From the NCBI GenBank assembly GCA_017440935.1, contig JAFSAO010000014.1, positions 62,001 to 126,000 on the forward strand: a DNA stretch of 64,000 bases. The letters are read 5' to 3'. This DNA is from Opitutales bacterium. GTDB lineage: Bacteria; Verrucomicrobiota; Verrucomicrobiia; Opitutales; UBA953. Numbering within the stretch: the first letter of the stretch is position 1; every line of letters begins with the position of its first letter. Under the pieces are notes generated by a model that ran no database searches, was not told the DNA's origin, and saw only the letters and a program-made list of their open reading frames with translations. A program made the position numbers and the translations under genes. This document shows, piece by piece, positions 1 through 64,000 of the stretch.

Positions 1-289
1 TTACACCGTTGTCGAAAGAATCCTGTGCGTGGGGCGAGTGCGGGAACGCGCCGAGCGTGAAGAAAATGCCGACCTTTTTCCCGCAGATTTTCGGCATATA
101 TGCCGCCATTTCCGTGTTTGCGGTGCCGCGGTCCACCCAGTAACCGACGGCGACAAAATCGTAGGCGGCGGGATCCGGCGCGTTTTCGACGGGATAAATC
201 TCCGTTCCCGCGGGCAGGACGGAAAGAATGGCTTCGGCGACTTTGCGCGTATTGCCTGTTTTGGAAGAATAAACAATCAGGGATTTCAT
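1..289 (-). CDS. Flavodoxin family protein (C-terminus outside the window)
   Basis: The minus-strand reading frame from the ATG at 289 gives about 96 residues starting MKSLIVYSSKTGNTRKVAEA and runs off the left edge. The SSKTGNT loop at residues 8-14 is the FMN phosphate-binding loop of flavodoxins. Later stretches (VAVGYWVDRG, FTLGAFPHS) match the other flavin-contacting loops. Such proteins carry single electrons in the cytoplasm, and the partner is not shown here. It follows the TonB receptor gene on the same strand, with an inverted repeat at 327-388 between them, so co-transcription is uncertain. The overlapping minus-strand frame ending at 276 is a shadow. Confidence 0.85.
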   Translation of the reverse strand, partial: MKSLIVYSSKTGNTRKVAEAILSVLPAGTEIYPVENAPDPAAYDFVAVGYWVDRGTANTEMAAYMPKICGKKVGIFFTLGAFPHSPHAQDSFDNGV

Positions 290-326
290 CGTGTGTTTTT
301 AATTTTTGTTTTCGTAAAAGTGTTTC

Positions 327-388
327 GGGCTGCGGGAACGGTGTTGTTGCTATGGGTTTTCCTGTCCGAAGAGACGTTCCCGCAGCCC
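327..388 (-). terminator. Inverted repeat built on CGGGAACG between TonB receptor and flavodoxin
   Basis: Perfect 14-bp arms at 327-340 and 375-388 flank a 34-base loop, and each arm ends in the CGGGAACG motif. It lies just after the stop of the TonB receptor. The loop is long and the T-tail weak, so it may act as an attenuator or mRNA 3' end rather than a strong terminator. Confidence 0.5.
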
Positions 389-400
389 TGTTTTTCCTAA

Positions 401-2605
401 TCAGAAATCGTATTTAAGCGATGCCCAGAAGCTGCGCCCGGGCTGCAGATACGTCAGATTCGGGAGTTCGTATCGTTTGTCGGTGATATTGTCGATGCCG
501 ACGGCGAGCGTAAGTTTTTCAAAAAATGCGCTCTTGTTTTTGTCGAAAATATCAAGCCCGACCGAGAAATTAAGCGTCGCCCAGCCGGATTGGCGGTCAA
601 CTTTTGTTCCGCCGGTTGCCGTATCTTCGACTTCTTCCTTGGTGGCGGAATTTCCGCGAATATTGAAATCCGCCCACCAGTCGCGATTGCTTTCGGAATA
701 GGTGGCGAGAACGCCGATTTTTCCGAAAAGTTCCGGCTGTCCGGTGTAATAGGTTGAGCCGGATGAATCGTCGAAACGACGACGCATGAGCGTGGCAACG
801 GCGTAGGGCTTAATCGTCGCATCGTTCCCGAGTTCAAAAAGGTAGGACGCGGCAAGTTCCGCCCCGAACGTTCGCGCGGAATCGTAGTTGACGAACCAGA
901 TTTGGTCGCCGATTGCGGAAGTTGTAGTGCGCGTTCCGATGTAATCGTCGGCATTTGTGTAGAAAACCGTTGCGTCGATATTCAGGTTCCCGTCGTTGTA
1001 GCGCGCACCGAGTTCGTAGCTGATGCTGGACTCGGGGTCGAGATTCGGATTGGGGTTGGTCGTCGTGCCCGCCATCGCCGAACCGATGTAGAGTTCGTTA
1101 ATCGACGCGTAGCGATATCCTTGGGCTACGGTTCCGCGAAACGTCCAATTTTCGATCTGCGAGTTTACGAGCGAGAGGGAGAACGTTGCGTTCGCATCGT
1201 CTTCGCTTTGGTTTGGAAGGATTTCGGTCGTCGTTCCCGCATTCGTTCCCGCGCGGCGGACAACATGAGACGTCCCGTCGTCAAACTCGTTTTTCACATA
1301 CGTTCCGCGGGCCCCGAGAACGAGATCCCAGCCTTCGGCAAAATTCCATTCGTCCTGTGCAAAAAGCGCGGCGGTAAGGATGTCCGCGTCGTAATCGTTC
1401 GTCCGCGTCATGTCGACGATGTAGCGATTTCCCGTCGGAAGCGTCATCCAATTTTGCGTGGCGGTTACTTCGTGCGAATCAAGTTTTACGTAGTCGATTT
1501 GCGCGCCGACAATGAGGTAGTGATCTTCCGCGATTACGAAATCCGCCTGCATTTCCGCCCCGTAGCCGTAGTGTTTGTTGCGGCGATCGGAATCAACGTT
1601 AATCGTCATCGGCGGAACAAACTGCGTGATGTCCTGAACAAAATGTTTGTCCGTTTTTTGGAAATACGCATCGACGCGGAATTTTACGAACGTCTCGGAG
1701 ATATCTTTGATTTCAAGAAAAAGACCGACCTTGTCACGATCCCAGCCCGGCAATTCCATGAAAACAAGATCGTCGCCGGAAGCGACTTCCGAACGCCCGC
1801 GAAACGACTCGATTTTGGTTCCGAAAGAAATATTTTCCGAAATATCGTAGGCGAGATACGCGCTCGTGTTTTGGAAACGATACGACGTGCGGTCTATGCG
1901 TCCGTCCGGCGACTCGATATCGCCGTGGTTTTCGTCAGAAAACGAAACCCGCGCCGCGAATCCGCCGTAACGCGCGTTCAGATCGTAATATTGGTCAAGC
2001 CCGCGTGTTCCCGTGTCGCCGCGCACGCCGACGCTCCCGTGGGCGCCTTCCTTGCCCGCTTTCTTCGTGATGATGTTGACCACGCCGCCAATCGCTTCCG
2101 AGCCGTAAAGCACGGATGCCGGGCCTTTAATGACTTCCGCACGCTCAATATCTTGAACCGACATCAGAAGCGGCGCGCCGTTCATGCCTTTGGTTTCCGA
2201 AATTTTTTGCCCGTCGACGAGAATCAGCACGCGCTGATTGCTTTCGCCGCGGATGTTGACTTGTTTGAACCCCGCCGAGCCCGTGGACTCGACTTGCACG
2301 CCGGGAACGTCGTCGAGAACGTCCGATACTGTTGCGGCGGAACTTTTCGTGATTTCGTCTCCGCTGATCACGGAAACGCTCAGCGGAACGTCTTGCAGTT
2401 CCATTTCGTGTTTGGCGGCGGTAACGCGCACCGCTTTTCCGTTTTTTGCCGTTGTTTCTGCAGATGCGGCGTCATCCGATTTTTCGGAAGCGTTTTCCTG
2501 CGCCGGGGTTGCGGAGGGCGTTCCCGTCGTTTCCTGCGCGAGGAGGGCGAGTGTCGGCAAAATTGCCGTTCCCGCGAAGATTAAGAAGGATTGTTTGAGT
2601 TTCAT
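401..2605 (-). CDS. TonB-dependent outer-membrane receptor
   Basis: A 734-residue protein with a signal peptide (residues 1-24, ending ALLAQ), a low-complexity linker, a TonB-box-like stretch (KAVRVTAAK), a plug domain (about 70-190, with NIRGESNQRVLILVDGQ and GPASVLYGSEAIGGVVNII) and a 22-strand-type barrel ending in Phe (LKYDF). It takes up an iron complex, haem, cobalamin or glycan across the outer membrane using TonB energy. The plug resembles the colicin I and haem receptor group, but the substrate cannot be read from sequence. It lies between YezD upstream and a flavodoxin downstream on the same strand, which fits metal uptake and reduction. There is no Shine-Dalgarno site before the ATG. 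Confidence 0.93.
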   Translation of the reverse strand: MKLKQSFLIFAGTAILPTLALLAQETTGTPSATPAQENASEKSDDAASAETTAKNGKAVRVTAAKHEMELQDVPLSVSVISGDEITKSSAATVSDVLDDVPGVQVESTGSAGFKQVNIRGESNQRVLILVDGQKISETKGMNGAPLLMSVQDIERAEVIKGPASVLYGSEAIGGVVNIITKKAGKEGAHGSVGVRGDTGTRGLDQYYDLNARYGGFAARVSFSDENHGDIESPDGRIDRTSYRFQNTSAYLAYDISENISFGTKIESFRGRSEVASGDDLVFMELPGWDRDKVGLFLEIKDISETFVKFRVDAYFQKTDKHFVQDITQFVPPMTINVDSDRRNKHYGYGAEMQADFVIAEDHYLIVGAQIDYVKLDSHEVTATQNWMTLPTGNRYIVDMTRTNDYDADILTAALFAQDEWNFAEGWDLVLGARGTYVKNEFDDGTSHVVRRAGTNAGTTTEILPNQSEDDANATFSLSLVNSQIENWTFRGTVAQGYRYASINELYIGSAMAGTTTNPNPNLDPESSISYELGARYNDGNLNIDATVFYTNADDYIGTRTTTSAIGDQIWFVNYDSARTFGAELAASYLFELGNDATIKPYAVATLMRRRFDDSSGSTYYTGQPELFGKIGVLATYSESNRDWWADFNIRGNSATKEEVEDTATGGTKVDRQSGWATLNFSVGLDIFDKNKSAFFEKLTLAVGIDNITDKRYELPNLTYLQPGRSFWASLKYDF

Positions 2606-2691
2606 TTATTTTCTCGTCGTATCGCGCACTCCGGTCTGTCCGGTCGCGGGCGAGAAAGTCTGTTTTTGAGGGGCTCCGTATTTCGGTGGCG

Positions 2692-2835
2692 TTATTTGGA
2701 GAGTCGGATTTTCTCCTTCACTTCGATTTGAACCACTTTTCCGTCGTGAACCACAACGGTCAGCTCGCCGAATTTCAGCGAGGCAAGCTGTTCCGTAATT
2801 TTTTCGATAATACTCGGGGAAAGTTGATTTTTCAT
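2692..2835 (-). CDS. YezD family (DUF2292) small protein
   Basis: About 47 residues, beginning MKNQLSPSIIEKITEQLASL and continuing with FGELTVVVHDGKVVQIEVKE, the hallmark of the YezD/DUF2292 family. The ATG at 2835 is preferred over the one at 2880 because family members start just before the helix SIIEKI. The family's function is unknown; it is often next to sulfur- or metal-uptake genes. Here it lies 86 bases upstream of the TonB receptor on the same strand and probably shares its transcript. Confidence 0.8.
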   Translation of the reverse strand: MKNQLSPSIIEKITEQLASLKFGELTVVVHDGKVVQIEVKEKIRLSK

Positions 2836-2960
2836 CGTCGTGTTTGCGGCAAATAAAAATGAGACTAATTCGCAAGTCAATCGGTTTTTTTTTGTTTCTC
2901 CCTAAAAAAGGCTTGCCCTCGTTTTGTAAAAATGGTTTGCTACTCAAACTTTCAACTTAT

Positions 2961-3037
<77 letters not shown>

Positions 3038-3042
3038 ATTTC

Positions 3043-3086
3043 AAAAGCCCGCAAACCCGCATAAACAAAGGGATTGCGGGCTTTTT
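3043..3086 (+). terminator. Terminator after tRNA-fMet
   Basis: Stem AAAAGCCCGCAA / TTGCGGGCTTTTT (3043-3054 and 3074-3086) followed by T-rich DNA. The same stem follows tRNA-Gly(CCC) at 15001 and, in variant form, tRNA-Ser at 8734. Confidence 0.85.
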
Positions 3087-3399
3087 CGTGTCTTTTTGTG
3101 ATTCGTCAAACACGTCCCCAAACGCCTAAGAATGCCTGTTTTTTGCAGATGATTCTCCACTTTTCTTCTTCACCGAAATCCGACATTTACACCGCATAAA
3201 TAAAAGAACTACGGGCGTTTTCTCGAATTTTTATGGAATTCTTTATCTACACGGATTTGAGAGGATAGCTTCGCTTGTGCCCACCCTGCGGTCTTTGCGG
3301 GAACGCTTTTTATGTCGGGGAAGGATGAGTGCGAAAAGGATTTCCTTTGTGCGGTAAATTTCAATTTGTTTTTGGCGGGGTGTCGTTTATGCTTGGGGG
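3087..3399. other. Non-coding gap between tRNA-fMet and the SpoU methylase
   Basis: I see no supported gene here. Bases 3087-3150 resemble 15031-15097 downstream of tRNA-Gly (CTTTTTCGTG, CGCCTAA, TTTGCAGA in the same order), which may be a scar of an element that once used this tRNA. Confidence 0.5.
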
Positions 3400-3954
3400 A
3401 TGGCACGCGCAAATTCTCATTACAATCCGGATGTTGCAATTCTCAAGCACGAGGAGGCGGATATTCCGGAGCTCGTTGAATCGCTGGGGCACGATGCGCT
3501 CGTTTTGGTGCTCGACGGGATTCAGGATCCGCACAATTTGGGCGCGATTTTGCGCACGGCGGATTGCGCGGGCGTGGATTTTGTGGTGATCACGAAGCGG
3601 CGTTCCGCTCCCGTGACGGAAACGGTGCGGCGGATTGCATGCGGTGGTGCGGAGAGCGTGCCGATTGTGCTCGCGAATAATTTGCGCAATGCGCTCGAAA
3701 AGCTGAAAGCGTGCGGCGTGTGGGTCGCGGGAACGTCCGACCACAAAACGAGCAGTTCGATTTACAATGCGAATCTGAAAGGTCCGCTCGCGATTGTCAT
3801 GGGCGCGGAAGGCGACGGGATTCGCCACCTCACGGGTGAGACTTGCGATTTTCTCGTGAGGATTCCGATGTTGGGTTCCGTGCCGTGCCTGAATGTTTCC
3901 GTGGCAACGGGCGTTTGCCTGTTCGAGGCGTTGCGCCAGCGCGGCGTGCGTTAA
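3400..3954 (+). CDS. SpoU/TrmH-type RNA 2'-O-ribose methyltransferase (RlmB-like, N-domain absent)
   Basis: 184 residues with the three knot-fold motifs of SPOUT methylases: motif 1 NLGAILRTADCAG (about 45-57), motif 2 AIVMGAEGDG (about 130) and motif 3 MLGSVPCLNVSVATG (about 154-168). These enzymes transfer a methyl group from S-adenosylmethionine to a ribose in rRNA or tRNA. RlmB itself is about 250 residues with an N-terminal L30e-like RNA-binding domain. That domain is missing here, and an in-frame stop at 3355 rules out an upstream extension. The target, 23S G2251 or a tRNA, is therefore open. A G-run abuts the ATG. Confidence 0.88.
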   Translation: MARANSHYNPDVAILKHEEADIPELVESLGHDALVLVLDGIQDPHNLGAILRTADCAGVDFVVITKRRSAPVTETVRRIACGGAESVPIVLANNLRNALEKLKACGVWVAGTSDHKTSSSIYNANLKGPLAIVMGAEGDGIRHLTGETCDFLVRIPMLGSVPCLNVSVATGVCLFEALRQRGVR

Positions 3955-3987
3955 TTTTTTTTGCGAAAAGGAGCGGGAGGAGCGCGG

Positions 3988-4818
3988 GTGCGCAAAAAGA
4001 TGGAGGAGGATGAAAACGAGGAAATTTCGTTGACGGCATCGGATTCTGCGGACGGCTCCGATGCTCGCGGGGAAATGTCGTTTTTTGAGCATTTAGAGGA
4101 ATTGCGTTCGACGCTGATTGCGTGCATTGCGGCATTTTTCGGCGCGGGAACGCTGGCGCTGGTTTTTTCGAAACAGGTTTTCGCGCTTTTGCGTCTTCCG
4201 CTGGAATGGGCAAATGTGCCCGTGGGGGAAAATCAGGCGTTGGTGGTGATGCGTTTCATGGATACGTTTTCGATTTTGCTCTACATTGCATTGTTGGGCG
4301 GAATCGTTTTGGCGGGACCGTTTGTGCTTTATCGTTTCGGGAAATTTGTTGCGCCGGCGCTGACGCGAGCGGAGTGTTCCCGCCTGATTCCTTTTTGCGC
4401 GACGGCGAGCGGGCTTTTTCTCACGGGAGCGGCGTTGGCGTTTTTTTGGCTGGCGCCGGTCTCGATTCGTCTGCCGTATTGGCTGGCGGAGCAATTCGGT
4501 TTGCAGATGAATTGGCTCGCGCAGGATTATTACCTGTTTGTCGTGGCGCTGACGCTTTTTTCGGGGTTGATGTTTGAGTTCCCGCTCGTCGTTGTTTTCT
4601 TACAGTATGCGGGTATGGTTTCTAAGGAGGCTCTACTGGAGAAATGGCGCTGGGTGCTGAGCGGAATCCTTGTGTCGAGTGTGTTGGTTTCGCCAATCGG
4701 CGATCCCGTCGTTTTGCTCGTGTTTTCCGGAGTGCTTTTTGCGCTGTATTTGGCCGCGGTTTATGTCGGTGCGTTTTTGCTGAAGCGGAAAATCAAGCGG
4801 GAAGACTCCGGTTTTTGA
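3988..4818 (+). CDS. tatC: Sec-independent protein translocase TatC
   Basis: TatC is the inner-membrane receptor that binds twin-arginine signal peptides and exports folded proteins. The motif FFEHLEELRSTL near the N-terminus is diagnostic, followed by six hydrophobic segments and the conserved FEFPLVVVFLQYAG and VSPIGDPVVLL stretches. I chose the GTG at 3988 because AGGAG lies five bases upstream; an ATG at 4000 and a TTG at 3961 are alternatives. The acidic N-terminal extension of about 30 residues is longer than in E. coli. The gene follows the methylase by about 30 bases. No tatA or tatB is nearby. Confidence 0.93.
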   Translation: MRKKMEEDENEEISLTASDSADGSDARGEMSFFEHLEELRSTLIACIAAFFGAGTLALVFSKQVFALLRLPLEWANVPVGENQALVVMRFMDTFSILLYIALLGGIVLAGPFVLYRFGKFVAPALTRAECSRLIPFCATASGLFLTGAALAFFWLAPVSIRLPYWLAEQFGLQMNWLAQDYYLFVVALTLFSGLMFEFPLVVVFLQYAGMVSKEALLEKWRWVLSGILVSSVLVSPIGDPVVLLVFSGVLFALYLAAVYVGAFLLKRKIKREDSGF

Positions 4819-4929
4819 AAAAAAAACGAAATTTTCTTGTCGGCGGAGAGGTGTCCCTCGGGAATTTCAAAAACTTCACTCCTTCGGGGCGACCGGCGAC
4901 GCTTTTGATGCGGGAGGAGAAGGTTTTTC

Positions 4930-5382
4930 GTGAAAAAGACAGGGATTTTTCAGGTGGCGGCGGTTGTCGTCACAATGTTCGCGGGAACGCTTGCCGGTTG
5001 CACAGCGGATAGGCTTGCCCGTGATATTTCAAAAGAAGATCTTCGGATTTCGGCGCATTACGAGGCGGAAACAACGCATGAAAGTGTGCGGACGGAGGGG
5101 CAGGCTACGGCTTCTTCGTGGTTGAACTTTTTGCCGTCGGCACAAGAAACGAGCGACGGGTATTACTCGGATATCGGTTCGCTTTTTTCCGGGCTTTCTC
5201 CTACGCAGTCTCTGGCGTTGCGTGCGGCGATTGCGGATGCCTGTGAGAAATCGGGCGCGGATTTTCTGCTGTTGCCGCGCTACAATATGAAAACGAAGAG
5301 CTACTGGTTTTTCTACGAGGCGGTCAGTTGTTCCGTTTCCGGGTTTCCGGTAAAAGTGGTGCGCATAAAGCGCGTTGAATGA
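4930..5382 (+). CDS. Putative outer-membrane lipoprotein, TRL-like
   Basis: 150 residues from a GTG at 4930 preceded by GGGAGGAGAAGG. A signal peptide ends in the lipobox LAGC (Cys24), so the mature protein is probably lipid-anchored. The C-terminal half (ALRAAIADACEKSGADFLLL, then SYWFFYEAVSCSVSGFPVKV) resembles the short TRL-type lipoproteins, whose role is unknown. Nothing in the neighbours points to a function. Confidence 0.6.
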   Translation: MKKTGIFQVAAVVVTMFAGTLAGCTADRLARDISKEDLRISAHYEAETTHESVRTEGQATASSWLNFLPSAQETSDGYYSDIGSLFSGLSPTQSLALRAAIADACEKSGADFLLLPRYNMKTKSYWFFYEAVSCSVSGFPVKVVRIKRVE

Positions 5383-5386
5383 AAAA

Positions 5387-5419
5387 AAAACTCCGCAGAC
5401 GTGAATCTGCGGAGTTTTT
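5387..5419. terminator. Bidirectional terminator between convergent genes
   Basis: Stem AAAACTCCGCAGA / TCTGCGGAGTTTTT around a 6-base loop, with A- and T-tails, between the lipoprotein gene (plus) and rpmB (minus). A CGTTCCCG copy follows directly. Confidence 0.9.
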
Positions 5420-5456
5420 CGTTCCCGTAAAAGGGAGCAAAACGGTTCGGCGAAGA

Positions 5457-5687
5457 TTAGACTTTTTCGACGAGACCGGCCTTGAGCGCCTTGACGGAAA
5501 TCCAGAGGCGCTTGATGCTACCGTTCGGGAGCTTCACGCGGATACGTTGAAGATTCGGACGGAACGTGCGCTTCGTTTGCTTGACGAGCTGGAGACCGAT
5601 CCCTCCGCTCTTCTTGCTTTGACCTTTGTGAACGATGCGGCGTCCTTTTACCGGACGCTTGCCTGTGATTGCGCAAACTCGTGACAT
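5457..5687 (-). CDS. rpmB: 50S ribosomal protein L28
   Basis: 76 residues starting MSRVCAITGKRPVKGRRIVH, the standard N-terminus of bL28, close to the usual 78. The ATG at 5687 is chosen by homology over the longer frame from 5759, and GAGAG lies upstream. There is no rpmG (L33) next to it, unlike many genomes. It is convergent with the lipoprotein gene and divergent from rpsU. Confidence 0.96.
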   Translation of the reverse strand: MSRVCAITGKRPVKGRRIVHKGQSKKSGGIGLQLVKQTKRTFRPNLQRIRVKLPNGSIKRLWISVKALKAGLVEKV

Positions 5688-5866
5688 GATAGTGATCTCT
5701 CTTGCGTTTGTGTTAAATTTTGAAAATGAAGCACAAGCATCTATGAAAAGATTCCCCAAGGCAAGAACTTTTTTTAAGATTGCCTAAAAAAAGATTTGAC
5801 GCGTTCCCGCGAAAAATCCATATTCGCCTTTCATTTTTCAACCAATTTCAAACAAACAGTAATCCA

Positions 5867-6067
5867 ATGCCCGTAGAAATCAAAATTCGCAAAGGTGAAA
5901 GCATGGACAAGGCGATTCGCCGCATGAAGAAAAAACTCGATCGCGAAAACATCATTCGTGACGTTCGTGCGAAGCGCTACTTCGAAAAGCCGTGTGAAGA
6001 ACGCCGCCGTAAGAAAAAAGTGCAGGCGTTTAACAATATGCTTCGCCAGCGTTACGAAAATATGTAA
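5867..6067 (+). CDS. rpsU: 30S ribosomal protein S21
   Basis: 66 residues starting MPVEIKIRKGESMDKAIRRM, followed by the basic Arg/Lys-rich tail typical of bS21, which helps mRNA pairing with 16S rRNA. The ATG at 5867 fits family length; the frame opens earlier at 5780. There is no Shine-Dalgarno site: the leader is A- and C-rich (AACAAACAGTAATCC). The small basic protein gene follows 43 bases downstream. Confidence 0.95.
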   Translation: MPVEIKIRKGESMDKAIRRMKKKLDRENIIRDVRAKRYFEKPCEERRRKKKVQAFNNMLRQRYENM

Positions 6068-6110
6068 TTCGCCCTTGGCGACGAACCCGTTAACCTAAGG
6101 AATTCAAGTC

Positions 6111-6269
6111 ATGTCACAGCACAACAGTTTCAAAAGCGCCGCTGCCGGTTCCACGAACCGCACTGTGCTTAAACGCTTTGAACGCATTGATTTGCTCAAA
6201 AAGCGCGGACAGTGGGACGAAAAGCGCACCCGCTTGACCAATCTCCCGAAGACGCGTCCTGAAGCCTAA
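6111..6269 (+). CDS. Small basic protein of the Chlamydiae/Verrucomicrobia/Planctomycetes family (TIGR04137 type)
   Basis: 52 residues beginning MSQHNSFKSAAAGSTNRTVL and continuing RFERIDLLKKRGQWD, ending LPKTRPEA. The pattern S-hydrophobic-x-x-S-FKSA, then R-x-E-R-I-x-x-L, then LPK is the signature of this tiny protein, conserved across the PVC superphylum and of unknown function. It is probably ribosome-linked: it lies behind rpsU and is basic. The leader has GTTAAC 16 bases before the ATG and AAGG but no full Shine-Dalgarno. It is the best phylum marker in the window. Confidence 0.9.
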   Translation: MSQHNSFKSAAAGSTNRTVLKRFERIDLLKKRGQWDEKRTRLTNLPKTRPEA

Positions 6270-6287
6270 CTCGCTTCGCTCGCCGAA

Positions 6288-6320
6288 AAAGCTCCCGCAG
6301 GCAATCGCGGGGGCTTTTTT
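6288..6320 (+). terminator. Terminator of rpsU-small basic protein
   Basis: An imperfect GC stem (AGCTCCCGC / GCGGGGGCT) followed by six Ts, about 20 bases after the small basic protein stop. Confidence 0.8.
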
Positions 6321-6388
6321 ATTTTTTTTTGCTTTTCGTGTCGTGTTCCCGTGGGTTAACTTTGGAGCAAAAAGAAAGCGTTCCCGTG

Positions 6389-6694
6389 ATGTCGTCTAAG
6401 AAAAAAACAGGTTCTGTTCCCGTTGTTGTTTTTACCGTTCTCGCCGTGCTCTGGGGCGTGGAAGTGTTGTTTTTTTACGAAACGTTGGATTCGGCGACGG
6501 AAGAGCGGGATCGTTTGGTGGCCCTGGAGGAGGAGAAGGCGGCAGAAAGAGAATTGCTTGAGCGGCGCGTGCAAGAGTTACAGCATTACACGGATATAAT
6601 GCTCAAAGATGCGGATTTTATCGAAAAAGAAGCGCGGGAAATAACCGGCGGCGCCGTGGATGGTGAAATCATTATCCGCCCGGAGGAAAGTTGA
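6389..6694 (+). CDS. Septum formation initiator family protein (FtsB/DivIC-like)
   Basis: About 101 residues. A short basic N-terminus, one membrane helix (about 11-30, VVVFTVLAVLWGVEVLFFYE) and a coiled coil (about 35-70) end in DADFIEKEAREITGG, close to the D-x-x-Y/F-I-E-K-x-A-R-E motif of FtsB. FtsB bridges FtsQ and FtsL in the divisome at the inner membrane. The ATG at 6389 is chosen; a TTG at 6362 with GGAG is an alternative. It is 6 bases upstream of the YggU-family gene, so the two are co-transcribed. Confidence 0.75.
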   Translation: MSSKKKTGSVPVVVFTVLAVLWGVEVLFFYETLDSATEERDRLVALEEEKAAERELLERRVQELQHYTDIMLKDADFIEKEAREITGGAVDGEIIIRPEES

Positions 6695-6700
6695 ACCGAA

Positions 6701-6997
6701 ATGTCGGACGCGTCGTTTCTTTTACGCGTGCGAGCGGTGCCCAATGCGAAGAAAACGCAATTCGCGGGAACGCTTGGCGAGGCGGTAAAAATCAAGGTGC
6801 AGGCGGTGCCCGAGGGCGGTCGCGCGAATGCGGAGCTTTCTGCTTTTTTGGCGGAAACATTGTCGTTGCCGAAACGAAGTGTTTCGGTCGTTTCCGGAGA
6901 AACGTCCCGTGACAAAATTCTGAAAATAGAAGGCTGTGCTCGCGAGCGGGCGGAGCAGGTTTGGGGATTTGTGTTGCCGAAGGCTTCGCGTGGTTGA
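6701..6997 (+). CDS. YggU family protein (DUF167)
   Basis: 98 residues of the YggU fold: LRVRAVPNAKKTQFAG at the start, VKIKVQAVPEGGRANAEL in the middle and SVVSGETSRDKILKI near the end, all typical. Its biochemical role is unknown. GGAGGA lies about 13 bases before the ATG. It follows the FtsB-like gene by 6 bases. The N-terminal FAGT is encoded by a copy of GCGGGAACG. Confidence 0.88.
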   Translation: MSDASFLLRVRAVPNAKKTQFAGTLGEAVKIKVQAVPEGGRANAELSAFLAETLSLPKRSVSVVSGETSRDKILKIEGCARERAEQVWGFVLPKASRG

Positions 6998-7012
6998 GTT
7001 TTTTTTTAGAAA

Positions 7013-8365
7013 ATGCGGATCGGAAAACTGATATTGCTCTTGTGTATAGGCTTTTTCGTATGCGGAAGTCTTTTCGCGGACGAATCGGGGGAGCTCGGGA
7101 AAGCGGAGGTGCTCGCCGGAAAACTTCAATCCTGGTGGAAAATGCCGGCGGAAGAAATTTGCCGCAAGTGGAGGTTGTCGTGGGAGACATCGTTGGCGAA
7201 TGGCGGATCTCCGACGTATTCTGCCTATTGCACGCCGGGGCAAAAAATTCTGGGGGCGCAGGTGGCGCAAATCAAGTTGGACACGGATTCGGGTATTCTT
7301 GCTTGTGCCGAATTTATGTTTTTTAACAAAGGGGATCTGGGAATTTATTTTGGTGATTTGGAGGAGAAGCACGAGCGGGAACGTTTTTCGGAATCACAGG
7401 AAGATGGCGGGCAGGGCGCGAAATCAAAATCCCGTAAAACGTCTAAAGAACGGCAAAAGGCTCGGCGGGAGCAGGCTCGCCTTGAAGAGAAGGAAAAAGA
7501 ATCTCAAAAACAAAAGGCGCAGAAGGTTCGGGATGCGTGGCAAAGTTGTGAGAAGCAGGTTCGCGGTGCGTTATCTCAACTCGGAGAGCCTAAGCGCATT
7601 CTGTGGGGAAACGGAAAGCTGAAACGGCGGGCGGATAGCTGGGCTACATCGGGGACGATGTTCGTTTTGGATATTAAGGAGAATGAATACGTTCGCGTGG
7701 TTGCATTTCCGGAGGAGAAGCTCGAAAAATTTTCGGCGGGAACGACGACGCGTGTGAAGTCAAACTTTTCCCGAATGAAAAAATTGCGGAAGACGGCATC
7801 CGGAGACGTTGTTATCGATACGATTCCGATGGTAAACCAAGGGGCAAAAGGATATTGTGCACCGGCAACGGTTGAGCGTGTGTTGCTCTATTACGGAGTT
7901 GAAAATATTGATATGCATGAGATTTCGAGGCTTGCGGAAACGGGCGCGGGCGGAGGGACGGCTGTGCATATGATTATCGAAAAAGTCGGAGAGGTTGTAA
8001 GGCGGAACAATTTAAAATTCGACGATGTGGAAATGAGTTTTTCTTCAATCCGGCGTCGGATAGATCGGGGGACTCCGTTGCTTTGGTGTCTTTTTGCGAT
8101 TCCGGAATATCAGGAACGTGCGCGTGTCATTACTGAGGGGCGGAAAAATGCCAAAAATATCGGCGACTGGAAGAAAAAGCTCGATGCGATGCCTTCAATT
8201 AAACGCCTCACTTCCAATGCGCATATGTGCTTAATTATCGGATACAACGCGAAAACGCGTGAGATTTGTGTTTCGGATTCGTGGGGCGAGTTTGCGCGGG
8301 AACGTTGGGTTCGCTTTGAGGATGTGTTAGCGGTCGGGCGTGCGCTCAATGCGCTGGAACGATGA
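7013..8365 (+). CDS. Secreted C39-like papain-fold peptidase
   Basis: 450 residues: a signal peptide (1-23, CGSLFA-DE), an N-terminal region of unknown fold, a charged Lys/Glu/Arg-rich coiled segment (about 125-180), and a C-terminal peptidase domain. The catalytic triad is visible as Cys282 in NQGAKGYCAPATVERV, His404 in NAHMCLIIGYN and Asp422 in VSDSWG, the arrangement of C39-like peptidases. It probably cleaves peptides in the periplasm or outside the cell; the substrate is unknown. No ABC transporter is attached, so it is not a bacteriocin exporter. It stands alone after the YggU-family gene. Confidence 0.75.
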   Translation: MRIGKLILLLCIGFFVCGSLFADESGELGKAEVLAGKLQSWWKMPAEEICRKWRLSWETSLANGGSPTYSAYCTPGQKILGAQVAQIKLDTDSGILACAEFMFFNKGDLGIYFGDLEEKHERERFSESQEDGGQGAKSKSRKTSKERQKARREQARLEEKEKESQKQKAQKVRDAWQSCEKQVRGALSQLGEPKRILWGNGKLKRRADSWATSGTMFVLDIKENEYVRVVAFPEEKLEKFSAGTTTRVKSNFSRMKKLRKTASGDVVIDTIPMVNQGAKGYCAPATVERVLLYYGVENIDMHEISRLAETGAGGGTAVHMIIEKVGEVVRRNNLKFDDVEMSFSSIRRRIDRGTPLLWCLFAIPEYQERARVITEGRKNAKNIGDWKKKLDAMPSIKRLTSNAHMCLIIGYNAKTREICVSDSWGEFARERWVRFEDVLAVGRALNALER

Positions 8366-8414
8366 TTCGCGGCGGCGTTTTCGTGTCGTTTTTTTTTTTT
8401 TTTACAAAAAAGTC

Positions 8415-8443
8415 TTGCAATGTGTTTTTGAAAAGGAGATACT
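8415..8443 (+). promoter_or_regulatory. Promoter of the Val-Gly-Ser tRNA cluster
   Basis: TTGCAA at 8415-8420, a 17-base spacer and GATACT at 8438-8443, 17 bases before the first tRNA. It serves as a reference for normal promoter spacing in this genome. Confidence 0.75.
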
Positions 8444-8460
8444 GCCACTCACTTCTTTTC

Positions 8461-8537
8461 GGGGGTATAGCTCAGTTGGTTAGAGCGTTTGCATGACACG
8501 CAAAAGGTCGCAGATTCGACTTCTGCTACTCCCACCA
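8461..8537 (+). tRNA. tRNA-Val (GAC)
   Basis: 77 bases with encoded CCA. The acceptor GGGGGTA pairs with TACTCCC (one G-U), the anticodon loop is ATGACAC, and the T-loop is TTCGACT. First of three tRNAs in a cluster. Confidence 0.95.
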
Positions 8538-8552
8538 TTTTCTTTTTTACGT

Positions 8553-8626
8553 GCGGCTATCGTTCAGTGGTAGGACCCCACTCTTCCAAAGTGGTGACAC
8601 CAGTTCGAATCTGGTTAGCCGCACCA
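8553..8626 (+). tRNA. tRNA-Gly (TCC)
   Basis: 74 bases with encoded CCA. The acceptor GCGGCTA pairs with TAGCCGC, and the anticodon loop is CTTCCAA. 15 bases after tRNA-Val. Confidence 0.95.
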
Positions 8627-8637
8627 ATTTTTTTAGA

Positions 8638-8729
8638 GGAGAGATGGCTGAGTGGCTGAAGGCAGCGGTTTGCTAAATCGTCGTAGGTGTCACAACCTAC
8701 CGGGGGTTCGAATCCCCCTCTCTCCGCCA
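8638..8729 (+). tRNA. tRNA-Ser (GCT)
   Basis: 92 bases with encoded CCA and the long variable arm of class II tRNAs (GTAGGTGTCACAACCTAC). The acceptor GGAGAGA pairs with TCTCTCC and the anticodon loop is TTGCTAA. Confidence 0.95.
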
Positions 8730-8733
8730 CTTT

Positions 8734-8778
8734 AAACCGCCCGCAAATCCTGATAAATAAAGGGTTTGCGGGCGGTTT
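8734..8778 (+). terminator. Terminator of the tRNA cluster
   Basis: Perfect 14-bp stem AAACCGCCCGCAAA / TTTGCGGGCGGTTT with a 17-base loop, directly after the encoded CCA of tRNA-Ser. Confidence 0.88.
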
Positions 8779-8899
8779 CTGTTTTGTGTGTCACGGGGCG
8801 TTTGGGATTGTGGAGAGGTCTTATTTTTGTAAAGAGTTGTTCCTTTGCGGAAAACTTGAACATTGCAAGAACGGGCGAGAGGAGAGAAAATGCCTCCCC

Positions 8900-10378
8900 A
8901 TGTCGTTCTCCAATACGGAAGAAGAAGTTTTGCCGGCGGAATTGCCGGAAGTCGTTCCCGCCGAAGCCGCAACTGCGGACATTTCGGAGGATTCTGCGTC
9001 GTCCGTTCCCGCAGAAGATGCCGCGGAGGATCCCGTGACACGCAAAAAATTTAATCTCACGCGCAAAAACGGGCTTTCGCTTGCCATTGCGTTGGCGACG
9101 GCAACTCGCGGTGAAAACTTGCCCGCAGCAGATCTGGTTTGGGAAAATCCGCTTGCGGATTCTTTGAGTATGCGGGAACGCAAGTTGAGCGTGGCGGAGG
9201 ATCTTGGAACGCGGTTCCCGAAAACGCAGGGCGCACTGTCGCGTGCATCGGGCGTAATCGCAACCTTTAAGTGGACGGAGCAGTGGCAAAAGAGAGCCGA
9301 AAATGCTACGAAAAAACTTGCGGATGCGGCGGTCGCGCTCGGCGAAGCCTCGGCGGATTTCGCGGTGGCGACGGGGTTGATTCCTCCGGGCGGAACGGTT
9401 CGTTCAATTGCCGATTTGCAAAAATTGGTCGGTGCGTTGCTTGCGGTGCGCGGAGAAGATGCGTCGTTGGTGTTGGAGGAGACGGCAGAGGCGACGCTTG
9501 CAAGTTTGCGCGAAGCCGCGTCGTTGGCGGAGAATTGCGCACGCCACAGGTCATTGCTTTCTTTGCCGTATCCGGAAAATGCGTCTGAAAACAAATCTTT
9601 GGAAACGTGGTTAAAACTTTGGAACGAGTCTGCGTTTTCGGGGGCGTTCCCGCGTTGGATGAAGCGTCGGAAAGTGGTTTCGTCTTTGCGCAAACTGGCG
9701 GGTTGTCCGACGCAATCACCGCTTGACCCGCGCGTGGATCTCGGAAACCTGATTGCCGTTCGCGTTTGCAAAGCGGAGTTCGCGGAAAAGTTTTCGGATT
9801 TGGCAAAAGCGTTCCCGCAACTTTTACCCGGAATGGAGCCGTGCGGGGCTCTCGTCCGAATCGGCGCTTTGGAAAAGGCGCGCCGCGCCGTGGTTACGGC
9901 GTTGGAAAAACTCGAATCCGTGCCGGAAAAGCGTGAAGCGTGGGCCGTGGTTTTCGGTCGCTGGTTGCGCGGGAACGACGCTGCGTTTGCGGAATCCGGG
10001 GCCGTGGAAAAAGCATTTGAAAAAACGGGCGAAGCGCTTTCGGTTTTTGGGACGGCAAAAGCGGAGCTCGCGGAGATTTTAGGTGTGGAAATCTCTGAAA
10101 ATATCGGCGAACCACCGGAAACCGCGTCTGCGTTTGCCGAAGCGTTGCTTGCGGACAAGGCGCTTTGGCGCGACGTTTGTTCATGGAATTCTGCGGCGCT
10201 TGCCGCCGAGCGGCGCGGGATGGGCGCATTGGCGGGCGCCGTGCGCGCGGGAACGATCGACGCTTCGGATGCAAAAAAAGTGTTTGAGGCAGAGTATTGC
10301 CGCCGTTGGGCAGAAGCGGTTTTGGCGGAGGAGGGATTGCCCGCCGATGCGTGGAAATCGATGTCTGCCGAATCTTGA
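8900..10378 (+). CDS. Helicase-associated middle-domain fragment (DUF4011/DUF3320-type SF1 family), tentative
   Basis: About 492 residues from the ATG at 8900 (GGAGAG upstream). After a Glu/Ala/Pro-rich N-terminus the protein is helical. The stretches WNSAALAAERRGMGALAGAV and FEAEYCRRWAEAVLAEE near the C-terminus, and the pattern around LADAAVALGEASADFAVATG, resemble the regulatory helical region of the very large SF1 helicases of the DUF4011/DUF3320 type. No Walker motifs are present and the frame ends right after that region. It is either a decayed helicase or a free-standing regulator. The family match is from memory of the pattern and is moderate only. Confidence 0.45.
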   Translation: MSFSNTEEEVLPAELPEVVPAEAATADISEDSASSVPAEDAAEDPVTRKKFNLTRKNGLSLAIALATATRGENLPAADLVWENPLADSLSMRERKLSVAEDLGTRFPKTQGALSRASGVIATFKWTEQWQKRAENATKKLADAAVALGEASADFAVATGLIPPGGTVRSIADLQKLVGALLAVRGEDASLVLEETAEATLASLREAASLAENCARHRSLLSLPYPENASENKSLETWLKLWNESAFSGAFPRWMKRRKVVSSLRKLAGCPTQSPLDPRVDLGNLIAVRVCKAEFAEKFSDLAKAFPQLLPGMEPCGALVRIGALEKARRAVVTALEKLESVPEKREAWAVVFGRWLRGNDAAFAESGAVEKAFEKTGEALSVFGTAKAELAEILGVEISENIGEPPETASAFAEALLADKALWRDVCSWNSAALAAERRGMGALAGAVRAGTIDASDAKKVFEAEYCRRWAEAVLAEEGLPADAWKSMSAES

Positions 10379-10454
10379 GATTTTTGTTCCGAAAGATTCC
10401 GGAGCGCGTTCCCGTGAACTTATTTTGTTTGCCGCCGTGCGCCAACCTTTTGCC

Positions 10455-10483
10455 TTGCGAAAACCCCTGAAATCGGGGACACT
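10455..10483 (+). promoter_or_regulatory. Probable promoter of fabG
   Basis: TTGCGA at 10455-10460, 17 bases, GACACT at 10478-10483. A TTTTTAAC element at 10491-10498 follows, 18 bases before the fabG ATG. Confidence 0.55.
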
Positions 10484-10516
10484 TCCAACGTTTTTAACCC
10501 CTGTTAGATACTTATT

Positions 10517-11263
10517 ATGCAACTCACACATACACCGCGTGTCGCTCTCGTGACGGGAGCGGGAAGAGGAATCGGCAAGGCGATTGCCGAACAGCTGGCA
10601 GCCGACGGACACACCGTTATTTGCGTTTCTAAAAACCCGGCGTCGTGCGGGGGCGTGGCGGATGCCATTTTGGCGGCGGGCGGAAAAGCCGTTGCCAAGG
10701 CGGTGGATGTTTCGGACGGCGCGGCGGTCGCGACGGCGTGTGAAGAAATTTTGAAAGAATACGGATGCGTTGATATTCTCGTGAACAACGCGGGAATTAC
10801 GAAGGACGGTCTGATGATGCGTATGAGCGAAGATGATTGGTCCGACGTGATTTCGACAAACCTTTCCAGCGCGTTTTTCTGGATTAAAGGGCTGATGCGC
10901 CCGATGACGAAAAAACGTTGGGGTCGCATCATCAATATTTCGTCGGTTGTCGGCGTTCAGGGCAATGCGGGGCAGGCAAACTACGCTTCTGCAAAGGCGG
11001 GAATGATCGGTTTGACGAAATCCCTCGCCAAGGAATTTTCCACACGCAATATCACGGTCAATGCCGTGGCTCCGGGTTTCATTACGACGGATATGACGGC
11101 GGTGCTTCCCGAAGAAGTCCAGCAGAAGATTAAAAGCGTGATTCCGTTGGCGCGTTTCGGCGCTCCCGAAGATATCGCTTCAACGGTCGATTTCCTCTGT
11201 TCCGAAAACGCCGGATACATTACCGGACAGGTTTTTTCGGTTGACGGCGGAATGGCGATGTAA
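10517..11263 (+). CDS. fabG: 3-oxoacyl-[acyl-carrier-protein] reductase
   Basis: 248 residues of the short-chain dehydrogenase fold. The NADPH-binding TGAGRGIG is at 13-20, NNAGIT at about 92, and the catalytic Ser (INISSV), Tyr and Lys (NYASAKAG) follow in order. It reduces beta-ketoacyl-ACP in each round of fatty acid elongation. It leads a fabG-acpP-fabF cluster with gaps of about 100 and 56 bases. It has no Shine-Dalgarno; TTTTTAAC lies 18 bases upstream of the ATG. No CGGGAACG occurs inside the gene. Confidence 0.96.
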   Translation: MQLTHTPRVALVTGAGRGIGKAIAEQLAADGHTVICVSKNPASCGGVADAILAAGGKAVAKAVDVSDGAAVATACEEILKEYGCVDILVNNAGITKDGLMMRMSEDDWSDVISTNLSSAFFWIKGLMRPMTKKRWGRIINISSVVGVQGNAGQANYASAKAGMIGLTKSLAKEFSTRNITVNAVAPGFITTDMTAVLPEEVQQKIKSVIPLARFGAPEDIASTVDFLCSENAGYITGQVFSVDGGMAM

Positions 11264-11364
11264 GACAATCCGCACCGATGTTTCGGGGCAACGATTAACA
11301 AGTTATCCGAACCCGTTCTTTTTACCAAAACCCATTTTTCTAACAACCAATAATCCAAATTATT

Positions 11365-11628
11365 ATGTCAGATCAAACAATCGAACAACGCGTTAAGGCA
11401 ATCATCGTCGAACAGCTCGGCGTTACGGAAGACCAACTCACGCCGGAAGCCTCTTTCATGGGCGACCTCGGTGCTGACTCGCTCGACACGGTTGAGCTCG
11501 TTATGGCTTTCGAAGAAGCGTTCAAGGACGAAATCAAGGGCGAAATCCCGGAATCCGATTCCGAAAAGCTCAAGACCGTCGGCGACGTTATTAAATACAT
11601 CGAAGAAAAGAAAGCTGCTGCGAACTAA
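11365..11628 (+). CDS. acpP: Acyl carrier protein
   Basis: 87 residues, acidic, with the phosphopantetheine attachment motif [12 protein letters not shown] (Ser at about 40). It carries growing acyl chains for fatty acid and lipid synthesis. The tail [10 protein letters not shown] is a few residues longer than in E. coli (78). Codon use is strongly biased, as expected of high expression, and the gene has no CGGGAACG copy. The leader lacks a Shine-Dalgarno and has TAAC ending 20 bases before the ATG. Confidence 0.97.
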
Positions 11629-11684
11629 GTTCGTAGCGGAAACGCTTTTCGCCCAATCCTTTTAACACCAACCTCCAGTTCCAA

Positions 11685-12932
11685 GTGCAAAACGAATCGA
11701 AGACACCGAGAGTCGTCGTCACCGGGATTGGCGTCATTTCCCCTGTCGGGAACGATAAACAAACTTTCTGGGACGCACTCGTATCCGGAAAGTGCGGTAT
11801 CGGGAACGTGACGCGTTTCGACGTGACGGACTATGCGTGCAAGGTTGCCGGGGAAGTTAAAGACTTTTCCGTCGACGGTTACATGGATCCGAAAGAAGCC
11901 AAGCGCAACGACCTTTACGCCCGCTACGCCGTAGTCGCGGCAATGAAGGCGATGGAAGATGCCGGGCTGAAAGTCGGGGACGTTGAGCCGAGCCGTATCG
12001 GTTGCATCATCGGTTCGGGCATCGGAGGCATGGAAACGATTGAAACGCAGTCGCAGGCTCTTTTTGAAAAAGGGCCGCGCCGCGTTTCTCCGTTTATGAT
12101 TCCCGCGCTCATTTCTAATATGGCGGCGGGCTTGGTCGGTATTCTCTGCAAGGCAAAAGCCGTCAATTACAGCACGGTCAGCGCTTGTGCCTCGGGCTCT
12201 CATGCGCTGGGCGAAGCACTTCGCCACATGCGCCACGGGGATGCCGATGTCATGATTGCCGGAGGAGCGGAAGCCGCCATTACCCGTCTCGGCTTTGCCG
12301 GGTTCGGAAATATGAAGGCGCTGTCGACAAATCCCGATCCTGCGACGGCTTGCCGTCCGTTTGATGCGGAGCGCGACGGGTTTATCATGGGCGAAGGCGC
12401 CGGTATTCTCATCCTCGAAACCTACGAACACGCAGTCGCCCGCGGTGCCCGTATTTATGCGGAATTCGCCGGCTACGGCGCTTCCTGCGACGCGTATCAC
12501 ATCACGTCTCCGGATCCGGACGGCGAAGGTCTTGCCATTTGCTTCAAACAGGCGATTGACGACGCCGGTCTCACTCCGGAAGATGTGGACTACATCAATG
12601 CACACGGCACGTCTACGCCGCTCAACGACAAGTTTGAGACAGCGGCGATTAAACGTGTTTTCGGCGATCATGCCAAGAAACTCGCCGTGAGCTCGACCAA
12701 GTCGATGACCGGACACTTGCTCGGTGCCGCCGGCGGTGTTGAGGCAGCCGCAACGGTGCTCGCTCTCGCCAACGGTATCATTCCGCCGACGATTAACTAC
12801 CGCACGCCGGATCCGGTCTGCGATTTGGACATCGTCCCGAATGAAGCGCGCAAGGCGGATATCAAGGTAGGTATCAGCGACAACCTCGGATTCGGTGGAC
12901 ACAACGCCGCACTCGTGTTCAAGAAAATCTGA
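11685..12932 (+). CDS. fabF: 3-oxoacyl-[acyl-carrier-protein] synthase II
   Basis: 415 residues of the condensing-enzyme fold. The active-site Cys lies in STVSACASGSHA (about 167) and the two His residues lie in NAHGTSTPLND and TKSMTGHLLGAAGG. It condenses malonyl-ACP with acyl-ACP. The start is a GTG at 11685 (MQNESKTPRVVVTGIG), with TTTTAAC ending 18 bases upstream and no Shine-Dalgarno. Two CGGGAACG copies occur, both in the first 130 bases. Confidence 0.96.
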   Translation: MQNESKTPRVVVTGIGVISPVGNDKQTFWDALVSGKCGIGNVTRFDVTDYACKVAGEVKDFSVDGYMDPKEAKRNDLYARYAVVAAMKAMEDAGLKVGDVEPSRIGCIIGSGIGGMETIETQSQALFEKGPRRVSPFMIPALISNMAAGLVGILCKAKAVNYSTVSACASGSHALGEALRHMRHGDADVMIAGGAEAAITRLGFAGFGNMKALSTNPDPATACRPFDAERDGFIMGEGAGILILETYEHAVARGARIYAEFAGYGASCDAYHITSPDPDGEGLAICFKQAIDDAGLTPEDVDYINAHGTSTPLNDKFETAAIKRVFGDHAKKLAVSSTKSMTGHLLGAAGGVEAAATVLALANGIIPPTINYRTPDPVCDLDIVPNEARKADIKVGISDNLGFGGHNAALVFKKI

Positions 12933-12944
12933 TGCACGTTTTGC

Positions 12945-12980
12945 AAAAAAGACGGAAGCGTTCCCGCTTCCGCCTTTTTT
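12945..12980 (+). terminator. Terminator after fabF
   Basis: GACGGAAGCG / CGCTTCCGCC hairpin between A and T runs. The loop and right arm contain a CGTTCCCG copy. Confidence 0.85.
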
Positions 12981-13013
12981 GTATACGCTTTTCTCTCATT
13001 TCCTCCTCGCACA

Positions 13014-13658
13014 ATGAAAAAGCTTTTTAACAAACTTATCGGGAAAGACGATCGGTTTTTCCGCCTTCTGGAATCCGCCGCCGAAGAAGCGCACAATTCC
13101 GCGCTGATTTTGGAAAAACTTTACGAAGAAGCCGGCGGAACTTCCGGATTTGAAAAAACGCTCGAGGCTCTGAATATTTCACGAAAAAAGGAAAAAAAAC
13201 TCGTTCTTGTTATTTCCGAGCGGCTTTGCACGACGTTTTCGACGCCGATTGACCGTGAGGACATTGAAGCGCTTGCCAACGCGCTTTCCCGCGTTCCGAA
13301 AGGAACGTATAAAATCGGCGAACGTCTTTCCATTTGTCCGGAACAATTCGCATCCGATATCATCAAAAAACAAATCTCCATGCTAACCCGTGCGACGGAA
13401 ATCGTCGTCCGCATGACGGGAACGCTCCGTGCGATTAAGGATGTGGAGCTGATTCAAGATGACTACGAACTCGTGCAAACGATTGAGGGCGATGCGGATC
13501 GCCTCATGGTTTGCCTGTTGCGGGATTTGTATCAGGGGAACGTTTCCGCGAAAGAAGTCATTATCCTCAAAGATATGTATGAACTTCTTGAAGCAACGAT
13601 TGACCATTGTCGGGATGCGGCGAAGGTTGTTTTTCAGGTCGCGCTGAAGTATTCGTAA
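13014..13658 (+). CDS. DUF47 family phosphate-transport accessory protein (PhoU-like)
   Basis: 214 residues, all-helical, starting MKKLFNKLIGKDDRFFRLLE, with the typical late motif KDMYELLEATIDHCRDAAKV. DUF47 proteins are cytoplasmic partners that act on Pit phosphate transporters, and the pit gene lies 81 bases downstream, which supports the call. A hairpin built on CGGGAACG sits between the two genes. There is no strong Shine-Dalgarno (CTCCTC before the ATG). Confidence 0.9.
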   Translation: MKKLFNKLIGKDDRFFRLLESAAEEAHNSALILEKLYEEAGGTSGFEKTLEALNISRKKEKKLVLVISERLCTTFSTPIDREDIEALANALSRVPKGTYKIGERLSICPEQFASDIIKKQISMLTRATEIVVRMTGTLRAIKDVELIQDDYELVQTIEGDADRLMVCLLRDLYQGNVSAKEVIILKDMYELLEATIDHCRDAAKVVFQVALKYS

Positions 13659-13675
13659 AAATTACGGAGAATAAA

Positions 13676-13713
13676 ACGGGAACGGAAATTCCTGAAATTT
13701 TCTTCGTTCCCGT
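13676..13713 (+). promoter_or_regulatory. Intercistronic hairpin between the DUF47 gene and pit
   Basis: ACGGGAACG at 13676-13684 and CGTTCCCGT at 13705-13713 form a 9-bp inverted pair with a second small repeat (GGAAATTCC) in the loop. There is no T-tract directly behind it, so it may tune expression of pit or stabilise mRNA rather than terminate. Confidence 0.6.
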
Positions 13714-13739
13714 GTGTTCATTCCTGATTTTTTATTTCC

Positions 13740-14867
13740 ATGACAATTTTCCTCATCGTTTTGTTTGCCGCGTTGGTGTTTGAATACATCAACGGTTTTC
13801 ACGATTCGGCAAATGCAATTGCGACATCGATTTCAACGAAGGCGCTCACGCCGCGCACGGCAATTATGCTCGCCGCCGTGATGAATTTGCTCGGTGCGCT
13901 TTGGGGGACGGCGGTCGCGAAAACGATTTCCGAAGGCTTAGTCGATGCGATAGCCGTTAATATGCACGTTATCGCGGCGGCGTTGATGTCCGGCATTACC
14001 TGGAATCTGATTACCTGGTGGTTCGGAATTCCGTCCAGTTCTTCGCACACGCTTATCGGATCGCTCTGCGGGAGCGCTCTCGCGAAGACCACGGAGGCGG
14101 ATTTTCCGGCGATTGCTGCGGCGGCAAATCACGCGCTTCCCGCCGGATATTTGCCGGGAGATATCGATTGGAGCGTGCTGTTCTGGTCGATTGATAACGG
14201 GACAAAAGGGCTTTGGCCGAAACTCGTTATGCCGATGCTCCTTGCTCCCGTTCTCGGATTCTTTTTCGGAATGTTGGTGATGTTTTTGTTTTTCATCATC
14301 TTTCGCAATCGAAAGCCGGCAATGGTGCAATACGTTTTCCGGAAACTCCAAATCATCTCCGCCGCGGGGATGGGTTTTGCGCACGGGACTTCCGATGCAC
14401 AAAAAACGATGGGGATTATCACGCTCGCGCTTGTGGCGGGAACGACGTCCGGGGCTTTTGTCAGTAATCCGGAGTGGCTCGGTTTTCTCAATCTTGCCGA
14501 GGGGGCTGACGTTCCCGTGTGGGTAAAAATCCTCTGCGCAATCGTCATGGCGGCGGGAACGGCAGGCGGCGGCTACCGTATTATCCGAACGATGGGGCAC
14601 AAAATGACGAAACTCCTGCCCGTAAACGGCTTTGCCGCCGAACTGACTTCCGCGACGGTGCTTATCGGAACGTCCCAGCTCGGAATGCCTGTTTCCACGA
14701 CGCACGTCGTATCGTCGTCAATCATGGGGGTCGGTGTCGCCAAAGATGTGCGCCGCGTAAATTTTTCGACGATTACGCGTATTCTTTGGGCGTGGACGCT
14801 TACGCTTCCCGTTTCCATGTTTCTCGGCTACGGAATCTATAATGCAATCGTTTGGCTGCTTCCGTGA
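13740..14867 (+). CDS. pit: Inorganic phosphate transporter, PiT family
   Basis: 375 residues, about ten membrane segments, with the two inverted PiT signatures: GFHDSANAIATSISTKALTP near residue 20 and GMGFAHGTSDAQKTMGI at about 210. It couples phosphate (as metal-phosphate) uptake to a proton or Na+ gradient in the inner membrane. The repeat SSSHTLIGSLCG and VSTTHVVSSSIMG segments are also family hallmarks. It is preceded by its DUF47 partner. Confidence 0.94.
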   Translation: MTIFLIVLFAALVFEYINGFHDSANAIATSISTKALTPRTAIMLAAVMNLLGALWGTAVAKTISEGLVDAIAVNMHVIAAALMSGITWNLITWWFGIPSSSSHTLIGSLCGSALAKTTEADFPAIAAAANHALPAGYLPGDIDWSVLFWSIDNGTKGLWPKLVMPMLLAPVLGFFFGMLVMFLFFIIFRNRKPAMVQYVFRKLQIISAAGMGFAHGTSDAQKTMGIITLALVAGTTSGAFVSNPEWLGFLNLAEGADVPVWVKILCAIVMAAGTAGGGYRIIRTMGHKMTKLLPVNGFAAELTSATVLIGTSQLGMPVSTTHVVSSSIMGVGVAKDVRRVNFSTITRILWAWTLTLPVSMFLGYGIYNAIVWLLP

Positions 14868-14874
14868 AATTTTG

Positions 14875-14903
14875 TTGCACAGCCCGGGCGGGAACGCTAA
14901 ACT
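14875..14903 (+). promoter_or_regulatory. Promoter of tRNA-Gly(CCC)
   Basis: TTGCAC at 14875-14880, a 17-base spacer that itself contains GCGGGAACG, and TAAACT at 14898-14903. Confidence 0.7.
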
Positions 14904-14921
14904 CGTCTCTTGAATTTTATC

Positions 14922-14996
14922 GCGTTTGTCGTATAACGGCTATTATGTGACCTTCCCAAGGTTGAGACGAGGGTTCGACTCCCTCCAGACGCACCA
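14922..14996 (+). tRNA. tRNA-Gly (CCC), integration target
   Basis: 75 bases with encoded CCA. The acceptor GCGTTTG pairs with CAGACGC (one G-U), the anticodon loop is TTCCCAA, and the T-loop is TTCGACT. Its 3' end from 14969 is repeated at 19281-19323, so this tRNA is the attachment site of the downstream island and remains intact. Confidence 0.95.
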
Positions 14997-15012
14997 CTTT
15001 AAAAAGCCCGCA
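14969..15012 (+). repeat. attL of the tRNA-Gly island
   Basis: The last 28 bases of tRNA-Gly plus 16 bases beyond it match 19281-19323. Bases 14982-15012 are identical to 19293-19323 over 31 positions. The remaining 12 bases (GAGGGTTCGACT) match across a single-base gap. The right-hand part also forms the first arm of the tRNA terminator. Confidence 0.88.
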
Positions 15013-15101
15013 TAAATAAAAGGATTGCGGGCTTTTTCGTGCCTTTTGCAGTCTCTCGAAAACGTCAGAAGACGCCTAAAAACGCCTATTTCTTGCAGAG
15101 A

Positions 15102-15121
15102 TTTTTGCTATTTTTTTGCTA
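15102..15121 (+). promoter_or_regulatory. Candidate integrase arm sites, left end
   Basis: TTTTTGCTA occurs at 15102-15110 and again at 15113-15121, an 11-bp period. The matching pair at the right end is at 19227-19246. Confidence 0.45.
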
Positions 15122-15778
15122 TGGCTTAAAACGTTGCCAATTCCTTTATTTATCTGAGTTTCAGCGCACCAATGCGCGAAATTTTGGTAAGTGAAATTTG
15201 CGCCGTTTTTGCTAATGGATTTTAAGGGGCGTTTAGAAGGTTTTCGACGCAAAGGCTTGTTAAGAAATCGCGATAAATAAAGGGATTACTTAGGAGAGAC
15301 TTAAGGAGTGAGCTGGATTTCTCTTAGGGAATCTCTTCGGAAATATGCAACAAAAAGGTCGATTTTTCGTTTATAATTGCCCCTCTTGTTCGGGCTTGGA
15401 GGTTCCTTCGTCTTTAAAAGGACAGTCTTTGAGGGTAGGAAGAGAGTTGGAACGGTTAACTCTCATGCCCTCCAAGGCTGATATTTCCTAGGATTGTTTA
15501 ATATTTCCCTCCTAAAATGAGAGTATGAGAGTTGAAAAGTGAAAAAAAATAAAAAAGATTATTAAGAGAGGATTAAGAAATTAAGAAAAGAAGGCGTTCC
15601 TACTCTCACACTCTCATTTGGAAGTTTTTTGGGGGCTCCTTAACTTTAAGGGAGAGGGGCAGTTGCCTACTCCTTCCCTAATAATGCCAGACGGACAAGC
15701 GGCGCAAGCGAACTAAACATCCAACTAGACGGGCCCATAATCGTACAAAACACCCGCTAAAATCGCTTGAAATAGGGC
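15122..15778. other. A+T-rich non-coding stretch with inverted 8-bp tandem repeats
   Basis: I find no supported gene in these 650 bases. ATGAGAGT occurs twice in tandem at 15517-15532, and its complement occurs twice in tandem (ACTCTCAC, ACTCTCAT) at 15602-15617, with another single copy AACTCTCAT at 15458. Such an arrangement suggests protein-binding iterons or a long-loop hairpin. There are no CGGGAACG copies. Confidence 0.6.
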
Positions 15779-15809
15779 TTGACTCTTCTCGGGGGGGGGG
15801 GGGCAAAAT
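15779..15809 (+). promoter_or_regulatory. Promoter with a 13-G tract in the spacer (PEP-CTERM gene 1)
   Basis: TTGACT at 15779-15784, 19 bases that end in thirteen consecutive Gs (15791-15803), then CAAAAT at 15804-15809. It has the same spacing and layout as the promoters at 16710, 52933 and 61258, where the tract is T. A start near 15816 would give a short leader to the ATG at 15835. Confidence 0.6.
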
Positions 15810-15834
15810 GAAGCGAAGATACAAGCAAGTAACA

Positions 15835-16620
15835 ATGAAGAAGTATATTGTCATATCGGTATTACCGTTTGTCGGATTAACGAATCTCTGCGCAGCTGTT
15901 TATACATGGACGGGGGATGCAGGAGATGGACTTTGGGGGACCTCGGCGAACTGGGATTTGGATAACGGATATTATCCGCAGTCGGGTTCTGACACGGCTG
16001 TTATCGGAGAGAATGCAGGAACGATTGTTTGGTCAGCGGGACAAAATTATTTCGGGGCGACTCATGAGATTACGCTCGAAAAGAACTCTGAAATACTTTG
16101 TCAATTGGGCGGAGGAACGGGCGATTTGTATTTCGATATACTGAATCTTTACGGAACTTTCTCTGCAGAGGGAACCAATGCTTTGGGATTTCAGCGTGAT
16201 TTTACCGTAAATTTCGGAAATATTACGGAATCATCATCAGGCTTATTAGATTTCAGCGGATTCACGGGGCTGTTGTGGGTAAACAACCACACTGTAACTG
16301 TGACAGCAAATGCAAGCGTAAAGGGCTCCGGCGAGATTGAGCTAGTTAAGCTTGCCGGAAGCCTTGCCGGAGGAGCCGTTACGTTTGGTACAGAGGATAT
16401 TAGAGTTTTAGATTCGAATGGGAATCCTCTTGTGTTGAACACAGACGCTTCATCCACTGAAGATTTGGCAATGGGCGAGTATGCGCTTGTTTCGTCTGCC
16501 GCAGGAAATGGAGGAGTAAAGATTCTTTACGCAGCTCCGGTCCCCGAACCCTCGGCGTTTGGTATGCTTGCGGGGCTTGGTGCTCTTGCACTCGTGGCTT
16601 CGCGTCGCCGCCGCAAATAA
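15835..16620 (+). CDS. PEP-CTERM sorted surface protein 1 (autotransporter-type repeat)
   Basis: About 261 residues from ATG 15835; the ATG at 15808 overlaps the predicted -10 and is rejected. A signal peptide (MKKYIVISVLPFVGLTNLCA) is followed by YTWTGDAGDGLWGTSANWDL, which resembles the W-x-G-x-G repeats of autotransporter passengers. It ends with VPEPSAFGMLAG, a hydrophobic segment and RRRRK, the PEP-CTERM signal cut by exosortase (gene not in the window). The predicted location is the cell surface or extracellular matrix. The body is A+T-richer than the core genes and lacks CGGGAACG, while the C-terminal signal is nearly identical to that of the other three PEP-CTERM proteins here. Confidence 0.85.
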   Translation: MKKYIVISVLPFVGLTNLCAAVYTWTGDAGDGLWGTSANWDLDNGYYPQSGSDTAVIGENAGTIVWSAGQNYFGATHEITLEKNSEILCQLGGGTGDLYFDILNLYGTFSAEGTNALGFQRDFTVNFGNITESSSGLLDFSGFTGLLWVNNHTVTVTANASVKGSGEIELVKLAGSLAGGAVTFGTEDIRVLDSNGNPLVLNTDASSTEDLAMGEYALVSSAAGNGGVKILYAAPVPEPSAFGMLAGLGALALVASRRRRK

Positions 16621-16653
16621 TTTCAGTGATATATTAATTCATATATAGATTGG

Positions 16654-16688
16654 CGTTCCCGTGGGGTTTTCTCACGGGAACGTTTTTT
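16654..16688 (+). terminator. Terminator formed by an inverted CGGGAACG pair
   Basis: CGTTCCCGTG (16654-16663) and CACGGGAACG (16673-16682) form a perfect 10-bp stem with a 9-base loop, followed by TTTTTT. Confidence 0.92.
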
Positions 16689-16709
16689 CAATATTTGTGA
16701 AAAAAGTGC

Positions 16710-16740
16710 TTGCAAGGGCACTTTTTTTTTTTGCGAGAAT
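16710..16740 (+). promoter_or_regulatory. Promoter with an 11-T spacer tract (PEP-CTERM gene 2)
   Basis: TTGCAA at 16710-16715, 19 bases containing T11 (16722-16732), GAGAAT at 16735-16740. Nearly superimposable on the promoter at 52933-52963. Confidence 0.6.
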
Positions 16741-16836
16741 CGCTACCAAGAATTGAGACACTTGGGCGACACGGTCGTTCCCGCGCGTTTCTCTTCTTTT
16801 AACCTACAAGTTTTAACAACAAACATCATCATTATT

Positions 16837-17667
16837 ATGAAAAAATATATTACAGTCGCGGCACTCCTCGCCGCAGGAAGTGCTTTCGCTAATGCCGAAG
16901 AGATTACCCTTCGATACGAAATTTCGGTGTTTGACGGGGGAAGTAAAAATTCTGCAACAAGCCCTGGACAAACCTCTATTGGTTGTAATGGTTATGTCAA
17001 TTGGACGACGGAGTACTCAGATATTTCAGGAAGTGGAAAGCAGGTCGCAAACCTTCAGGGTAATGGACATTTCTACATCAATGGAGAATCTGGGATTAGT
17101 GTAAAAGATGACACCGTTTTAAACACCGTAGATGGATTCACACTTGTGTTTAATGGATATGCCGTAGCAAATTGGGCTGACTTTCTGAGTGTTACTATTG
17201 GCGGGACTCAATATAAGTTTGAGTCTACAGATTCCAATAGTGTTGCTGTTTACTCTCCAACGGGGGTAGAGAATAATGTAACAGAGCTTGGAAAGGTTTC
17301 TGGCGTTAGTAAAAACACTTGGTACAACTATGCTCTTTCTGTCTTGGGAACATCGTATACTTACAGTGCTTGGGACGCAGCAGGGAATAAGGTTGGTTCC
17401 CTAACTTTTGAGGGCGCGTCGGGAAATCTTACAGATGTCTATGAAGGGTCTCGTTTTAGTCAACATTGGTATGGAGGGGCTCTTGACAATGTCGGTTTGT
17501 ATGACGGCGCTCTTGGTGATAAGGAGCTTAAAACGCTTGTAACAAGTGAAGCTAGCGGGAAGGGCATGGTTCAGAGTTTTTCGATTGTTCCCGAGCCGTC
17601 CACGTTCGGTCTGCTCGCGGGGCTTGGCGCATTGGCGCTCGTTTCTTCACGCCGCCGCCGTCGCTAA
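16837..17667 (+). CDS. PEP-CTERM sorted surface protein 2 (LamG-like)
   Basis: About 276 residues from ATG 16837. A signal peptide (MKKYITVAALLAAGSAFANA) precedes a beta-rich domain. Its end, HWYGGALDNVGLYDGALGD, is typical of concanavalin/LamG-like jelly-roll folds that often bind sugars. The C-terminus VPEPSTFGLLAG, hydrophobic stretch and RRRRR is the PEP-CTERM export tag. The leader has TTTTAAC twice, ending 19 bases before the ATG, and no Shine-Dalgarno. The body is A+T-rich and free of CGGGAACG, consistent with its place in the island. Confidence 0.87.
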   Translation: MKKYITVAALLAAGSAFANAEEITLRYEISVFDGGSKNSATSPGQTSIGCNGYVNWTTEYSDISGSGKQVANLQGNGHFYINGESGISVKDDTVLNTVDGFTLVFNGYAVANWADFLSVTIGGTQYKFESTDSNSVAVYSPTGVENNVTELGKVSGVSKNTWYNYALSVLGTSYTYSAWDAAGNKVGSLTFEGASGNLTDVYEGSRFSQHWYGGALDNVGLYDGALGDKELKTLVTSEASGKGMVQSFSIVPEPSTFGLLAGLGALALVSSRRRRR

Positions 17668-17687
17668 GACTTTTAAAGCTTAACAAT

Positions 17688-17725
17688 AAAAACGCTTCAC
17701 TGAAGAAACTCAGTGAGGCGTTTTT
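17688..17725 (+). terminator. Terminator after PEP-CTERM gene 2
   Basis: Stem AAAAACGCTTCACTGA / TCAGTGAGGCGTTTTT with a 6-base loop and one mismatch. It does not use the CGGGAACG motif. Confidence 0.88.
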
Positions 17726-17863
17726 ATTTGGGATTGTGCTTCCCCCTGCAATTTTTCCCTCTATACAGAGAACCCTATAGGAACTCGTGAGGCATTCCCG
17801 TGGTTCTTATAAACCAGTTCCTGACACAACCCCTTAAAAACCTCTTCTGCGCTCGGGGCATCG

Positions 17864-18085
17864 TCATACCGCATCCGTTCCCGGAGCTGTATGGAATTTA
17901 CCCCGACCTAGCGGCAGTGCCGGCTCTAATTCGTAGCTATGCGGATGTCTTAACCATTCTTCGCTGTATTCAAATCCGGACGAACCTTGTCGCTTATGAT
18001 GAATCCACAGCGTGCCCACGCGAATGCTATCCGTTCCCGCGCCCAATAAATCGGTGTAAACCCCTATTTCCGTATCATTTGTCAT
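17864..18085 (-). pseudogene. hipA N-terminal fragment (toxin kinase remnant)
   Basis: 73 residues on the minus strand: VYTDLLGAGTDSIRVGTLWI, then FEYSEEWLRHPHSYELEPAL and PLGRGKFHT. This is the N-terminal subdomain of HipA-type Ser/Thr kinases, which inhibit translation by phosphorylating aminoacyl-tRNA synthetases. Full HipA is about 400-440 residues, and the kinase core with its catalytic Asp is missing. The frame stops right after the HT position. It overlaps the upstream HTH gene by 11 bases in the usual hipBA order. I judge it a dead toxin. Confidence 0.75.
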
Positions 18086-18395
18086 AGCGCTTATTTACTA
18101 TGTTTTTCGGCATTCGATCTGCTTCCAACCCTAAGCCTACGGCATCATGCCGCGCATCAAACGCATCACTTAGTCGCTCGAGCAACCCCAGTGCAAAAAT
18201 GACCGACGCGTAGCTACTCGCGGAAACTCCCGCATCTCCTTTTTCTATGCGGTAGAGCGTTGCTCTCGATATCCGGGCGCGCTCTGCCAGCGTTGTTGTA
18301 GATATGCGCCGCCGACGACGTGCATCGCGCAAATCGCTTCCAACCTTTTTCAGTGCGGCTTCCGCTTTCGGATATAATGCCCAGCGTTCTTTCAT
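18075..18395 (-). CDS. HipB-like XRE-family transcriptional repressor
   Basis: 106 residues with a helix-turn-helix at about 20-75 (LRDARRRRRISTTTLAERAR, then ISRATLYRIEKGDAGVSASS). In intact hipBA modules HipB binds operators, represses the operon and neutralises HipA. Here the hipA partner is reduced to 73 residues, so the protein may persist only as an orphan regulator. A perfect 15-bp inverted repeat 10 bases upstream of the start is its likely operator. Confidence 0.8.
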   Translation of the reverse strand: MKERWALYPKAEAALKKVGSDLRDARRRRRISTTTLAERARISRATLYRIEKGDAGVSASSYASVIFALGLLERLSDAFDARHDAVGLGLEADRMPKNIVNKRYDK

Positions 18396-18404
18396 AAAAT
18401 AGAA

Positions 18405-18457
18405 AATGTCTCATATCTGCATAAAAAACAAGAATTTTTAATCAGATATGAGACATT
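18405..18457 (-). promoter_or_regulatory. Probable operator/promoter of the hipB-like gene
   Basis: AATGTCTCATATCTG (18405-18419) and CAGATATGAGACATT (18443-18457) are perfect inverted arms around a 23-base A+T-rich spacer, just upstream of the repressor ATG at 18395. The layout fits two operators flanking a promoter. Confidence 0.7.
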
Positions 18458-18467
18458 GTTGTTGCGC

Positions 18468-18719
18468 TTAACTGAGAGGATTCCCCTTGGCAGAGCTCGG
18501 TCGTTTCTTTTCAACGTTGTCATAATCGATCGTATTTGTTGGTCGGGAAAAGTTTTCGCCCCCGTGAGTGAAATTTCTTGGTACGGGGACTTTATAAGTT
18601 CCACCCAAGCTCATAGACGTGGACTTTTCCGGTATGGCGTAGATAAGTTGTTCCCGTTCATGCATTTGCGACATCGATTTTAAGGATGGCGTTGTTTTGT
18701 CTTGCTCCGTCTTTGCCAA
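18468..18719 (-). CDS. Doubtful small open frame downstream of the integrase remnant
   Basis: 83 codons beginning MAKTEQDKTTPSLKSMSQMH. It overlaps the end of the integrase frame by 62 bases and has no recognisable domain. It could be a small island gene or chance; I list it only because the stretch 18460-18657 otherwise holds nothing. Confidence 0.2.
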   Translation of the reverse strand: MAKTEQDKTTPSLKSMSQMHEREQLIYAIPEKSTSMSLGGTYKVPVPRNFTHGGENFSRPTNTIDYDNVEKKRPSSAKGNPLS

Positions 18720-19188
18720 CAGCTAACGCTTCTCCACGGGAACGATCAAACGGAATTACTTTACCGTCTCCTGTCGGAGGTATGATGTTGAAATAGTCCT
18801 TTGCGTCCTGCTTAGAAACAAGATTTCGATAATTCGCGCCCTGTGTTCTCAGGCTATGCCCGCAATAATCGGCGGCTTGTTGAAATCCGTGCAAGACGGC
18901 AAGGCACGAAACGGCGGTGTGCCGGAAAACATTTTTTTCGATTTTTCCGACGGCGTTTTTCTTCGCCTTGCGGGCGGCTTCGTTTGCCTTGGCGTATTCT
19001 TCAACATCGAAAAAGCGCTTTCCCTCTTTTCCGTTTGCTACCTTTCGGCGCAGTTCCAATTTGTTAAGGCGCTTCACGAAATAAACGGCGGCGAATTTCC
19101 CGCGCTCCAAACCTAACCAACCGCGCCCGGATTTAACGGCGGGGATATGTTCAAACTCTTTGCCAATTTTTACGCGCTTTTCTGCCAT
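18658..19188 (-). pseudogene. Truncated tyrosine recombinase (island integrase)
   Basis: 176 residues. The C-terminal catalytic part is clear: VFRHTAVSCLAVLHG (Arg89), YCGHS (His111) and GANYRNLVS (Tyr120, the nucleophile position). A working tyrosine integrase needs about 300-400 residues, with a first catalytic Arg and a beta-hairpin Lys that I cannot find. The first 80 residues (GRGWLGLERGKFAAVYFVKR and after) look like an N-terminal portion joined directly to the catalytic end, suggesting an in-frame internal deletion. It lies next to attR, the usual integrase position. About 45 residues follow the Tyr region. Confidence 0.75.
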
Positions 19189-19226
19189 ACTTCGCCGCTA
19201 TGCGCCACGGCTTGCCCTCGCAAGAC

Positions 19227-19246
19227 TTTTTGCTAAATTCTTGCTA
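19227..19246 (+). promoter_or_regulatory. Candidate integrase arm sites, right end
   Basis: TTTTTGCTA at 19227-19235 and TTCTTGCTA at 19238-19246, again 11 bp apart, mirroring the pair at the left end. Confidence 0.45.
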
Positions 19247-19280
19247 CTTTTATTAAGTTCTTTTGTTTATTAGGTTTTTG

Positions 19281-19323
19281 GAGGGTTCGACTCCTCCAGA
19301 CGCACCACTTTAAAAAGCCCGCA
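19281..19323 (+). repeat. attR of the tRNA-Gly island
   Basis: Copy of the tRNA-Gly 3' end and the following terminator arm; 31 bases are identical to 14982-15012. The repeat lacks the rest of the tRNA, so it is not a gene. Confidence 0.88.
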
Positions 19324-19473
19324 AGCCCGCATAACGAGAAGTTCTGCGGATTTTTTTGTTTTTTGGTGAATAAAACTTGCGGCGAAAAAGAAAAAATATT
19401 GCGCATGGTTTTTTGCGTCAGTAATTTTTCCCCGCGCATGAAAAATCCCCGAATTTCTTCTCAAAAAACATCA

Positions 19474-21429
19474 ATGAAAAATCAACTATTGCTTCTTGCC
19501 GTGGGCTTGTCCGCGTTTTGCGCGGGAACGGCAACGTTGTCCGCCGCACCGAAGAAATCGGATGCTCCCGTGAAGTTTGAATTTGCGGTGAATCCGCAAA
19601 ACCCGCAGGACGGGATTTTCGTGCTGAACGGAAAGCCGTTTCAGATTCGCGGAGGGGAAATCCACCCGCAGCGCATCCCGCGCGAATACTGGGATCACCG
19701 CATCAAAATGTGTAAGGCGATGGGGCTGAACACGATCGCATTTTACACGATGTGGAATGACTTCGAGCAGGCGGACGGGTCGTTTGATTTTAAAACGGGA
19801 AATCGAGACATCGCGGCGTTTCTTCAGCTTTGCCAAGATAACGGAATGTGGGTGCTTTTCCGCCCGGGACCGTATGTTTGCGGCGAATGGGATTTCGGCG
19901 GACTTCCCGCGTATTTGCTCAAAGAAAAAGACGCAAAAATCCGCACGGTTAAGGACAAAAATTTCATGAAGGCGCAGACGCGCTACCTCAAGGCGATTGC
20001 CGAGGTCGTCAAACCGTTCCGCGCGCAAAACGGCGGTCCGATTCTGATGACGCAAATTGAAAACGAGCACGGAAGCTGGCCGCGCAAAGATCCGGAATAT
20101 CTGCGTTGGTTGAAGGATTTTTGGACGAAACAGGGCTTTACGCCGATTTATATGTCCGACGGCGCGGGAGACCACTTTCTGCGCGGTATGATTTATCCGG
20201 ACAAGGATGTTTGCATCGGGCTCGATCCGGGGCAAAACGATAACGCGTGGCGTGTGGCAAACAAATACAATCCGGGCGTTCCCGTGTTTTCCTCGGAAAC
20301 GTATCCGGGCTGGTTGCGTCGCTGGGGCGAAGGCAACTGGTCGCCGACAAATCTTTCCGGAAGCATCAAGTGGTATATGGAAACGGGGCGTTCGTTCAGC
20401 GTGTTCCCGGTGCACGGCGGAACGAATTTCGGCTTCACCGCGGGAGCGAACAACGACCCGCGCACGGGCGGCGATTACCACACGGATTTGACGAGCTACG
20501 ACTACGGTTCGCCGATTAACGAACAGGGCAATCCGACCAAGGAATATCATCAATACCGCGAAATCATTCTCAACGGGCTCGACGCAGCCGAAAAGAAAAC
20601 CGTTCCCGCGATTCCGAAACCGATTCCCGCGATGGAAATCAAGGAGTTTACGCCGAAATTTTTTGCGCCTATCAGTAGCAATACCGAAAAACTCAAAAAC
20701 GGCGGAAAGTTCAAGGATGCGCCGTATTTCGAAGCTTTCGGACAAAATCAGGGAATCGCGTTTTACCGTACGGAAATCCCGACAGGGGCGGCGGGAACGC
20801 TCGATTTTGACGGGCTTCATGACTACGCTCACATTTACATCGACGACAAATTTATCGCCGCCGTTGACCGCCGGATGAAAAAAGCACCCGTCGCCGTTCC
20901 CGCCCGCGAAAAGCCTGCGACGCTCACGATTATGGTCGAAGGCATGGGGCATATCAATTACGGGAAGGGCATGGAAACCGACCGCAAAGGCATTGTCGGC
21001 GACGTGCGTTTAGACGGGAAAGCGCTGAAAAATTGGACCGTGATTCCGAAAACGCTTTCGGAAAAATCCGTTTGCAAAGACGCAAAGTCGGTAAAATTCA
21101 ATTTGAACGGCGTGCTCGGCGGACATTTTCGCGGGGAATTTACGCTCTCAGAAGTCGCGGATACGTTCCTTGATATGTCGAAGTGGGGCAAGGGCGTGCT
21201 TTATGTCAACGGACACAATCTCGGGCGCTACTGGAGTTCCGACCTCAACGGCAAGCCCGTCGGTCCGCAGCTTCGCTTGTATTGCCCGGCTCCGTTCCTG
21301 AAACGCGGGAAAAACGTGGTCGATGTCGTCGAATTTGAGCTTTCCGAGCCGCGTCCGATTCGCGGTTGCGTCGAGCGCAACTACGACATGAACGACGTCA
21401 AAACGAAGAACCTGAACAATCAGTGGTAA
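19474..21429 (+). CDS. Secreted glycoside hydrolase family 35 beta-galactosidase
   Basis: 651 residues from ATG 19474, chosen because a signal peptide (MKNQLLLLAVGLSAFCAGTA) follows. The (beta/alpha)8 domain carries GGEIHPQRIPREYWDHRI, FRPGPYVCGEWDFGG, TQIENEHGS (acid/base Glu) and SSETYPGW (nucleophile Glu), the hallmarks of GH35. C-terminal beta-sandwich domains end with VLYVNGHNLGRYW, the usual jelly-roll. It removes terminal beta-galactose from host or plant glycans in the periplasm or outside. It lies directly after the island attR and 5 bases before hemE, an unrelated gene. Confidence 0.93.
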   Translation: MKNQLLLLAVGLSAFCAGTATLSAAPKKSDAPVKFEFAVNPQNPQDGIFVLNGKPFQIRGGEIHPQRIPREYWDHRIKMCKAMGLNTIAFYTMWNDFEQADGSFDFKTGNRDIAAFLQLCQDNGMWVLFRPGPYVCGEWDFGGLPAYLLKEKDAKIRTVKDKNFMKAQTRYLKAIAEVVKPFRAQNGGPILMTQIENEHGSWPRKDPEYLRWLKDFWTKQGFTPIYMSDGAGDHFLRGMIYPDKDVCIGLDPGQNDNAWRVANKYNPGVPVFSSETYPGWLRRWGEGNWSPTNLSGSIKWYMETGRSFSVFPVHGGTNFGFTAGANNDPRTGGDYHTDLTSYDYGSPINEQGNPTKEYHQYREIILNGLDAAEKKTVPAIPKPIPAMEIKEFTPKFFAPISSNTEKLKNGGKFKDAPYFEAFGQNQGIAFYRTEIPTGAAGTLDFDGLHDYAHIYIDDKFIAAVDRRMKKAPVAVPAREKPATLTIMVEGMGHINYGKGMETDRKGIVGDVRLDGKALKNWTVIPKTLSEKSVCKDAKSVKFNLNGVLGGHFRGEFTLSEVADTFLDMSKWGKGVLYVNGHNLGRYWSSDLNGKPVGPQLRLYCPAPFLKRGKNVVDVVEFELSEPRPIRGCVERNYDMNDVKTKNLNNQW

Positions 21430-21434
21430 AGGCG

Positions 21435-22463
21435 ATGACTTCGCGGGAACGTTTTTTGGCGGCGTGCCGCTGTGCTCCGACGGATCGCGTTCCCGCGTGG
21501 GTCATGCGGCAGGCCGGGCGTTATTTGCCCGAATATCGTGCGCTCAAGGAAAAATACGATTTTCTCACGCTTGTGCGCACGCCGGAGCTCGCCGCCGAGG
21601 TGACGCTCCAGCCCGTGCGGCGTTTCGCTCAGCTGGACGCGGCGATTTTGTTTAGCGACATTCTCACAATTCCGGAAGCGCTCGGGCAGGGCTATTCTTT
21701 TTGCGAAAGCGGCGGTATCGCGATGGATTTTATACTGGATTCGGAGGAAAAACTTGCGGCGCTCGGTGCGGCGGCAGACGTTCCCGCGCGGCTCGATTAC
21801 ATGGCGCAGGCAATGCGGTTGGCGCGTGCCGAACTCGGGGAAGGGCGAGCGTTGCTCGGGTTCGCGGGTTCGCCGTGGACACTCGCCGTTTACATGGTGG
21901 AAGGCGGAAGCGCCAAACAATTTTCAAAAATCAAACGCTTGGCTGCGGAAGCTCCCGCGCTTTTTGATGCGTTGATGGAAAAACTTGCGGACGCCGTTGC
22001 CGCATCGCTCAAAATGCAAATTGCCGCCGGTGCGGATGCCGTCCAAATTTTCGATTCGTGGGCGGCGCTCTGCACGGCGGGAGAATACGAAAATTTGTCT
22101 TTGCGTTGGATCCGCAAAATCATTGCCGCACTCCCGGCAGGTGTTCCCGTCATTGTTTTCGCCAAAGGCATGGCGCATCTGGCTCCGCAAATTGCGGCGA
22201 CGGGAGCGAGCGTGCTCGGCGTGGATTGGACGCACAAACTTTCCGATATTCGCAAACTCGCGGGAACGCAACTCGCGTTGCAGGGAAATCTTGATCCCGT
22301 TGTTCTGAGTTTTTCCGACGAAAAAATCGTGCGGGAACGCACGCGGGAAATTTTGGACGATATGCGCGGCGAGCGCGGACACATCTTCAATCTCGGACAC
22401 GGAATTTTGCCCGACGCCCGTCCGGAAAATTTTGCCGCCATGCTCGATGTGTTGGCGAGCTGA
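21435..22463 (+). CDS. hemE: Uroporphyrinogen decarboxylase
   Basis: 342 residues beginning MTSRERFLAACRCAPTDRVP, with PAWVMRQAGRYLPEYR (substrate-binding Arg residues) and GFAGSPWTLAVYMVEGG and the C-terminal NLGHGILPD. It removes four acetate carboxyls from uroporphyrinogen III in haem synthesis. The start at 21435, five bases after the GH35 stop, fits family length. No other hem gene is nearby, so co-transcription with a galactosidase looks accidental. Confidence 0.96.
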   Translation: MTSRERFLAACRCAPTDRVPAWVMRQAGRYLPEYRALKEKYDFLTLVRTPELAAEVTLQPVRRFAQLDAAILFSDILTIPEALGQGYSFCESGGIAMDFILDSEEKLAALGAAADVPARLDYMAQAMRLARAELGEGRALLGFAGSPWTLAVYMVEGGSAKQFSKIKRLAAEAPALFDALMEKLADAVAASLKMQIAAGADAVQIFDSWAALCTAGEYENLSLRWIRKIIAALPAGVPVIVFAKGMAHLAPQIAATGASVLGVDWTHKLSDIRKLAGTQLALQGNLDPVVLSFSDEKIVRERTREILDDMRGERGHIFNLGHGILPDARPENFAAMLDVLAS

Positions 22464-22529
22464 GGTCGGCTCGCCAATGGCGGTTTTTAAATAGCGAATC
22501 CCGAACGAACAACTTCGGGCGGTTCCCGT

Positions 22530-25500
22530 TTATTTTCTGGAAGGGAAGCGGGGCGGGCGGCGGTAGGGTGCCGAAGCATCGACGCGGTAACCGAGGACGG
22601 CGGGATCTTTGATGAGCGCAGCAAATTTTTCTACGGGGAAAAATGTTTTTACGTGCTCGGGAAGATCCGCTTCGATAAGGGCGCCGTCCGGTTGGCGGTG
22701 GGCGAGCGCAATGCGTGTTCCGCCGGAATTTTCGCCGACGTGGCGGAGAAGTTTGTTTTCGATAAACGCGGGAACGTCTTCCTCGGGATTGAGCACGAAG
22801 ATGACTTTTTTCATCAGGCGCGGAAGCTGTTGCTCCATCGGGGAAATGCGGGAAACCTGCAGGCTCCACTCTTCCTGACGGTCGCGATAACGCAGTTCGC
22901 AGTCGAGAATGACGTGTGCGCCGTCTTTGATATTTTCTCCGTGTTCCTGATAGTCGGACGGGAAACAGACGAGGTGATACTTGTCGCGGCGCGTTTCCAC
23001 GGCGAACGTGGCGAACTTGCGGTTGTCCGCCGTGAATTTTATCGCGATATCTTCGATGATGCCGCAGATACGCACGTTGTGGCTTCGGTCGGCTTTGGAA
23101 AGTTTGCAGTCTTCGAGCGAACCGGAGAAAGTTGCGAGTGCTTGATCGAGCCCCGCGTAAATGTTGAGCGGATGCCCGGAGAGGTAAAGCCCGAGCAGTT
23201 CTTTTTCCTGACGGAGTTTTTCCGCCGGAGACATCGGATTGCCGCTACAGTTCATGTGGTCTTTTGCCGTGCGGCGGTCGTCCAAGATACCGAGTTCCAT
23301 CGTAAAATCGTCTTCGCCCGTATTTTTTTGAAGAAAATCGCGGACGGAGTTGATGGAGGCTTGGATGTGGTTGCGGTCGTAATAATCCTCGCAGTTGTCG
23401 AATCCGCCGGTAAAGATGAGCGTGTCGAGGCTTCGCCCGATGTTTAAATTGGCTTCTTTGGTTTCTCCGGTTTCTTCGTTTTTTACGATGATGCGTTTGG
23501 TGCAGAGGCGCTCCATGAAGTCAACGAAACCCTTGTATTTCCCGCCGCGGGAACGCTCGTCGATAATCGCTTGCGCAACTTTTTCTCCCAAGCCTTTGAG
23601 CGCGCGGAAGCCGAAGTGGATGGCGTTGTTTGCGGGATCGGGCGTGAAAAATACGTTGGAAGTGTTGACGTTCGGCCCGAGCACGCGGATGCCCATGCTT
23701 TCGCATTCGGCGATAACGCCGAGCATTTTTTCCGGATTACTCATTTCGGAGTCGAGCACCGCCGCCATGTATTCGACGGGATAATGCGCTTTGAGGTAGC
23801 CGGTTTGGTAGGCGACGTAGGCGTAGCAGACGGAGTGCGATTTGTTAAAAGCGTATTCGGCAAACGCCGTCCAGTCTTTCCAGATTTTTTCGATAAGTTC
23901 TTCCGCCTTCTTTTGGTTGCCTTTGAGCGGCTCCATGAAGCGAGGATTTTCGAGGCACCCGCGATGGAATTTCTCTTGGAGCTTTGCCATTGTGTCGAGC
24001 TGCTTTTTCCCCATCGCTTTGCGAAGGACGTCGGATTCTCCGCGCGTAAATTGCCCCAGCTCGCGGGAAAGCAACATGACCTGTTCCTGATAAACCGTGA
24101 TCCCGTAAGTATCTTTGAGGTAACGCTCCATCAGAGGATGATCGTAAACAATGCGGTCGTCCCCGTGCTTGCGGCGGATAAATTGCGGAATGTATTCCAT
24201 CGGACCCGGGCGGTAGAGCGCGTTCATCGCGACGAGGTCTTCAAAGCGGTTCGGCTTGAGCAGGCGCAAATATTTTTTCATTCCGCCGGATTCAAATTGG
24301 AAAAGCCCGGTCGTTTCACCGCGTGCAAAAACGCCGAAAGTTTCATGGTCGTCGAGCGGGATTTCGTTGATTTCAAATTCAATTCCTTTTGCCGCTTTGA
24401 CGTTGGCGAGGCAGTTTTTCAGAATCGTGAGCGTTTTCAGCCCGAGAAAGTCCATCTTGAGCAAGCCGATAGGTTCGACAAAGTGCCCGTCGTATTGCGT
24501 GGTGAGCAGATTGTCGTCGGGCGTGGGCATGACGGGAATCGTTTCAATCAGCGGGTCTCGGGAAATGAGCGTCCCGCAGGCGTGAACCCCGGTTTGGCGG
24601 ATGGAACCGTCGAGCGCTTCTGCAAAATTGAGCGTGCTGACGATGAGTTTGTCGTTGGAATTACGTTCTTCGCGTAATTGCGGGCTTTCCGCCATCGCCG
24701 CGTTCATCGTGATTTTCGGTTTCGCGGGAACGAGTTTCGCGAGGCGATTGGCTTCGGCAAGCGGTAAATCAAGCACGCGTGCGACGTCCTTAATCGCCAT
24801 GCGCGGTGCCATACTGCCGAATGTGACGATGTGCGCAACGTGGTCTTGCCCGTATTTTCGAGAAACCCATTCCAGCACCTTCCCGCGGCCTTCGTCGTCG
24901 AAGTCGATATCGATATCCGGCATCGAAATACGGTCGGGATTCAAAAATCGCTCGAACAGCAAGTCATACTTCATCGGGTTAATTCCCGTGATTCCGAGGC
25001 AGTAGGCGACGACGCTTCCGGCGGCACTCCCGCGCCCGGGACCGACAAGAACCCCCATTTCGCGCGCGGCGGCGATAAAGTCCTGCACGATGAGGAAGTA
25101 GCCCGGAAAGCCCATCGTTTTAATCGTCGAGAGCTCGAAATCGATACGTTCCTGCGCGTCGTCGGGAATGTTGCCGTTCCAGCGGCGTTGTGCGCCCTGC
25201 ATCGTGAGGTGCCGCAGGTAATCGTATTCAAAGCGGATGCGGTAAACTTTTTCCGCGCCGCCGAGCTTTTCGTAGCGGTCGCCGAACTCGGCGCGCAATT
25301 CGTCCTCGCTCAGGCGTTCCCGCAACTCGGCTTCCGTGCCGAAACTTTCCGGAATCGGGAACACCGGCATAATCGGCGGCGAATCCAGATTGTATTCTTC
25401 GATTTTGTTGGCAACTTCCAGCGTGTTCAGGAGAGTTTCCGGATGGTCGTGGAAAAGCGCCTTCATTTCCGCCGTTGTTTTGAACCATTCTTGGCGCGTG

Positions 25501-26303
25501 TAGCGCAGGCGGTTCTCGTCCGTCACTTTTTTCCCGGAATTGAGGCAGAGCAAAATGTCGTGTGCGTCCGCGTCTTTTTCGTTCAGGAAATGGACGTCGT
25601 TGGTCGCGACCACTTTGATTCCGAGTTTTTCCGCGAGTTTAAAAATTCCTTTTTCCGCGCGGAGCTGGCGCTCATAAACGTCTCGCGTGTCGTCCGAAAC
25701 ATTGTTCGGATGGCGCATCACTTCGAGGTAAAAATCGTCGCCGAAAACGCCCTGGAACCAGCGTGCCGCCGCTTCCGCTCCCGCTTCGTCTCCGGCGAGA
25801 ATTTTTGAGGGAATTTCCCCCGCAATACACGCGGAGCAGACAATTAGTCCTTCGTGATATTTTTCCAAAATTTCTTTGTCGATGCGCGGGCGGTAGTAGT
25901 TGCCTTCCGTCCAGCCGAGAGAAATCAGACGCACGAGGTTGCGGTAACCGGTGCGGTTTTTCGCGAGTAAAATGAGGTGATTCCCCGAGCGGTCGATTTT
26001 TTCGTCCATTCCCGCGGGAATGTTTTTCCCTTTGTCAAAGCGCGTGCGCCGCGCAACGTAGGCTTCGCACCCGAGAATCGGCTTAATCTTCGCTTTGCGG
26101 CAGGTGTCGTAAAAAAGTTTTATCCCGAACATGTTCCCGTGGTCGGTCAGCGCGACTGCCGCCATGCCGTCTTCCTTCGCTTTCGCCGCCAGTTTCTTGA
26201 TATTCGTCGCACCGTCCAATAGCGAGAATTGCGAGTGGACGTGCAGGTGGACGAAATCGCTGAACGGCGTTTTTGCGGGAGCAACTTGTTGGGCGTCGGA
26301 CAT
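22530..26303 (-). CDS. dnaE: DNA polymerase III alpha subunit
   Basis: 1257 residues, the replicative polymerase of the DnaE1 class. The N-terminal PHP domain has FVHLHVHSQFSLLDG and ALTDHGNMFG. The catalytic aspartates lie in SMPDIDIDFDDEGRGKV, followed by FGSMAPRMAIKDVARVL and GAGRGSAAGSVV-type motifs (here GPGRGSAAGSVVAYC). An OB fold (NVRICGIIEDI) is near residue 1060, and the last 80 residues are a loosely conserved tail. It stands alone. It carries only four CGGGAACG copies in 3.8 kb, fewer than average. Confidence 0.97.
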   Translation of the reverse strand: MSDAQQVAPAKTPFSDFVHLHVHSQFSLLDGATNIKKLAAKAKEDGMAAVALTDHGNMFGIKLFYDTCRKAKIKPILGCEAYVARRTRFDKGKNIPAGMDEKIDRSGNHLILLAKNRTGYRNLVRLISLGWTEGNYYRPRIDKEILEKYHEGLIVCSACIAGEIPSKILAGDEAGAEAAARWFQGVFGDDFYLEVMRHPNNVSDDTRDVYERQLRAEKGIFKLAEKLGIKVVATNDVHFLNEKDADAHDILLCLNSGKKVTDENRLRYTRQEWFKTTAEMKALFHDHPETLLNTLEVANKIEEYNLDSPPIMPVFPIPESFGTEAELRERLSEDELRAEFGDRYEKLGGAEKVYRIRFEYDYLRHLTMQGAQRRWNGNIPDDAQERIDFELSTIKTMGFPGYFLIVQDFIAAAREMGVLVGPGRGSAAGSVVAYCLGITGINPMKYDLLFERFLNPDRISMPDIDIDFDDEGRGKVLEWVSRKYGQDHVAHIVTFGSMAPRMAIKDVARVLDLPLAEANRLAKLVPAKPKITMNAAMAESPQLREERNSNDKLIVSTLNFAEALDGSIRQTGVHACGTLISRDPLIETIPVMPTPDDNLLTTQYDGHFVEPIGLLKMDFLGLKTLTILKNCLANVKAAKGIEFEINEIPLDDHETFGVFARGETTGLFQFESGGMKKYLRLLKPNRFEDLVAMNALYRPGPMEYIPQFIRRKHGDDRIVYDHPLMERYLKDTYGITVYQEQVMLLSRELGQFTRGESDVLRKAMGKKQLDTMAKLQEKFHRGCLENPRFMEPLKGNQKKAEELIEKIWKDWTAFAEYAFNKSHSVCYAYVAYQTGYLKAHYPVEYMAAVLDSEMSNPEKMLGVIAECESMGIRVLGPNVNTSNVFFTPDPANNAIHFGFRALKGLGEKVAQAIIDERSRGGKYKGFVDFMERLCTKRIIVKNEETGETKEANLNIGRSLDTLIFTGGFDNCEDYYDRNHIQASINSVRDFLQKNTGEDDFTMELGILDDRRTAKDHMNCSGNPMSPAEKLRQEKELLGLYLSGHPLNIYAGLDQALATFSGSLEDCKLSKADRSHNVRICGIIEDIAIKFTADNRKFATFAVETRRDKYHLVCFPSDYQEHGENIKDGAHVILDCELRYRDRQEEWSLQVSRISPMEQQLPRLMKKVIFVLNPEEDVPAFIENKLLRHVGENSGGTRIALAHRQPDGALIEADLPEHVKTFFPVEKFAALIKDPAVLGYRVDASAPYRRPPRFPSRK

Positions 26304-26512
26304 TTTTTTTTCGGGAAATTTTGGGGGAGTTAAAACGCGTAAAAAGTGAGTGTTGAAAGATGAAGGTTTGGGGAGAGGCAGGTGAACTGTGGCAGGGAAC
26401 AGGTGTCATGCAAAGGTTTTTGCCGAAGGCAAAAACTTTAATGCGGTTGCTTGATACCTGATGCTCGATACTTGGCGCTAAAAAAAACTTTCAACTTTCG
26501 TTTCTCAACGCA
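26304..26512. other. Spacer with hairpin and degenerate intergenic repeat
   Basis: GTTTTTGCC / GGCAAAAAC hairpin at 26416-26436, preceded and followed by loosely repetitive text. CCTGATGCTCGATACTTGGCGCT recurs in shorter form at 63480-63497. No gene is seen. Confidence 0.45.
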
Positions 26513-27037
26513 CTAGTGCTTGCCGCAGGTGCAATGCCCGCAGGAACCGTCACCCTTACAGCCGTGAACTTTCCGGTGGTGTTCCTTTACGTCAAGCGGA
26601 CGCAGGCTTAGCGCTTCCAGCATCGTTCCCGCGAAAAACGCCGAGTTCGCTCCCGCCGAAACACACAGCGCCAGCGCTCCCGCCGACATCGCCGCGCAGT
26701 TTGCCGAAAGGCGAATCAGCGTTTTCGGCAACAAAATTCGCGCCACCGCAACCACGCGCACGAACTCAAAAACGCCAATCGACGGCGTTCCCGCGTCGAT
26801 TTCGACAACTTCCGGATGCTCTTCCGCATTTGCCAGCGCCACAAGCTGTTCCAAGCATTTTTCCGTCGCGTCGTTAGACTCAATTACCACCGTCGCCACC
26901 GTTTCCGGATGGTCCCACGCTTCCACCTGAATCGCATCGGAAACTTGCGACTGTTGGTGAATTTCCTGGGCAAAATAAATCAGCGTCGGGAGCGGATTGG
27001 CGTAAACTTTGCGAACGTCTTCAAGGTAGTAAATCAT
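26513..27037 (-). CDS. BioB-like protein lacking the radical-SAM core (stand-alone BATS domain, Cys-rich tail)
   Basis: 174 residues from ATG 27037. Residues 1-38 (YLEDVRKVYANPLPTLIYFA, then QEIHQQ) match the N-terminus of biotin synthase. Residues 60-144 (LEQLVALANAEEHPEVVEID, AGTP, VARILLPKTLIRLSANCAAM, LCVSAGANSAFF) match its C-terminal BATS segment. The roughly 170 residues between them in BioB, with the CxxxCxxC iron-sulfur site and SAM-binding core, are absent. The end has CKGDGSCGHCTCGKH, with Cys160, 166, 169 and 171 plus histidines, a likely metal site. It cannot be a biotin synthase as such. The frame is open and codon use normal, so it may be a real regulator or metal-binding protein, or a relic. 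Confidence 0.65.
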   Translation of the reverse strand: MIYYLEDVRKVYANPLPTLIYFAQEIHQQSQVSDAIQVEAWDHPETVATVVIESNDATEKCLEQLVALANAEEHPEVVEIDAGTPSIGVFEFVRVVAVARILLPKTLIRLSANCAAMSAGALALCVSAGANSAFFAGTMLEALSLRPLDVKEHHRKVHGCKGDGSCGHCTCGKH

Positions 27038-27097
27038 AGTTTTTCGACAATAATACGAAATACGAAATCTGGAAAACGAAAATTTCCCGAACAAAGT

Positions 27098-27112
27098 CTA
27101 CTTGACAAGTAG
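27098..27112. promoter_or_regulatory. Perfect palindrome between divergent genes
   Basis: CTACTTGACAAGTAG is symmetric about its central base and overlaps the -35 of the PEP-CTERM gene 3 promoter. The BioB-like gene reads the other way, so one operator could control both. Confidence 0.5.
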
Positions 27113-27130
27113 TTAATTGTTCGGAAAAAT
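27102..27130 (+). promoter_or_regulatory. Promoter of PEP-CTERM gene 3
   Basis: TTGACA at 27102-27107, 17 bases, AAAAAT at 27125-27130. Unlike the other three PEP-CTERM promoters it has no homopolymer and has standard spacing. Confidence 0.55.
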
Positions 27131-27213
27131 TCCGCACGTGTCTCGAGTCTCCTTCGGAAAGAAAATCTTTCCGGGCTCGGCGCGTTTTTAAACATCGTTA
27201 CTAATTAAAACCC

Positions 27214-27930
27214 ATGAAAAAATACTTTATAACTTCCCTTCTTTTCGCCGCGGGAACGCTCTTCGGAAATGCGTTTACCGTAAGCACCGCAAAAGGTTAT
27301 GTGTCGCTGGATGACGGAAAATTGACGACACCTGACGGTGTTACTCTCAGCGGAGACACGACGAATGGATACACGCTTTCTGTTGGCTCCGGGGATTGGG
27401 TTGGCGTTTCTGATGCTGGAAATCGAGACGATGTAACTTTTGCGGTAACAATCGACTTTACGAAAGTTTCTTTCGGTACGCAGGATATGCGCTTTTTTCA
27501 CCTTGATGGAAGCAAAGGAGATTTGGGCATCGGGTGGAATGTTGAAACCGGATGCATCACGGGAACTTGGAATAACCGTTATGATTTTTCGATTTCCACA
27601 CTCAAAGCTGAAGGCGTTGTTACGTTTGCGTTTACCATGGGCGACGGCGGATCTCGTATTTACAAGGATTCGGAAAAAGGATTTTGGACGAACACGAGCC
27701 TGAAAGGAGACCTTGGAACAGTATCTGGCTTGGTAGTTAACGCATCTGTAGCCTCGGCATTGGATAATCTTGTCGTTTGGGACAAGGACATTGCTTTCAA
27801 CGGCGGAAATAGCAGTGTCGCATCCGCGCTTGCTGCGTCGACATCGTTGATTCCGGAGCCGTCGGCGTTTGGTTTGCTTGCGGGCGTGGGAGCGTTGGCG
27901 CTTGTAACGTCGCGTCGCCGCCGTAAATAA
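27214..27930 (+). CDS. PEP-CTERM sorted surface protein 3
   Basis: 238 residues. A signal peptide (MKKYFITSLLFAAGTLFGNA, with AAGT encoded by GCGGGAACG) is followed by a beta-rich body with LamG-like features (NVETGCITGTWNNRYDFSIS, ALDNLVVWDKDI). It ends IPEPSAFGLLAG, hydrophobic stretch, RRRRK, the exosortase sorting tag. It is probably anchored or released at the surface as matrix. TTTTTAAAC lies 20 bases upstream of the ATG and there is no Shine-Dalgarno. Confidence 0.87.
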   Translation: MKKYFITSLLFAAGTLFGNAFTVSTAKGYVSLDDGKLTTPDGVTLSGDTTNGYTLSVGSGDWVGVSDAGNRDDVTFAVTIDFTKVSFGTQDMRFFHLDGSKGDLGIGWNVETGCITGTWNNRYDFSISTLKAEGVVTFAFTMGDGGSRIYKDSEKGFWTNTSLKGDLGTVSGLVVNASVASALDNLVVWDKDIAFNGGNSSVASALAASTSLIPEPSAFGLLAGVGALALVTSRRRRK

Positions 27931-27960
27931 ATTTTTTTCTGCTGCTTAACCTAATACTCG

Positions 27961-27995
27961 CGTTCCCGTGGGGTTTCCCTCACGGGAACGTTTTC
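27961..27995 (+). terminator. Terminator formed by an inverted CGGGAACG pair
   Basis: CGTTCCCGTG (27961-27970) and CACGGGAACG (27981-27990) with a 10-base loop and T-rich tail. The stem is identical to the one at 16654. Confidence 0.92.
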
Positions 27996-28026
27996 TTACA
28001 GGAGGTTTTCACGCCCATTTTTTCTT

Positions 28027-28130
28027 TTGTCCTTATAGGACGAATTTTTGTTTGTCCGTTAACCCAAGACGGCGTTCGCGTTCCCGCGAACTTGCCGTTG
28101 GGCTATAATCCGAACGGCTTTCAGCCGAAA
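28027..28130 (+). repeat. Dispersed intergenic repeat, copy 1
   Basis: About 100 bases closely matching 61086-61187. The shared core is CGAACTTGCCGTTG, CTATAATCCGAACGG and CTTTCAGCC. Within it GCCGTT...AACGGC and GGCT...AGCC can form two adjacent hairpins. Both copies flank a PEP-CTERM gene. Confidence 0.75.
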
Positions 28131-28253
28131 AAAAAATCTGTGAGAATCGGTTCGAATCTGCGTAGAAAAAAGTTCGAAAGACTCACGGAAGCGACAGGAG
28201 TGTCGCTTCTCCCGTAAATATGGGAAATGAGGGATTAGATTCTTTCTCTGCTC

Positions 28254-28850
28254 TTAAAAATCGCGGCGGGATTCGAGCGCAGATCGAAGCGTCGCGGGAT
28301 CGGCAAAGTTTAGCGCGCCGCCGCTTGGCAAACCGAAGCCGATGCGCGTAATTTTGACGCCGGGGAAGCGTGTGCCGAATTCCTCCCGGATGTAGTGGCA
28401 AGTCGCTTCGCCTTCGATGTCGTTAGAGAGCGCGAGGATAAGTTCTTCTATTTCGCCGTCGGCAAGGCGTTTTTCCAGAGCCGGGAAGTTCAGATTTTCC
28501 GGTCCGATGCCGCGAATGGGGGAGAGCCGACCGTGCAGAACGTGAAAACGCCCGCGAAATGTTCCCGTGCGTTCGATTGCCATAAGATCGGGAACGTGTT
28601 CGACGACGCAAACGCGCGTCCGTTCCCGCCGTTCGTCCCCGCAAATCGGGCAAACCGAGTTGCCCTCAGCAATATTCCCGCAAAGGGAGCAACGGGAAAT
28701 GCACTCGGCGGCGTTCGCAAGCGTGTTGAGCAACCGGGGCAAATCCTCGGGATGCTCAACGAGCAGATGGAGTGCCATGCGTTCCGCAGAGCGATAACCG
28801 ACGCCCGGAAGTTTTTTCAGGGCATCGCGAGCGGCATCAAACGCGGACAT
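28254..28850 (-). CDS. recR: Recombination mediator protein
   Basis: 198 residues: helix-hairpin-helix (LKKLPGVGYRSAERMALHLL), four-Cys zinc finger (CSLCGNIAEGNSVCPICGD), then the Toprim domain (VCVVEHVPDLMAIERTG) and the conserved end GFGLPSGGAL. RecR works with RecO (and RecF) to load RecA on gapped DNA. It is 35 bases downstream of ybaB, the standard pair. Confidence 0.96.
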   Translation of the reverse strand: MSAFDAARDALKKLPGVGYRSAERMALHLLVEHPEDLPRLLNTLANAAECISRCSLCGNIAEGNSVCPICGDERRERTRVCVVEHVPDLMAIERTGTFRGRFHVLHGRLSPIRGIGPENLNFPALEKRLADGEIEELILALSNDIEGEATCHYIREEFGTRFPGVKITRIGFGLPSGGALNFADPATLRSALESRRDF

Positions 28851-28885
28851 CTTTTGCGGGAACGCGTTTGCGGTAATTTTTGTGA

Positions 28886-29191
28886 TTAAGCGGCGCCGAG
28901 CGTGAAGCCCGCCGTTGCCGCCTGCATTTTTTCCTGATGGACGGTTTTCGCCTTGGCAATGCCTTCGGTGATGGCGGCGAGAAGCGCGTCTTCAATCGTT
29001 TTTTTGTCTTCTTTCAAAAATTCGGCATCGAGCTCGATAGATTTGACTTCGCTGTGTCCGTTCAGCGTAAGTTTGACGGCGCCTCCGCCGTAAGAAACTT
29101 CGATTTTTTCATCAAAGAGCGCCTGATTGGTCTCTTCGATTTTCTTTTGCATTTTTTGAGCCTGTTTAAGGAGTTTGCCTACGCCTGCCAT
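28886..29191 (-). CDS. YbaB/EbfC family nucleoid-associated protein
   Basis: 101 residues with LLKQAQKMQKKIEETNQALF, VEVSYGGGAVKLT-type core (here IEVSYGGGAVKLTLNG) and the helical end. Homologues bind DNA as a tweezer-shaped dimer. It is upstream of recR in the same direction, as in many bacteria. Confidence 0.93.
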   Translation of the reverse strand: MAGVGKLLKQAQKMQKKIEETNQALFDEKIEVSYGGGAVKLTLNGHSEVKSIELDAEFLKEDKKTIEDALLAAITEGIAKAKTVHQEKMQAATAGFTLGAA

Positions 29192-29292
29192 GGTGTTTTG
29201 CTGTAATTTTTTGTTAAAATTTTCGTGGAATTAAAAAGGTTTTTCCGTCGACGGTAAATTGAATTTTAGCGGAAGTCTTCGTTCCCGCGGAT

Positions 29293-30399
29293 TCAGTTCG
29301 CGAAGCGCGGTTCCACTTTCATGACGGATTTGAGGCGGCGGCAGATTTCTTTCTCCAATTGCGCCCAGGTTCTTCCGTCGAGCAGTTCTTCGTGTGCTTG
29401 CTCAAGAGTGCCGCCTTTTTGCAAAACGGCGAGGTATTTTTTTATGCGCGCGGCGTCGCGCTTGCCGTCGAGATGAAAGAAATAGTAGACGAGAAGCGCC
29501 GAAATGCCGTAGCCGACGGAAACATCGGAGTTTCCGATAAAGTTATCGTTGTTTGAGAGAAATTCCCGAAGCGAAACGCCGACTTTCGGTTGTTTGCCGA
29601 TAGCGCGTCCGCCGGTGCCTTTTTCCCCGAATCCGGAAACGAATTTGGAAATCGGTGTTTTGTTCCCGCTGAAACGCACTTGCCCGTTCCCGTCGTAGGA
29701 AAGCCCGACGTATTCGGCGATACCTTCGGCGAACCAAATCGGGTAGTTGTTCGATCCGATTGTCATGTGGTGCGTGATCTCGTGCGCGAGCGTGTGGGCT
29801 TCGATGCGCTTTCCGCCTTTGACGTAGCGGCTCCCCCGTTTTTCCAAGCCGAGCGAGCCGAACGGGACGAGCACGCGGCCGGAGGCGATTCCGGCGCTGG
29901 TCCCGATGTAAACACCGGCAGAACCTTTCATGCCGCCCGCAGCAAGGTATTCGTCGTAGGTTTTAAAAAGAAACGCGTTGTATTTCCCGTTTTCGCAAAC
30001 CTGAAAATGATTGCAGGGCGAGTTGATAGGAAGTGCGAGGTTGGCGGTGTAGGTTCCTTCAAAAATTCGGGCGATTTCCTTAATCGCGGCAAGGGCGATC
30101 GGCGCGTTGGAAGTGAAGCGAAAATGCTGTGTTTCGTAAATCCATGTGTCGGGACCGTCTTGCACGGTTCGCGCCGGAAGCATATCCGCAATGCGCGTGA
30201 CGGACGGCCACGGCGCCGAAAAATTTTCTCCGGGCAAATCTTCTTTACCGTCGTAGAGTTCGTTTTCCGTATCGTCGGCGACGAGCGTTTTTGCGGCGTT
30301 GCGGGTTTTCCCTTTGGGCGCGGCAAACGCGGGCGCGGACGCGAGCGTTCCCGCCGCAATCAGAGAAAGTATCAGCAACAATTTTCGGAAAATATTCAT
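29293..30399 (-). CDS. Secreted zinc metallopeptidase-like protein (gluzincin type)
   Basis: 368 residues with a signal peptide (MNIFRKLLLILSLIAAGTLA). The zinc site is AHEITHHMTIG, with downstream Glu in WFAEGIAEYVG, the HExxH plus E order of gluzincins related to the DUF1570 family. Before it, residues 85-180 form an alpha/beta lead-in with TWIYETQHFRFTSNAP. The likely role is peptide cleavage in the periplasm or outside; the substrate is unknown. It lies alone on the minus strand, followed by ybaB after about 100 bases. Confidence 0.72.
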   Translation of the reverse strand: MNIFRKLLLILSLIAAGTLASAPAFAAPKGKTRNAAKTLVADDTENELYDGKEDLPGENFSAPWPSVTRIADMLPARTVQDGPDTWIYETQHFRFTSNAPIALAAIKEIARIFEGTYTANLALPINSPCNHFQVCENGKYNAFLFKTYDEYLAAGGMKGSAGVYIGTSAGIASGRVLVPFGSLGLEKRGSRYVKGGKRIEAHTLAHEITHHMTIGSNNYPIWFAEGIAEYVGLSYDGNGQVRFSGNKTPISKFVSGFGEKGTGGRAIGKQPKVGVSLREFLSNNDNFIGNSDVSVGYGISALLVYYFFHLDGKRDAARIKKYLAVLQKGGTLEQAHEELLDGRTWAQLEKEICRRLKSVMKVEPRFAN

Positions 30400-30469
30400 A
30401 CTCTACGCTCTTTTCTAACGGATTACGCAAAAACGATAAACAGAAATTTAGCGAAGCGTTGGCTTCTCT

Positions 30470-30681
30470 AAATTTCAATCAATTGCGAATTCCGAATTGC
30501 GAATCCCGAATGATTACCAAGGATGGAAAAAGGAATGTATGGCTACGAGTGATTCTCGGGATTACGAACAAGAGTTGAAGTTCTTTCCTGCCACGACGAA
30601 GACCGGGAGGTCTTTGTTCCCAACTTTTGACGGCACTTCATTCGCAATTCGGAATTTGAAATTCGAGATTAATTGAAATTT
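30470..30681. repeat. Inverted-repeat intergenic element of about 210 bp
   Basis: The left arm at 30470-30512 and the right arm at 30639-30681 are imperfect inverted copies built from variants of GAATTCCGAATTGCGAAT and AAATTTCAAT. An adjoining hairpin AAATTTGCC/GGCAAATTT lies at 30677-30697. There is no transposase. It occupies the gap before dapA. Confidence 0.6.
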
Positions 30682-30741
30682 GCCGTAGGCAAATTTCAAT
30701 TTTGCGTTTTGGGCGAAAAGGCGTTTGACTGTCCCGGATTT

Positions 30742-31647
30742 ATGAATACGGCAAATTCTTCCATTTATGCGGGCGCGTGGACGGCGCTCATCACGCCGAT
30801 GAAGAACGGCGAGGTCAATTACGGCGATTTGAAAAAATTGGTGGAATATCAGGTCGCCGGTGGGATTGACGGGATTCTCTCCGTCGGAACGTCCGGCGAA
30901 TCGCCGACACTGACGCACGAGGAGCATCTCGAAGTTATTGCAAAAACTATCGAATTTGCTGACGGTCGCGTTCCCGTCATCGCGGGAACGGGCGCAAACT
31001 CTACGCATGAAGCGGTTTTGCTCACGCGCGAGGCGGAAAAGCTCGGAGCGCAGGCATTTCTCCACGTTGCGCCGTATTACAACAAGCCGAATCAGGAAGG
31101 CGTTTATCGCCACTACGCGGAAATTGCGGGAGCAACCGATAAACCGGTCATGCTCTATTCTATTCCCGGACGTTGCGGGATCGAAATTGCCGTAGAAACG
31201 ATTGTGCGTTTGCGTAAGGCGTTTCCGAATATTGTCGGCGTAAAAGAAGCCGGAGGCTCTTGCGACAAAGTTTCCAAGCTCGTTCGCTCGTTGGATCCCG
31301 ACTTCGTTGTCACGAGCGGAGACGATTCGCTCACGCTTCCGTTTATTTCCCTCGGCGCGAAAGGCGTGATTTCCGTCGCGTCCAACTGGCTTCCGAAGCA
31401 GGTTACGGAAATGGTGGCGAAAATGCGTGCGGGCGATCTTGCCGGAGCGCAGGCGCTTCACAACGCGATGGCGGATCTTTTCAAAAAATTCTTTATCGAG
31501 CCGAATCCCGTTCCCGCGAAATTTGCTTTGGCGCGGGCGGGCATTATCGAATCTCCGGAGGTGCGCCTTCCGCTCGTCGAAATGTCTGCGGAAAACAAAG
31601 ATATTCTCGCCGCTGCGATGGACGCTTTTTCAAACGCAAACGCGTAA
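30742..31647 (+). CDS. dapA: 4-hydroxy-tetrahydrodipicolinate synthase
   Basis: 301 residues from ATG 30742. (beta/alpha)8 aldolase fold with GTSGESPTL near residue 50, the catalytic Tyr in PYYNKPNQEG (about 135) and the Schiff-base Lys in IVGVKEAGG (about 163). It condenses pyruvate with aspartate semialdehyde towards DAP and lysine, which MurE (also in the window) puts into peptidoglycan. Confidence 0.95.
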   Translation: MNTANSSIYAGAWTALITPMKNGEVNYGDLKKLVEYQVAGGIDGILSVGTSGESPTLTHEEHLEVIAKTIEFADGRVPVIAGTGANSTHEAVLLTREAEKLGAQAFLHVAPYYNKPNQEGVYRHYAEIAGATDKPVMLYSIPGRCGIEIAVETIVRLRKAFPNIVGVKEAGGSCDKVSKLVRSLDPDFVVTSGDDSLTLPFISLGAKGVISVASNWLPKQVTEMVAKMRAGDLAGAQALHNAMADLFKKFFIEPNPVPAKFALARAGIIESPEVRLPLVEMSAENKDILAAAMDAFSNANA

Positions 31648-31674
31648 TTACAGCCGACGCAAAATTCGGCAGAA

Positions 31675-31709
31675 ATTCCCGGCGGCGATACCGTTGCCGG
31701 GAATATTTT
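31675..31709. terminator. Terminator between convergent dapA and tcdA
   Basis: ATTCCCGGC / GCCGGGAAT stem (31675-31683 and 31696-31704) followed by T6. Confidence 0.85.
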
Positions 31710-31721
31710 TTACCGAAATTC

Positions 31722-32510
31722 TCAGCGCGAAATCAGTTTTTCCACAGAGAGCTGGGCGAGGGCGAGACCGAACGCTCCCGTAACAAACGCCGCCGTGCCC
31801 GGACGCGGTTTCCCGCCTGCGGGCGAAATCATCTGCGGGAACACCTCTCCGTCGAGTTCTTCCGGCGGACGCGATTTTTCCCGCGAAAACACGACGGGAA
31901 CTCCCGTCTTTTTTCCGGAATTTCCTTTCGGAAAACCGTGCCGGGAACGGAGCTCTTTTCGGACGAACTTCAAAAGCGCATCGCCTTCGACATCCGCCAA
32001 ATCCCCGTGCTCCACGCGCGTGCCGTCAAGTTTTCCCGCACATCCTCCGGAGGAAACAATCGGCGTTCCCGCCGCAACGCACGCGGCAATCAGCGCGGCT
32101 TTATTCATCGCTCCGTCGATCGCGTCGACAACGAGGTCGAAGCGCGCCTTGTTTTCTTCAAAAAATGCCGGAGCGCTTTCTTGCGTAACAAACATTTTGT
32201 GCACGGAAATATTGCATTCCGGATTGATGGAGCGAACGCGCTCGGCGAGCACTTCCGCTTTTGCAAGCCCGTAATTCCCGTCCAGCGCGTGGAGTTGGCG
32301 GTTGGTGTTGGTGGCGCAAACATCGTCCATGTCAACGAGTGTCAAATCGCAAACACCGCTTCGGGCAAGTGCTTCGCACGCCCATGAACCGACACCGCCG
32401 AGCCCGATTAGGCAAACGCGGGAAGATACGATTTTCTCAAATGCGGGAACGCCGTAGAGTCGGGCGACTCCGGCAAATCGGGAGCGAAAATTTTCGGAAA
32501 GCAAACTCAT
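31722..32510 (-). CDS. tcdA: tRNA threonylcarbamoyladenosine dehydratase (TcdA/CsdL type)
   Basis: 262 residues of the E1/ThiF family. The ATP-binding GLGGVGSWACEALARSG lies near residue 37, followed by LVDMDDVCATNTNRQ and VVDAIDGAMNKAALI, as in TcdA. It cyclises t6A37 of tRNAs to ct6A using ATP. The C-terminal EFPQMISPAG-like stretch and TGAFGLALA are also typical. It is convergent with dapA. Confidence 0.88.
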   Translation of the reverse strand: MSLLSENFRSRFAGVARLYGVPAFEKIVSSRVCLIGLGGVGSWACEALARSGVCDLTLVDMDDVCATNTNRQLHALDGNYGLAKAEVLAERVRSINPECNISVHKMFVTQESAPAFFEENKARFDLVVDAIDGAMNKAALIAACVAAGTPIVSSGGCAGKLDGTRVEHGDLADVEGDALLKFVRKELRSRHGFPKGNSGKKTGVPVVFSREKSRPPEELDGEVFPQMISPAGGKPRPGTAAFVTGAFGLALAQLSVEKLISR

Positions 32511-32580
32511 CTTTCTTCGAAATTCTACACATAAGGATCGCGCAGATAAATTGAAATTCGGTTGACGGCATCGGACGCAA

Positions 32581-32617
32581 AAAAAAAGCGTTCCCGAAAT
32601 CGCGGGAACGCTTTTTT
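32581..32617 (-). terminator. Terminator formed by an inverted CGGGAACG pair (rplS end)
   Basis: AAAAGCGTTCCCG and CGGGAACGCTTTT with a 7-base loop; A and T runs on both sides make it usable in both directions. Confidence 0.92.
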
Positions 32618-32635
32618 GCGCGTGAAATAGAAAAA

Positions 32636-32995
32636 TTACGCGTCGCGAGCCTGTTCTTTGACCTTCGTCGCGCTCTTGCCGAGGCGATTGCGGAGGTAGA
32701 ACAAACGGGCTTTCATCGGAACCGACTTGCGTTCGACTTCGATTTTGACCACGTTCGGGCTGTTGACCGGGAAAACGCGTTCAACGCCTTCGCCGTAGGA
32801 AATGCGGCGAACCGTGAAAGCTTCCTGGATTCCCGAACCCTTGTGGCTGATTACGATGCCGGAGAAGATCTGGATACGTTCTTTGTCGCCTTCGCGGACT
32901 TTCGTGTGAACGCGAACACCGTCACCGACGCGGAAATTCGTGCGGTCGGTCTTAATCTGGGCTTGTGTAAGCGAATTGATTAATTGCTGGCTCAT
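32636..32995 (-). CDS. rplS: 50S ribosomal protein L19
   Basis: 119 residues beginning MSQQLINSLTQAQIKTDRTN, with the conserved RVHTKVREGDKERIQIFSG and VPMKARLFYLRNRLGKSA. It sits at the 30S-50S interface. Its ATG overlaps the stop of trmD by four bases. It is the last gene of rpsP-trmD-rplS. Confidence 0.97.
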   Translation of the reverse strand: MSQQLINSLTQAQIKTDRTNFRVGDGVRVHTKVREGDKERIQIFSGIVISHKGSGIQEAFTVRRISYGEGVERVFPVNSPNVVKIEVERKSVPMKARLFYLRNRLGKSATKVKEQARDA

Positions 32996-33696
32996 AACTG
33001 GTTGTTTTCTTTTGAAATTAATAATTCCGGGCGACGCGCTTTCGTCTTAATGATCTGCTGTTCCCGCCGCCAACGCTGAATCTCAGCGTGATTCCCCGAA
33101 AGGAGAACGGGCGGAACGGACATCTCGCGAAAGACTTCCGGGCGCGTAAATTGCGGAAAGGACAACAGCTTGTCATTGAAGCTGTCACTCGTCAAGGAAT
33201 TTTCTTCACCTAAAACGCCGGGAATTTGCCGTGCCACACAATCAACGAGCACCGCTGCCGCAATCGTTCCGTTTGTGAGCACGTAGTCTCCGATAGAAAT
33301 TTCTCGCGTAACGAGCGCGTCGCGGATGCGTTGGTCGATGCCTTCGTAATGCCCGCTGAGCAAAATGAGGCGTTTTTCCGTGGCGAGTTCCCGCGCGATA
33401 TCATTGGTGAGCGGTTCTCCGTCCGGACAAAGGTAAATGACGGGCGTTCCCGCGTCTTCGGGGGCGTTCCCGCGCACGCTTTCCACCGCGTCAAAAACGG
33501 GTTGCGGAGTCATCAGCATTCCCGCGCCGCCGCCGAAAGGGCGGTCGTCCACGCGTTTGTGTTTGTCGGTGGACCAATCGCGAATGTTGTGCAAGCGGAT
33601 ATCGAGAATCCCGTTTTTCACGGCGCGTCCGAGGATGCTCTCGGCGAAAAATCCCGAGACCATTTCCGGAAAAAGCGTGAGGATGTCGATTTGCAC
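32992..33696 (-). CDS. trmD: tRNA (guanine-N1)-methyltransferase
   Basis: About 234 residues from a GTG at 33696 (QIDILTLFPEMVSGF), chosen because TrmD proteins begin here. The longer ATG frame from 33753 crosses a terminator-like hairpin. SAM-binding knot motifs are present: DDRPFGGGAGMLM, YLCPDGEPLT, LLSGHYEGIDQRI and SIGDYVLTNGT. It makes m1G37 in tRNAs, preventing frameshifts. The usual rimM is missing between rpsP and trmD. Confidence 0.95.
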   Translation of the reverse strand: MQIDILTLFPEMVSGFFAESILGRAVKNGILDIRLHNIRDWSTDKHKRVDDRPFGGGAGMLMTPQPVFDAVESVRGNAPEDAGTPVIYLCPDGEPLTNDIARELATEKRLILLSGHYEGIDQRIRDALVTREISIGDYVLTNGTIAAAVLVDCVARQIPGVLGEENSLTSDSFNDKLLSFPQFTRPEVFREMSVPPVLLSGNHAEIQRWRREQQIIKTKARRPELLISKENNQL

Positions 33697-33732
33697 GGCG
33701 ATTGTTGCGAATTTTTTTTGAAGAACAAAAAG

Positions 33733-33768
33733 AAAAACGGCGCTTCCTTGCACGGGAACGCCGTTTTT
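33733..33768 (-). terminator. Hairpin between rpsP and trmD
   Basis: AAAAACGGCG (33733-33742) pairs with CGCCGTTTTT (33759-33768); a CGGGAACG copy is in the loop and right arm. It can end or attenuate the rpsP transcript, uncoupling S16 from trmD-rplS. Confidence 0.75.
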
Positions 33769-33791
33769 TCGGGATATTCGCGAGGTGCGAA

Positions 33792-34058
33792 TTACGCCGC
33801 CGGAGCCGCAGCCGCTTCTTTGCGGGCGCGTTTAATCAGCGAGCGAGCCGTGTCGGACGGCTGAGCACCGCACTTGAGCCAGTAATCTGCGCGATCGAGA
33901 TCGAGCGTCAGGCCAACCGCCTTGCCTTTCGGCGAAGGATTGTAGGTGCCGAGGATTTCAACGAAACGTCCGTCGCGACGAGCCGTGTTTTCGCAAACGG
34001 CGATACGATAGATCGGAGCGTGGATTGAACCGTGGCGTTGCAGTCTGATACGAAGCAT
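33792..34058 (-). CDS. rpsP: 30S ribosomal protein S16
   Basis: 88 residues beginning MLRIRLQRHGSIHAPIYRIA with RFVEILGTYNPSPKGKAVGL and YWLKCGAQPSDTARSLI, all typical of bS16. It starts the rpsP-trmD-rplS group. There are no CGGGAACG copies in the gene. Confidence 0.97.
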   Translation of the reverse strand: MLRIRLQRHGSIHAPIYRIAVCENTARRDGRFVEILGTYNPSPKGKAVGLTLDLDRADYWLKCGAQPSDTARSLIKRARKEAAAAPAA

Positions 34059-34197
34059 TTTTGTCTGTCTTTGTTAAATTTGAAATTGGAATGACGCATT
34101 AAACTTTTTTGCTTCCGTGCTGTCAAGCGATAATTTGGAAAGCTCTTTTAAACACGTTCCCGCAAGTCCGACAATCAATCGTGAGACCTCAATTTTT

Positions 34198-35328
34198 TCA
34201 GGTGATTTCATACGTTCCGTCGGCTTTTCGGGTGACGATGCGGTCGAGTTCCAGCAAAAGCAACGTTGCGGAAACGAGGGGGAACGGAAGTCCGGTGTGT
34301 GCGGAAAGTGCGTCCGGCGAAAGGGCTTCGCCGCCGCGGAGCAATGAGAGAATTTTTTGCGCTTCGGCGGAAAGGTTGCCCGTTTCGGTGTGTGTGGCGG
34401 GCGCTTCCGTGTCGGGTTCTTCGAGCGCGAGCATCTGTTGCACGGGAGTTTCCGAAAGATCTTCGATGATATCTGCCGCGCAGGTTGCGAGCGTTGCGCC
34501 GTTGCGAATCAGTTTGTGGCAACCGCGCGAGCCGGATTGTTCCACGCGTCCGGGAAGCGCGAAAACCGTGCGTCCGCAGTCCGCCGCAAAGTTTGCGGTG
34601 ATGATGCTTCCGCCCGCGCAGTCGGATTCGACGACGAGCGTTCCCGCAGAAATCCCTGCGATAATGCGGTTGCGTTGCGGAAATGTTCGCTTGTCCGCTT
34701 TTTTCCCGAAAGGAAATTCGCTGACAACGGCACCGGAGCTGCGGGAGATTTTTTTGAAAAGTTCGAGGTTTTCCGGCGGATAAACAATGTCCAACCCGCA
34801 ACCGAGCACGCAAAGCGTGATTCCGGAGGCTTCGAGCACGCCTTCGTGAGCGGCGGTATCGATTCCGCGCGCGCCGCCGCAGACAACGCTCCAGCCTGCG
34901 CCCGCAAGTTCCCGCGCGATTTTTTTCGCGTTGGTCGTGCCATAAAGCGACGCTCTGCGTGTCCCGACGAGTGCGACGGTTTTCCGCGAGGAGAGTGCGT
35001 TCGCGTTCCCGCGCACATAAAGTCCGACGGGCGGATCCGGAATTTCTTTTAACAGCGGCGGGAACGCTTCGTCGAAAAACGGGATAAACGCCGCACCGTG
35101 GCGTTCGAGCGCGTTCTCTTCTTTTTCCAAATCAAAAATTTCCCGCCATGCGGAAATTTTTTCCGCGAGCGTTTTGCCGATTCCGGGAACGGAGAAAAGC
35201 CGTTTTTTCTCCGCAAAAAGAACGGCGACCAAATCTCCGTCAAAAGCGGAACTTAGTCGCCGACACGCTACGGGACCGACGCCGGGAAGTCCGTTGAGAA
35301 TCAATGCGGCTTGGTGTTGCGTCAGCAT
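34198..35328 (-). CDS. dprA: DNA-processing protein DprA
   Basis: 376 residues from ATG 35328. An N-terminal helix-hairpin-helix/SAM-like region (LNGLPGVGPVACRRL, about 12-26) is followed by a Rossmann domain (about 95-290) with VALVGTRRASLYG, SVVCGGARGIDTAAH, LGCGLDIVYPPEN and FPQRNRIIAG, and then a winged-helix domain (about 320-376). DprA protects incoming single strands and loads RecA in natural transformation, which matters given the uptake-sequence-like octamer. It follows the TPR protein gene by 40 bases. Confidence 0.94.
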   Translation of the reverse strand: MLTQHQAALILNGLPGVGPVACRRLSSAFDGDLVAVLFAEKKRLFSVPGIGKTLAEKISAWREIFDLEKEENALERHGAAFIPFFDEAFPPLLKEIPDPPVGLYVRGNANALSSRKTVALVGTRRASLYGTTNAKKIARELAGAGWSVVCGGARGIDTAAHEGVLEASGITLCVLGCGLDIVYPPENLELFKKISRSSGAVVSEFPFGKKADKRTFPQRNRIIAGISAGTLVVESDCAGGSIITANFAADCGRTVFALPGRVEQSGSRGCHKLIRNGATLATCAADIIEDLSETPVQQMLALEEPDTEAPATHTETGNLSAEAQKILSLLRGGEALSPDALSAHTGLPFPLVSATLLLLELDRIVTRKADGTYEIT

Positions 35329-35368
35329 ATTTCCCGTTCCCGTGCGTTGCGTCCGTTTTTTTTTTTCG

Positions 35369-37183
35369 TTATTGCGAAAGCGGCGCGACGAGGGCTCGCA
35401 GTTCCGCGCGTTCGGCGGGAGAAAGTGTGCACGCGTTGAGCGGCGCTCCCCAGCCTCCGTCGCTCGCCGTGGTTGTTCCTGCGCTATCAAGCCACGCAAG
35501 AACTTCGCGCCAGATTTTTGCTTCCGGACGACGCATTCCCGCGAGGGTGCGGATTTCTGCGGGAACGTTCAGGCGGGCGAGTGATTCCGGCGTTGCGAGT
35601 TGCAGCGAAAGCCAATCGGCGCGAATTTGCGAATGCCACGGGAATTTTTTCAGCGCGGCGGTGGCAACGCGGTTGGCGATATCGTCGCGTCCGATACGGC
35701 GAAAATGCCGAATGACGGCGAGCTGGTTTTCCGGACGGGCGGACGGATTTTCTAAAAATTGTCCCAACAAAAGTTCGCAGTGGGCGCGTAGCGGTTCGGC
35801 TTTTTCCGGGTCGGACTCCGCCTTGGCAGCTTCGGCGTAGGCGGAAGCAAGAACGGCGGAAATTACGCTTTGAAATTCTTCAAAAACTTTCGGGTCAGCG
35901 CTTGTGGCTTGGACGTAGGCGTCGATGGCGTCCGCCGGTCGGTTTGCGGCGACAAGCGATTCTACGGCGGCGGCGACAAAAAGCGGAGCTTCGAAATGAT
36001 GCGTGCGCGCGGTGTCCATGCAACGCAGAGCGAGTTCCGGCATGCCTTGCTCCGCTGCGAAATTGGCGAGCGCGACGAGAGCACTTTGCGACGTGGAGAA
36101 AAGTTCAAAAATCGCGGTGAGTTCGGCATCAAATTCTGCGGCTTTGCCGAGCTTTTTATAAGCGAAAAGGCGGCTCAGACGCGGAGCGAGCGTTGCCGGG
36201 TTTTCTTCGATTTGGCGGGATGCGACATCGAGCACGCCTTCAAAATTGTTCGATTCCGAGAAAAATCGGGAAAGTTGGTTGTAAATCAGTTCGCGCTTTT
36301 CCGCAGGGAATTGCGAAATACTGGAATCAAGGAGCGAAACGGCTTCGCTTCGCTTTCCGGAGGCGAAAAGGTTGCGAGCTTTGAGAATGCGGCCGTGGAC
36401 GGCATCGGCGTTCCCGTGTTGTTGGTCGTCGAGTCGTTCCCGCGCGATAATGTCGAGCGATTCGTCGTATTGTCCGCGATTGTAGAGTGCGAATGCGCCG
36501 GCGAGCGCGACGAGCTTTCGCGTTTTTGCGGGAACGTTCGGATTTTTTAAGATTTTCTTCGCCTGTTCGGACAGAACGTAGTCCTGCTGAAGCGAGAAAA
36601 GCATTTCGAAATATTTCGCGAAATAATCCGGCGTAACGTCCGCATCGAGGTCGATGAATTTCAACCCGGCGTGCATGAGTTTGAGCGCGGTCGGCGTGTC
36701 GCCGCCGTAAGCGTCGACGAGAGCGGCGAGAATCAGGCGTGCGCGCAGGTTGCGCGGATCCGCTTTTGTCGCGATTTGTGCGGAATTGAGCGCGGTTTTG
36801 TAGTTTTTGTTTTTGCGGGCTTCGTCGGCGATGTCCGTAAAGCGCGAAGAAATTTTCTTAAAATGGCGAGCGCGGATTTCGGGGAATTTTTCCGGTTCGG
36901 CGGAAATTTCCGCGAGGGAAAGGCGCACGGAGGTGCGCAGCTTGTCGTCGGTGATAATGTCCGTTTTGCTCAACAGGCGTTTTGCTGTTTGGGCGACATC
37001 GCGCGGATTTTTATAAAGCGTGAGATCGGCGAGCGTAATAAGATTGAGCAATTCGCCGTTGGCAGAGGTTTGGTTCTGCACGGAGGGAACGTTTTGTTGG
37101 GCGGACAGGTCCTGCCCGTAGGAATCGGGAGATGGAAATGAAAAAGTGCTCATCGCGGCAAGGGCAAAAACGATTTTTCTCAC
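35369..37183 (-). CDS. Exported tetratricopeptide-repeat protein
   Basis: About 604 residues from a GTG at 37183, chosen because a signal peptide (RKIVFALAAMSTFSFPSPDS) follows it directly. The rest is almost wholly helical, with TPR-like pairs such as YKTALNSAQIATKADPRNLR, ALYNRGQYDESLDI and ILKARNLFASGKRSEAVSLL. TPR arrays are protein-binding scaffolds; the partner is unknown. It is upstream of dprA on the same strand and probably co-transcribed. Confidence 0.75.
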   Translation of the reverse strand: MRKIVFALAAMSTFSFPSPDSYGQDLSAQQNVPSVQNQTSANGELLNLITLADLTLYKNPRDVAQTAKRLLSKTDIITDDKLRTSVRLSLAEISAEPEKFPEIRARHFKKISSRFTDIADEARKNKNYKTALNSAQIATKADPRNLRARLILAALVDAYGGDTPTALKLMHAGLKFIDLDADVTPDYFAKYFEMLFSLQQDYVLSEQAKKILKNPNVPAKTRKLVALAGAFALYNRGQYDESLDIIARERLDDQQHGNADAVHGRILKARNLFASGKRSEAVSLLDSSISQFPAEKRELIYNQLSRFFSESNNFEGVLDVASRQIEENPATLAPRLSRLFAYKKLGKAAEFDAELTAIFELFSTSQSALVALANFAAEQGMPELALRCMDTARTHHFEAPLFVAAAVESLVAANRPADAIDAYVQATSADPKVFEEFQSVISAVLASAYAEAAKAESDPEKAEPLRAHCELLLGQFLENPSARPENQLAVIRHFRRIGRDDIANRVATAALKKFPWHSQIRADWLSLQLATPESLARLNVPAEIRTLAGMRRPEAKIWREVLAWLDSAGTTTASDGGWGAPLNACTLSPAERAELRALVAPLSQ

Positions 37184-37362
37184 GGGAACGATAAAACAAG
37201 CTCCGTGCTTTGCCCGCAATCGGAAATTTTTGTCGGGTGGGGGCGGAATTTCGGTATTTGTGCGGGCAGTGCAAAACCGCATTTGAAAATTTGTCCTTTA
37301 CAGCGTTCCCGCGACGCGAGATAATCGCCTCTCATTTTTCAAAACAACATCCATTCACAATC

Positions 37363-37461
37363 ATGGGCAATCTCAAGAAAAAACGTCGTCTTAAGATGAA
37401 CAAGCACAAACGCCGGAAACGCTCCAAGGCGAACCGCCACAAGAAGCGTATCTGGGGCTAA
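37363..37461 (+). CDS. AURKAIP1/COX24 (mS38-like) small ribosomal protein
   Basis: Only 32 residues: [20 protein letters not shown] and then [12 protein letters not shown]. More than half are Lys or Arg. The K[15 protein letters not shown] pattern is that of the COX24/AURKAIP1 domain known from mitochondrial small subunits and small proteins in Bacteroidota and PVC bacteria. It is probably a ribosome-bound peptide near the decoding site. There is no Shine-Dalgarno; the leader is A/C-rich (AAAACAACATCCATTCAC). A small hairpin AAACCGGA/TCCGGTTT follows the stop. Confidence 0.8.
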
Positions 37462-37583
37462 ACCGGAAATTCCGGTTTGCTCCTTTTTTCCGGCGATTCC
37501 GCGTGTTTTTTTTTTCGCGGCGCCGGAAGAAAAGGCGCTCCCTTTTCTTTACCCCCCACGGTTATTCGTGGGATTTTTGTTTT

Positions 37584-38234
37584 ATGAGTATCCTCAGCAG
37601 AGTTGTCGGAATGGTTTCCCGTGGTGCGGAAGCCGTTGCCTCGGCGCGCATTGCCGTGATGTCTCCGATGAACGATCGCTCCGGCGAGCACAGGATACTT
37701 TTCAAACTTTTTGAAAACGGGCTTCCCGCCTATCATCTGCGGCGTCCGCACTGGTCGGCATCGCGGTGCAGCTCTTGGATTGAGAGCGTTCCCGCGAAGT
37801 GGCGTTCCCGCATCGTTATTCACCAGTATCCGCATTTGGTTCGCAAATACAATTTGGGCGGATTTCACCAATCGGCGGATAGCGCGTTGCCGGGCGTTTC
37901 AGGTATCTCCGGAAAAATTTCCGCGCTGTGCGAGGATTTTTCAGACATTCAAAAAATCGGCAAGCATTGCCGTCGCGTGATGCTCGGACCGGTGTTTCCG
38001 CCGGAAAAATATGATGTTACGGTGCCGCGCCGCACGCTCGGCGAATACGCCGCGATTGCCGCATATTGGCGGAAGCAGGGCGGGAAGGCGGAAATTTTTG
38101 CCTTTGGCGGCGTGTCGGCGGAGAATATTCGGCGGTGTCGGGAAGCGGGTTTTGACGGGGTGGTCGTTGTCGGGGCGGTTTGGGATACTTCCGATCCCGT
38201 AAAAGCCTACAAACAACTTGTTCGCAAATGGTAA
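37584..38234 (+). CDS. Thiamine phosphate synthase / TenI-like protein
   Basis: 216 residues from ATG 37584. The fold elements match the ThiE/TenI (beta/alpha)8 family: AYHLRRPHWSASRC, RIVIHQYPHLVRKYNLGGFH, VMLGPVFPPEKYDV and FAFGGVSAENIRRCREAGFD. ThiE joins the pyrimidine and thiazole units of thiamine. Some phosphate-site residues differ from E. coli ThiE, and no other thi genes are near, so a TenI-like role is possible. It overlaps the GT9 gene by 7 bases. Confidence 0.7.
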   Translation: MSILSRVVGMVSRGAEAVASARIAVMSPMNDRSGEHRILFKLFENGLPAYHLRRPHWSASRCSSWIESVPAKWRSRIVIHQYPHLVRKYNLGGFHQSADSALPGVSGISGKISALCEDFSDIQKIGKHCRRVMLGPVFPPEKYDVTVPRRTLGEYAAIAAYWRKQGGKAEIFAFGGVSAENIRRCREAGFDGVVVVGAVWDTSDPVKAYKQLVRKW

Positions 38235-39292
38235 CGGCTGACAATTCCACATTTGCGGCGGACATTTCGCCGAATGTGCTCGTGCTCTCGCGCCCGGACG
38301 GTTTTGCCGATGTCGTGCTGGCATCGGCGGTGCTCGCTCCCGTGCGGAAAGCGCTGCCGGACGCGAAAATTTTCCTTTTGATTCGGGAAGAATTTTCCGG
38401 ACTTTTCTGCAACCACCCGGCGTTGGACGGCTTGATTTTTGTCAACGAGGACGAAGGGTTGCGCGCTCTCGCGAAAAAACTTAAATCCGTTGAGGCGGAC
38501 GCGCTGGCACACTTGGTGTATTCGGAATTTGTCGCCGACGCGGCAAAGCTCGCGAAGATCCGCAATGTTGCCGCGTTTGAAACCGATGCCGATGCGGATC
38601 GCGACGGCGGTGTTACGCTGGAAGTGATTCCGTCGGAGCGATCCGGAGAAACGCACGAAGCGTTTTCCAATTTTGAGGTGCTCGCGCCGTTCGGTGTTCC
38701 CGCAGAAGATAAGCCGCACTTGAACATTACGCCGAATCCGGACGAAAAAAGCGCCGCGACTGCGCGGCTCGCTCAATACGGTTTCGCGGGAACGGACTAC
38801 GCCGTTTTCAATCTCGATTGCAACGGGCAGGGGCATTTTGTCGATGCTGCCGTGTTTTCCAAAGCAGCGTGTTGGCTTCGCGAAAATGCGGAAATGCCGA
38901 TTGTTGTGCTCGGCGAAAAAAGCGAAGGTTCGACCGAGCGCTTTTTACGCTTTTGCCGAATGACGCACGGAGTCCCGATTCTCGATTTGCGCGGGCAAAC
39001 AACTCCGGCGGAAACCGCTTGGCTCCTTGCCGGCGCGCGTTTGTGTCTTTCCGGAGAAAACGCTTGCGCGTATCTCGCAGCGGCGATGAATTGTCCGCTT
39101 GTCGCGCTTTTTGTTGATTTTTCCAGCGGGCGCTGGTTCCCGCTCGGACATTTGACGACCAATGTTTTTACGGGAGCGCACCGCTTCTGTCTGGAGCCGG
39201 TTTCGTTTTACAATCACCGTGCGTCCCGCGCTTTCAGCGATGCCAAAATGGCATCGGCGCTCCAATTCGCATTGGCGCTGAAAGAATGTTAA
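38228..39292 (+). CDS. Glycosyltransferase family 9 (heptosyltransferase-like)
   Basis: About 354 residues from ATG 38228. VLVLSRPDGFADVVLASAVL near the start is the first motif of GT9 ADP-heptose:LPS heptosyltransferases (usually R-x-x-x-G-D-x-x-x). The second half has YAVFNLDCNGQGHFV, LGEKSEGSTERFL and CLSGENACAYLAAAMNCPLV. It probably adds heptose to lipopolysaccharide core on the cytoplasmic face of the inner membrane. It overlaps the ThiE-like gene and precedes a lipid phosphoesterase-like gene. Confidence 0.82.
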   Translation: MVTADNSTFAADISPNVLVLSRPDGFADVVLASAVLAPVRKALPDAKIFLLIREEFSGLFCNHPALDGLIFVNEDEGLRALAKKLKSVEADALAHLVYSEFVADAAKLAKIRNVAAFETDADADRDGGVTLEVIPSERSGETHEAFSNFEVLAPFGVPAEDKPHLNITPNPDEKSAATARLAQYGFAGTDYAVFNLDCNGQGHFVDAAVFSKAACWLRENAEMPIVVLGEKSEGSTERFLRFCRMTHGVPILDLRGQTTPAETAWLLAGARLCLSGENACAYLAAAMNCPLVALFVDFSSGRWFPLGHLTTNVFTGAHRFCLEPVSFYNHRASRAFSDAKMASALQFALALKEC

Positions 39293-39374
39293 ACGGCGTT
39301 CCCGCGCGCTGGGAATCCGTAGCTGTTTGATTTGCGGGTTGCCATCACACCGGATTGCGGTTTTTCTTCGACGC

Positions 39375-40256
39375 ATGACGTTTTCGGCAAAAAAACTTGC
39401 GGCGGTTTTCGGTGGCGGTGTTCTTTTTTTCGCCGCAGTTTTTGTTTGGGCTAGATTTGTCGAACCGGCGATGCTGACGGTGACGAAAATCGAAGCGCCG
39501 CTTTCCGTTTGGGCGGGAACGCAAAAGCGAATCCGCGCAGTCGCTCTTGCGGACTTGCATTTGGCAAATTCCGAAGCGGAGGAAAAGCGCTTGGCGCGCA
39601 TCGTCGAAAAAACTCTCACACAGGCTCCGGATGTCGTTTTTCTGCTTGGTGATTACGTCAAAGGAACGAAAAGAGCGAATATGATGAGCGCGGAAAAAAT
39701 CGCCGCCGGGCTGAAACCGCTTGCGGACCGCGTTCCCGTGTTCGCGTGTTACGGTAATCACGATGCGTTTTACGGGAATGTCGAACTCCGGAAAACGTTT
39801 GTGAGAAACGGCGTTCATCTTATCCGCAAAGGCGAACTGTTTTTCGCAGCAAAGCGCACCGGTGCCGAAATGCGTGTTGTGATGACGCTCGATCCCGATT
39901 CTTTCGGCGCTGTTCCTGAAATTTTCCCGGAAAAATATTCTGCTGCCGCGCCTGCGGGAACGCCGACTGTTGTGCTTTCGCATTCTCCCGATGTTTTTCC
40001 GTTGCTCGAATCTTTACCGTTTTCTCCCGATTTCGTGTTTTGCGGACACACGCACGGCGGGCAAATTTGTCTGCCGGGAGGCGTTGCGCTGACGACTTCG
40101 ACACGCGTCGTCGGAACCGATTTCGCCTACGGACTGAAAGCGATTCCCGGTGGCGGAAAAATGTTCGTCTCGCGCGGGCTCGGAACCAGTATTCTTCCTA
40201 TGCGGTTGTTTTGCCCGCCGGAAATTCTCGTCGTCGATTTCGTTCCCGCCTTTTGA
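39375..40256 (+). CDS. Membrane-anchored metallophosphoesterase (YkuE/LpxG-like)
   Basis: About 293 residues from ATG 39375. One N-terminal membrane helix (KLAAVFGGGVLFFAAVFVWA) is followed by a calcineurin-like domain with all metal motifs in order: ADLHL, LLGDYVKG, CYGNHDAFYG, LSHSPD and FCGHTHGGQI. In Chlamydia a relative (LpxG) hydrolyses UDP-diacylglucosamine in lipid A synthesis. I see no lpxH or lpxI here, so that role is plausible but unproven. It sits between an LPS-type transferase and slyX. Confidence 0.85.
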   Translation: MTFSAKKLAAVFGGGVLFFAAVFVWARFVEPAMLTVTKIEAPLSVWAGTQKRIRAVALADLHLANSEAEEKRLARIVEKTLTQAPDVVFLLGDYVKGTKRANMMSAEKIAAGLKPLADRVPVFACYGNHDAFYGNVELRKTFVRNGVHLIRKGELFFAAKRTGAEMRVVMTLDPDSFGAVPEIFPEKYSAAAPAGTPTVVLSHSPDVFPLLESLPFSPDFVFCGHTHGGQICLPGGVALTTSTRVVGTDFAYGLKAIPGGGKMFVSRGLGTSILPMRLFCPPEILVVDFVPAF

Positions 40257-40274
40257 GCGGGCGCGGATTGTAAT

Positions 40275-40490
40275 TTACCAATGCGGCGGTTTTTCGTTGG
40301 CGGGCGGGACGTTCCCGTCGCCGAGCGCTTCCGTTTTTTCCGCGAGCGAGCGCAAGGCGCGCGTCAGTTTATCAATTTCGCGGGAAAGCTCGAGAATCGT
40401 CCGGTTTTGTTTGGAGACGTAATCGTCGAGAAACGTGATTTTGATTTCGAGTTCCTTCAGACGGGCTTCGGCGGATTCGGCTTCGGTCAT
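40275..40490 (-). CDS. slyX: SlyX family protein
   Basis: 71 residues: LKELEIKITFLDDYVSKQNR, then a coiled coil, and the C-terminal PPHW that marks the SlyX family (P-P-H-Y/W). Function unknown. It sits at the end of the plus-strand group, convergent with the phosphoesterase and 6 bases downstream of the autotransporter gene. Confidence 0.88.
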   Translation of the reverse strand: MTEAESAEARLKELEIKITFLDDYVSKQNRTILELSREIDKLTRALRSLAEKTEALGDGNVPPANEKPPHW

Positions 40491-40496
40491 GATTTT

Positions 40497-43001
40497 TTAA
40501 AATTCCTTGCTGAATCCGATGCCGAATGAATGGCTAAGGCTGCCGGAAAACGTGCTTTGCAGGCGGAAAACCGCTTCCGCCGTCCAATCGTCGCCGAGTT
40601 CCAGCCCTACGCGCGGCGCGATTTCAAAAGACATCGGCTCGCCGACCGTGCCTTTGGTCTTCGTGCGCGAGCCGGCGTATTCCGCAAATTCCGAAGTGAT
40701 TTCCGGACGTTCGCCGAACGAGCCGACAAAGCCGAAATCAAGACCGAACGTTTTTCCCGTTCCCGCCAAATATTCAAAGCCCGAACCGGCGCGCAGGCGG
40801 TAGCTGTTGTAAATAATGTGGCGCAGTTGCAGGCGGCTTGCCGAGCCGTTTTCTTCGTGCCCGCCGACGTAAGAAAAATTGTATTCAAAGCGCAAATACG
40901 GCGTGAAGAACAAATCTTTTTCGATTTCTGAGCGGTAGTTGTAGGCAATGAAAAATCCGGCATCGAGTCCGTCCGTCGTCCCGAAATTTTCTCCGAGCGC
41001 GGTTCTGCGATTGATATCGTAGTGATGGGCGCCGAAAGTGCCGCCGAGCGTCAGAAACCAGTTCGAGAATTTCGGCGTGAATACGGCAAAAATTTTTGCC
41101 CGGGCCGCAGCGTCTTCAAGTGTTCCGCCTCCGCCGTGCGGTTTTGCGGAGCTGTGATGGACACCGAGAGAAAATCCGGCGATGCGCTCGTCATCGAGCC
41201 ACGTGTGTCCGCCGAAGTATGCGCCGATGGAATCGAAATCGTAGACGGGAGTATTGTCTTTATTTTCGTGGTCGACGAAATCCGTAATCAGCCCGGAGAA
41301 GAAAGAAAAATTCGCGGGAACGCGCACGCCGTCCTGTGACTGCGGCGGATTGCGGCGTTCGCGGGCAATATCGAGCAAAATCATATCCAATTCGTTGTCG
41401 GATTGGCGAATTGCCATTTCCGCCAGCGCGCAATACGGAAGCGGGGAGAAATTGTTTACAGTATCGGTCACGCTGTCCGCGCCGGAAATCGCCACGGCTT
41501 GTGCGATTTTGTTCATGCCGTCGGATTGGGAAACGAGATAGTCGACAAATTCCGACAGCCCTTCGTGCTCGGAAAAACTTCCGCGCTTGCGGACGTTGCG
41601 GTTTTCGACCGTTGCGACGCCGTATTGGTTGTCGCGGATTCCGCCGACGCCGGGAAGCAACAGCGCTACGTTATCCGAGCCGTAAACAACTTGGTCAAAC
41701 GTTCCCGCCGTTTTTGCCGCGTCGGATTCAAAAAAAACGTAACTGTTGCCGGGCGTGAGATTGTTTGCTCCGACAAGAATGAGCGTTCCGCCGAGCTCGA
41801 CGTTTCCGCCGGCGATGATTTTTCCCGCACCGAGCGCATTCACATCGACCTGCAACGCGCCGCCGGAATTTCCCGACGCATCGAGCGTGTAGCTTGTTGC
41901 ACTCGTCGGGCGGTAGTAATAAAGCAACTCAGTCTTTGCGATTTTCAAGTCGCCGTTGATTGTGAGCGTGTCGCCCGCCGTCGCGTAAAGCGTTCCCGCA
42001 CCTGCGTGCCACGAGTAGAACGTGTTTTTCCCGATTTTATTTTCCCAATCCGCGACGGAGGAAAACGTCGTGCCGTTGACCGTGATGTTGCCGGCGGCGG
42101 TAACGTGTCCGCCGAAATTCGTTCCGGGATTGACGACGACTTCCGCCGAGGCGAGCGCGGCGGCTTTCGCGTCCGGATTGTAGTATTCGTTGCCGTCGTT
42201 TCCGAGAATCGTCGCTCGGCGGAAAATCATGCTTCCGGCGTTAAGTGTTGTCGTTCCCGTGTAGGTTTGGTTTGTGCCGTCGGTGAATAAAACGCCTCTT
42301 GTCCCGTTAAAAACGAGGTCGCCTTCGCCGGAAATTTGCCCGGAATACTCCATCGCGGGCGTGGTCTCGCTCGGCGCGCGGCAGTTGAAAATGAGAGCGG
42401 CGTTTTTTTCGAGGGAGATATTTCCGGAGAGAGCCGTATACGAGTTGTTTTCTCCGGTGCCGACCTGAAGCGCCGCACCGCCGAGGACGTTAATTTGATT
42501 GAACTGCGCGTCCATGCTCACCGTGAGCGTTCCGCTCGTGATGTCTAAAAGATTGCCCGCGAGATAGCTTGCCGTCAGCGTTCCCGCGGAAACGACATTG
42601 CCGACGCGGTCGGCATCGCTAACGCTTACCGAGCCGGTATTTCCGGAAAAATTGAGTGCCACCGTTCCGCTGTTGTAAATCGTGAGCGATGAGGGCAGAA
42701 CAACCCCGCCGGCAAAGGAAAGCGTGCCCTGCGAAACGGTAAAATTTTGAAGGTTTACGTTGCCGGAAAGCGTTAGCGAACCCGTTCCGGTTTTTTCAAG
42801 CGTTCCCGCACCGTCGAGCGTTCCCGCAAACGTCGTGTTGACCTGCTGATTCGCGATAAGTTTGTCTCCGCCGTTTACGGTTTTCGTCGCCGTTGAGTCT
42901 CCGCTGAGATTGTAGACTTCTTCGTCGGCGGCGAACGCCATCGTCGAAAAGCCAAGGGCGGCGGCGCAGAAAAAAACGGGCGAAACGCGTCGGAACTTCA
43001 T
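40497..43001 (-). CDS. Autotransporter with beta-helix passenger and outer-membrane barrel
   Basis: 834 residues from ATG 43001. A signal peptide (MKFRRVSPVFFCAAALGFST) is followed by a Gly/Thr-rich passenger. It carries autotransporter-associated repeats such as FAGTLDGAGTLEKTGTGSLT and ISGEGDLVFNGTRGVLFTDG up to about residue 500. A 280-residue autotransporter barrel ends in Phe (GIGFSKEF). The passenger is secreted through, and probably displayed on, the outer membrane. No catalytic motif is visible. Many CGTTCCCG copies fall in the passenger. Confidence 0.9.
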   Translation of the reverse strand: MKFRRVSPVFFCAAALGFSTMAFAADEEVYNLSGDSTATKTVNGGDKLIANQQVNTTFAGTLDGAGTLEKTGTGSLTLSGNVNLQNFTVSQGTLSFAGGVVLPSSLTIYNSGTVALNFSGNTGSVSVSDADRVGNVVSAGTLTASYLAGNLLDITSGTLTVSMDAQFNQINVLGGAALQVGTGENNSYTALSGNISLEKNAALIFNCRAPSETTPAMEYSGQISGEGDLVFNGTRGVLFTDGTNQTYTGTTTLNAGSMIFRRATILGNDGNEYYNPDAKAAALASAEVVVNPGTNFGGHVTAAGNITVNGTTFSSVADWENKIGKNTFYSWHAGAGTLYATAGDTLTINGDLKIAKTELLYYYRPTSATSYTLDASGNSGGALQVDVNALGAGKIIAGGNVELGGTLILVGANNLTPGNSYVFFESDAAKTAGTFDQVVYGSDNVALLLPGVGGIRDNQYGVATVENRNVRKRGSFSEHEGLSEFVDYLVSQSDGMNKIAQAVAISGADSVTDTVNNFSPLPYCALAEMAIRQSDNELDMILLDIARERRNPPQSQDGVRVPANFSFFSGLITDFVDHENKDNTPVYDFDSIGAYFGGHTWLDDERIAGFSLGVHHSSAKPHGGGGTLEDAAARAKIFAVFTPKFSNWFLTLGGTFGAHHYDINRRTALGENFGTTDGLDAGFFIAYNYRSEIEKDLFFTPYLRFEYNFSYVGGHEENGSASRLQLRHIIYNSYRLRAGSGFEYLAGTGKTFGLDFGFVGSFGERPEITSEFAEYAGSRTKTKGTVGEPMSFEIAPRVGLELGDDWTAEAVFRLQSTFSGSLSHSFGIGFSKEF

Positions 43002-43068
43002 ATCGGGAAATGCGGTAAAAATTTCTTTCCCAAGATAAAGAGCGCTCGGCGTTCCCGCAAATTGAAAT

Positions 43069-44592
43069 TTAGCGGGAACAAACTTGCGACCGGCTTCCCG
43101 TGCGATGTGCGAGGAGCGCGAGCAGCTCCTGCGCAACGGCTTTATCGTCGAACGGAAGCGTAACGTCTGCAAATTCCTGATACGTTTCGTGTCCTTTTCC
43201 GGCGATAAGCACGCAATCACCTTCGCGCGCGGCATCCAGCGCAAGCCCGATTGCGCGGCGGCGATCCGGCTCAAATACGATTTTTTCGGGCGCGGTTACT
43301 CCGGTTTTCATGTCTTCAAAAATTTGTTCCGGAGATTCCTTGCGCGGATTATCTGAAGTTGCCCACGCAAAATCCGCGAATTTTTGCACGGCGCGCACCA
43401 TTTTGGGGCGCTTCCCGCGATCGCGGTTCCCGCCGCATCCGAAAACGACGAGCACGCGTCCGCGCGCGATTTTTTTTAACATCCCGAGCGCGTTTGACAG
43501 CGCGTCGTCCGTGTGTGCGTAATCGACAAAAACATCAAACGGGAACGGGTTTTCCGGCACGCGCTCCATGCGCCCGGGAACGCCGGCGAACGCCGCGACG
43601 TCTTTTGCCGCCTGTTCGACGTTTCCGCCGAGCGCACCGACTAAGGCGAGCGCACACAGCACGTTGCTCACGTTGTAGTCTCCGGGAAGTTGCGTTTTTA
43701 CGAAAAATTTTCCCGTCGGGCAATTCAGCGTAAATTCGCTTCCTCCGGGACCGAGCAAAACATTTTCGGCAAAAAATCCTTCGGCGTTCCCGCCGTAAAG
43801 TCCGAACGGCACGGCGCGTGTTTGCGGCGGAAGTTTTTCCAAAAGTTTCTGGCCGTAAACATCGTCCGCGTTGATGACGGCGGCTTGCGGGAACGCGCCC
43901 TGCGAACCGTCGAAAAGTCGGCTTTTGACGGCAAAATAATTTTCCATGTTGCCGTGATAATCCATGTGGTCCTGCGTCAGATTTGTGAACGCAACGACGG
44001 AAAAGGGCAGGGCGCAAACGCGTTTTTGGTTAATCGCGTGCGAACTGACTTCCATCGCGGCGCCCGCACAGCTCGCGTCGCGCATTTCCGCAAAAAGTGA
44101 CATCAAATCAAGCGATTCCGGAGTGGTTTTGTAGGACGGAATGCTGCGCCTGCCAAGCTCGTAGCGCACCGTTCCTATAAGTCCCCACGGAGCCGAAGTC
44201 TGTTTTGCCATGAGGAAACGCACGAGAGACGTTACGCTGGTTTTTCCGTTCGTTCCCGTGACGCCGACGAGCGGGAACGCGCCAGCGGGATTGTCAAAAA
44301 ATTCCCGTGCGACGAGCGCTACGGCTTGCGCGACGTCCGGAACCGCGACTTGCGCAATGTTTTTCGGGAGGTCGAGGCGTTCCCGCGAAACCACGGCGCA
44401 GGCTCCGCGCTTCACCGCATCCGCCGCGAAAACGCTCCCGCTGGTGCGCAGTCCGTCCATCGCAAAAAACAGCGCTCCGGGAACGACGCGGCGGGAATCC
44501 GTCAGCAGGCTTTCCGGGCGGCAGTTTTCGGCGTCCGCACCTGCGAACCGGGCTTCCGGAATTTTTCGGAAAAGTTCTTTGAGCGTTTTCAT
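43069..44592 (-). CDS. murE: UDP-MurNAc-L-alanyl-D-glutamate--2,6-diaminopimelate ligase
   Basis: 507 residues: ATP-binding GVTGTNGKTSVTSLVRF at about 108, substrate loop ETTPESLD-like (YKTTPESLDLM), and SDNPRKESP near residue 410. The Asp-Asn-Pro-Arg motif indicates meso-DAP rather than lysine specificity. It adds the third amino acid to the peptidoglycan stem peptide in the cytoplasm. It stands alone rather than in a dcw cluster. Confidence 0.96.
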   Translation of the reverse strand: MKTLKELFRKIPEARFAGADAENCRPESLLTDSRRVVPGALFFAMDGLRTSGSVFAADAVKRGACAVVSRERLDLPKNIAQVAVPDVAQAVALVAREFFDNPAGAFPLVGVTGTNGKTSVTSLVRFLMAKQTSAPWGLIGTVRYELGRRSIPSYKTTPESLDLMSLFAEMRDASCAGAAMEVSSHAINQKRVCALPFSVVAFTNLTQDHMDYHGNMENYFAVKSRLFDGSQGAFPQAAVINADDVYGQKLLEKLPPQTRAVPFGLYGGNAEGFFAENVLLGPGGSEFTLNCPTGKFFVKTQLPGDYNVSNVLCALALVGALGGNVEQAAKDVAAFAGVPGRMERVPENPFPFDVFVDYAHTDDALSNALGMLKKIARGRVLVVFGCGGNRDRGKRPKMVRAVQKFADFAWATSDNPRKESPEQIFEDMKTGVTAPEKIVFEPDRRRAIGLALDAAREGDCVLIAGKGHETYQEFADVTLPFDDKAVAQELLALLAHRTGSRSQVCSR

Positions 44593-44626
44593 GATTTTTT
44601 GAAAAGGAGAAAGCGTAGGGATTAGC

Positions 44627-44725
44627 GCTTAGAGGTAAGTGCTTTAAAAAATTAGGAATGGGAAAGGTTATTGATTTCTAATTTTTAACTTCTCCCTGCG
44701 CGAAGCGCGGGTAATACCTCTAAGC
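44627..44725. repeat. Intergenic inverted repeat before murE
   Basis: GCTTAGAGGTA (44627-44637) and TACCTCTAAGC (44715-44725) are perfect inverted arms. Inside, ATTAGGAAT is followed by TTTCTAATTTTTAA, and GCGCGAAGCGCG makes a small hairpin. Text of the TTAGAG type recurs at 44735 and 60951. Confidence 0.55.
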
Positions 44726-44750
44726 CCTAAGCTCTCATCTCTAAGCATTA

Positions 44751-46319
44751 TCAATTATCCGTTAGAAGAGGCGCATACGCGGCATTGTCGTCGAGGGCAA
44801 TGTCGGAAATTACGGCGTTTACGGCGTAGGCGTTCCCGAGGTCGCCGATGAGGAACGTGTTTTTATACGCATCGACTACGGCGGCGTTGTTCGAGCCTTT
44901 TAGAGCTTCGCCGATGAGCTGATCGCCGAGCCAAACGTAAAATCCGCCGTCCGTTTCGCCTTTTTGCTTCCAGACGATCCGGATTTTAGACGGTTTTTTG
45001 GCAAAAACTTTGTTTTCGCGAACGCCGGGTTTGGAGCCGTAAAGGAGCGTGTTTGTATCGTTCCAATAAATACCGCTTTCGCTGATGAGGAGTAAGCCGG
45101 CTTCTTCGCCGTTCCCGCAGATGACGCCGAGCACGTTGTCCGTGCGCGCCGTTTCGTCCATTTTAAATTTGAACGAAGCCGTGAACGGATGCGCGCGCGT
45201 AGATTTGGACTCGGACCATGCGCGGCGGAAATCGCTCCCGCCGTTCAGCTCGGTATCAAGGGCGAGGCGTTTTTTGGAGTCGACTTTCCAGCCTTTCTTT
45301 TTTCCGACGGAGGAGGGCGCAACTTGTGTTTCGAGGGCTCCGGAATCGAGGCGTTTCAGTCCGGCGTTGCGTTGCCCGACGCCGAGCACGCGGGCGATGT
45401 TTCCGCCGACGATGAGTTCGCCCTGCGCGTTCGGGTGCGCGCCGCGCGCGGTGTCGACCATCGAGCCGTCTTCCGCGTAAAAACCTTGTGCAATATCGTC
45501 GCAGGTAACGACGGATTTGCCTTTGCTCCACTTCGCGGCGACGCTGCGCAGGTAGGCGTTGTAGGGCGCGAAATTGTTTTTCCCGTGCGTTCCCGTGCCG
45601 TTGTTGGCGGCGGTCGGAAGCAGTTCAAAAACGTGAACGCGCACCGCCGGATTGTGTTTTTGATAAGCGGAAATGATATTTTGGATGTGTTCGGCGATTT
45701 TTTCGTTCGGTTCCCACGCGTCGTAAAGGTCATTGATGCCGATGAGAATGCAGAGCGTATCGACTTTTTTGTTCCCGTAGAGTGATTTGTAGGTGTCTCC
45801 CGTATATTTTTTCAGCTTTGTGCCGTCAAAAAAGGAATCGCGGGCTGCTTTTTTGTCTTTGACGAACGGATTCGGCAAACCGAGTTTGAGTGTGACGGGA
45901 CCGCGGTTCGCCGCCGGGTGCGCCGTTCCGGGGTCGCCTTTGTAATCGCGCCCGCTCGTCATTTTTTCGTCGCTGTGTCCGGCGTATTGGTAGGCGCGCC
46001 CGCTGGCGGCAGCTTCGGAAACATTTTCAAATTTTTTTCCGCGATAATTCGGCGTGAGGGCGGAAACGTCGGTTTTCCACGCGGCGCCCTGCGTCATGCC
46101 CATCGGCGAAAACTTTACGTCGTTGTCGACAAATGCTTTGAACACCTGATAGCGGTAGCTCGGCACGGGACCGGCGAGGTATTTCCCGCCGTTGGTGATG
46201 GAATCGCCGATAAAAACGATGTTTCCGGGGTCGGAGTTTGCGGGAGCGGCAAAAATCGGCGCTGCGCAAAAACAAAGCGCAGAGACCAAAGAAAATAATT
46301 TTGGGGGGAGAAATTTCAT
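44751..46319 (-). CDS. Secreted SGNH/GDSL hydrolase with C-terminal LamG-like domain
   Basis: 522 residues from ATG 46319. Signal peptide (KLFSLVSALCFCAAPIFAAP), then the SGNH blocks: block I IVFIGDSITNGG (Ser at about 34), block III IGINDLYDAW and block V DTARGAHPNAQGE (Asp/His). The domain deacylates carbohydrates or other esters. The last 190 residues (TASFKFKMDETART, GGFYVWLGDQLIGEALKG) resemble a concanavalin-type sugar-binding domain. It fits a glycan-esterase role alongside GH35 and GH2. Confidence 0.82.
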   Translation of the reverse strand: MKFLPPKLFSLVSALCFCAAPIFAAPANSDPGNIVFIGDSITNGGKYLAGPVPSYRYQVFKAFVDNDVKFSPMGMTQGAAWKTDVSALTPNYRGKKFENVSEAAASGRAYQYAGHSDEKMTSGRDYKGDPGTAHPAANRGPVTLKLGLPNPFVKDKKAARDSFFDGTKLKKYTGDTYKSLYGNKKVDTLCILIGINDLYDAWEPNEKIAEHIQNIISAYQKHNPAVRVHVFELLPTAANNGTGTHGKNNFAPYNAYLRSVAAKWSKGKSVVTCDDIAQGFYAEDGSMVDTARGAHPNAQGELIVGGNIARVLGVGQRNAGLKRLDSGALETQVAPSSVGKKKGWKVDSKKRLALDTELNGGSDFRRAWSESKSTRAHPFTASFKFKMDETARTDNVLGVICGNGEEAGLLLISESGIYWNDTNTLLYGSKPGVRENKVFAKKPSKIRIVWKQKGETDGGFYVWLGDQLIGEALKGSNNAAVVDAYKNTFLIGDLGNAYAVNAVISDIALDDNAAYAPLLTDN

Positions 46320-46482
46320 CGCCGGAAATTTTTTTTCAAAGCACATTTTTTTTCAAGGCACAAAACGTGGCACTATAAGTTTCTTGTTGGACAATTTTTT
46401 GAATTGGGCGCGTTTTTGGGGAAAATGATCCGGTCGTTCCGAAATCAAAAAAACTTTACAGTCGATTTCTTCCCTTTTTTAA

Positions 46483-46503
46483 TGTCGACTAATTTGGTAG
46501 ACA
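46483..46503 (+). promoter_or_regulatory. Inverted repeat at the katA promoter
   Basis: TGTCGAC and GTAGACA (6 of 7 symmetric) flank TAATTTG and overlap the likely -10 region (CAATAAAAT). A peroxide-responsive repressor or activator could bind here. Confidence 0.4.
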
Positions 46504-46527
46504 ATAAAATAGGAGAAACAAAATACG

Positions 46528-48039
46528 ATGAATAAAAAAGAAAAGCTCACAAATGAAGTCGGAGCTCCTGTTTCCGACAACATTCACTCGCAGACTGCGG
46601 GCGCGCGCGGTCCGATTATGATGCAGGACGTGTGGCTGATGGAAAAGCTCGCGCATTTCGACCGCGAAGTTATTCCCGAGCGGCGCATGCACGCCAAGGG
46701 TAGCGGTGCCTTCGGCACGTTTACGACAACGCACGACGTTACGCAATACACCTGCGCGAAACTTTTTTCCGAAATCGGCAAAAAGACGGACGTTTTCGTG
46801 CGTTTTTCGACAGTCGCCGGCGAACGCGGCGCGGCGGATGCGGAGCGCGATATTCGCGGCTTTGCGGTCAAATTCTACACCGAAGAAGGCAACTGGGATT
46901 TGGTCGGCAACAACACACCGGTTTTCTTTATTCGCGATCCGCTCCAGTTCCCGGATTTGAATCACGCCGTGAAGCGCGACCCGAAAACAAATTTGCGTTC
47001 GCCGCAAAACAACTGGGATTTTTGGACGATGCTTCCGGAAGCGCTTCACCAGATCACCGTTGTGATGTCCGACCGCGGCATTCCCGCAAGCTATCGCCAC
47101 ATGCACGGCTTCGGCAGCCACACCTACAGCCTCGTCAACGCGGCGGGAACGCGTTTTTGGGTGAAGTTCCATTTCAAAACGCAGCAGGGCATTAAAAACC
47201 TGACAAACGAGGAAGCCGCGAAAATCATCGCGTCCGACCGCGAAAGCCATCAGCGCGATTTGTTTGACGCAATTGAACGCGGCGAGTTCCCGCGCTGGCG
47301 GCTTTTCTTCCAAATCATGACGGAAGAACAGGCGAAAAATTATAAGGAAAATCCGTTTGATATCACGAAAACGTGGAGCCAGAAAACGTTCCCGCTGATT
47401 GAAGTCGGCACGCTTGAGCTGAACCGCAATCCGGAAAATTATTTCGCCGATGTCGAGCAGGCGGCGTTTGCGCCCGCGCACGTCGTTCCCGGAATCGGGT
47501 TTTCGCCGGACAAATTGTTGCAGGGGCGCCTGTTCTCCTACGGCGACGCGCAACGCTACCGCCTCGGCGTCAATCACGACCAGATTCCGGTCAATCAGGC
47601 GCGTTGCCCGATGCATTCCTACCACCGCGACGGATTTATGCGCGTGGACGGGAACGCCGGCGCAACTAAAGGCTACGCGCCCAACGGCTTCGGCGAATGG
47701 GAAAGCGACGCAAGCGTCCGCCCGCCGAAAATGAAGGTTGACGGCGATATTGACCATCACAGCCCGTATGACGACAAGACGGACGATTGCTTCTACCAAG
47801 CCGGCGACTTGTTCCGCCTGATGACGGAAGATAAGAAACAGCTTCTGATTTCAAACACGGCGGCAGACATCGCGCCCGTTACCGAAAACGTCAAATACCG
47901 CCACGCCGCGCACTGCTACTTGGCGGACAAAGATTACGGAGCGCGCATCGCGAAAGCACTCGGACTCGACATTAAAAAAGTCGAAGAACTCGCCGCAATG
48001 AGCGAACCCGAACGCCTTCACGCCACGCGTTGCGCTTAA
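46528..48039 (+). CDS. katA: Haem catalase (clade 3 type)
   Basis: 503 residues. The distal His lies in [15 protein letters not shown] (about 55), with [20 protein letters not shown] and the proximal haem ligand Tyr in [15 protein letters not shown] (about 337). It splits hydrogen peroxide to water and oxygen. It has a clear Shine-Dalgarno (AGGAG, 46511-46515), unlike many genes here. Codon use is strongly biased. A peroxide-type inverted repeat lies upstream and a hairpin terminator downstream. Confidence 0.96.
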
Positions 48040-48060
48040 AAAATAGTGAAGTTTTTCACG

Positions 48061-48099
48061 AAGAAAGAGGCGGCAAGCAATTGCCGTCTTCTTTTTTTT
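48061..48099 (+). terminator. Terminator after katA
   Basis: AAGAAAGAGGCGGCAA pairs with TTGCCGTCTTCTTTTTTT with a small bulge; long T-tail. Confidence 0.85.
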
Positions 48100-48166
48100 A
48101 ACTTCTCATCTATGTCGCGCTCAATTTTTTTTTTTTCGTGAATTTTGTGGTCTTTTATTAAAGGAG

Positions 48167-48281
48167 AACAGCCGTCTCGGCTGTTTTTTCTTTCTTAAAA
48201 GGAAGAACTCATTCGTGGAAATTCGCGTGATTCGTGTTTCTTTTTTTACAGAAAGAACAGGCAAGATGCCTGTTCTCCTGT
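48167..48281. repeat. Two intergenic hairpin repeats between katA and GH2
   Basis: ACAGCCG/CGGCTGT hairpin at 48168-48184, also present at 61061-61079 within GAGGACAGCCG. A second hairpin GAACAGGCA/TGCCTGTTC is at 48255-48275 with outer ACAG/CTGT pairs. Around both copies the text contains TCCGTGGATTCCGTGG-type motifs. They look like a dispersed repeat family that may also terminate. Confidence 0.65.
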
Positions 48282-48310
48282 AGATTTTCCGTGGATTCCG
48301 TGGTCAAAAT

Positions 48311-51300
48311 CTATTTCACGTTGATTTTGAGCGTTTGGGAGCCGAGTTCGCCGCCGTCGATGGTGAGTTCGGCTTCGCCGGTCGTGCCGCGCTTGGAGCG
48401 CAGAATGACTTGAGCCAAGCCCGCGAACGCGCCCATTTTCGTGCCTTTCATCGAAAGGCGGTCGGTCGGATCGCCGTTGCACACGCCGACGATTTCGGCG
48501 TTCCCGCGCACGGAGAATTTGAAAAGATTTTCCGCCGTCGGAACGACGCGTCCTTGTGCGTCGGTCACGGAAATCGTGATGTAGGAAAGGTCTCGTCCGT
48601 CGCCGCGAATCGTCGCGCGGTCGGCTTCCGCCTTAAAGCCTGCGGGAACGCCGGTGGTTTCGACTTTGTCGCGTGCCCATTCCTTGCCGTTTTTGTAGGC
48701 GACGACTTCGAGCGTTCCCGGCTCGTATTTTACGTCCATCCACGTGAGGCGGAAGCGTTCCCGCTGATCGCCGTTCAAATCCTTGTTCGTGATTTTCGCG
48801 CCCTTTTTCTTGCTGCGTTTGCCGAGGGATTTGCCGTTCAGGAAAAGCTCTGCAGAGTCGCCGCTCGTGAAAACGAAGACGGGCGTAGTTTTTCCTTCGC
48901 GGGAACCTTCCCAGTTCCAGTGCGGAAGAATGTGCGCCATCGGCACGTCCGGAAGCCATTCGGATTGCCAGAGCCAAGCGACGTTTTTGCGGAAGCCGCA
49001 AAGGTCAACGATGCCGAAATACGAGCTGCGGGAAGGCGAGCCTTGTTTAAGAATTTCGGCGAATTCTTTTTCGAGTCGGGCGATTTCTTCCGGAGACGCG
49101 CCGCGGAAGTCGTTTGCGGGTTTGCGTCCGAGATTCCACGGCGTCGGTTCGCCGAGGTAGTCGAAGCCCGTCCAAACGAATTGGCCCGCCGTGCGCGGTT
49201 GGTCTTCGATGGCGCCGAATTCGATGTCCGGCGTGGAGCCCCAGCCCGTTGCGTAAATTGCGTAATCGCTGACTTGGCAGGCGGCGAGGCTGTCGCAGAA
49301 ATTGCGTCGCCAGAACGCGGTGTCAAAATCTTTTTCGTTTACCGGGAACGAATAAAATCCGCGGGAAGCCAGCGTGGAGCAGGTTTCCGAACCGTAGAAC
49401 GGCGTGTTCGGGTTGTTGGTCGCAAATTCCGTGTAATTGTTCGGTTTGTAGTTGAAGCCGAAAACATCGAACTGCTTGCCGAAATTGGTGCGGGAAGCGC
49501 GGATGTCGTTACTGCCGATGGTCGTCGGGCGTGTCGGGTCGTAGCGGTGGAAGCGGTCGACGAGGTCTTTCGCGAGCGCGGGCCCGTCGTCGGAATGCTG
49601 TTCTTCGATTTCGTTCCCGACGGACCACATGATGACGGACGGGTGGTTGCGGTCGCGCATGACAAAGTTGCGCACGTCGCGTTCCCGCCAGTTTTCCCAG
49701 AAAAGATTGTAGCCGTTGGTTTTGCCTTCTTTGAGGTGTTTCCAACAGTCGAGCAATTCGTCGTCAACGAGAATGCCCATGCGGTCGCAGAGGTCGAGAA
49801 ATTCCGGCGCGGGCGGGTTGTGCGAAGTGCGGATTGCGTTCACGCCGAAGCTTTTGAGAATTTCGATTTGGCGTTCCATGGCGCGCGTGTGGACGGCGCC
49901 GCCGAGCGGTCCGAGGTCGTGGTGCTGGCAAACGCCCTGAATCGGCACGCGGCGGTTGTTCAGGTAATAGCCGTCGGCTTTCCATTCGGATTTGCGCACG
50001 CCGAATGCGGTTTCTTGGCGGTCGACGACTTTGCCGTATCTGACGAACGCATTTTCTTTTCCGGGGACTTCGGCATCTTTGAGAACCGTTGTTACGAGCG
50101 TGTAGAGCGCGGGATTTTCGATGTCCCAAAGCTCGACGTCTTTGAGCGTGAGTTTGGCGGCGGTGCCTTCGGCGGCGGCAAGCAATTTGCCGTCTTTTAG
50201 GATTTCGACGACGACTTTAAAATCCTTAGGAATTTTTGCTCCGGGAACGCTAACATCGGTAACAACGCTCGTATCAACGGTAACGGTTGCCGTTTTCGCG
50301 TAGCGTTTGCCGTCGCGGAGCTCGATGCCGGAAATTTCGGGCGTTTTCACCCAAACGCCGTTGTAATCGATGTAAGTCGGATTTTTTTCGACCAGCCAAA
50401 CGTGGCGATAAATGCCCGCGCCGGGATACCAGCGCGTGGAGTTCGGCAGGTTTTCCGCGCGAACGGCGACGGTGTTTTTTTCTCCGAATTTGAGAAACGG
50501 CGTAATGTCGACGCGGAACGACGAGTAGCCGTATTTCCACTCGCCGGCGAGTTTCCCGTTCACGTAAACCTGCGGCATCATCATCACACCGTCGAAATCG
50601 AGGAAGAATTTTTTGCCGGATTTGTCTGCGGGAACGTCAAATTCCTTGCGATACCAGCCGACGGCGTTCCACGGGAGCGAGCCGGTTTGGTTCGGTTCGG
50701 AAGCGAGGAACGGGCTTTCCACGCCCCAGTCGTGCGGGAGGTCGAGCTTGCGCCACGCGGAATCGTCGAAAGCGACTTCGTAAGCTTTCAGCGCGGGACC
50801 GGTTTTCGGATTTTCCGGCGTGATTTTTGCGCCGGAATTGCTGAAAAATTCCCACTCGCGGATGCTCGCCCACGTTTTTTGATCCGGCGGCATAACATCG
50901 ATTTTCGCGTAACGAAAATTTTTATTGAGAAATTCCGTGCTTTCTTTGGCGGAAAAAGTTTTGTCGCTTTGGTCGGCGAGCTTCGTCCACGTTTTTCCGT
51001 CGGAAGAAACCGAGAGGGCGTAGCGATAATTCGCGTCTTTTTCCCAAATGATTTTCACTGCGCCGACATCACACGCTCGCCCGAGATCGACAGTGAGAGC
51101 CGCGTTCCCGCTTCCGAGAGAGCACCAGCGCGTGGCGGCGTTCCCGTCAACGGCGTGCCCGGCGGGATTGTGCTCTTCTTCACGTGTCGCGACGGCAACG
51201 CCTTTGGGCGCGCCGGGTTCCTGTTTGGCGAGGCAATCGGCGTGTTTGCCGAATTTCGCGAAACGCCAGCCGAAGTCAAAATTTTCGCGCGAAACGCCCG

Positions 51301-51445
51301 CGTCCGCATAAGCGATTTTTTCCGCGAGAACGTAATTCTTTTCCGACGCGGGAACGGCGGCATTTTCGGAAATTTTTTCATCGGCGCAACCGCACAAAAA
51401 CGCGGACAGCGAAAGGGCAACGAGTATGCTTTTTACAGAATCCAT
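48311..51445 (-). CDS. Lipoprotein glycoside hydrolase family 2 (beta-galactosidase-like) with discoidin domain
   Basis: 1044 residues from ATG 51445. A lipoprotein signal ends LCGC (Cys about 19). A discoidin/CBM32-like domain follows (GHAVDGNAATRWCSLGSGNA, residues about 80-180), then the GH2 sandwich, Ig-like and barrel domains with KSFGVNAIRTSHNPPAPEF, MWSVGNEIEEQ (acid/base Glu) and PFYGSETCS (nucleophile Glu), then C-terminal domains. It probably trims galactose- or related sugar-capped glycans at the cell surface. It belongs to the same theme as GH35 and the SGNH hydrolase. Confidence 0.92.
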   Translation of the reverse strand: MDSVKSILVALSLSAFLCGCADEKISENAAVPASEKNYVLAEKIAYADAGVSRENFDFGWRFAKFGKHADCLAKQEPGAPKGVAVATREEEHNPAGHAVDGNAATRWCSLGSGNAALTVDLGRACDVGAVKIIWEKDANYRYALSVSSDGKTWTKLADQSDKTFSAKESTEFLNKNFRYAKIDVMPPDQKTWASIREWEFFSNSGAKITPENPKTGPALKAYEVAFDDSAWRKLDLPHDWGVESPFLASEPNQTGSLPWNAVGWYRKEFDVPADKSGKKFFLDFDGVMMMPQVYVNGKLAGEWKYGYSSFRVDITPFLKFGEKNTVAVRAENLPNSTRWYPGAGIYRHVWLVEKNPTYIDYNGVWVKTPEISGIELRDGKRYAKTATVTVDTSVVTDVSVPGAKIPKDFKVVVEILKDGKLLAAAEGTAAKLTLKDVELWDIENPALYTLVTTVLKDAEVPGKENAFVRYGKVVDRQETAFGVRKSEWKADGYYLNNRRVPIQGVCQHHDLGPLGGAVHTRAMERQIEILKSFGVNAIRTSHNPPAPEFLDLCDRMGILVDDELLDCWKHLKEGKTNGYNLFWENWRERDVRNFVMRDRNHPSVIMWSVGNEIEEQHSDDGPALAKDLVDRFHRYDPTRPTTIGSNDIRASRTNFGKQFDVFGFNYKPNNYTEFATNNPNTPFYGSETCSTLASRGFYSFPVNEKDFDTAFWRRNFCDSLAACQVSDYAIYATGWGSTPDIEFGAIEDQPRTAGQFVWTGFDYLGEPTPWNLGRKPANDFRGASPEEIARLEKEFAEILKQGSPSRSSYFGIVDLCGFRKNVAWLWQSEWLPDVPMAHILPHWNWEGSREGKTTPVFVFTSGDSAELFLNGKSLGKRSKKKGAKITNKDLNGDQRERFRLTWMDVKYEPGTLEVVAYKNGKEWARDKVETTGVPAGFKAEADRATIRGDGRDLSYITISVTDAQGRVVPTAENLFKFSVRGNAEIVGVCNGDPTDRLSMKGTKMGAFAGLAQVILRSKRGTTGEAELTIDGGELGSQTLKINVK

Positions 51446-51509
51446 ATTGCAAAAAATCCTATCGTTCCCGCACAACTTCCCGCAAATAGAATTTTTCCGG
51501 GAAAAGTCG

Positions 51510-52832
51510 CTACGCTTTCGGGAGCTTGTCCTGCAGGGCGGAATCGGCGTGCGTTCCCGCGAGCGCGGCAAGCACTTCGCCGGCGAGGTAGCAGGAACCC
51601 GCGACGACGATCGGTTCTCCGCACGGCGTTTTCAGAGAACAGGTATTTTCCCCCGGGAAAAGCTCGGCAATGCTTGTTTCCGAAATTTCTCCGCAAAAAT
51701 CCGCGGGAACGCATTGCTTCAATTCTTCAAATGAGCAGGCGCGTTCCTGTGCCGGGCGGACGAAGCGGATCGCGGCGGCGTGACGGGCAAAAACGGCGAT
51801 CAGCGGACGCGCCCGCTCCGCGCCGAGAACTCCGGTGATGATTTGCGGACGCGTTCCCGTTTCCGCAACAAGATTTGCGAGGGATTTATCAATCGCCGCG
51901 GCGCCTTCTGCGTTGTGCGCAACGTCGAGAATCAGCATCCTGCCGTCGCAGAGCAAAATTTTTTCCCAACGCGCGCGCCAATTCACGTTTTTTAACGCTT
52001 CGCGGGCGCAGGTTTCGTCAAAAGATTTTCCGGTCTTTTCAAAAAAGAGTTTTGCGGCGACAAGAGCCGTCGCGGCGTTCCCGCGCTGGTGCTCGCCGTA
52101 AAGATTGGTTTCCGGAAGGGCGGGCGTTCCCGTGTTCTCGGAGCAAAAAATTTCCCGGACGGAAAAAACTTCCGCACCGCGCGCGCGGGCGATCCTGCGA
52201 ATTTCCTTTTCCGCAACTTCCGGCAAAAGCCCGAGGACGACGGGAACACCGTGCTTGATAATGCCCGCTTTCTCCCGGGAGATTTCTTCGAGCGAATTGC
52301 CGAGAAATTCCGTGTGGTCGAGCCCGACGGAGGTGATGACGCAAACTTCGGGCGAGACAACGTTTGTCGCATCCAAGCGCCCGCCGAGTCCCGTTTCGAC
52401 AACCGCCGCATCGCAGCGTTCCCGCGCAAAACGGCGAAACGCCATTGCCGTTATCAGCTCGAAAAACGACGGAAAATCCTCGTCGCCGGGCTTGCCGAAT
52501 CTCGCCGCCGCGGCGTAGAGCGTTTCCGCTTCCGCGCAAATAATTTCGTCGGAAAGCGGCTTGCGGTCGACTTGAATGCGCTCTCCCAACTTGAGCAAGT
52601 GCGGCGACGTGTAGAGCCCGACGCGGAGCCCGTGCGCGCGCAAAATGCTTTCGAGCATCGCCGAGGTTGAGCCCTTGCCGTTCGTTCCCGCAAGATGAAT
52701 CAGCGGGAACGCGTTCTGCGGTGAGCCGACGGTTTCGGCAAGCAAACGCATACGGTCGATACCGAATTTGCTTCCGTGGTTTCTCAGCGCGCAAAGGCGT
52801 TCGAGCTTCTCCGCTGTGGTTGTCGTTGCCAT
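51510..52832 (-). CDS. folC: Bifunctional folylpolyglutamate synthase/dihydrofolate synthase
   Basis: 440 residues from ATG 52832. The P-loop LIHLAGTNGKGSTSAMLESI lies near residue 40; DHTEFLGNSLEEISREKAGI and LDVAHNAEGAAAI are the other FolC motifs. It adds glutamate to dihydropteroate and then to folates. It is upstream of GH2 on the same strand with a 64-base gap. The protein contains AGT encoded by other codons and several VPA/RER segments from CGTTCCCG/CGGGAACG. Confidence 0.94.
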   Translation of the reverse strand: MATTTTAEKLERLCALRNHGSKFGIDRMRLLAETVGSPQNAFPLIHLAGTNGKGSTSAMLESILRAHGLRVGLYTSPHLLKLGERIQVDRKPLSDEIICAEAETLYAAAARFGKPGDEDFPSFFELITAMAFRRFARERCDAAVVETGLGGRLDATNVVSPEVCVITSVGLDHTEFLGNSLEEISREKAGIIKHGVPVVLGLLPEVAEKEIRRIARARGAEVFSVREIFCSENTGTPALPETNLYGEHQRGNAATALVAAKLFFEKTGKSFDETCAREALKNVNWRARWEKILLCDGRMLILDVAHNAEGAAAIDKSLANLVAETGTRPQIITGVLGAERARPLIAVFARHAAAIRFVRPAQERACSFEELKQCVPADFCGEISETSIAELFPGENTCSLKTPCGEPIVVAGSCYLAGEVLAALAGTHADSALQDKLPKA

Positions 52833-52932
52833 AAAAATTGTTCCCGTAATTATCGCACGCACGATTTTTTTAGACAACGCAAAGAACATGAAAATTTTTA
52901 AGGAAGGAGAATAAAAACTCATGAAAAATGGC

Positions 52933-52963
52933 TTGCCGAGTCGCTTTTTTTTTTTGCGAAAAT
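52933..52963 (+). promoter_or_regulatory. Promoter with an 11-T spacer tract (coiled-coil protein)
   Basis: TTGCCG at 52933-52938, 19 bases containing T11 (52945-52955), GAAAAT at 52958-52963. The segment CT11GCGARAAT is shared with 16721-16740. Confidence 0.6.
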
Positions 52964-53040
52964 CCTGCTTTCAAAATGAGACAAAACGCGATGAAAGAAT
53001 TTTCGCGGGAATGTCGTTTTTAACTTCAAAACTATTACTT

Positions 53041-53805
53041 ATGAAAAACTCAAAAATTCTTATTCTGTTAACGTTCGCGGCGATGGCTCTTTCCGCCGTT
53101 CCCGCGTCTGCGTCTTTGTGGACAAACGAGCGCAAGCCGCGCATCGTGCGCGAAGCCGAACGGCGGGAACGCGAGCGACAGGACTCGACGTGGACTCCGG
53201 AAAATATTCGCGACAATCCCGTGCTTTTCCTGCAGGAAACCATCGGCGCGTGCGATTTGCTGAAAGACAAAATCGAGGCTCAGGAAATCGCGTTTATTCG
53301 CCTGAAGAAACAGGCGGAGCGTAAAGTTTCCGAAGCCGAAAGCACGATTCGCCGCTACACCAAGTTTTTGGATGAAGCGAAAAAGCAATACAAAGCCGCC
53401 AAGGAAAACGATGCGTTCCCGGTCGAAATCAACGGTTTTGAGCTTTCCGAAGAAGACCTCGCCGACAAGGTCGCCGACGCGCTCGAACGCGTAGAGCTCG
53501 CGAAAAGCCAGAAGAAGACCAACAGCGTCGTCGTCAAAAAAGTGAAGATTCGCCAAGGCGTTTTGAAAACGAAAACGCGGGAACTGCGTTCGATTCGCCG
53601 CAAGCTGGTTTTGCAACTCGAACAGGTGAAAATGAACGAAGCGCTCGGCGAAATCGACGAACTGACGAACGTTCTCGGCACCATCAAGGATATGCAGCTC
53701 GAACTCTCGGAAGACCCGACGAAACTCTCGCTCGACGACATCACCGAAGAAGATCCCGACGCCGAACGCAAACAATCCGCCGAGGAATTTCTCGAAGGAG
53801 AATAA
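53041..53805 (+). CDS. Secreted coiled-coil protein of unknown function
   Basis: 254 residues from ATG 53041; the frame opens earlier at 52921 but the promoter lies inside that part. Signal peptide MKNSKILILLTFAAMALSAV, cleaved after PASA. The rest is charged and helical, with long coiled coils (about 60-125 and 150-215: FIRLKKQAERKVSEAESTIR, TRELRSIRRKLVLQLEQVKM) and an acidic tail. TTTTTAAC ends 16 bases before the ATG. A lipoprotein gene follows two bases after the stop with its own Shine-Dalgarno, so the pair probably works together at the envelope. Confidence 0.7.
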   Translation: MKNSKILILLTFAAMALSAVPASASLWTNERKPRIVREAERRERERQDSTWTPENIRDNPVLFLQETIGACDLLKDKIEAQEIAFIRLKKQAERKVSEAESTIRRYTKFLDEAKKQYKAAKENDAFPVEINGFELSEEDLADKVADALERVELAKSQKKTNSVVVKKVKIRQGVLKTKTRELRSIRRKLVLQLEQVKMNEALGEIDELTNVLGTIKDMQLELSEDPTKLSLDDITEEDPDAERKQSAEEFLEGE

Positions 53806-53807
53806 GA

Positions 53808-54452
53808 ATGCCCCGCAAATTTAACGCGAATTTACGCAAGTTTATGAACCCGACAAAACTGTTAACAGTCCTTGCTCTGGCGACACTCCCGTTTCTGGTG
53901 GGGTGCGTTTCGGAAGCCGAACGCGCACGACGTGCGGCAGAAGAAGCGTGGCAGGCGAAAATTGCCGCGCAAAAAGTGCTGAAGGATTTTGAAAAAACGG
54001 AAAAGAATTATGTTCGTTGCCGTTTAGAAGGAGAAATTTTCCCGTCAGAACAAAAGCTATCCGAAGAAGAGAGAGCTCGCGGATGGGTTCTTTTGGAAAC
54101 TTTCGGAGAGGAACAAATGCCCGTTCTTGCGGAAAAATGCAAGACGGCTCGCCGAAATTGTTTCGAAGCCGAAGCAAACTTGAAGGAGTTGATTACAGCG
54201 CTGAAAGCGGAAGATCCGAATTTTAATCCGGATACGGGGGAGAATGAGAGTTTCCGTCGTCGCCGTGGTCGTGATAGAGAGGCTCAAAAGGCGAATCCGA
54301 TTTTTGATGCGGCGAAAAATCGGTGGCTGGATTTGGCGGCGGAATATTGGTGGTTGCGCTACAAGCTGACGGATTTTTACTCGCAGTTTAAGATTGGTGC
54401 GATTACGCCGGACGAACTTGCCACCAAAGACGCGGAATTTGCCAAAGAATAG
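53808..54452 (+). CDS. Lipoprotein of unknown function, partner of the coiled-coil protein
   Basis: 214 residues. The signal peptide ends at the lipobox FLVGC (Cys33), and the mature part is helical (ERARRAAEEAWQAKIAAQKV). AAGGAGA lies 5 bases before the ATG at 53808, so I keep that start; an ATG at 53844 would give a shorter signal. It begins two bases after the coiled-coil gene, so the two are translationally linked. No known domain was recognised. Confidence 0.65.
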   Translation: MPRKFNANLRKFMNPTKLLTVLALATLPFLVGCVSEAERARRAAEEAWQAKIAAQKVLKDFEKTEKNYVRCRLEGEIFPSEQKLSEEERARGWVLLETFGEEQMPVLAEKCKTARRNCFEAEANLKELITALKAEDPNFNPDTGENESFRRRRGRDREAQKANPIFDAAKNRWLDLAAEYWWLRYKLTDFYSQFKIGAITPDELATKDAEFAKE

Positions 54453-54482
54453 TTCGATGCAAAATTCCGTTCAACGCGCCAA

Positions 54483-54662
54483 GGGCGCGAAATTGACCAG
54501 CGCAGGGTGGAGCGAAGCGAAACCCTACGATTCGGGAACAAAAAAACAAAGACCTGAAAGGGCGTAATTGTGTTCTACGCATGGTAATGTCGCTCTTTCA
54601 GAGCTCAATGATTTTTCCCTTCGTTCCGTAGGGTTTCACCCTACGCTGACCAATTTCGCCCC
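54483..54662. repeat. Inverted-repeat element of about 180 bp (MITE-like)
   Basis: The left arm at 54483-54529 and the right arm at 54627-54662 are inverted: GGGCGCGAAATTGACCAGCG matches the complement of CGCTGACCAATTTCGCCCC with few changes, and AAACCCTACG pairs with CGTAGGGTTT. The loop carries another hairpin (GAAAGGGCG...GCTCTTTC). No protein is encoded. Confidence 0.7.
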
Positions 54663-54718
54663 GTTGGGGCTTTTGACACACAAAACCTTTTTTTCAAAAA
54701 CAAAATTAAAAATTCATT

Positions 54719-55744
54719 ATGAAAACTTTATTAAAATCTCTCCTTCTTGCCGTGGTCGCGGTGCTTGGCGTTCCCGTGTTTGCCGCCCCGGAAAACCACG
54801 AAGAATTTGCGCGACAATATATGCCGGAATCACAAGCCGTGTTTGAACATTTCCGCAAGGACTGCGCAGAAACACAAAAACTTCGCGAATCGCTCGCAGA
54901 GGATCTTCGCGTAATGAATCGTGTGCCTGATGAAGATGCCGGATACTGTGTTCTTTCTGAAAAAATCGCGGAACTCGAAATACAAGAATCCGAATGGGCG
55001 AACATGATCAAAGATGCCTTTTTCAAGCACAAGGCGGGAATGGTTACGTCAGAAAAACTTAGCGATGCGGATGCCGAACTCGCGAAGAAATCCATCGCGT
55101 GGGAAAACGACGTGCTCAAAAACTTAATTAAAAATTCTATTGCGATGTTCGGTGTTCCCGTAACGGTGAAAATCCCGGAACGCAACTATGCGTTTGGAAA
55201 ATACGAGGTCACACAGAGACAGTATGAAGTGGTGATGAAAAATAATCCGTCGAAATTCAAAGGCGAAAATCTTCCCGTGGAAAATGTTTCGTGGGATGAA
55301 GCCGTGGAATTTTGTGAAAAATTAACCTTTCGGGCGAGGGCTTCGGGGCGAATTTCGATGAATCAGGAATATCGTCTTCCGACCTCGGACGAGTGGGAAC
55401 ATGCGTGCCGTGCGGGAACAAGGACGATATATTACACAGGCGATTCGGTCGAAGACTTAGCGCGTGCCGGATGGTATGGCGGGAACAGCGACAGCAATAC
55501 GCATCCGGTCGGTCAAAAAGTTCCGAATGCATTCGGGCTTTACGATATGCACGGGAACGTGCGCGAGTGGACATCTACCCTGTACCGCTCGTACCGCCCG
55601 TGGCGCGTGTATCGGGGTGGCAGTTGCTTCACCTCCGAGGAAGCCTGCGAGTCGTCGCGCCGGGACGGCGCATACGACTGCAATTCACCGGAGGATCGCA
55701 GCAGAGACCGTGGCTTCCGCGTCGTCCTCGCGCCTGTGAAATAA
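54719..55744 (+). CDS. Exported SUMF1/FGE-sulfatase-domain protein
   Basis: 341 residues with a signal peptide (MKTLLKSLLLAVVAVLGVPV, cut near FAA). The first 130 residues are helical. From about 145 the formylglycine-generating-enzyme fold is clear: YAFGKYEVTQRQYEVVMKNN, PVENVSWDEAVEFCEKLT, YRLPTSDEWEHACRAG, LYDMHGNVREWTS and a C-terminal GFRVVLA. I do not see the Cys pair of true FGE copper sites in the usual place, so it is likelier a binding or other enzymatic variant. The leader lacks a Shine-Dalgarno. Confidence 0.85.
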   Translation: MKTLLKSLLLAVVAVLGVPVFAAPENHEEFARQYMPESQAVFEHFRKDCAETQKLRESLAEDLRVMNRVPDEDAGYCVLSEKIAELEIQESEWANMIKDAFFKHKAGMVTSEKLSDADAELAKKSIAWENDVLKNLIKNSIAMFGVPVTVKIPERNYAFGKYEVTQRQYEVVMKNNPSKFKGENLPVENVSWDEAVEFCEKLTFRARASGRISMNQEYRLPTSDEWEHACRAGTRTIYYTGDSVEDLARAGWYGGNSDSNTHPVGQKVPNAFGLYDMHGNVREWTSTLYRSYRPWRVYRGGSCFTSEEACESSRRDGAYDCNSPEDRSRDRGFRVVLAPVK

Positions 55745-55769
55745 ACGTAAATTAACACGTTAAGATTTT

Positions 55770-56261
55770 ATGGATAAAAATACTTTTACTGCACAAACAA
55801 AACACTCTTCCTCAACCCCGTCTAGGTTGCCGCAAAGTAGGAAATACATTGTTTGCGGTTATCATGACTATCTTGGGGTTTCTCAGGTGTTGAGTTCTAC
55901 TCTTAACTCCAATAATTATCTGATCGGCAACAAGGTTAAAGATTTTACTGCTTTTAATCGAGTCGTTGTCGGAGATATTTTACTGCTTAGTTATGGACGA
56001 AAAATCGTTGCCTACGGAGAAGCATCCAGCGGATTAACAGCACTTTCTTCGAGCGACTCTAACCGTCCTTATTATGAATACGAAATTAAAGTAAAAAGGT
56101 GGATTCGTTTCGACGGACAAAATTCCTCTTTAGGAATCCGAAATGGCGGAATTATGAAGAATTGCACGTTCCCTCAAAATATAAGGGCAATAGCCAAAGA
56201 AGTAACTTCCCATTTCGCGCAGCCGTTCATTGATAAAATTGACATGCGACAACCTCAGTAG
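55770..56261 (+). CDS. Orphan protein, A+T-rich, possible EVE/PUA-like fold
   Basis: 163 residues starting MDKNTFTAQTKHSSSTPSRL. The central stretch FNRVVVGDILLLSYGRKIVA, then YGEASSG, followed by an aromatic-rich YYEYEIKVKRWIRF, recalls small beta-barrel EVE/PUA-like domains, which sense modified bases, but this is only a shape resemblance. Base composition is clearly lower in G+C than its neighbours and it has no CGGGAACG, suggesting recent arrival. It begins 25 bases after the SUMF1 gene. Confidence 0.5.
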   Translation: MDKNTFTAQTKHSSSTPSRLPQSRKYIVCGYHDYLGVSQVLSSTLNSNNYLIGNKVKDFTAFNRVVVGDILLLSYGRKIVAYGEASSGLTALSSSDSNRPYYEYEIKVKRWIRFDGQNSSLGIRNGGIMKNCTFPQNIRAIAKEVTSHFAQPFIDKIDMRQPQ

Positions 56262-56285
56262 TCAGTTGGTTTTCGTTTCTCACTT

Positions 56286-56327
56286 GTTCCCGCGAGGCGG
56301 TTTTCGTTTCGCGGGACCGTTTTTTTA
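56286..56327 (+). terminator. Terminator with a variant of the CGGGAACG pair
   Basis: GTTCCCGCGA pairs with TCGCGGGAC, then T7. One arm has GGGACC instead of GGGAACG. Confidence 0.7.
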
Positions 56328-56710
56328 TTCACGAATTCACAAATCCCTGCGGATTTTTTTGTTTGGAATTTGTTCCCGCGGCGCAGGTTGACTCAGGCGG
56401 CGGATCGCTCCGCTCGTTTGCCCTGTGCTATGTTCTTGCGCGCCTTCAGCGCTTGTTTTTACCGTTTGGGAAAAATTAGGAATCAGAAATGAGGCGTTTT
56501 TCCTCTTAAAAAACCTTTGCGTTCTTTGCGTTAAAAAAAAAACGCAAATTTCCGGTTCTTTCTCCGAAATCCCGGGAAGCCGTTAAAAAACGATTGCAAC
56601 GGAAAAAATGTCTCTTTAATCTTCCCGACTTCATTTTCTCGACTGCGCACCCGGTCGAGGTGCGGCCGCAACGAATGCGGGACCGTGACTCACAGGTGCA
56701 CATAAAAAGT
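56328..56710. other. Non-coding gap before rplY
   Basis: I find no gene. It holds AAAAAACCTTTGCGTTCTTTGCGTTAAAAAAAAAAC-type text near 56508-56545, similar to 62036-62060 upstream of argG, and the leader of rplY. Confidence 0.5.
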
Positions 56711-57292
56711 ATGAAAAAGTATAAACTCAATGTTAAGTCCCGCGACGGGCTCGGACGTGGTCCGGCTCGCCGCCTTCGCAACGCAGGTTTGATTCCCGGC
56801 ATCATTTACGGGAAAGGCGAAAACCTGCCGATCAGCATCGACGCGGTCGAATTCCGCACGCTTATGCGAGCCAAGGGTTCGTCTGCAGCTCTCGTAGAGC
56901 TCGCCATTGAAGGCGGTGTCGAAAAGCTCTCGATCATCAAAGATTATCAACGCAACGCGCTTTCTCAGAAAGTCGTTCACATCGACATTCTCGAAGTCGA
57001 TCCGAACGTCGAAATGACGACGGTTATTCCGGTTCGCACGAAGGGTGAAGCGGTTGGCGTTCTTACGGAAAACGGCACGCTCGAAGTGGTTTCTTCGATT
57101 ACGGTGCGTTGCCTTCCGAAGAATCTTCCGGAATTTATCGAAGTCGATGTTTCCGAGCTCCATGCCGGAAGCAGCATCCATATCGACGCTTTGCCGGCCA
57201 TTGAAGGCGTGACCTTCCCGGCGAATCAGAACCCGACGGTTGCCGTCTGCATCGCTCCGGAAGACGCTCCGGCGGCGACGGCTGAAGCTTAA
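56711..57292 (+). CDS. rplY: 50S ribosomal protein L25/general stress protein Ctc
   Basis: 193 residues from ATG 56711 (MKKYKLNVKSRDGLGRGPAR). The N-terminal 5S rRNA-binding domain (RRLRNAGLIPGIIYGKGENL-type, here RRLRNAGLIPGIIYGKGEN) plus the C-terminal beta domain make the long Ctc form, about twice E. coli L25. It stands before pth, the common order ctc-pth. No CGGGAACG copy is inside. Confidence 0.95.
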   Translation: MKKYKLNVKSRDGLGRGPARRLRNAGLIPGIIYGKGENLPISIDAVEFRTLMRAKGSSAALVELAIEGGVEKLSIIKDYQRNALSQKVVHIDILEVDPNVEMTTVIPVRTKGEAVGVLTENGTLEVVSSITVRCLPKNLPEFIEVDVSELHAGSSIHIDALPAIEGVTFPANQNPTVAVCIAPEDAPAATAEA

Positions 57293-57368
57293 CGGAAACG
57301 GCGAAAGTTTTTTCTGTTTTGCATCGTTTGCGTTCCCGTAGGAGCGCGCCTGTTCTTTCAAAGAGTTT

Positions 57369-57950
57369 ATGCCCGTTTCATTGGTAGTCGGTTTGGGCAA
57401 TCCCGGCAGGGAATACGCGGAAACACGGCACAACGTCGGTTTTCGCACGGTCAGCGCTTGGGCGAGCAAGCTCGGTGTTGCGTTCTCTGCGGATACGGCG
57501 CGAAAGGGCGAATTCGCCAAAACCGTTTTCGCCGGCTCGCCGCTTTGGCTTGCCAAACCGACCACTTATATGAACAACAGCGGAGAGTGCGTCAGCGCTT
57601 TCGCCCGCTACCGGAAAATTGATTTTTCGGAGGTTGCCGTTATTTACGACGACATCACTTTGCCTCCGGGAACGCTCAAAATTTCCCTCGGCGGCGGCGA
57701 CGGCGGACACAACGGAATCAAAAGTCTGATTCAGCATTGCGGGAACGCATTTATGCGCATTCGCATCGGAATCGGTCCGAAAATTCACCGTGAGCAAGAC
57801 CTCGCCGATTTTGTTTTGGGCAAACTGACAGCAGAAGAACAAGCCCTTTTTGCATCGCAAACGGAACATTACATTTATGGCATTGAGCTTCTCGCCTCGC
57901 GGGGACTCGTTGTCGCACAGAACACTTTAAACAAACATATCAAACCATGA
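57369..57950 (+). CDS. pth: Peptidyl-tRNA hydrolase
   Basis: 193 residues: LVVGLGNPGREYAETRHNVG with the active-site His, AKPTTYMNNSG, VIYDDITLPPG and GGDGGHNGIKSL. It releases peptides from prematurely dropped peptidyl-tRNA. It follows rplY and overlaps rpsF by four bases. Confidence 0.96.
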   Translation: MPVSLVVGLGNPGREYAETRHNVGFRTVSAWASKLGVAFSADTARKGEFAKTVFAGSPLWLAKPTTYMNNSGECVSAFARYRKIDFSEVAVIYDDITLPPGTLKISLGGGDGGHNGIKSLIQHCGNAFMRIRIGIGPKIHREQDLADFVLGKLTAEEQALFASQTEHYIYGIELLASRGLVVAQNTLNKHIKP

Positions 57951-58240
57951 ACGATCTTAAAAAATATCGCGTGACCATGATCTACGATCTCCGCAACTAT
58001 GCGGAACCGGTTGAAACGCTTATCGAAAAGATGAAGGCACTTCTCGAAACGCTCGGTGCGAAAGTTGAGAAGGCGGAAAACCTCGGCGTGAAGGACTTCG
58101 TCCGTATCACCGATCGCCGCCTCCCGAACGCGCCCTATGCGCAGTTTGAAATCGAAGCGCCGACCTCGCTTCCGGTCGCTTTCCGCGAAAAACTGCGCCT
58201 TGACCGCTCGGTTAAGCGCATTCTCGTTCAGAGCCTCTAA
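57947..58240 (+). CDS. rpsF: 30S ribosomal protein S6
   Basis: 97 residues: KYRVTMIYDLRNYAEPVETL, the bS6 fold, with FEIEAPTSLPVAFREKLRLD near the end. Its ATG overlaps the pth stop. It is followed by ssb after 39 bases, the usual rpsF-ssb order. Confidence 0.94.
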   Translation: MNDLKKYRVTMIYDLRNYAEPVETLIEKMKALLETLGAKVEKAENLGVKDFVRITDRRLPNAPYAQFEIEAPTSLPVAFREKLRLDRSVKRILVQSL

Positions 58241-58279
58241 TCGCCTGAATCCGGGAATACACGAAAGGGAATCTTTCCG

Positions 58280-58744
58280 ATGGCCTCTTACAATAAAGTC
58301 ATTCTCGTGGGAAACCTGACTCGGGATCCCGAACTCCGTTCGCTTCCGAGCGGCATGTCCGTCGCCAGAATTTCGCTCGCCGTCAATCGCCGTTACACGG
58401 GAAAAGACGGGGAGAACAAGGAAGAGGTTACGTATGTCGATGTCGACGTTTTCGGCAAACAGGCGGAAACGATTGCGAAATATTGTGCGAAGGGGCGTCC
58501 GCTTCTCGTTGAAGGGCGTTTGCGCCTTGATCAGTGGGACGACAAGACCACGGGCGAAAAGCGCTCGCGTCTTGGCGTTGTTCTCGAAAATTTCACGTTC
58601 ATCGGCTCGCGCGGAGACGCGCCTGCGGGAACGCCGGATTACGAGGACTCGGTTCCGCCGCGTCGCGCCTCCTCTCCGCGTGTTTCGTCGAATCCGCCGC
58701 CTGCAATGTCGGCTCCCGATATCGAGGAAGACATCCCGTTCTAA
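58280..58744 (+). CDS. ssb: Single-stranded DNA-binding protein
   Basis: 154 residues with the OB fold (NKVILVGNLTRDPELRSLPS, VDVDVFGKQAETIAKYCAKG) and a Pro/Ser-rich tail that ends EEDIPF, the protein-docking tip. It coats single strands in replication, repair and, with DprA, during DNA uptake. Confidence 0.97.
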   Translation: MASYNKVILVGNLTRDPELRSLPSGMSVARISLAVNRRYTGKDGENKEEVTYVDVDVFGKQAETIAKYCAKGRPLLVEGRLRLDQWDDKTTGEKRSRLGVVLENFTFIGSRGDAPAGTPDYEDSVPPRRASSPRVSSNPPPAMSAPDIEEDIPF

Positions 58745-58789
58745 TTCAACACACAAAAAGTTTAATCCTTTAAGAAAGAAAATAAAACC

Positions 58790-59287
58790 ATGGCACTCTC
58801 AGAAGTCCTTTTGAAAAAACCGGTTGCCGGACTCGGCGCGGAAGGCGATCAAGTCAAGGTTCGCGCGGGTTATGCGCGCAACTTCCTGCTCCCGCAGGGC
58901 ATCGCCGTTCCCGTGACGCAGGCGAACCGCAAGCAGATTGAAGCGCTCAAGAAAGCGCGGGCGATCCGCGAAGCGAAGGAACTCGACGACGCGAAGGCTG
59001 TCGCCGCCAAGCTCGAAGGCGTTGCGCTTTCGTTTGCCGTTAAAACCGGGGAAGGCGGAAAGCTGTTCGGCTCCGTTTCCACGGCGGATATCGCGACGAA
59101 GCTCGCGGAACAGGGCATCGAAATCGCCCGTAAGCAGATTCACCTTGCGAACGGTCCGATCAAACTTCTCGGCTCTCACACGGCTTCCATCAAGCTCCAC
59201 GCGGAAATCACGGTGGAACTTTCCGTTGAGCTCGTTTCGGAAAATCAGCCGGAAGAGAAGAAGGAAGACGCTCCTGCCGCAGAATAA
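58790..59287 (+). CDS. rplI: 50S ribosomal protein L9
   Basis: 165 residues: EVLLKKPVAGLGAEGDQVKV, GYARNFLLPQGIAVPVT and the C-terminal globular domain KLFGSVSTADIATKLAEQGI. Usual length is about 150; a short acidic tail is added. rpsR (S18), which normally sits between ssb and rplI, is absent from the 45-base gap. Confidence 0.96.
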   Translation: MALSEVLLKKPVAGLGAEGDQVKVRAGYARNFLLPQGIAVPVTQANRKQIEALKKARAIREAKELDDAKAVAAKLEGVALSFAVKTGEGGKLFGSVSTADIATKLAEQGIEIARKQIHLANGPIKLLGSHTASIKLHAEITVELSVELVSENQPEEKKEDAPAAE

Positions 59288-59302
59288 TTCCCGTTCTGCT
59301 TT

Positions 59303-59346
59303 AAACGAAAAACGCGTTCCCGCAAAGGAGCGCGTTTTTCGTTTTT
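59303..59346 (+). terminator. Terminator after rplI
   Basis: AAACGAAAAACGCG pairs with CGCGTTTTTCGTTT; a CGTTCCCG copy lies in the loop. Confidence 0.88.
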
Positions 59347-59404
59347 GATGTCGGGCAAATACGCTTTGCGTTCCCGCAGGAAATGCGTTTTAATGCCCGA
59401 TACT

Positions 59405-60949
59405 ATGCAAAAACTTGCGCTTCTGTCAGTCAGCGACAAAACCGGACTCTTGGATTTCGCCAAAGTCCTCGTAGAAAAACACGGCTACAAACTGCTCTCC
59501 ACGGGCGGCACGGCTAAAATGCTCCGCGACGGCGGATTGCCCGTTACCGACGTGAGCGAACACACCGGATTCCCGGAAATTATGGACGGGCGCGTGAAGA
59601 CGCTCCACCCGCGCGTGCACGGCGGTTTGCTTTGCCGCCGCGATCTTCCCGCGCACATGGAGCAGGCGGCGCAGCTCGAAATTCCGATGATTGATATGGT
59701 TGTCGTGAATCTTTATCCGTTTGAAGCCACGGTCGCGAAACCGAATTGCGCATTTGAAGATGCGATTGAAAACATCGACATCGGCGGACCGTCGATGCTT
59801 CGCTCCGCGGCGAAAAACCACCAGAGCGTTTTTGTCGTCACCGATCCCGCGGACTATTCCCGCGTGCTCGAAGCCATGGACGGCGATCCCGCGACGCTTC
59901 CCGCGTTCCGCCGCGAACTCGCAATGAAGGTTTTCTCGCGCACGGCGGCTTACGATGCGGCAATTGCGAATTATCTGGAAAAACAAACGCCGACACCGGA
60001 AACCGCGCCGGCGTTCCCGCGTCAGTTTAATCTGAATCTGAAAACCGCGCAGGAACTCCGCTACGGCGAAAATCCGCACCAAAACGCCAAGCTTTTCGGC
60101 GATTTCCACAGCTTCTTCAACCAGCTCCAGGGCAAGGAACTCAGCTTCAACAACATCCTCGACATTACGGGAGCGACGAATCTCATTGCGGAATTTGATC
60201 GCCCGACCGTCGGGATTTTGAAGCACACGAATCCCTGCGGCATCGCGACGGCGGGAACGCTCGCCGAAGCGTGGGATCAGGCGTTTGAAACGGATAAACA
60301 GGCTCCGTTCGGCGGCATCATCGTTGCCAACCGCGAAGTCGATAAAGATCTCGCCGAACGCATCGCGCACATTTTCTCCGAAGTTATCATCGCTCCGTCG
60401 TTCTCGGCGGAAGCGCGCGAAATTTTCTCCAAGAAGAAAAATCTGCGCCTCATGGAACAGGTGAAACCGATTTCGGCGGACAAACTTTACGACGTGCGCT
60501 ATGCCATCGGCGGCGTGCTCGTGCAGGAGCGCGACATCAAGCCGATCGATCCGAGCTTTTACAAGGTCGTGACGAAGCGCCAGCCGACCGAAGAAGAACT
60601 TCGCGCAATGCTCTTCGGCTGGAAAGTCGTTAAACACGTCAAGTCCAACGCAATCGTTTACGCGGGTTGCGAACGCACGCTCGGGATCGGCGCCGGACAA
60701 ATGTCCCGCGTGGATTCTTCCCGCATCGCCGTTTGGAAAGCCGGCGAAGCCGGGCTCTCGCTCAAAGGTTCCGTTATCGCCAGCGACGCATTCTTCCCGT
60801 TTGCCGACGGGCTTCTCGCGGCGGCGGATGCCGGCGCAACGGCAGCGATTCAGCCGGGCGGATCCGTCCGCGACCAGGAAGTTATCGACGCCGCCAACGA
60901 ACGCGGCATGGCGATGATCTTCACCGGACACCGCCACTTCCGCCACTAA
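59405..60949 (+). CDS. purH: Bifunctional AICAR formyltransferase/IMP cyclohydrolase
   Basis: 514 residues from ATG 59405 ([20 protein letters not shown]); an ATG at 59393 is an alternative. The N-terminal IMP cyclohydrolase has STGGTAKML and [17 protein letters not shown]. The C-terminal transformylase has [23 protein letters not shown] and the end [12 protein letters not shown]. It performs the last two steps of IMP synthesis. It stands alone with its own terminator. Confidence 0.96.
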
Positions 60950-60984
60950 GAGAGATTAGAGATTAAGGCTTAAAGATTAAAGAG

Positions 60985-61020
60985 GCGTTCCCGTCGTTTT
61001 TGTGCGGGAACGCTTTTTTT
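60985..61020 (+). terminator. Terminator formed by an inverted CGGGAACG pair
   Basis: GCGTTCCCG (60985-60993) and CGGGAACGC (61005-61013) with T7 following. Confidence 0.92.
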
Positions 61021-61056
61021 TGATCCACGGAACTCACGGAAAACACGGAATTTATT

Positions 61057-61079
61057 GGAGGACAGCCGTCTCGGCTGTC
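61057..61079 (+). repeat. Dispersed hairpin GAGGACAGCCG family, second copy
   Basis: GACAGCCG/CGGCTGTC perfect stem around TCT, with outer GGAG/CTCC. It matches the hairpin at 48168-48184. Preceded by ACGGAACTCACGGAAAACAC-type repeats. Confidence 0.65.
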
Positions 61080-61085
61080 TCCTTT

Positions 61086-61187
61086 TTTGTTCCTACAGAA
61101 CGAATTTTATTTGTTCGTTGCTCCAAGTCGTCGTTTGCTTCGCGAACTTGCCGTTGGTCTATAATCCGAACGGCTTTCAGCCAAAAT
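61086..61187 (+). repeat. Dispersed intergenic repeat, copy 2
   Basis: Same orientation as 28027-28130. The core CGCGAACTTGCCGTTG to GGCTTTCAGCC is almost identical. It lies upstream of PEP-CTERM gene 4, while copy 1 lies downstream of gene 3. Confidence 0.75.
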
Positions 61188-61257
61188 TTTGCGGGAACGC
61201 AAATCTCTCACGGAGTCTCCAAGTTGCGGCGTTTTTTCTAAATTCATGAAAAAGGGC

Positions 61258-61288
61258 TTGCGGATGCCCCTTTTTTTTGAAAGAAAAT
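61258..61288 (+). promoter_or_regulatory. Promoter with an 8-T spacer tract (PEP-CTERM gene 4)
   Basis: TTGCGG at 61258-61263, 19 bases with C4T8 (61267-61278), GAAAAT at 61283-61288. Confidence 0.58.
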
Positions 61289-61366
61289 CTCCCAACATAG
61301 GTGGTAATATTATCTCCGATACGGAATTGGAGGGCTACCTTTGGAAACTCTTATAAAACTACTAAA

Positions 61367-61933
61367 ATGAAAAAACTACTAACGGCGGGTGCGCTGTTTT
61401 TGGCTACAATCGTTCCCGTTTTCGCAATGCAATCGGATGTTGCTCAGGAAGATAAGGGCTTGGTGGCGCTTCTGGAGGAACTTGCTCAGAAAGACTATGG
61501 CGTATATTCGCTAACTAACGGAACGGGCGGGGTTTACGGGCATAACAAATTTGAAGTCGGACACAAGTTTGATGCCGTGGCGTTCGAGTTTGAAATTCCG
61601 GCGGTTTCGATTGAATCTCCGGGACCTCTTCATGTCGGAGTAGGCTATTGGCGGGGTGATAGCGCTTCTTTCGTAAAAACGCTTACGTATGAAATTCCTC
61701 TTTCGGCGACGGATATGACAAAATCGGCAATAACGCTTGAATTGGATAATGAGGCGATATGGTCTACCGGAGATAAGGTTGTTGTTGGTATCGGGATATA
61801 CGCCGTTCAAACCTATGTGGATTCTACAATGAAGTTAGTCAAGACTCCGAGCGTTCCCGAGCCGTCGGCGTTCGGTATGCTTGCGGGTTTGGGCGCATTG
61901 TCGCTCGTTGCCGCGCGTCGCCGCCGCAAATAA
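61367..61933 (+). CDS. PEP-CTERM sorted surface protein 4
   Basis: 188 residues from ATG 61367. A signal peptide (MKKLLTAGALFLATIVPVFA) is followed by a beta-rich body of about 130 residues without a known domain (NKFEVGHKFDAVAFEFEIPA, HVGVGYWRGDSASFVKTLTY). It ends VPEPSAFGMLAG, hydrophobic segment and RRRRK, the same tag as PEP-CTERM protein 1 almost to the residue. It is probably exported and processed by exosortase to the surface or matrix. Confidence 0.85.
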   Translation: MKKLLTAGALFLATIVPVFAMQSDVAQEDKGLVALLEELAQKDYGVYSLTNGTGGVYGHNKFEVGHKFDAVAFEFEIPAVSIESPGPLHVGVGYWRGDSASFVKTLTYEIPLSATDMTKSAITLELDNEAIWSTGDKVVVGIGIYAVQTYVDSTMKLVKTPSVPEPSAFGMLAGLGALSLVAARRRRK

Positions 61934-61973
61934 AGAAGGGCGCGACTTTTCTGTAGCGTCTCCTTTGGAGAGA

Positions 61974-62009
61974 AACGTTCCCGGCGCTTCGGTCGCGGGA
62001 ACGTTTTTT
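61974..62009 (+). terminator. Terminator formed by an inverted CGGGAACG pair
   Basis: CGTTCCCG (61976-61983) and CGGGAACG (61996-62003), then T6. The loop is GCGCTTCGGTCG. Confidence 0.92.
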
Positions 62010-62134
62010 ATGGGAGAGCTCTGTGTTAAAAATCTTTACCTTCTTTGCGTTGAAAAATAATTCCGCGTTGATTTTCGCGGGAACGCGGCGCATGATTTCC
62101 GCTTACTTTTTAACCACACAAAACAATCATTGCT

Positions 62135-63367
62135 ATGAAGATTCTTCTCGCATATTCCGGCGGATTGGACACGTCCGTGCTCCTTTCCTGGATTAAAGAA
62201 AAATACAATGCCGAAATGGTCGCTTACTGCGCGAACGTCGGTCAGGAAGAAGAGCTTTCCGGGCTCGAAGAAAAGAGCAAGAAAACCGGTGCTTCCAAAA
62301 TTTACATTGAAGATTTGCAGGAAGAATTTGCCCGCGACTTCATTTTCCCGATGATGCAGGCGGGAGCGATTTACGAAGGGCAATACTTCCTCGGCACGTC
62401 GATTGCGCGTCCGCTCATCGCGAAACGCATGGTCGAAATCGCCAAGGCGGAAGGTTGCGACGCTATCGCTCACGGTGCGACGGGCAAGGGTAACGACCAG
62501 GTGCGCTTCGAGCTTGCCGCTGCTGCGCTCGCTCCGGATTTGAAAATCATCGCTCCGTGGCGCGACGAAACGTTCCGCGCGCAGTTCCCGGGACGCAAGG
62601 AAATGATTGATTACTGCGTGGCGCAGGGGCTTCCCGTCGAAGCGAGCATGAAAAAGCCGTATTCGATGGACCGCAATTTGCTCCACATTTCCTACGAAGC
62701 GGGAATTATGGAAGATCCGTGGTTCGACGCGTTTTGCCCGGAAAACAAGGCGATGTTCAAACTCTCCGTCGCTCCGGAAGACGCTCCCGACGCACCGGAA
62801 TTTATCGAACTCGATTTTGAAAAAGGTAACTGCGTCGCCATCGACGGTAAGAAAATGACGCCGCTTGAAGTGATGCAAACGCTCAATAAGCTCGGCGGGA
62901 AGCACGGCATCGGGCGCGTTGACATGGTTGAAAACCGTTTCGTCGGCATGAAGTCGCGCGGCGTTTATGAAACCCCGGGCGGAGCGATTCTTTTCTTCGC
63001 GCATCGCCAGATGGAATCCATCACGATGGACCGCGATACGATGCACCTGCGCGACAGCCTCATTCCGAAGTATGCGGAACTCGTTTACAACGGATTCTGG
63101 TATGCGCCGGAACGCCTCGCTTTGCAGGCTCTCGTTACGGAAACGCAGAAAAACGTCACGGGAACGGTGCGCGTCAAGCTCTACAAGGGTTGCTGCTACG
63201 TTGCCGGCCGCAAGTCGCCGTGCTCGCTTTACAATCCGGACATCGCGACGATGGAAGCCGACCCGACCAATGCCTACGACCAGGACGACGCTTCCGGTTT
63301 CATTCACCTGAACGCACTTCGCCTCAAGGTGAATGCCAAGGTCAACGGCCCGGAAAATATGATGTAA
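62135..63367 (+). CDS. argG: Argininosuccinate synthase
   Basis: 410 residues: ATP PP-loop [15 protein letters not shown] at 6-20, [15 protein letters not shown] at about 110 and the C-terminal tetramer part. It joins citrulline and aspartate in arginine synthesis. TTTTTAAC ends 20 bases before the ATG and there is no Shine-Dalgarno. No argH is next to it. The only CGGGAACG copy is near the 3' end. Confidence 0.97.
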
Positions 63368-63384
63368 GTTTTAAGAGCTTAAAG

Positions 63385-63424
63385 AAAAGCGTTCCCGTGA
63401 TTCGTCGCGGGAACGCTTTTTTTT
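63385..63424. terminator. Terminator formed by an inverted CGGGAACG pair
   Basis: AAAAGCGTTCCCG and CGGGAACGCTTTT around a 10-base loop, with A and T runs both sides; it serves argG and the convergent gene. Confidence 0.92.
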
Positions 63425-63495
63425 AGTTCAAAGTTTCAAACACCGAGCCACAAACTTTTGTATTCGCTTGAGGTTCGGTGCCTGATGCTTGGCGC

Positions 63496-64000
63496 TTATT
63501 TCGCGGGTCTGCCGTCGAAGAAGAAGACTTCAAAGGGTTTGAGCTTGAACGTAAGTTCCTTGTCGAGCGGAATGGTCGCGCCGGAGATTCCCGGAAGTTT
63601 GCGCTGTCCACCCTTGAAAGAATCTTTCAGCGTAATTGAGCCGTGGACGTGAGCGGGAACGTCGAGCAATTGACGCAACGTCGCTTTGAGCGTCTTCTCG
63701 TCGTCATCGGAATTACGCAACGCAAGCGTAGCTTTCTTTCCGTTCCAGGATGCCCAACCGTAAATATCGCCGGATTTTGTGTTGTCATTCCACGGTTCGC
63801 CACCGATCCAGTGCGTATCGTCGAGAACGTCGGCGTTCCCGCGGAACCATTTGATGCACTCGGCAAGCTCTTTCCAAAGATCGAGTTTTGTCATGATGTC
63901 GTTATCGACATAAAGTTCCTGCAGGGTGCTCCCGCTGGCGAATGCGCAGCGCATTTCCTTGAGAATGCCGTCACGCCCGGCTTCGTCCCGCGGCATGCAT
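63496..64000 (-). CDS. C-terminal part of a large enterotoxin-like/glycosidase-like protein (N-terminus outside)
   Basis: At least 168 residues, open to the right edge. STLQELYVDNDIMTKLDLWK, RGNADVLDDTHWIGG, YGWASWNGKKATLALRN and the final FKLKPFEVFFFDGRPA form the end of the long secreted proteins often annotated as enterotoxin in Bacteroidota and Verrucomicrobiota. These resemble GH36/GH31-type sugar hydrolases with a C-terminal beta-sandwich. The catalytic barrel would be outside the window, so the activity cannot be judged. It fits the glycan-degrading theme. Confidence 0.65.
   Translation of the reverse strand, partial: CMPRDEAGRDGILKEMRCAFASGSTLQELYVDNDIMTKLDLWKELAECIKWFRGNADVLDDTHWIGGEPWNDNTKSGDIYGWASWNGKKATLALRNSDDDEKTLKATLRQLLDVPAHVHGSITLKDSFKGGQRKLPGISGATIPLDKELTFKLKPFEVFFFDGRPAK

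Follow-up and report, generated by a model that had tools for sequence, protein, structure and literature searches.

Does the run of guanines immediately upstream of a surface-protein gene in this genome set how strongly that gene is transcribed? The run lies in a 64-kb stretch of DNA (64,000 nucleotides, hereafter the window), and the initial annotation described it as the longest G tract there, located in the promoter of PEP-CTERM gene 1 and inside an island. The window sequence agreed with the first of these statements. Positions 15791-15803 of the forward strand hold thirteen consecutive Gs (G13), the next-longest G runs are of 6 nt, with all lengths from 1 to 6 present, C runs reach a maximum of 6, and G13 is the sole G or C run of at least 7 nt. 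Geometric extrapolation of the run-length distribution gives an expectation of about 0.0001 runs of at least 13 nt in 64 kb. The longest homopolymer of any kind in the window is a T15 at 8389-8403, which separates the end of a gene from a tRNA cluster. With a probability of roughly 0.7, we favor the explanation that G13 is a variable spacer in the promoter of gene 1, that slippage in it tunes transcription, and that the locus belongs both to a genome-wide set of contingency loci and to a promoter family of the genus.

The following elements were assigned around the tract:

15734-15778, forward strand: region upstream of the -35-like hexamer, with homology to promoters of PEP-CTERM genes in sister species G001 (model search)
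15779-15784, forward strand: -35-like hexamer TTGACT (from sequence; TTGAC is conserved in the G001 promoter family)
15791-15803, forward strand: G13 tract, within a 19-nt spacer between the -35-like and -10-like hexamers (from sequence)
15804-15809, forward strand: -10-like hexamer CAAAAT, directly 3' of G13 (from sequence; most G001 relatives have TARAAT)
15835-16620, forward strand: PEP-CTERM surface-protein gene 1, 261 aa, with a signal peptide, an orphan mature domain and a PEP-CTERM anchor (PF07589)

The layout TTGACT-CTTCTC-G13-CAAAAT leaves 6 nt between TTGACT and G13 and places a G/C mononucleotide tract between two putative promoter hexamers. At 19 nt, the spacer falls outside the 16-18 nt allowed in a generic sigma-70 scan, which therefore missed this site; with those shorter spacers, the number of sites in the window was no higher than in shuffled sequences. 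A sigma-54 promoter was also considered and was rejected by reasoning, as the distance between GG and GC departs from the consensus.

Gene 1 likely starts at the ATG at 15835, as had been proposed, because its translation from there, MKKYIVISV..., resembles the signal peptides that begin MKKYIT.. in other PEP-CTERM proteins and because the upstream ATG at 15808 overlaps the CAAAAT hexamer, in agreement with its earlier placement inside a predicted -10. This start codon is 31 nt downstream of G13 and 25 nt after the end of CAAAAT. The encoded protein carries a PEP-CTERM C-terminal signal (Pfam PF07589, 25.8 bits against a cut-off of 20.7). Its mature part matched itself alone among the 144 PEP-CTERM proteins from the fetched loci, and full-length homology with a G001 protein (contig C11) was therefore rejected, the two sharing their ends only. 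An exosortase is present in all eight genomes of the genus; in the window's own genome (G000; 1.84 Mb, 22 contigs), it is encoded at C7:117642-118610 (PF09721, 120.8 bits).

Gene 1 was found to lie within an island of 4.3 kb (window 14969-19323) that adjoins the 3' end of a tRNA-Gly(CCC) gene and consists of the following parts in addition to those above:

14922-14996, forward strand: tRNA-Gly (anticodon CCC), the integration site of the island (ARAGORN)
14969-15012, forward strand: left att-like direct repeat, which spans the tRNA 3' end and the bases after it (local alignment with 19281-19323)
16710-16740, forward strand: promoter of gene 2, TTGCAA-N6-T11-GC-GAGAAT, spacer 19, with the T-type sister architecture (from sequence)
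16837-17667, forward strand: PEP-CTERM gene 2 (Pfam PF07589, 24.9 bits)
18075-18395, reverse strand: XRE-type helix-turn-helix protein (HTH_31, 34 bits)
18658-19188, reverse strand: possible C-terminal remnant of a tyrosine recombinase, beside the right repeat (by eye)
19281-19323, forward strand: right att-like direct repeat (local alignment with 14969-15012)

The repeats match at 43/44 nt, with one gap in 44 alignment columns. In the closest relative, G005, the site is empty and the flanks of the island are adjacent, with window 13500-15000 aligning to 528-2031 and window 19281-22464 to 2000-5182 of the G005 stretch; the pit and GH35 proteins of G005 are about 95% identical to those of the window. 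A repeat that includes the tRNA 3' end, together with the empty site of G005, marks the element as a tRNA-integrated island and bears out the initial annotation on this point. Within it are the two PEP-CTERM genes, the helix-turn-helix gene and the 176-aa ORF at 18658-19188, for which Pfam, PHROGs, NCBIfam and PDB sequences gave no match; by eye, a motif in it suggests a possible C-terminal remnant of a tyrosine recombinase. Both sides of the acceptor stem of the tRNA-Gly(CCC) differ from those of the relatives in the alignment.

The promoter of gene 1 appears to have kin in sister species. In five of nine G001 promoters, 24-28 of the 45 bases upstream of the -35 are identical to the window in ungapped alignment, a similarity reached by 0/2000 shuffles in each case; the other four, with 7-19/45, showed no convincing similarity to the window promoter in this region. 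A model trained on sequence alone, from the window promoter and the five matching G001 promoters, then identified a site outside the training set, in G007, with an E value of 5.4e-7. This site also precedes a PEP-CTERM gene, and it has T11 where the window has G13. Weaker matches, down to an E value of 1, occurred in 27 of 38 genomes and are mostly due to chance. In sister species, related promoters before PEP-CTERM genes carry a G tract in the corresponding position, which supports the earlier assignment of G13 to the promoter of gene 1. The window promoter is apparently part of a family of spacer-homopolymer promoters that serves PEP-CTERM genes across the genus.

The PEP-CTERM regions covered were 49 of the 52 matches in the window's own genome (C3:9013, C16:77409 and C6:57423 were left out), 12 of 42 in G001 plus two further regions, and 8 of 25 in G002. 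Fifteen of the 49 regions carry a spacer homopolymer in the arrangement TTG[A/C]-short stretch-homopolymer-xAxAAT; 14 of these tracts are T10-T11 and one, that of gene 1, is G13, and the spacer is exactly 19 nt in 10 of the 15, among them gene 1. Across 57 genomes, a strict T-type pattern was found 10 times in G000, five times in G003, four times in G005 and once in G007, all of this genus, was absent from the other 53, and gave 0 control matches; by comparison of positions, 9 of the 10 sites in G000 precede PEP-CTERM genes. The T-type family, TTGCAG-N6-T11-GC-GAGAATC, is represented by 43 distinct copies in the fetched loci, many of them before PEP-CTERM genes. Besides the copy at 16710-16740, the window has one at 52933-52963, where the ORF downstream has a signal-like start but is not of the PEP-CTERM type. 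An inverted repeat surrounds the -35 in some T-type copies, and a covarying hairpin at this place was rejected when 120/2000 arm shuffles reached the observed pairing.

The strict TTGAC-polyG pattern gave seven sites in the same 57 genomes, all in G001, where two further promoters bring the number to nine. In eight of the nine, a PEP-CTERM ATG lies 30-42 nt downstream, and one is not before a PEP-CTERM gene. The tracts of these eight are G6, G7, G7, G8, G8, G8, G9 and G10, with spacers of 13-18 nt. Tract length therefore differs among homologous promoters, from G6-G10 in G001 to G13 in the window, the comparison being between paralogs and across species rather than between strains. Two PEP-CTERM genes of G006 are preceded by TTGACG-N-G8/G9. 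In G000, a locus on contig C22 (L166:4291-4313) has a second TTGAC site with a mixed T9-G10 tract about 220 nt upstream of a PEP-CTERM gene, and this gene has its own T-type promoter.

These promoters bear on whether tract length matters at all. G13 could slip and yet leave expression of gene 1 nearly unchanged if the homopolymer were no more than a spacer, structural or tolerated, which is what the T10-T12 tracts of the sister promoters appear to be. The T-type promoters are consistent with this, since they hold T10-T12 with mostly 18-19-nt spacers over the 43 distinct cases, G13 yields the same 19-nt spacer, and the corresponding position in the G007 homologue is occupied by T11. Against it, the G-type promoters span G6-G13 with spacers of 13-19 nt, and the fetA promoter of Neisseria meningitidis changes strength over a comparable range (8-14 C; PMC13293289). 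Tract-length spread differed between G-type and T-type promoters (Levene p 0.003) and spacer-length spread did not clearly differ (p 0.055), with both samples cut by the search patterns, whose cut-offs shape the length ranges. We regard a length-insensitive spacer as unlikely, though it is the strongest competitor to a spacer that tunes transcription.

Another conceivable reading places the promoter elsewhere and gives the G tract a role within the leader or as a DNA- or protein-binding element. The scan for canonical sites with 16-18-nt spacing found none at gene 1, as this idea would predict, but in both G000 and G001, PEP-CTERM genes with short leaders have the tract flanked by TTGAC and an A-rich hexamer, and TTGAC with a G tract recurs in G006. 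A promoter elsewhere is quite improbable, about half as credible as a tolerated spacer.

Returning to G13 as a variable spacer, the rest of the genome was searched for tracts of the same kind. G000 holds 16 G/C runs of at least 8 nt and 13 of at least 9 nt, where extrapolation from the window predicts about 8.4 and 1.7; runs of at least 13 nt number four against 0.003 expected. Many of the tracts are in capsule-type genes. The contexts include a glycosyltransferase, a two-domain ATP-grasp protein, a PLP-enzyme, PglD-type and hexapeptide acetyltransferases and a polysaccharide pyruvyl transferase, as well as nitroreductase-like, Wzy_C-like and Fic-domain ORFs; tracts on contigs C16, C19 and C20 have a less clear context. 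In two EcoRI-type adenine methylases, a tract follows shortly after the start codon, and both genes are out of frame as assembled (L160:2893-4226 on C6, with C14, and L161:2293-3464 on C15, with G10); these are candidate phasevarions. A polysaccharide-type cluster on contig C4 (L157:4621-11310) contains four G/C tracts and has counterparts in G003 (C14) and G005 (C40); parts of it are nearly identical in G003, with flanks of 97-99% identity, and differ in tract length. At another locus, in G005 (L227, C35:48120-50430), G11 and G12 tracts lie close together, one of them in the arrangement TTGAC-polyG-TAATTT before an ORF that by eye resembles a restriction-specificity subunit.

Orthologous tracts were compared by means of 400-nt flanks in the fetched loci, nearly all of which are from the genus, with one assembly per species. 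G006 contributed few loci, because many of its poly-G tracts sit at contig ends and were excluded from the regional fetches. Six of the seven groups of coding tracts found at the same position in two or three species differed in length, although homopolymer assembly error could contribute noise to these lengths. The ATP-grasp tract has 14, 12 and 10 nt, with the 14- and 12-nt forms lying between flanks that are 98.0 and 99.5% identical; the PLP-enzyme tract has 14 nt versus 15 and 14 in a local duplication in G003, and versus 8; the others have 11/10/10 (PglD), 11/9 (hexapeptide transferase), 9/10 (pyruvyl transferase) and 8/11 (C19 locus). The nitroreductase-like tract is unchanged at 9/9/9. 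Flanks of some divergent tracts are 97-99% identical, and this variation in length between conserved flanks agrees with the earlier remark that long G runs are prone to slippage. That G13 is itself a sequencing or assembly artefact is very improbable: poly-G at contig ends, typical of two-colour Illumina artefacts, occurs in G006 and some other assemblies, and exact assembly lengths are uncertain, but G13 is internal, 77.8 kb into a 178.7-kb contig, with continuous flanks, and other genomes contain homologues of the promoter and orthologues of the tracts.

From these observations, we infer that the hexamers act as a promoter, that the length of G13 itself is variable and that expression depends on the spacing. 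Replication slippage would add or remove Gs in G13, and the distance between the -35 and the -10, 19 nt in the assembly, would shift one base at a time. Each change would raise or lower transcription of gene 1 in individual cells, giving a graded form of transcriptional phase variation, and the protein would be exported and then anchored through the exosortase system. The locus would be one of the poly-G/C contingency loci that the genome appears to hold in capsule-type genes and DNA methylases. G13 is thus probably a slippage-driven dimmer switch for a surface protein, as judged from sequence. The length that would be ON depends on the spacing taken as reference. The textbook spacing of 17 nt predicts ON at about G11, and the 18-19 nt usual for T-type sister promoters would make G13 itself the ON state; those spacers, and the 13-15 nt of five of the eight G001 PEP-CTERM promoters, are all off the textbook value.

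A broader scheme is tentative, and we rate it somewhat below even odds. T tracts would give fixed and G tracts switchable expression at the same position of a common promoter, each gene would have an independent tract, islands would import switchable copies, and slippage across the paralogous family would produce a combinatorial surface coat. If slippage does tune these promoters, tract lengths in metagenome reads would directly report the surface heterogeneity of these commensals, and gene families of unknown regulation would become testable.

The closest known systems are in Neisseria meningitidis. The polyG tract of porA is located between the -35 and the -10. Repeat number sets graded expression in both porA, where the polyG tract was studied with immunoblots (PMC6735796), and fetA, where 9C and 10C give high, 11C intermediate, and 8C and 12-14C low expression (PMC13293289). 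Gene 1 is likened to them from its sequence: it has a mononucleotide G/C tract in the putative core promoter of a surface-protein gene. It belongs to a different phylum from porA and fetA, and its product is a PEP-CTERM protein that is anchored by exosortase and has an orphan mature domain; the design is repeated before many paralogous genes with one tract each, and T and G tracts occupy the same place in homologous promoters.

Within the same phylum, slippage in mononucleotide repeats was proposed for Akkermansia muciniphila, which likewise has long homopolymers in capsule genes as well as PEP-CTERM proteins; in the accessible part of that report, the tracts are inside genes and none is described in a promoter spacer or linked to PEP-CTERM (PMC3048395). 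Titles and the opening lines of abstracts of the open-licence papers retrieved gave no description of promoter-spacer tracts in Verrucomicrobiota. The two methylases of G000, with G/C tracts near the start and out of frame, resemble phasevarions and are loci separate from gene 1. Spacer-slippage phase variation of transcription is known mainly from host-restricted pathogens and has so far been proven mainly in pathogens. Two relatives with a stated source, both metagenome-assembled genomes, came from the rectum of a sheep and of a water deer. A gut genus of Verrucomicrobiota appears to repeat a slippage design over an exosortase-anchored family, beside poly-G switches of the capsule and methylase types, in what is apparently a family-wide promoter design like that of porA and fetA.

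Follow-up and report, generated by a model that had tools for sequence, protein, structure and literature searches.

The 64,000-nucleotide stretch of DNA analysed here (the window) encodes a short BioB-like protein, sBioB, in which the N-terminal helices of biotin synthase (BioB) run directly into its last beta/alpha units and a Cys/His tail, the catalytic residues having been lost. sBioB is a non-catalytic BioB descendant maintained by selection, and the most economical view of it, to which we give about an even chance, is that of a repurposed pseudoenzyme whose retained function would be putative metal or Fe-S handling via the tail. The open reading frame specifies 174 amino acids, and its coordinates, frame, ATG start and TAG stop had been given correctly in the initial annotation. 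The gene and its parts are as follows.

26513-27037, minus strand: short BioB-like gene sBioB, an open reading frame from ATG to TAG; four further genomes of the genus have an orthologue.
26924-27037, minus strand: sBioB residues 1-38, BioB N-terminal helices (5-12 and 16-30) and start of strand 1, from the PDB match, alignment and model (dN/dS ~0.04).
26813-26923, minus strand: sBioB residues 39-75, in which the deletion junction is followed by strand 47-51 and helix 55-69 (where BioB has beta6/alpha6) and Cys61 and His74 are new, from alignments; the fastest-evolving part (dN/dS ~0.1 where estimable).
26618-26812, minus strand: sBioB residues 76-140, the BATS core made up of the final two beta/alpha units, with Arg109 and Cys125 kept, Asp81 for Asn222 and new Cys114, from PF06968 and the 1r30 alignment.
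26516-26560, minus strand: sBioB residues 160-174, the Cys/His tail CKGDGSCGHCTCGKH, with His153, His154 and His158 ahead of it; seen in five short forms and shared by HisS and the full-length BioB of the genus.

In a Pfam scan, residues 83-139 of sBioB matched the BATS domain (PF06968) at 30.1 bits, above the gathering cut-off of 22.2, and no other Pfam match, an FKBP-type domain included, rose above cut-off. Against the BioB family model TIGR00433 the protein scored 33.4 bits, far below the cut-off of 225, which places it outside that family. The whole sequence had a single PDB match, the C-terminal segment of E. coli BioB (1r30; E 8e-11), with a weak second segment pairing residues 5-38 with the BioB N-terminus. 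Aligned with full-length relatives, the protein opens with the N-terminal helices of BioB, which reach as far as the beginning of strand 1; three beta/alpha units follow, the last of the barrel (with strands at 47-51, 77-81 and 107-110 in the model), and then the tail. Two later loops are trimmed as well. The protein had been described as the N-terminal helix region joined to the BATS segment; the N-terminal match and PF06968 bear this out, but the retained part, with its three beta/alpha units, exceeds the BATS segment. The same alignment upheld the loss of the catalytic barrel with its CxxxCxxC motif: the motif is absent from all five short forms, and the NHNLDTS motif of BioB is also missing from sBioB. 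The [2Fe-2S] cluster of BioB is bound by Cys97, Cys128, Cys188 and Arg260 (PMC11099021). Alignment with full-length relatives shows the positions of the three cysteines to be deleted in sBioB, and Arg260 is kept as Arg109. Position 81, equivalent to Asn222 of E. coli BioB, which we take from the 1r30 structure to be a dethiobiotin contact, is Asp in each of the five short forms. Relative to BioB as known from TIGR00433 and PDB entries 1r30, 8vdw and 8vcw, sBioB is thus alike in its N-terminal helices, last three beta/alpha units, Arg260 equivalent and, in one genome of the genus, location beside dnaE, and differs in having neither strands 1-5, the CxxxCxxC motif nor the three [2Fe-2S] cysteines, and in the change of Asn222 to Asp. 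The BATS domain is found in BioB, ThiH, HydE and HydG and, to our knowledge, its known members combine it with a radical-SAM domain in one chain; sBioB resembles them in passing the PF06968 gathering score and differs in that its chain has no radical-SAM domain. In the open-access literature we found nothing relevant on truncated BioB or BATS-only proteins, "BATS domain" there mostly denoting the Atg14 domain.

An AlphaFold model of sBioB (21 sequences) was compact, with a pLDDT of 85.2 and a pTM of 0.83, the tail falling below 60. Superposed on E. coli BioB it gave a Z score of 16.2 and an rmsd of 1.7 over 147 residues, compared with Z scores of 11-13 for other BATS or radical-SAM relatives and 7 or less for unrelated folds; a Foldseek search with a first, poorer model returned no match below 0.001. 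The model supports, but does not prove, a stable fold, since AlphaFold may have rebuilt the familiar fold of BioB.

sBioB is carried by gut bacteria of a single genus, probably Candidatus Spyradosoma. It was sampled through eight genomes, G000 (the one to which the window belongs) to G007, all metagenome-derived as far as seen. A search for the same architecture in relatives, as the initial annotation had proposed, found it in four other species of the genus, so that five of the eight genomes have the short form: G000, G005 (98% identity), G003 and G007 (87% each) and G001 (51%), the last recognized by neither Pfam (PF06968) nor NCBIfam. The remaining three (G002, G004 and G006) encode full-length BioB of 387-408 amino acids scoring 387-393 bits against TIGR00433. 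Elsewhere in the family most genomes have an ordinary BioB and about nine are without a match. The GTDB genome search for short forms used two N-terminal peptide patterns only, which remoter forms could escape. A full bioB had also been proposed as something to look for in the own genome; the BioB family model matches only the sBioB locus there, which excludes a frameshifted or split bioB.

The neighbours of sBioB are dnaE, recR and a PEP-CTERM-like gene, a gene order that gives no functional clue and no evident partner. Two features of the surroundings bear on the history of the gene.

22530-26303, minus strand: dnaE, which besides adjoining sBioB here is the neighbour of full-length bioB in G002 and of the short gene in G003, G005 and G007.
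27049-27088, minus strand: upstream element GGGAAATTT ... TTTCGTATTATT, separated from the ATG of sBioB by 11 bases.

Because dnaE adjoins the full-length bioB of G002 as well as sBioB in G000, G003, G005 and G007, bioB was deleted in place in that lineage. The upstream block is common to the same four short-form genomes and is partly present in G002 upstream of full-length bioB, and may be a promoter retained from bioB. The 12-base upstream element occurs once in the window, about the chance expectation, and a sigma-70 scan called no promoter on the strand of sBioB. As a separate observation, the PEP-CTERM-like gene between recR and sBioB (window 27214-27930) has an inverted counterpart in G005 (L037:6953-7651) of only 32% identity, the genes flanking it being 95-98% identical between G000 and G005; it is either a swapped cassette or a fast-evolving paralogue.

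Selection on sBioB was measured by pairwise codon maximum likelihood among G000, G005, G003 and G007. Values of dN/dS were 0.023 (G000-G005), 0.040 (G003-G007) and 0.050-0.076 (between those pairs), and omega=1 was rejected (2dlnL 86-138); the comparison genes gave 0.021-0.074 (dnaE), 0.047 (recR), 0.062 (dapA) and 0.084 (hemE). sBioB is therefore under strong purifying selection, about as strict as that on dnaE, recR and dapA. All estimable parts of the protein are constrained, the N-terminus, BATS core and tail at ~0.02-0.07 and the junction at ~0.1, besides one saturated estimate. In comparisons with G001, dS was saturated or nearly so, and dN/dS values involving that genome are rough. Orthologues in four other species, together with these ratios, exclude a chance open reading frame.

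Loss of the catalytic core goes together with loss of the adjoining steps of biotin synthesis. BioA was found above cut-off in all three genomes with full-length BioB and in none of the five with the short form, a perfect association between short form and missing BioA (Fisher p 0.018 for eight genomes, uncorrected for relatedness). BioD was above cut-off in G002 and G004, reached 71 bits in G006, under the 83-bit cut-off, and was above it in none of the five short-form genomes. Weaker BioA and BioD matches in the latter had scores typical of related families. A biotin/lipoyl carrier domain is encoded in all eight genomes, with an EAMKMN motif in those read, and the BioY biotin transporter was found in none of the eight. 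Since BioA and BioD are missing and the carrier domain is retained, the short-form bacteria are probably auxotrophic for biotin and continue to use it.

The five short forms have in common eleven residues absent from 16 full-length BioBs, and five of these (R61C, N81D, R114C, Q122L and G136A) fall at sites that hold one residue in all 16. Gains include Cys61 and Cys114 in the scaffold and His154 and His158 just before the tail. A tree of four concatenated markers (HisS and OadB-like, HemL-like and BioD-superfamily P-loop proteins, the last three named by sequence likeness only) joins G002 to the G000 group and unites G001 with G004 and G006. The four-marker alignment rejects a grouping of the short-form genomes (p-AU ~1e-76), and the bioB/sBioB gene alignment, of only 160 columns, rejects the marker topology (p-AU 0.0002). 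The latter value and the eleven exclusive residues disfavour two independent truncations. These patterns suggest a single origin of the short form which, because the markers reject the grouping of its bearers, would have to have been followed either by transfer to the G001 lineage or by an old duplication and differential loss. Convergence, in which the shared residues would reflect a common new constraint, is less likely. In G001, HisS is 85% identical to that of G000 (L089), compared with 67-77% for its other markers. This suggests that genes have been exchanged between the two lineages, whose sBioB differs as well.

The tail, which ends sBioB as C-x5-C-GH-C-T-C-GKH, is invariant in the five short forms but for K/R changes and is the best conserved block of the protein: 20 of the 23 residues from 152 on are invariant, compared with 58 of 151 elsewhere, and this holds as far as the 51%-identical G001 protein. 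The initial annotation had regarded it as an addition to sBioB. Full-length BioB of the genus already bears the same tail (CKGDGSC-G[HN]-CTCG), which rules out its gain with the truncation; it therefore predates that event. A profile of the tail had exactly one other clear match per genome, in all eight genomes of the genus, and this was histidyl-tRNA synthetase (HisS; TIGR00442, 327 bits), the C-terminus of which reads C[KRH]GDGxCx(1-2)[HN]CTCG in all eight (L002:1495-2895, minus strand, and L084-L091). Thirty other genomes had no clear match, the weak ones having E values of 0.03 or worse, and the restriction of clear matches to BioB/sBioB and HisS of the genus rules out a widespread tag. 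Since every one of the eight genomes also has the tail on HisS, and none of the 30 others does, the function of the tail is not tied to biotin. We know of no role of a Cys tail in HisS. BioBs of other genera in the family have other Cys-rich ends, such as SCGQGGCGCK. Beyond the tail, full-length BioB of the genus and of G009 has one more conserved motif, GTWxR-x-C with Cys/His (L009, L008 and L031), which is lost in the short forms.

By analogy, the tail looks like a putative metal-binding appendage. SlyD has a Cys/His-rich, metal-binding C-terminal tail (PMC7055735) and a link to Fe-S (PMC10653786); its likeness to sBioB is one of kind only, a flexible Cys/His-rich tail on a folded domain from which metal binding by sBioB might be argued by analogy, and sBioB differs in having no FKBP-type prolyl isomerase domain. 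On full-length BioB, the tail may at one time have supported the sacrificial [2Fe-2S] cluster. BsaP, a Cys-containing auxiliary protein of mycobacterial BioB that is fused to BioB in Pseudonocardia, has been proposed to serve the Fe-S cluster of that enzyme (PMC11099021), and this small Cys module beside or fused to BioB would be a precedent for such an original role. The cysteines of BsaP (Cys44, 47 and 64) are, by description, spaced otherwise than those of the sBioB tail, which moreover outlives the enzyme and is also found on HisS.

Taken in order, we infer that the biotin pathway was lost first and that the radical-SAM part (barrel strands 1-5) was then deleted in place, the N-terminal helices and three beta/alpha units being kept as a small folded scaffold for the flexible Cys/His tail that full-length BioB would already have carried. 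The retained job would most likely depend on that tail, which would coordinate either a thiophilic metal such as Zn, Ni, Fe or Cu or a labile Fe-S species, with help from the Cys61, Cys114, His154 and His158 gained in the short form; sBioB would store what is bound, transfer it or sense its redox state. The proposal of a stand-alone BATS protein with a metal-linked role is accordingly sustained as to the conserved gene and its best conserved block, the tail; its metal part is a putative one. Against a reading centred on the tail stands the scaffold, which is under strong selection that a mere tag carrier would not need, and the main function may lie instead in a partner protein, or in a ligand, that the scaffold binds.

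The first of these two, a partner, is possible if on balance unlikely: BioB would have had a second, non-catalytic partner, such as HisS or a protein of Fe-S assembly, the surface for which the fragment would keep, with help from the tail and with metal secondary. The N-terminal helices and BATS core being as constrained as the tail, and the tail being common to exactly two proteins per genome, favour such an interaction; gene order, on the other hand, points to no partner, and common tails do not demonstrate contact. As for a ligand, descent from BioB, retention of Arg109 (Arg260), the biotin carrier domain with EAMKMN that is still encoded and the failure to find BioY in any of the eight genomes would fit an sBioB that has kept the ability to bind biotin, dethiobiotin or some related ligand for scavenging or regulation in a biotin auxotroph. 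We nevertheless judge this improbable, because the barrel half with the SAM and cluster ligands is gone, Asn222 has become Asp, four residues that do not vary among 16 full-length BioBs (Arg61, Arg114, Gln122 and Gly136) have been substituted, and BioA and BioD above cut-off are absent from the short-form genomes; on the same grounds, the suggestion that sBioB binds a biotin or thiamine intermediate found no support. Half-barrels can assemble, and with Arg109 and the BATS strands preserved the missing half might be encoded elsewhere and pair with sBioB as a working radical-SAM enzyme, a diverged partner from another radical-SAM family being conceivable; the match of the BioB family model to the sBioB locus only in the own genome and the absence of BioA and BioD above cut-off make this very improbable. 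Hardly any credence is left for a decaying bioB deletion open by chance, a fossil as the initial annotation had also considered: bioA and bioD were indeed lost together with the catalytic core and the G001 copy is strongly diverged (~50% identity), but the proposed check of synonymous against non-synonymous change revealed no relaxed selection (dN/dS 0.02-0.08, omega=1 rejected), and all five frames are open, the four close ones without indels relative to each other, when only 0.45% of copies stay stop-free in a neutral simulation with 0.6 substitutions per site.

A pseudoenzyme with a metal-handling tail could be part of a wider picture, which we put forward as speculative and unlikely in full: a new small metal- or Fe-S-handling protein would have arisen from a radical-SAM enzyme by excision of a barrel half, moved from species to species within a single gut genus and been paired with the same-tailed HisS as a two-protein metal or redox circuit. 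Annotation pipelines would call sBioB a bioB fragment or miss it altogether. Pathway loss in gut bacteria usually leads to gene loss; here the core of a vitamin enzyme was excised and the remainder selected about as strongly as dnaE, with new cysteines and histidines fixed, and a Cys/His tail is found on two unrelated proteins. The conservation of sBioB points to a second function of BioB that outlived biotin synthesis.
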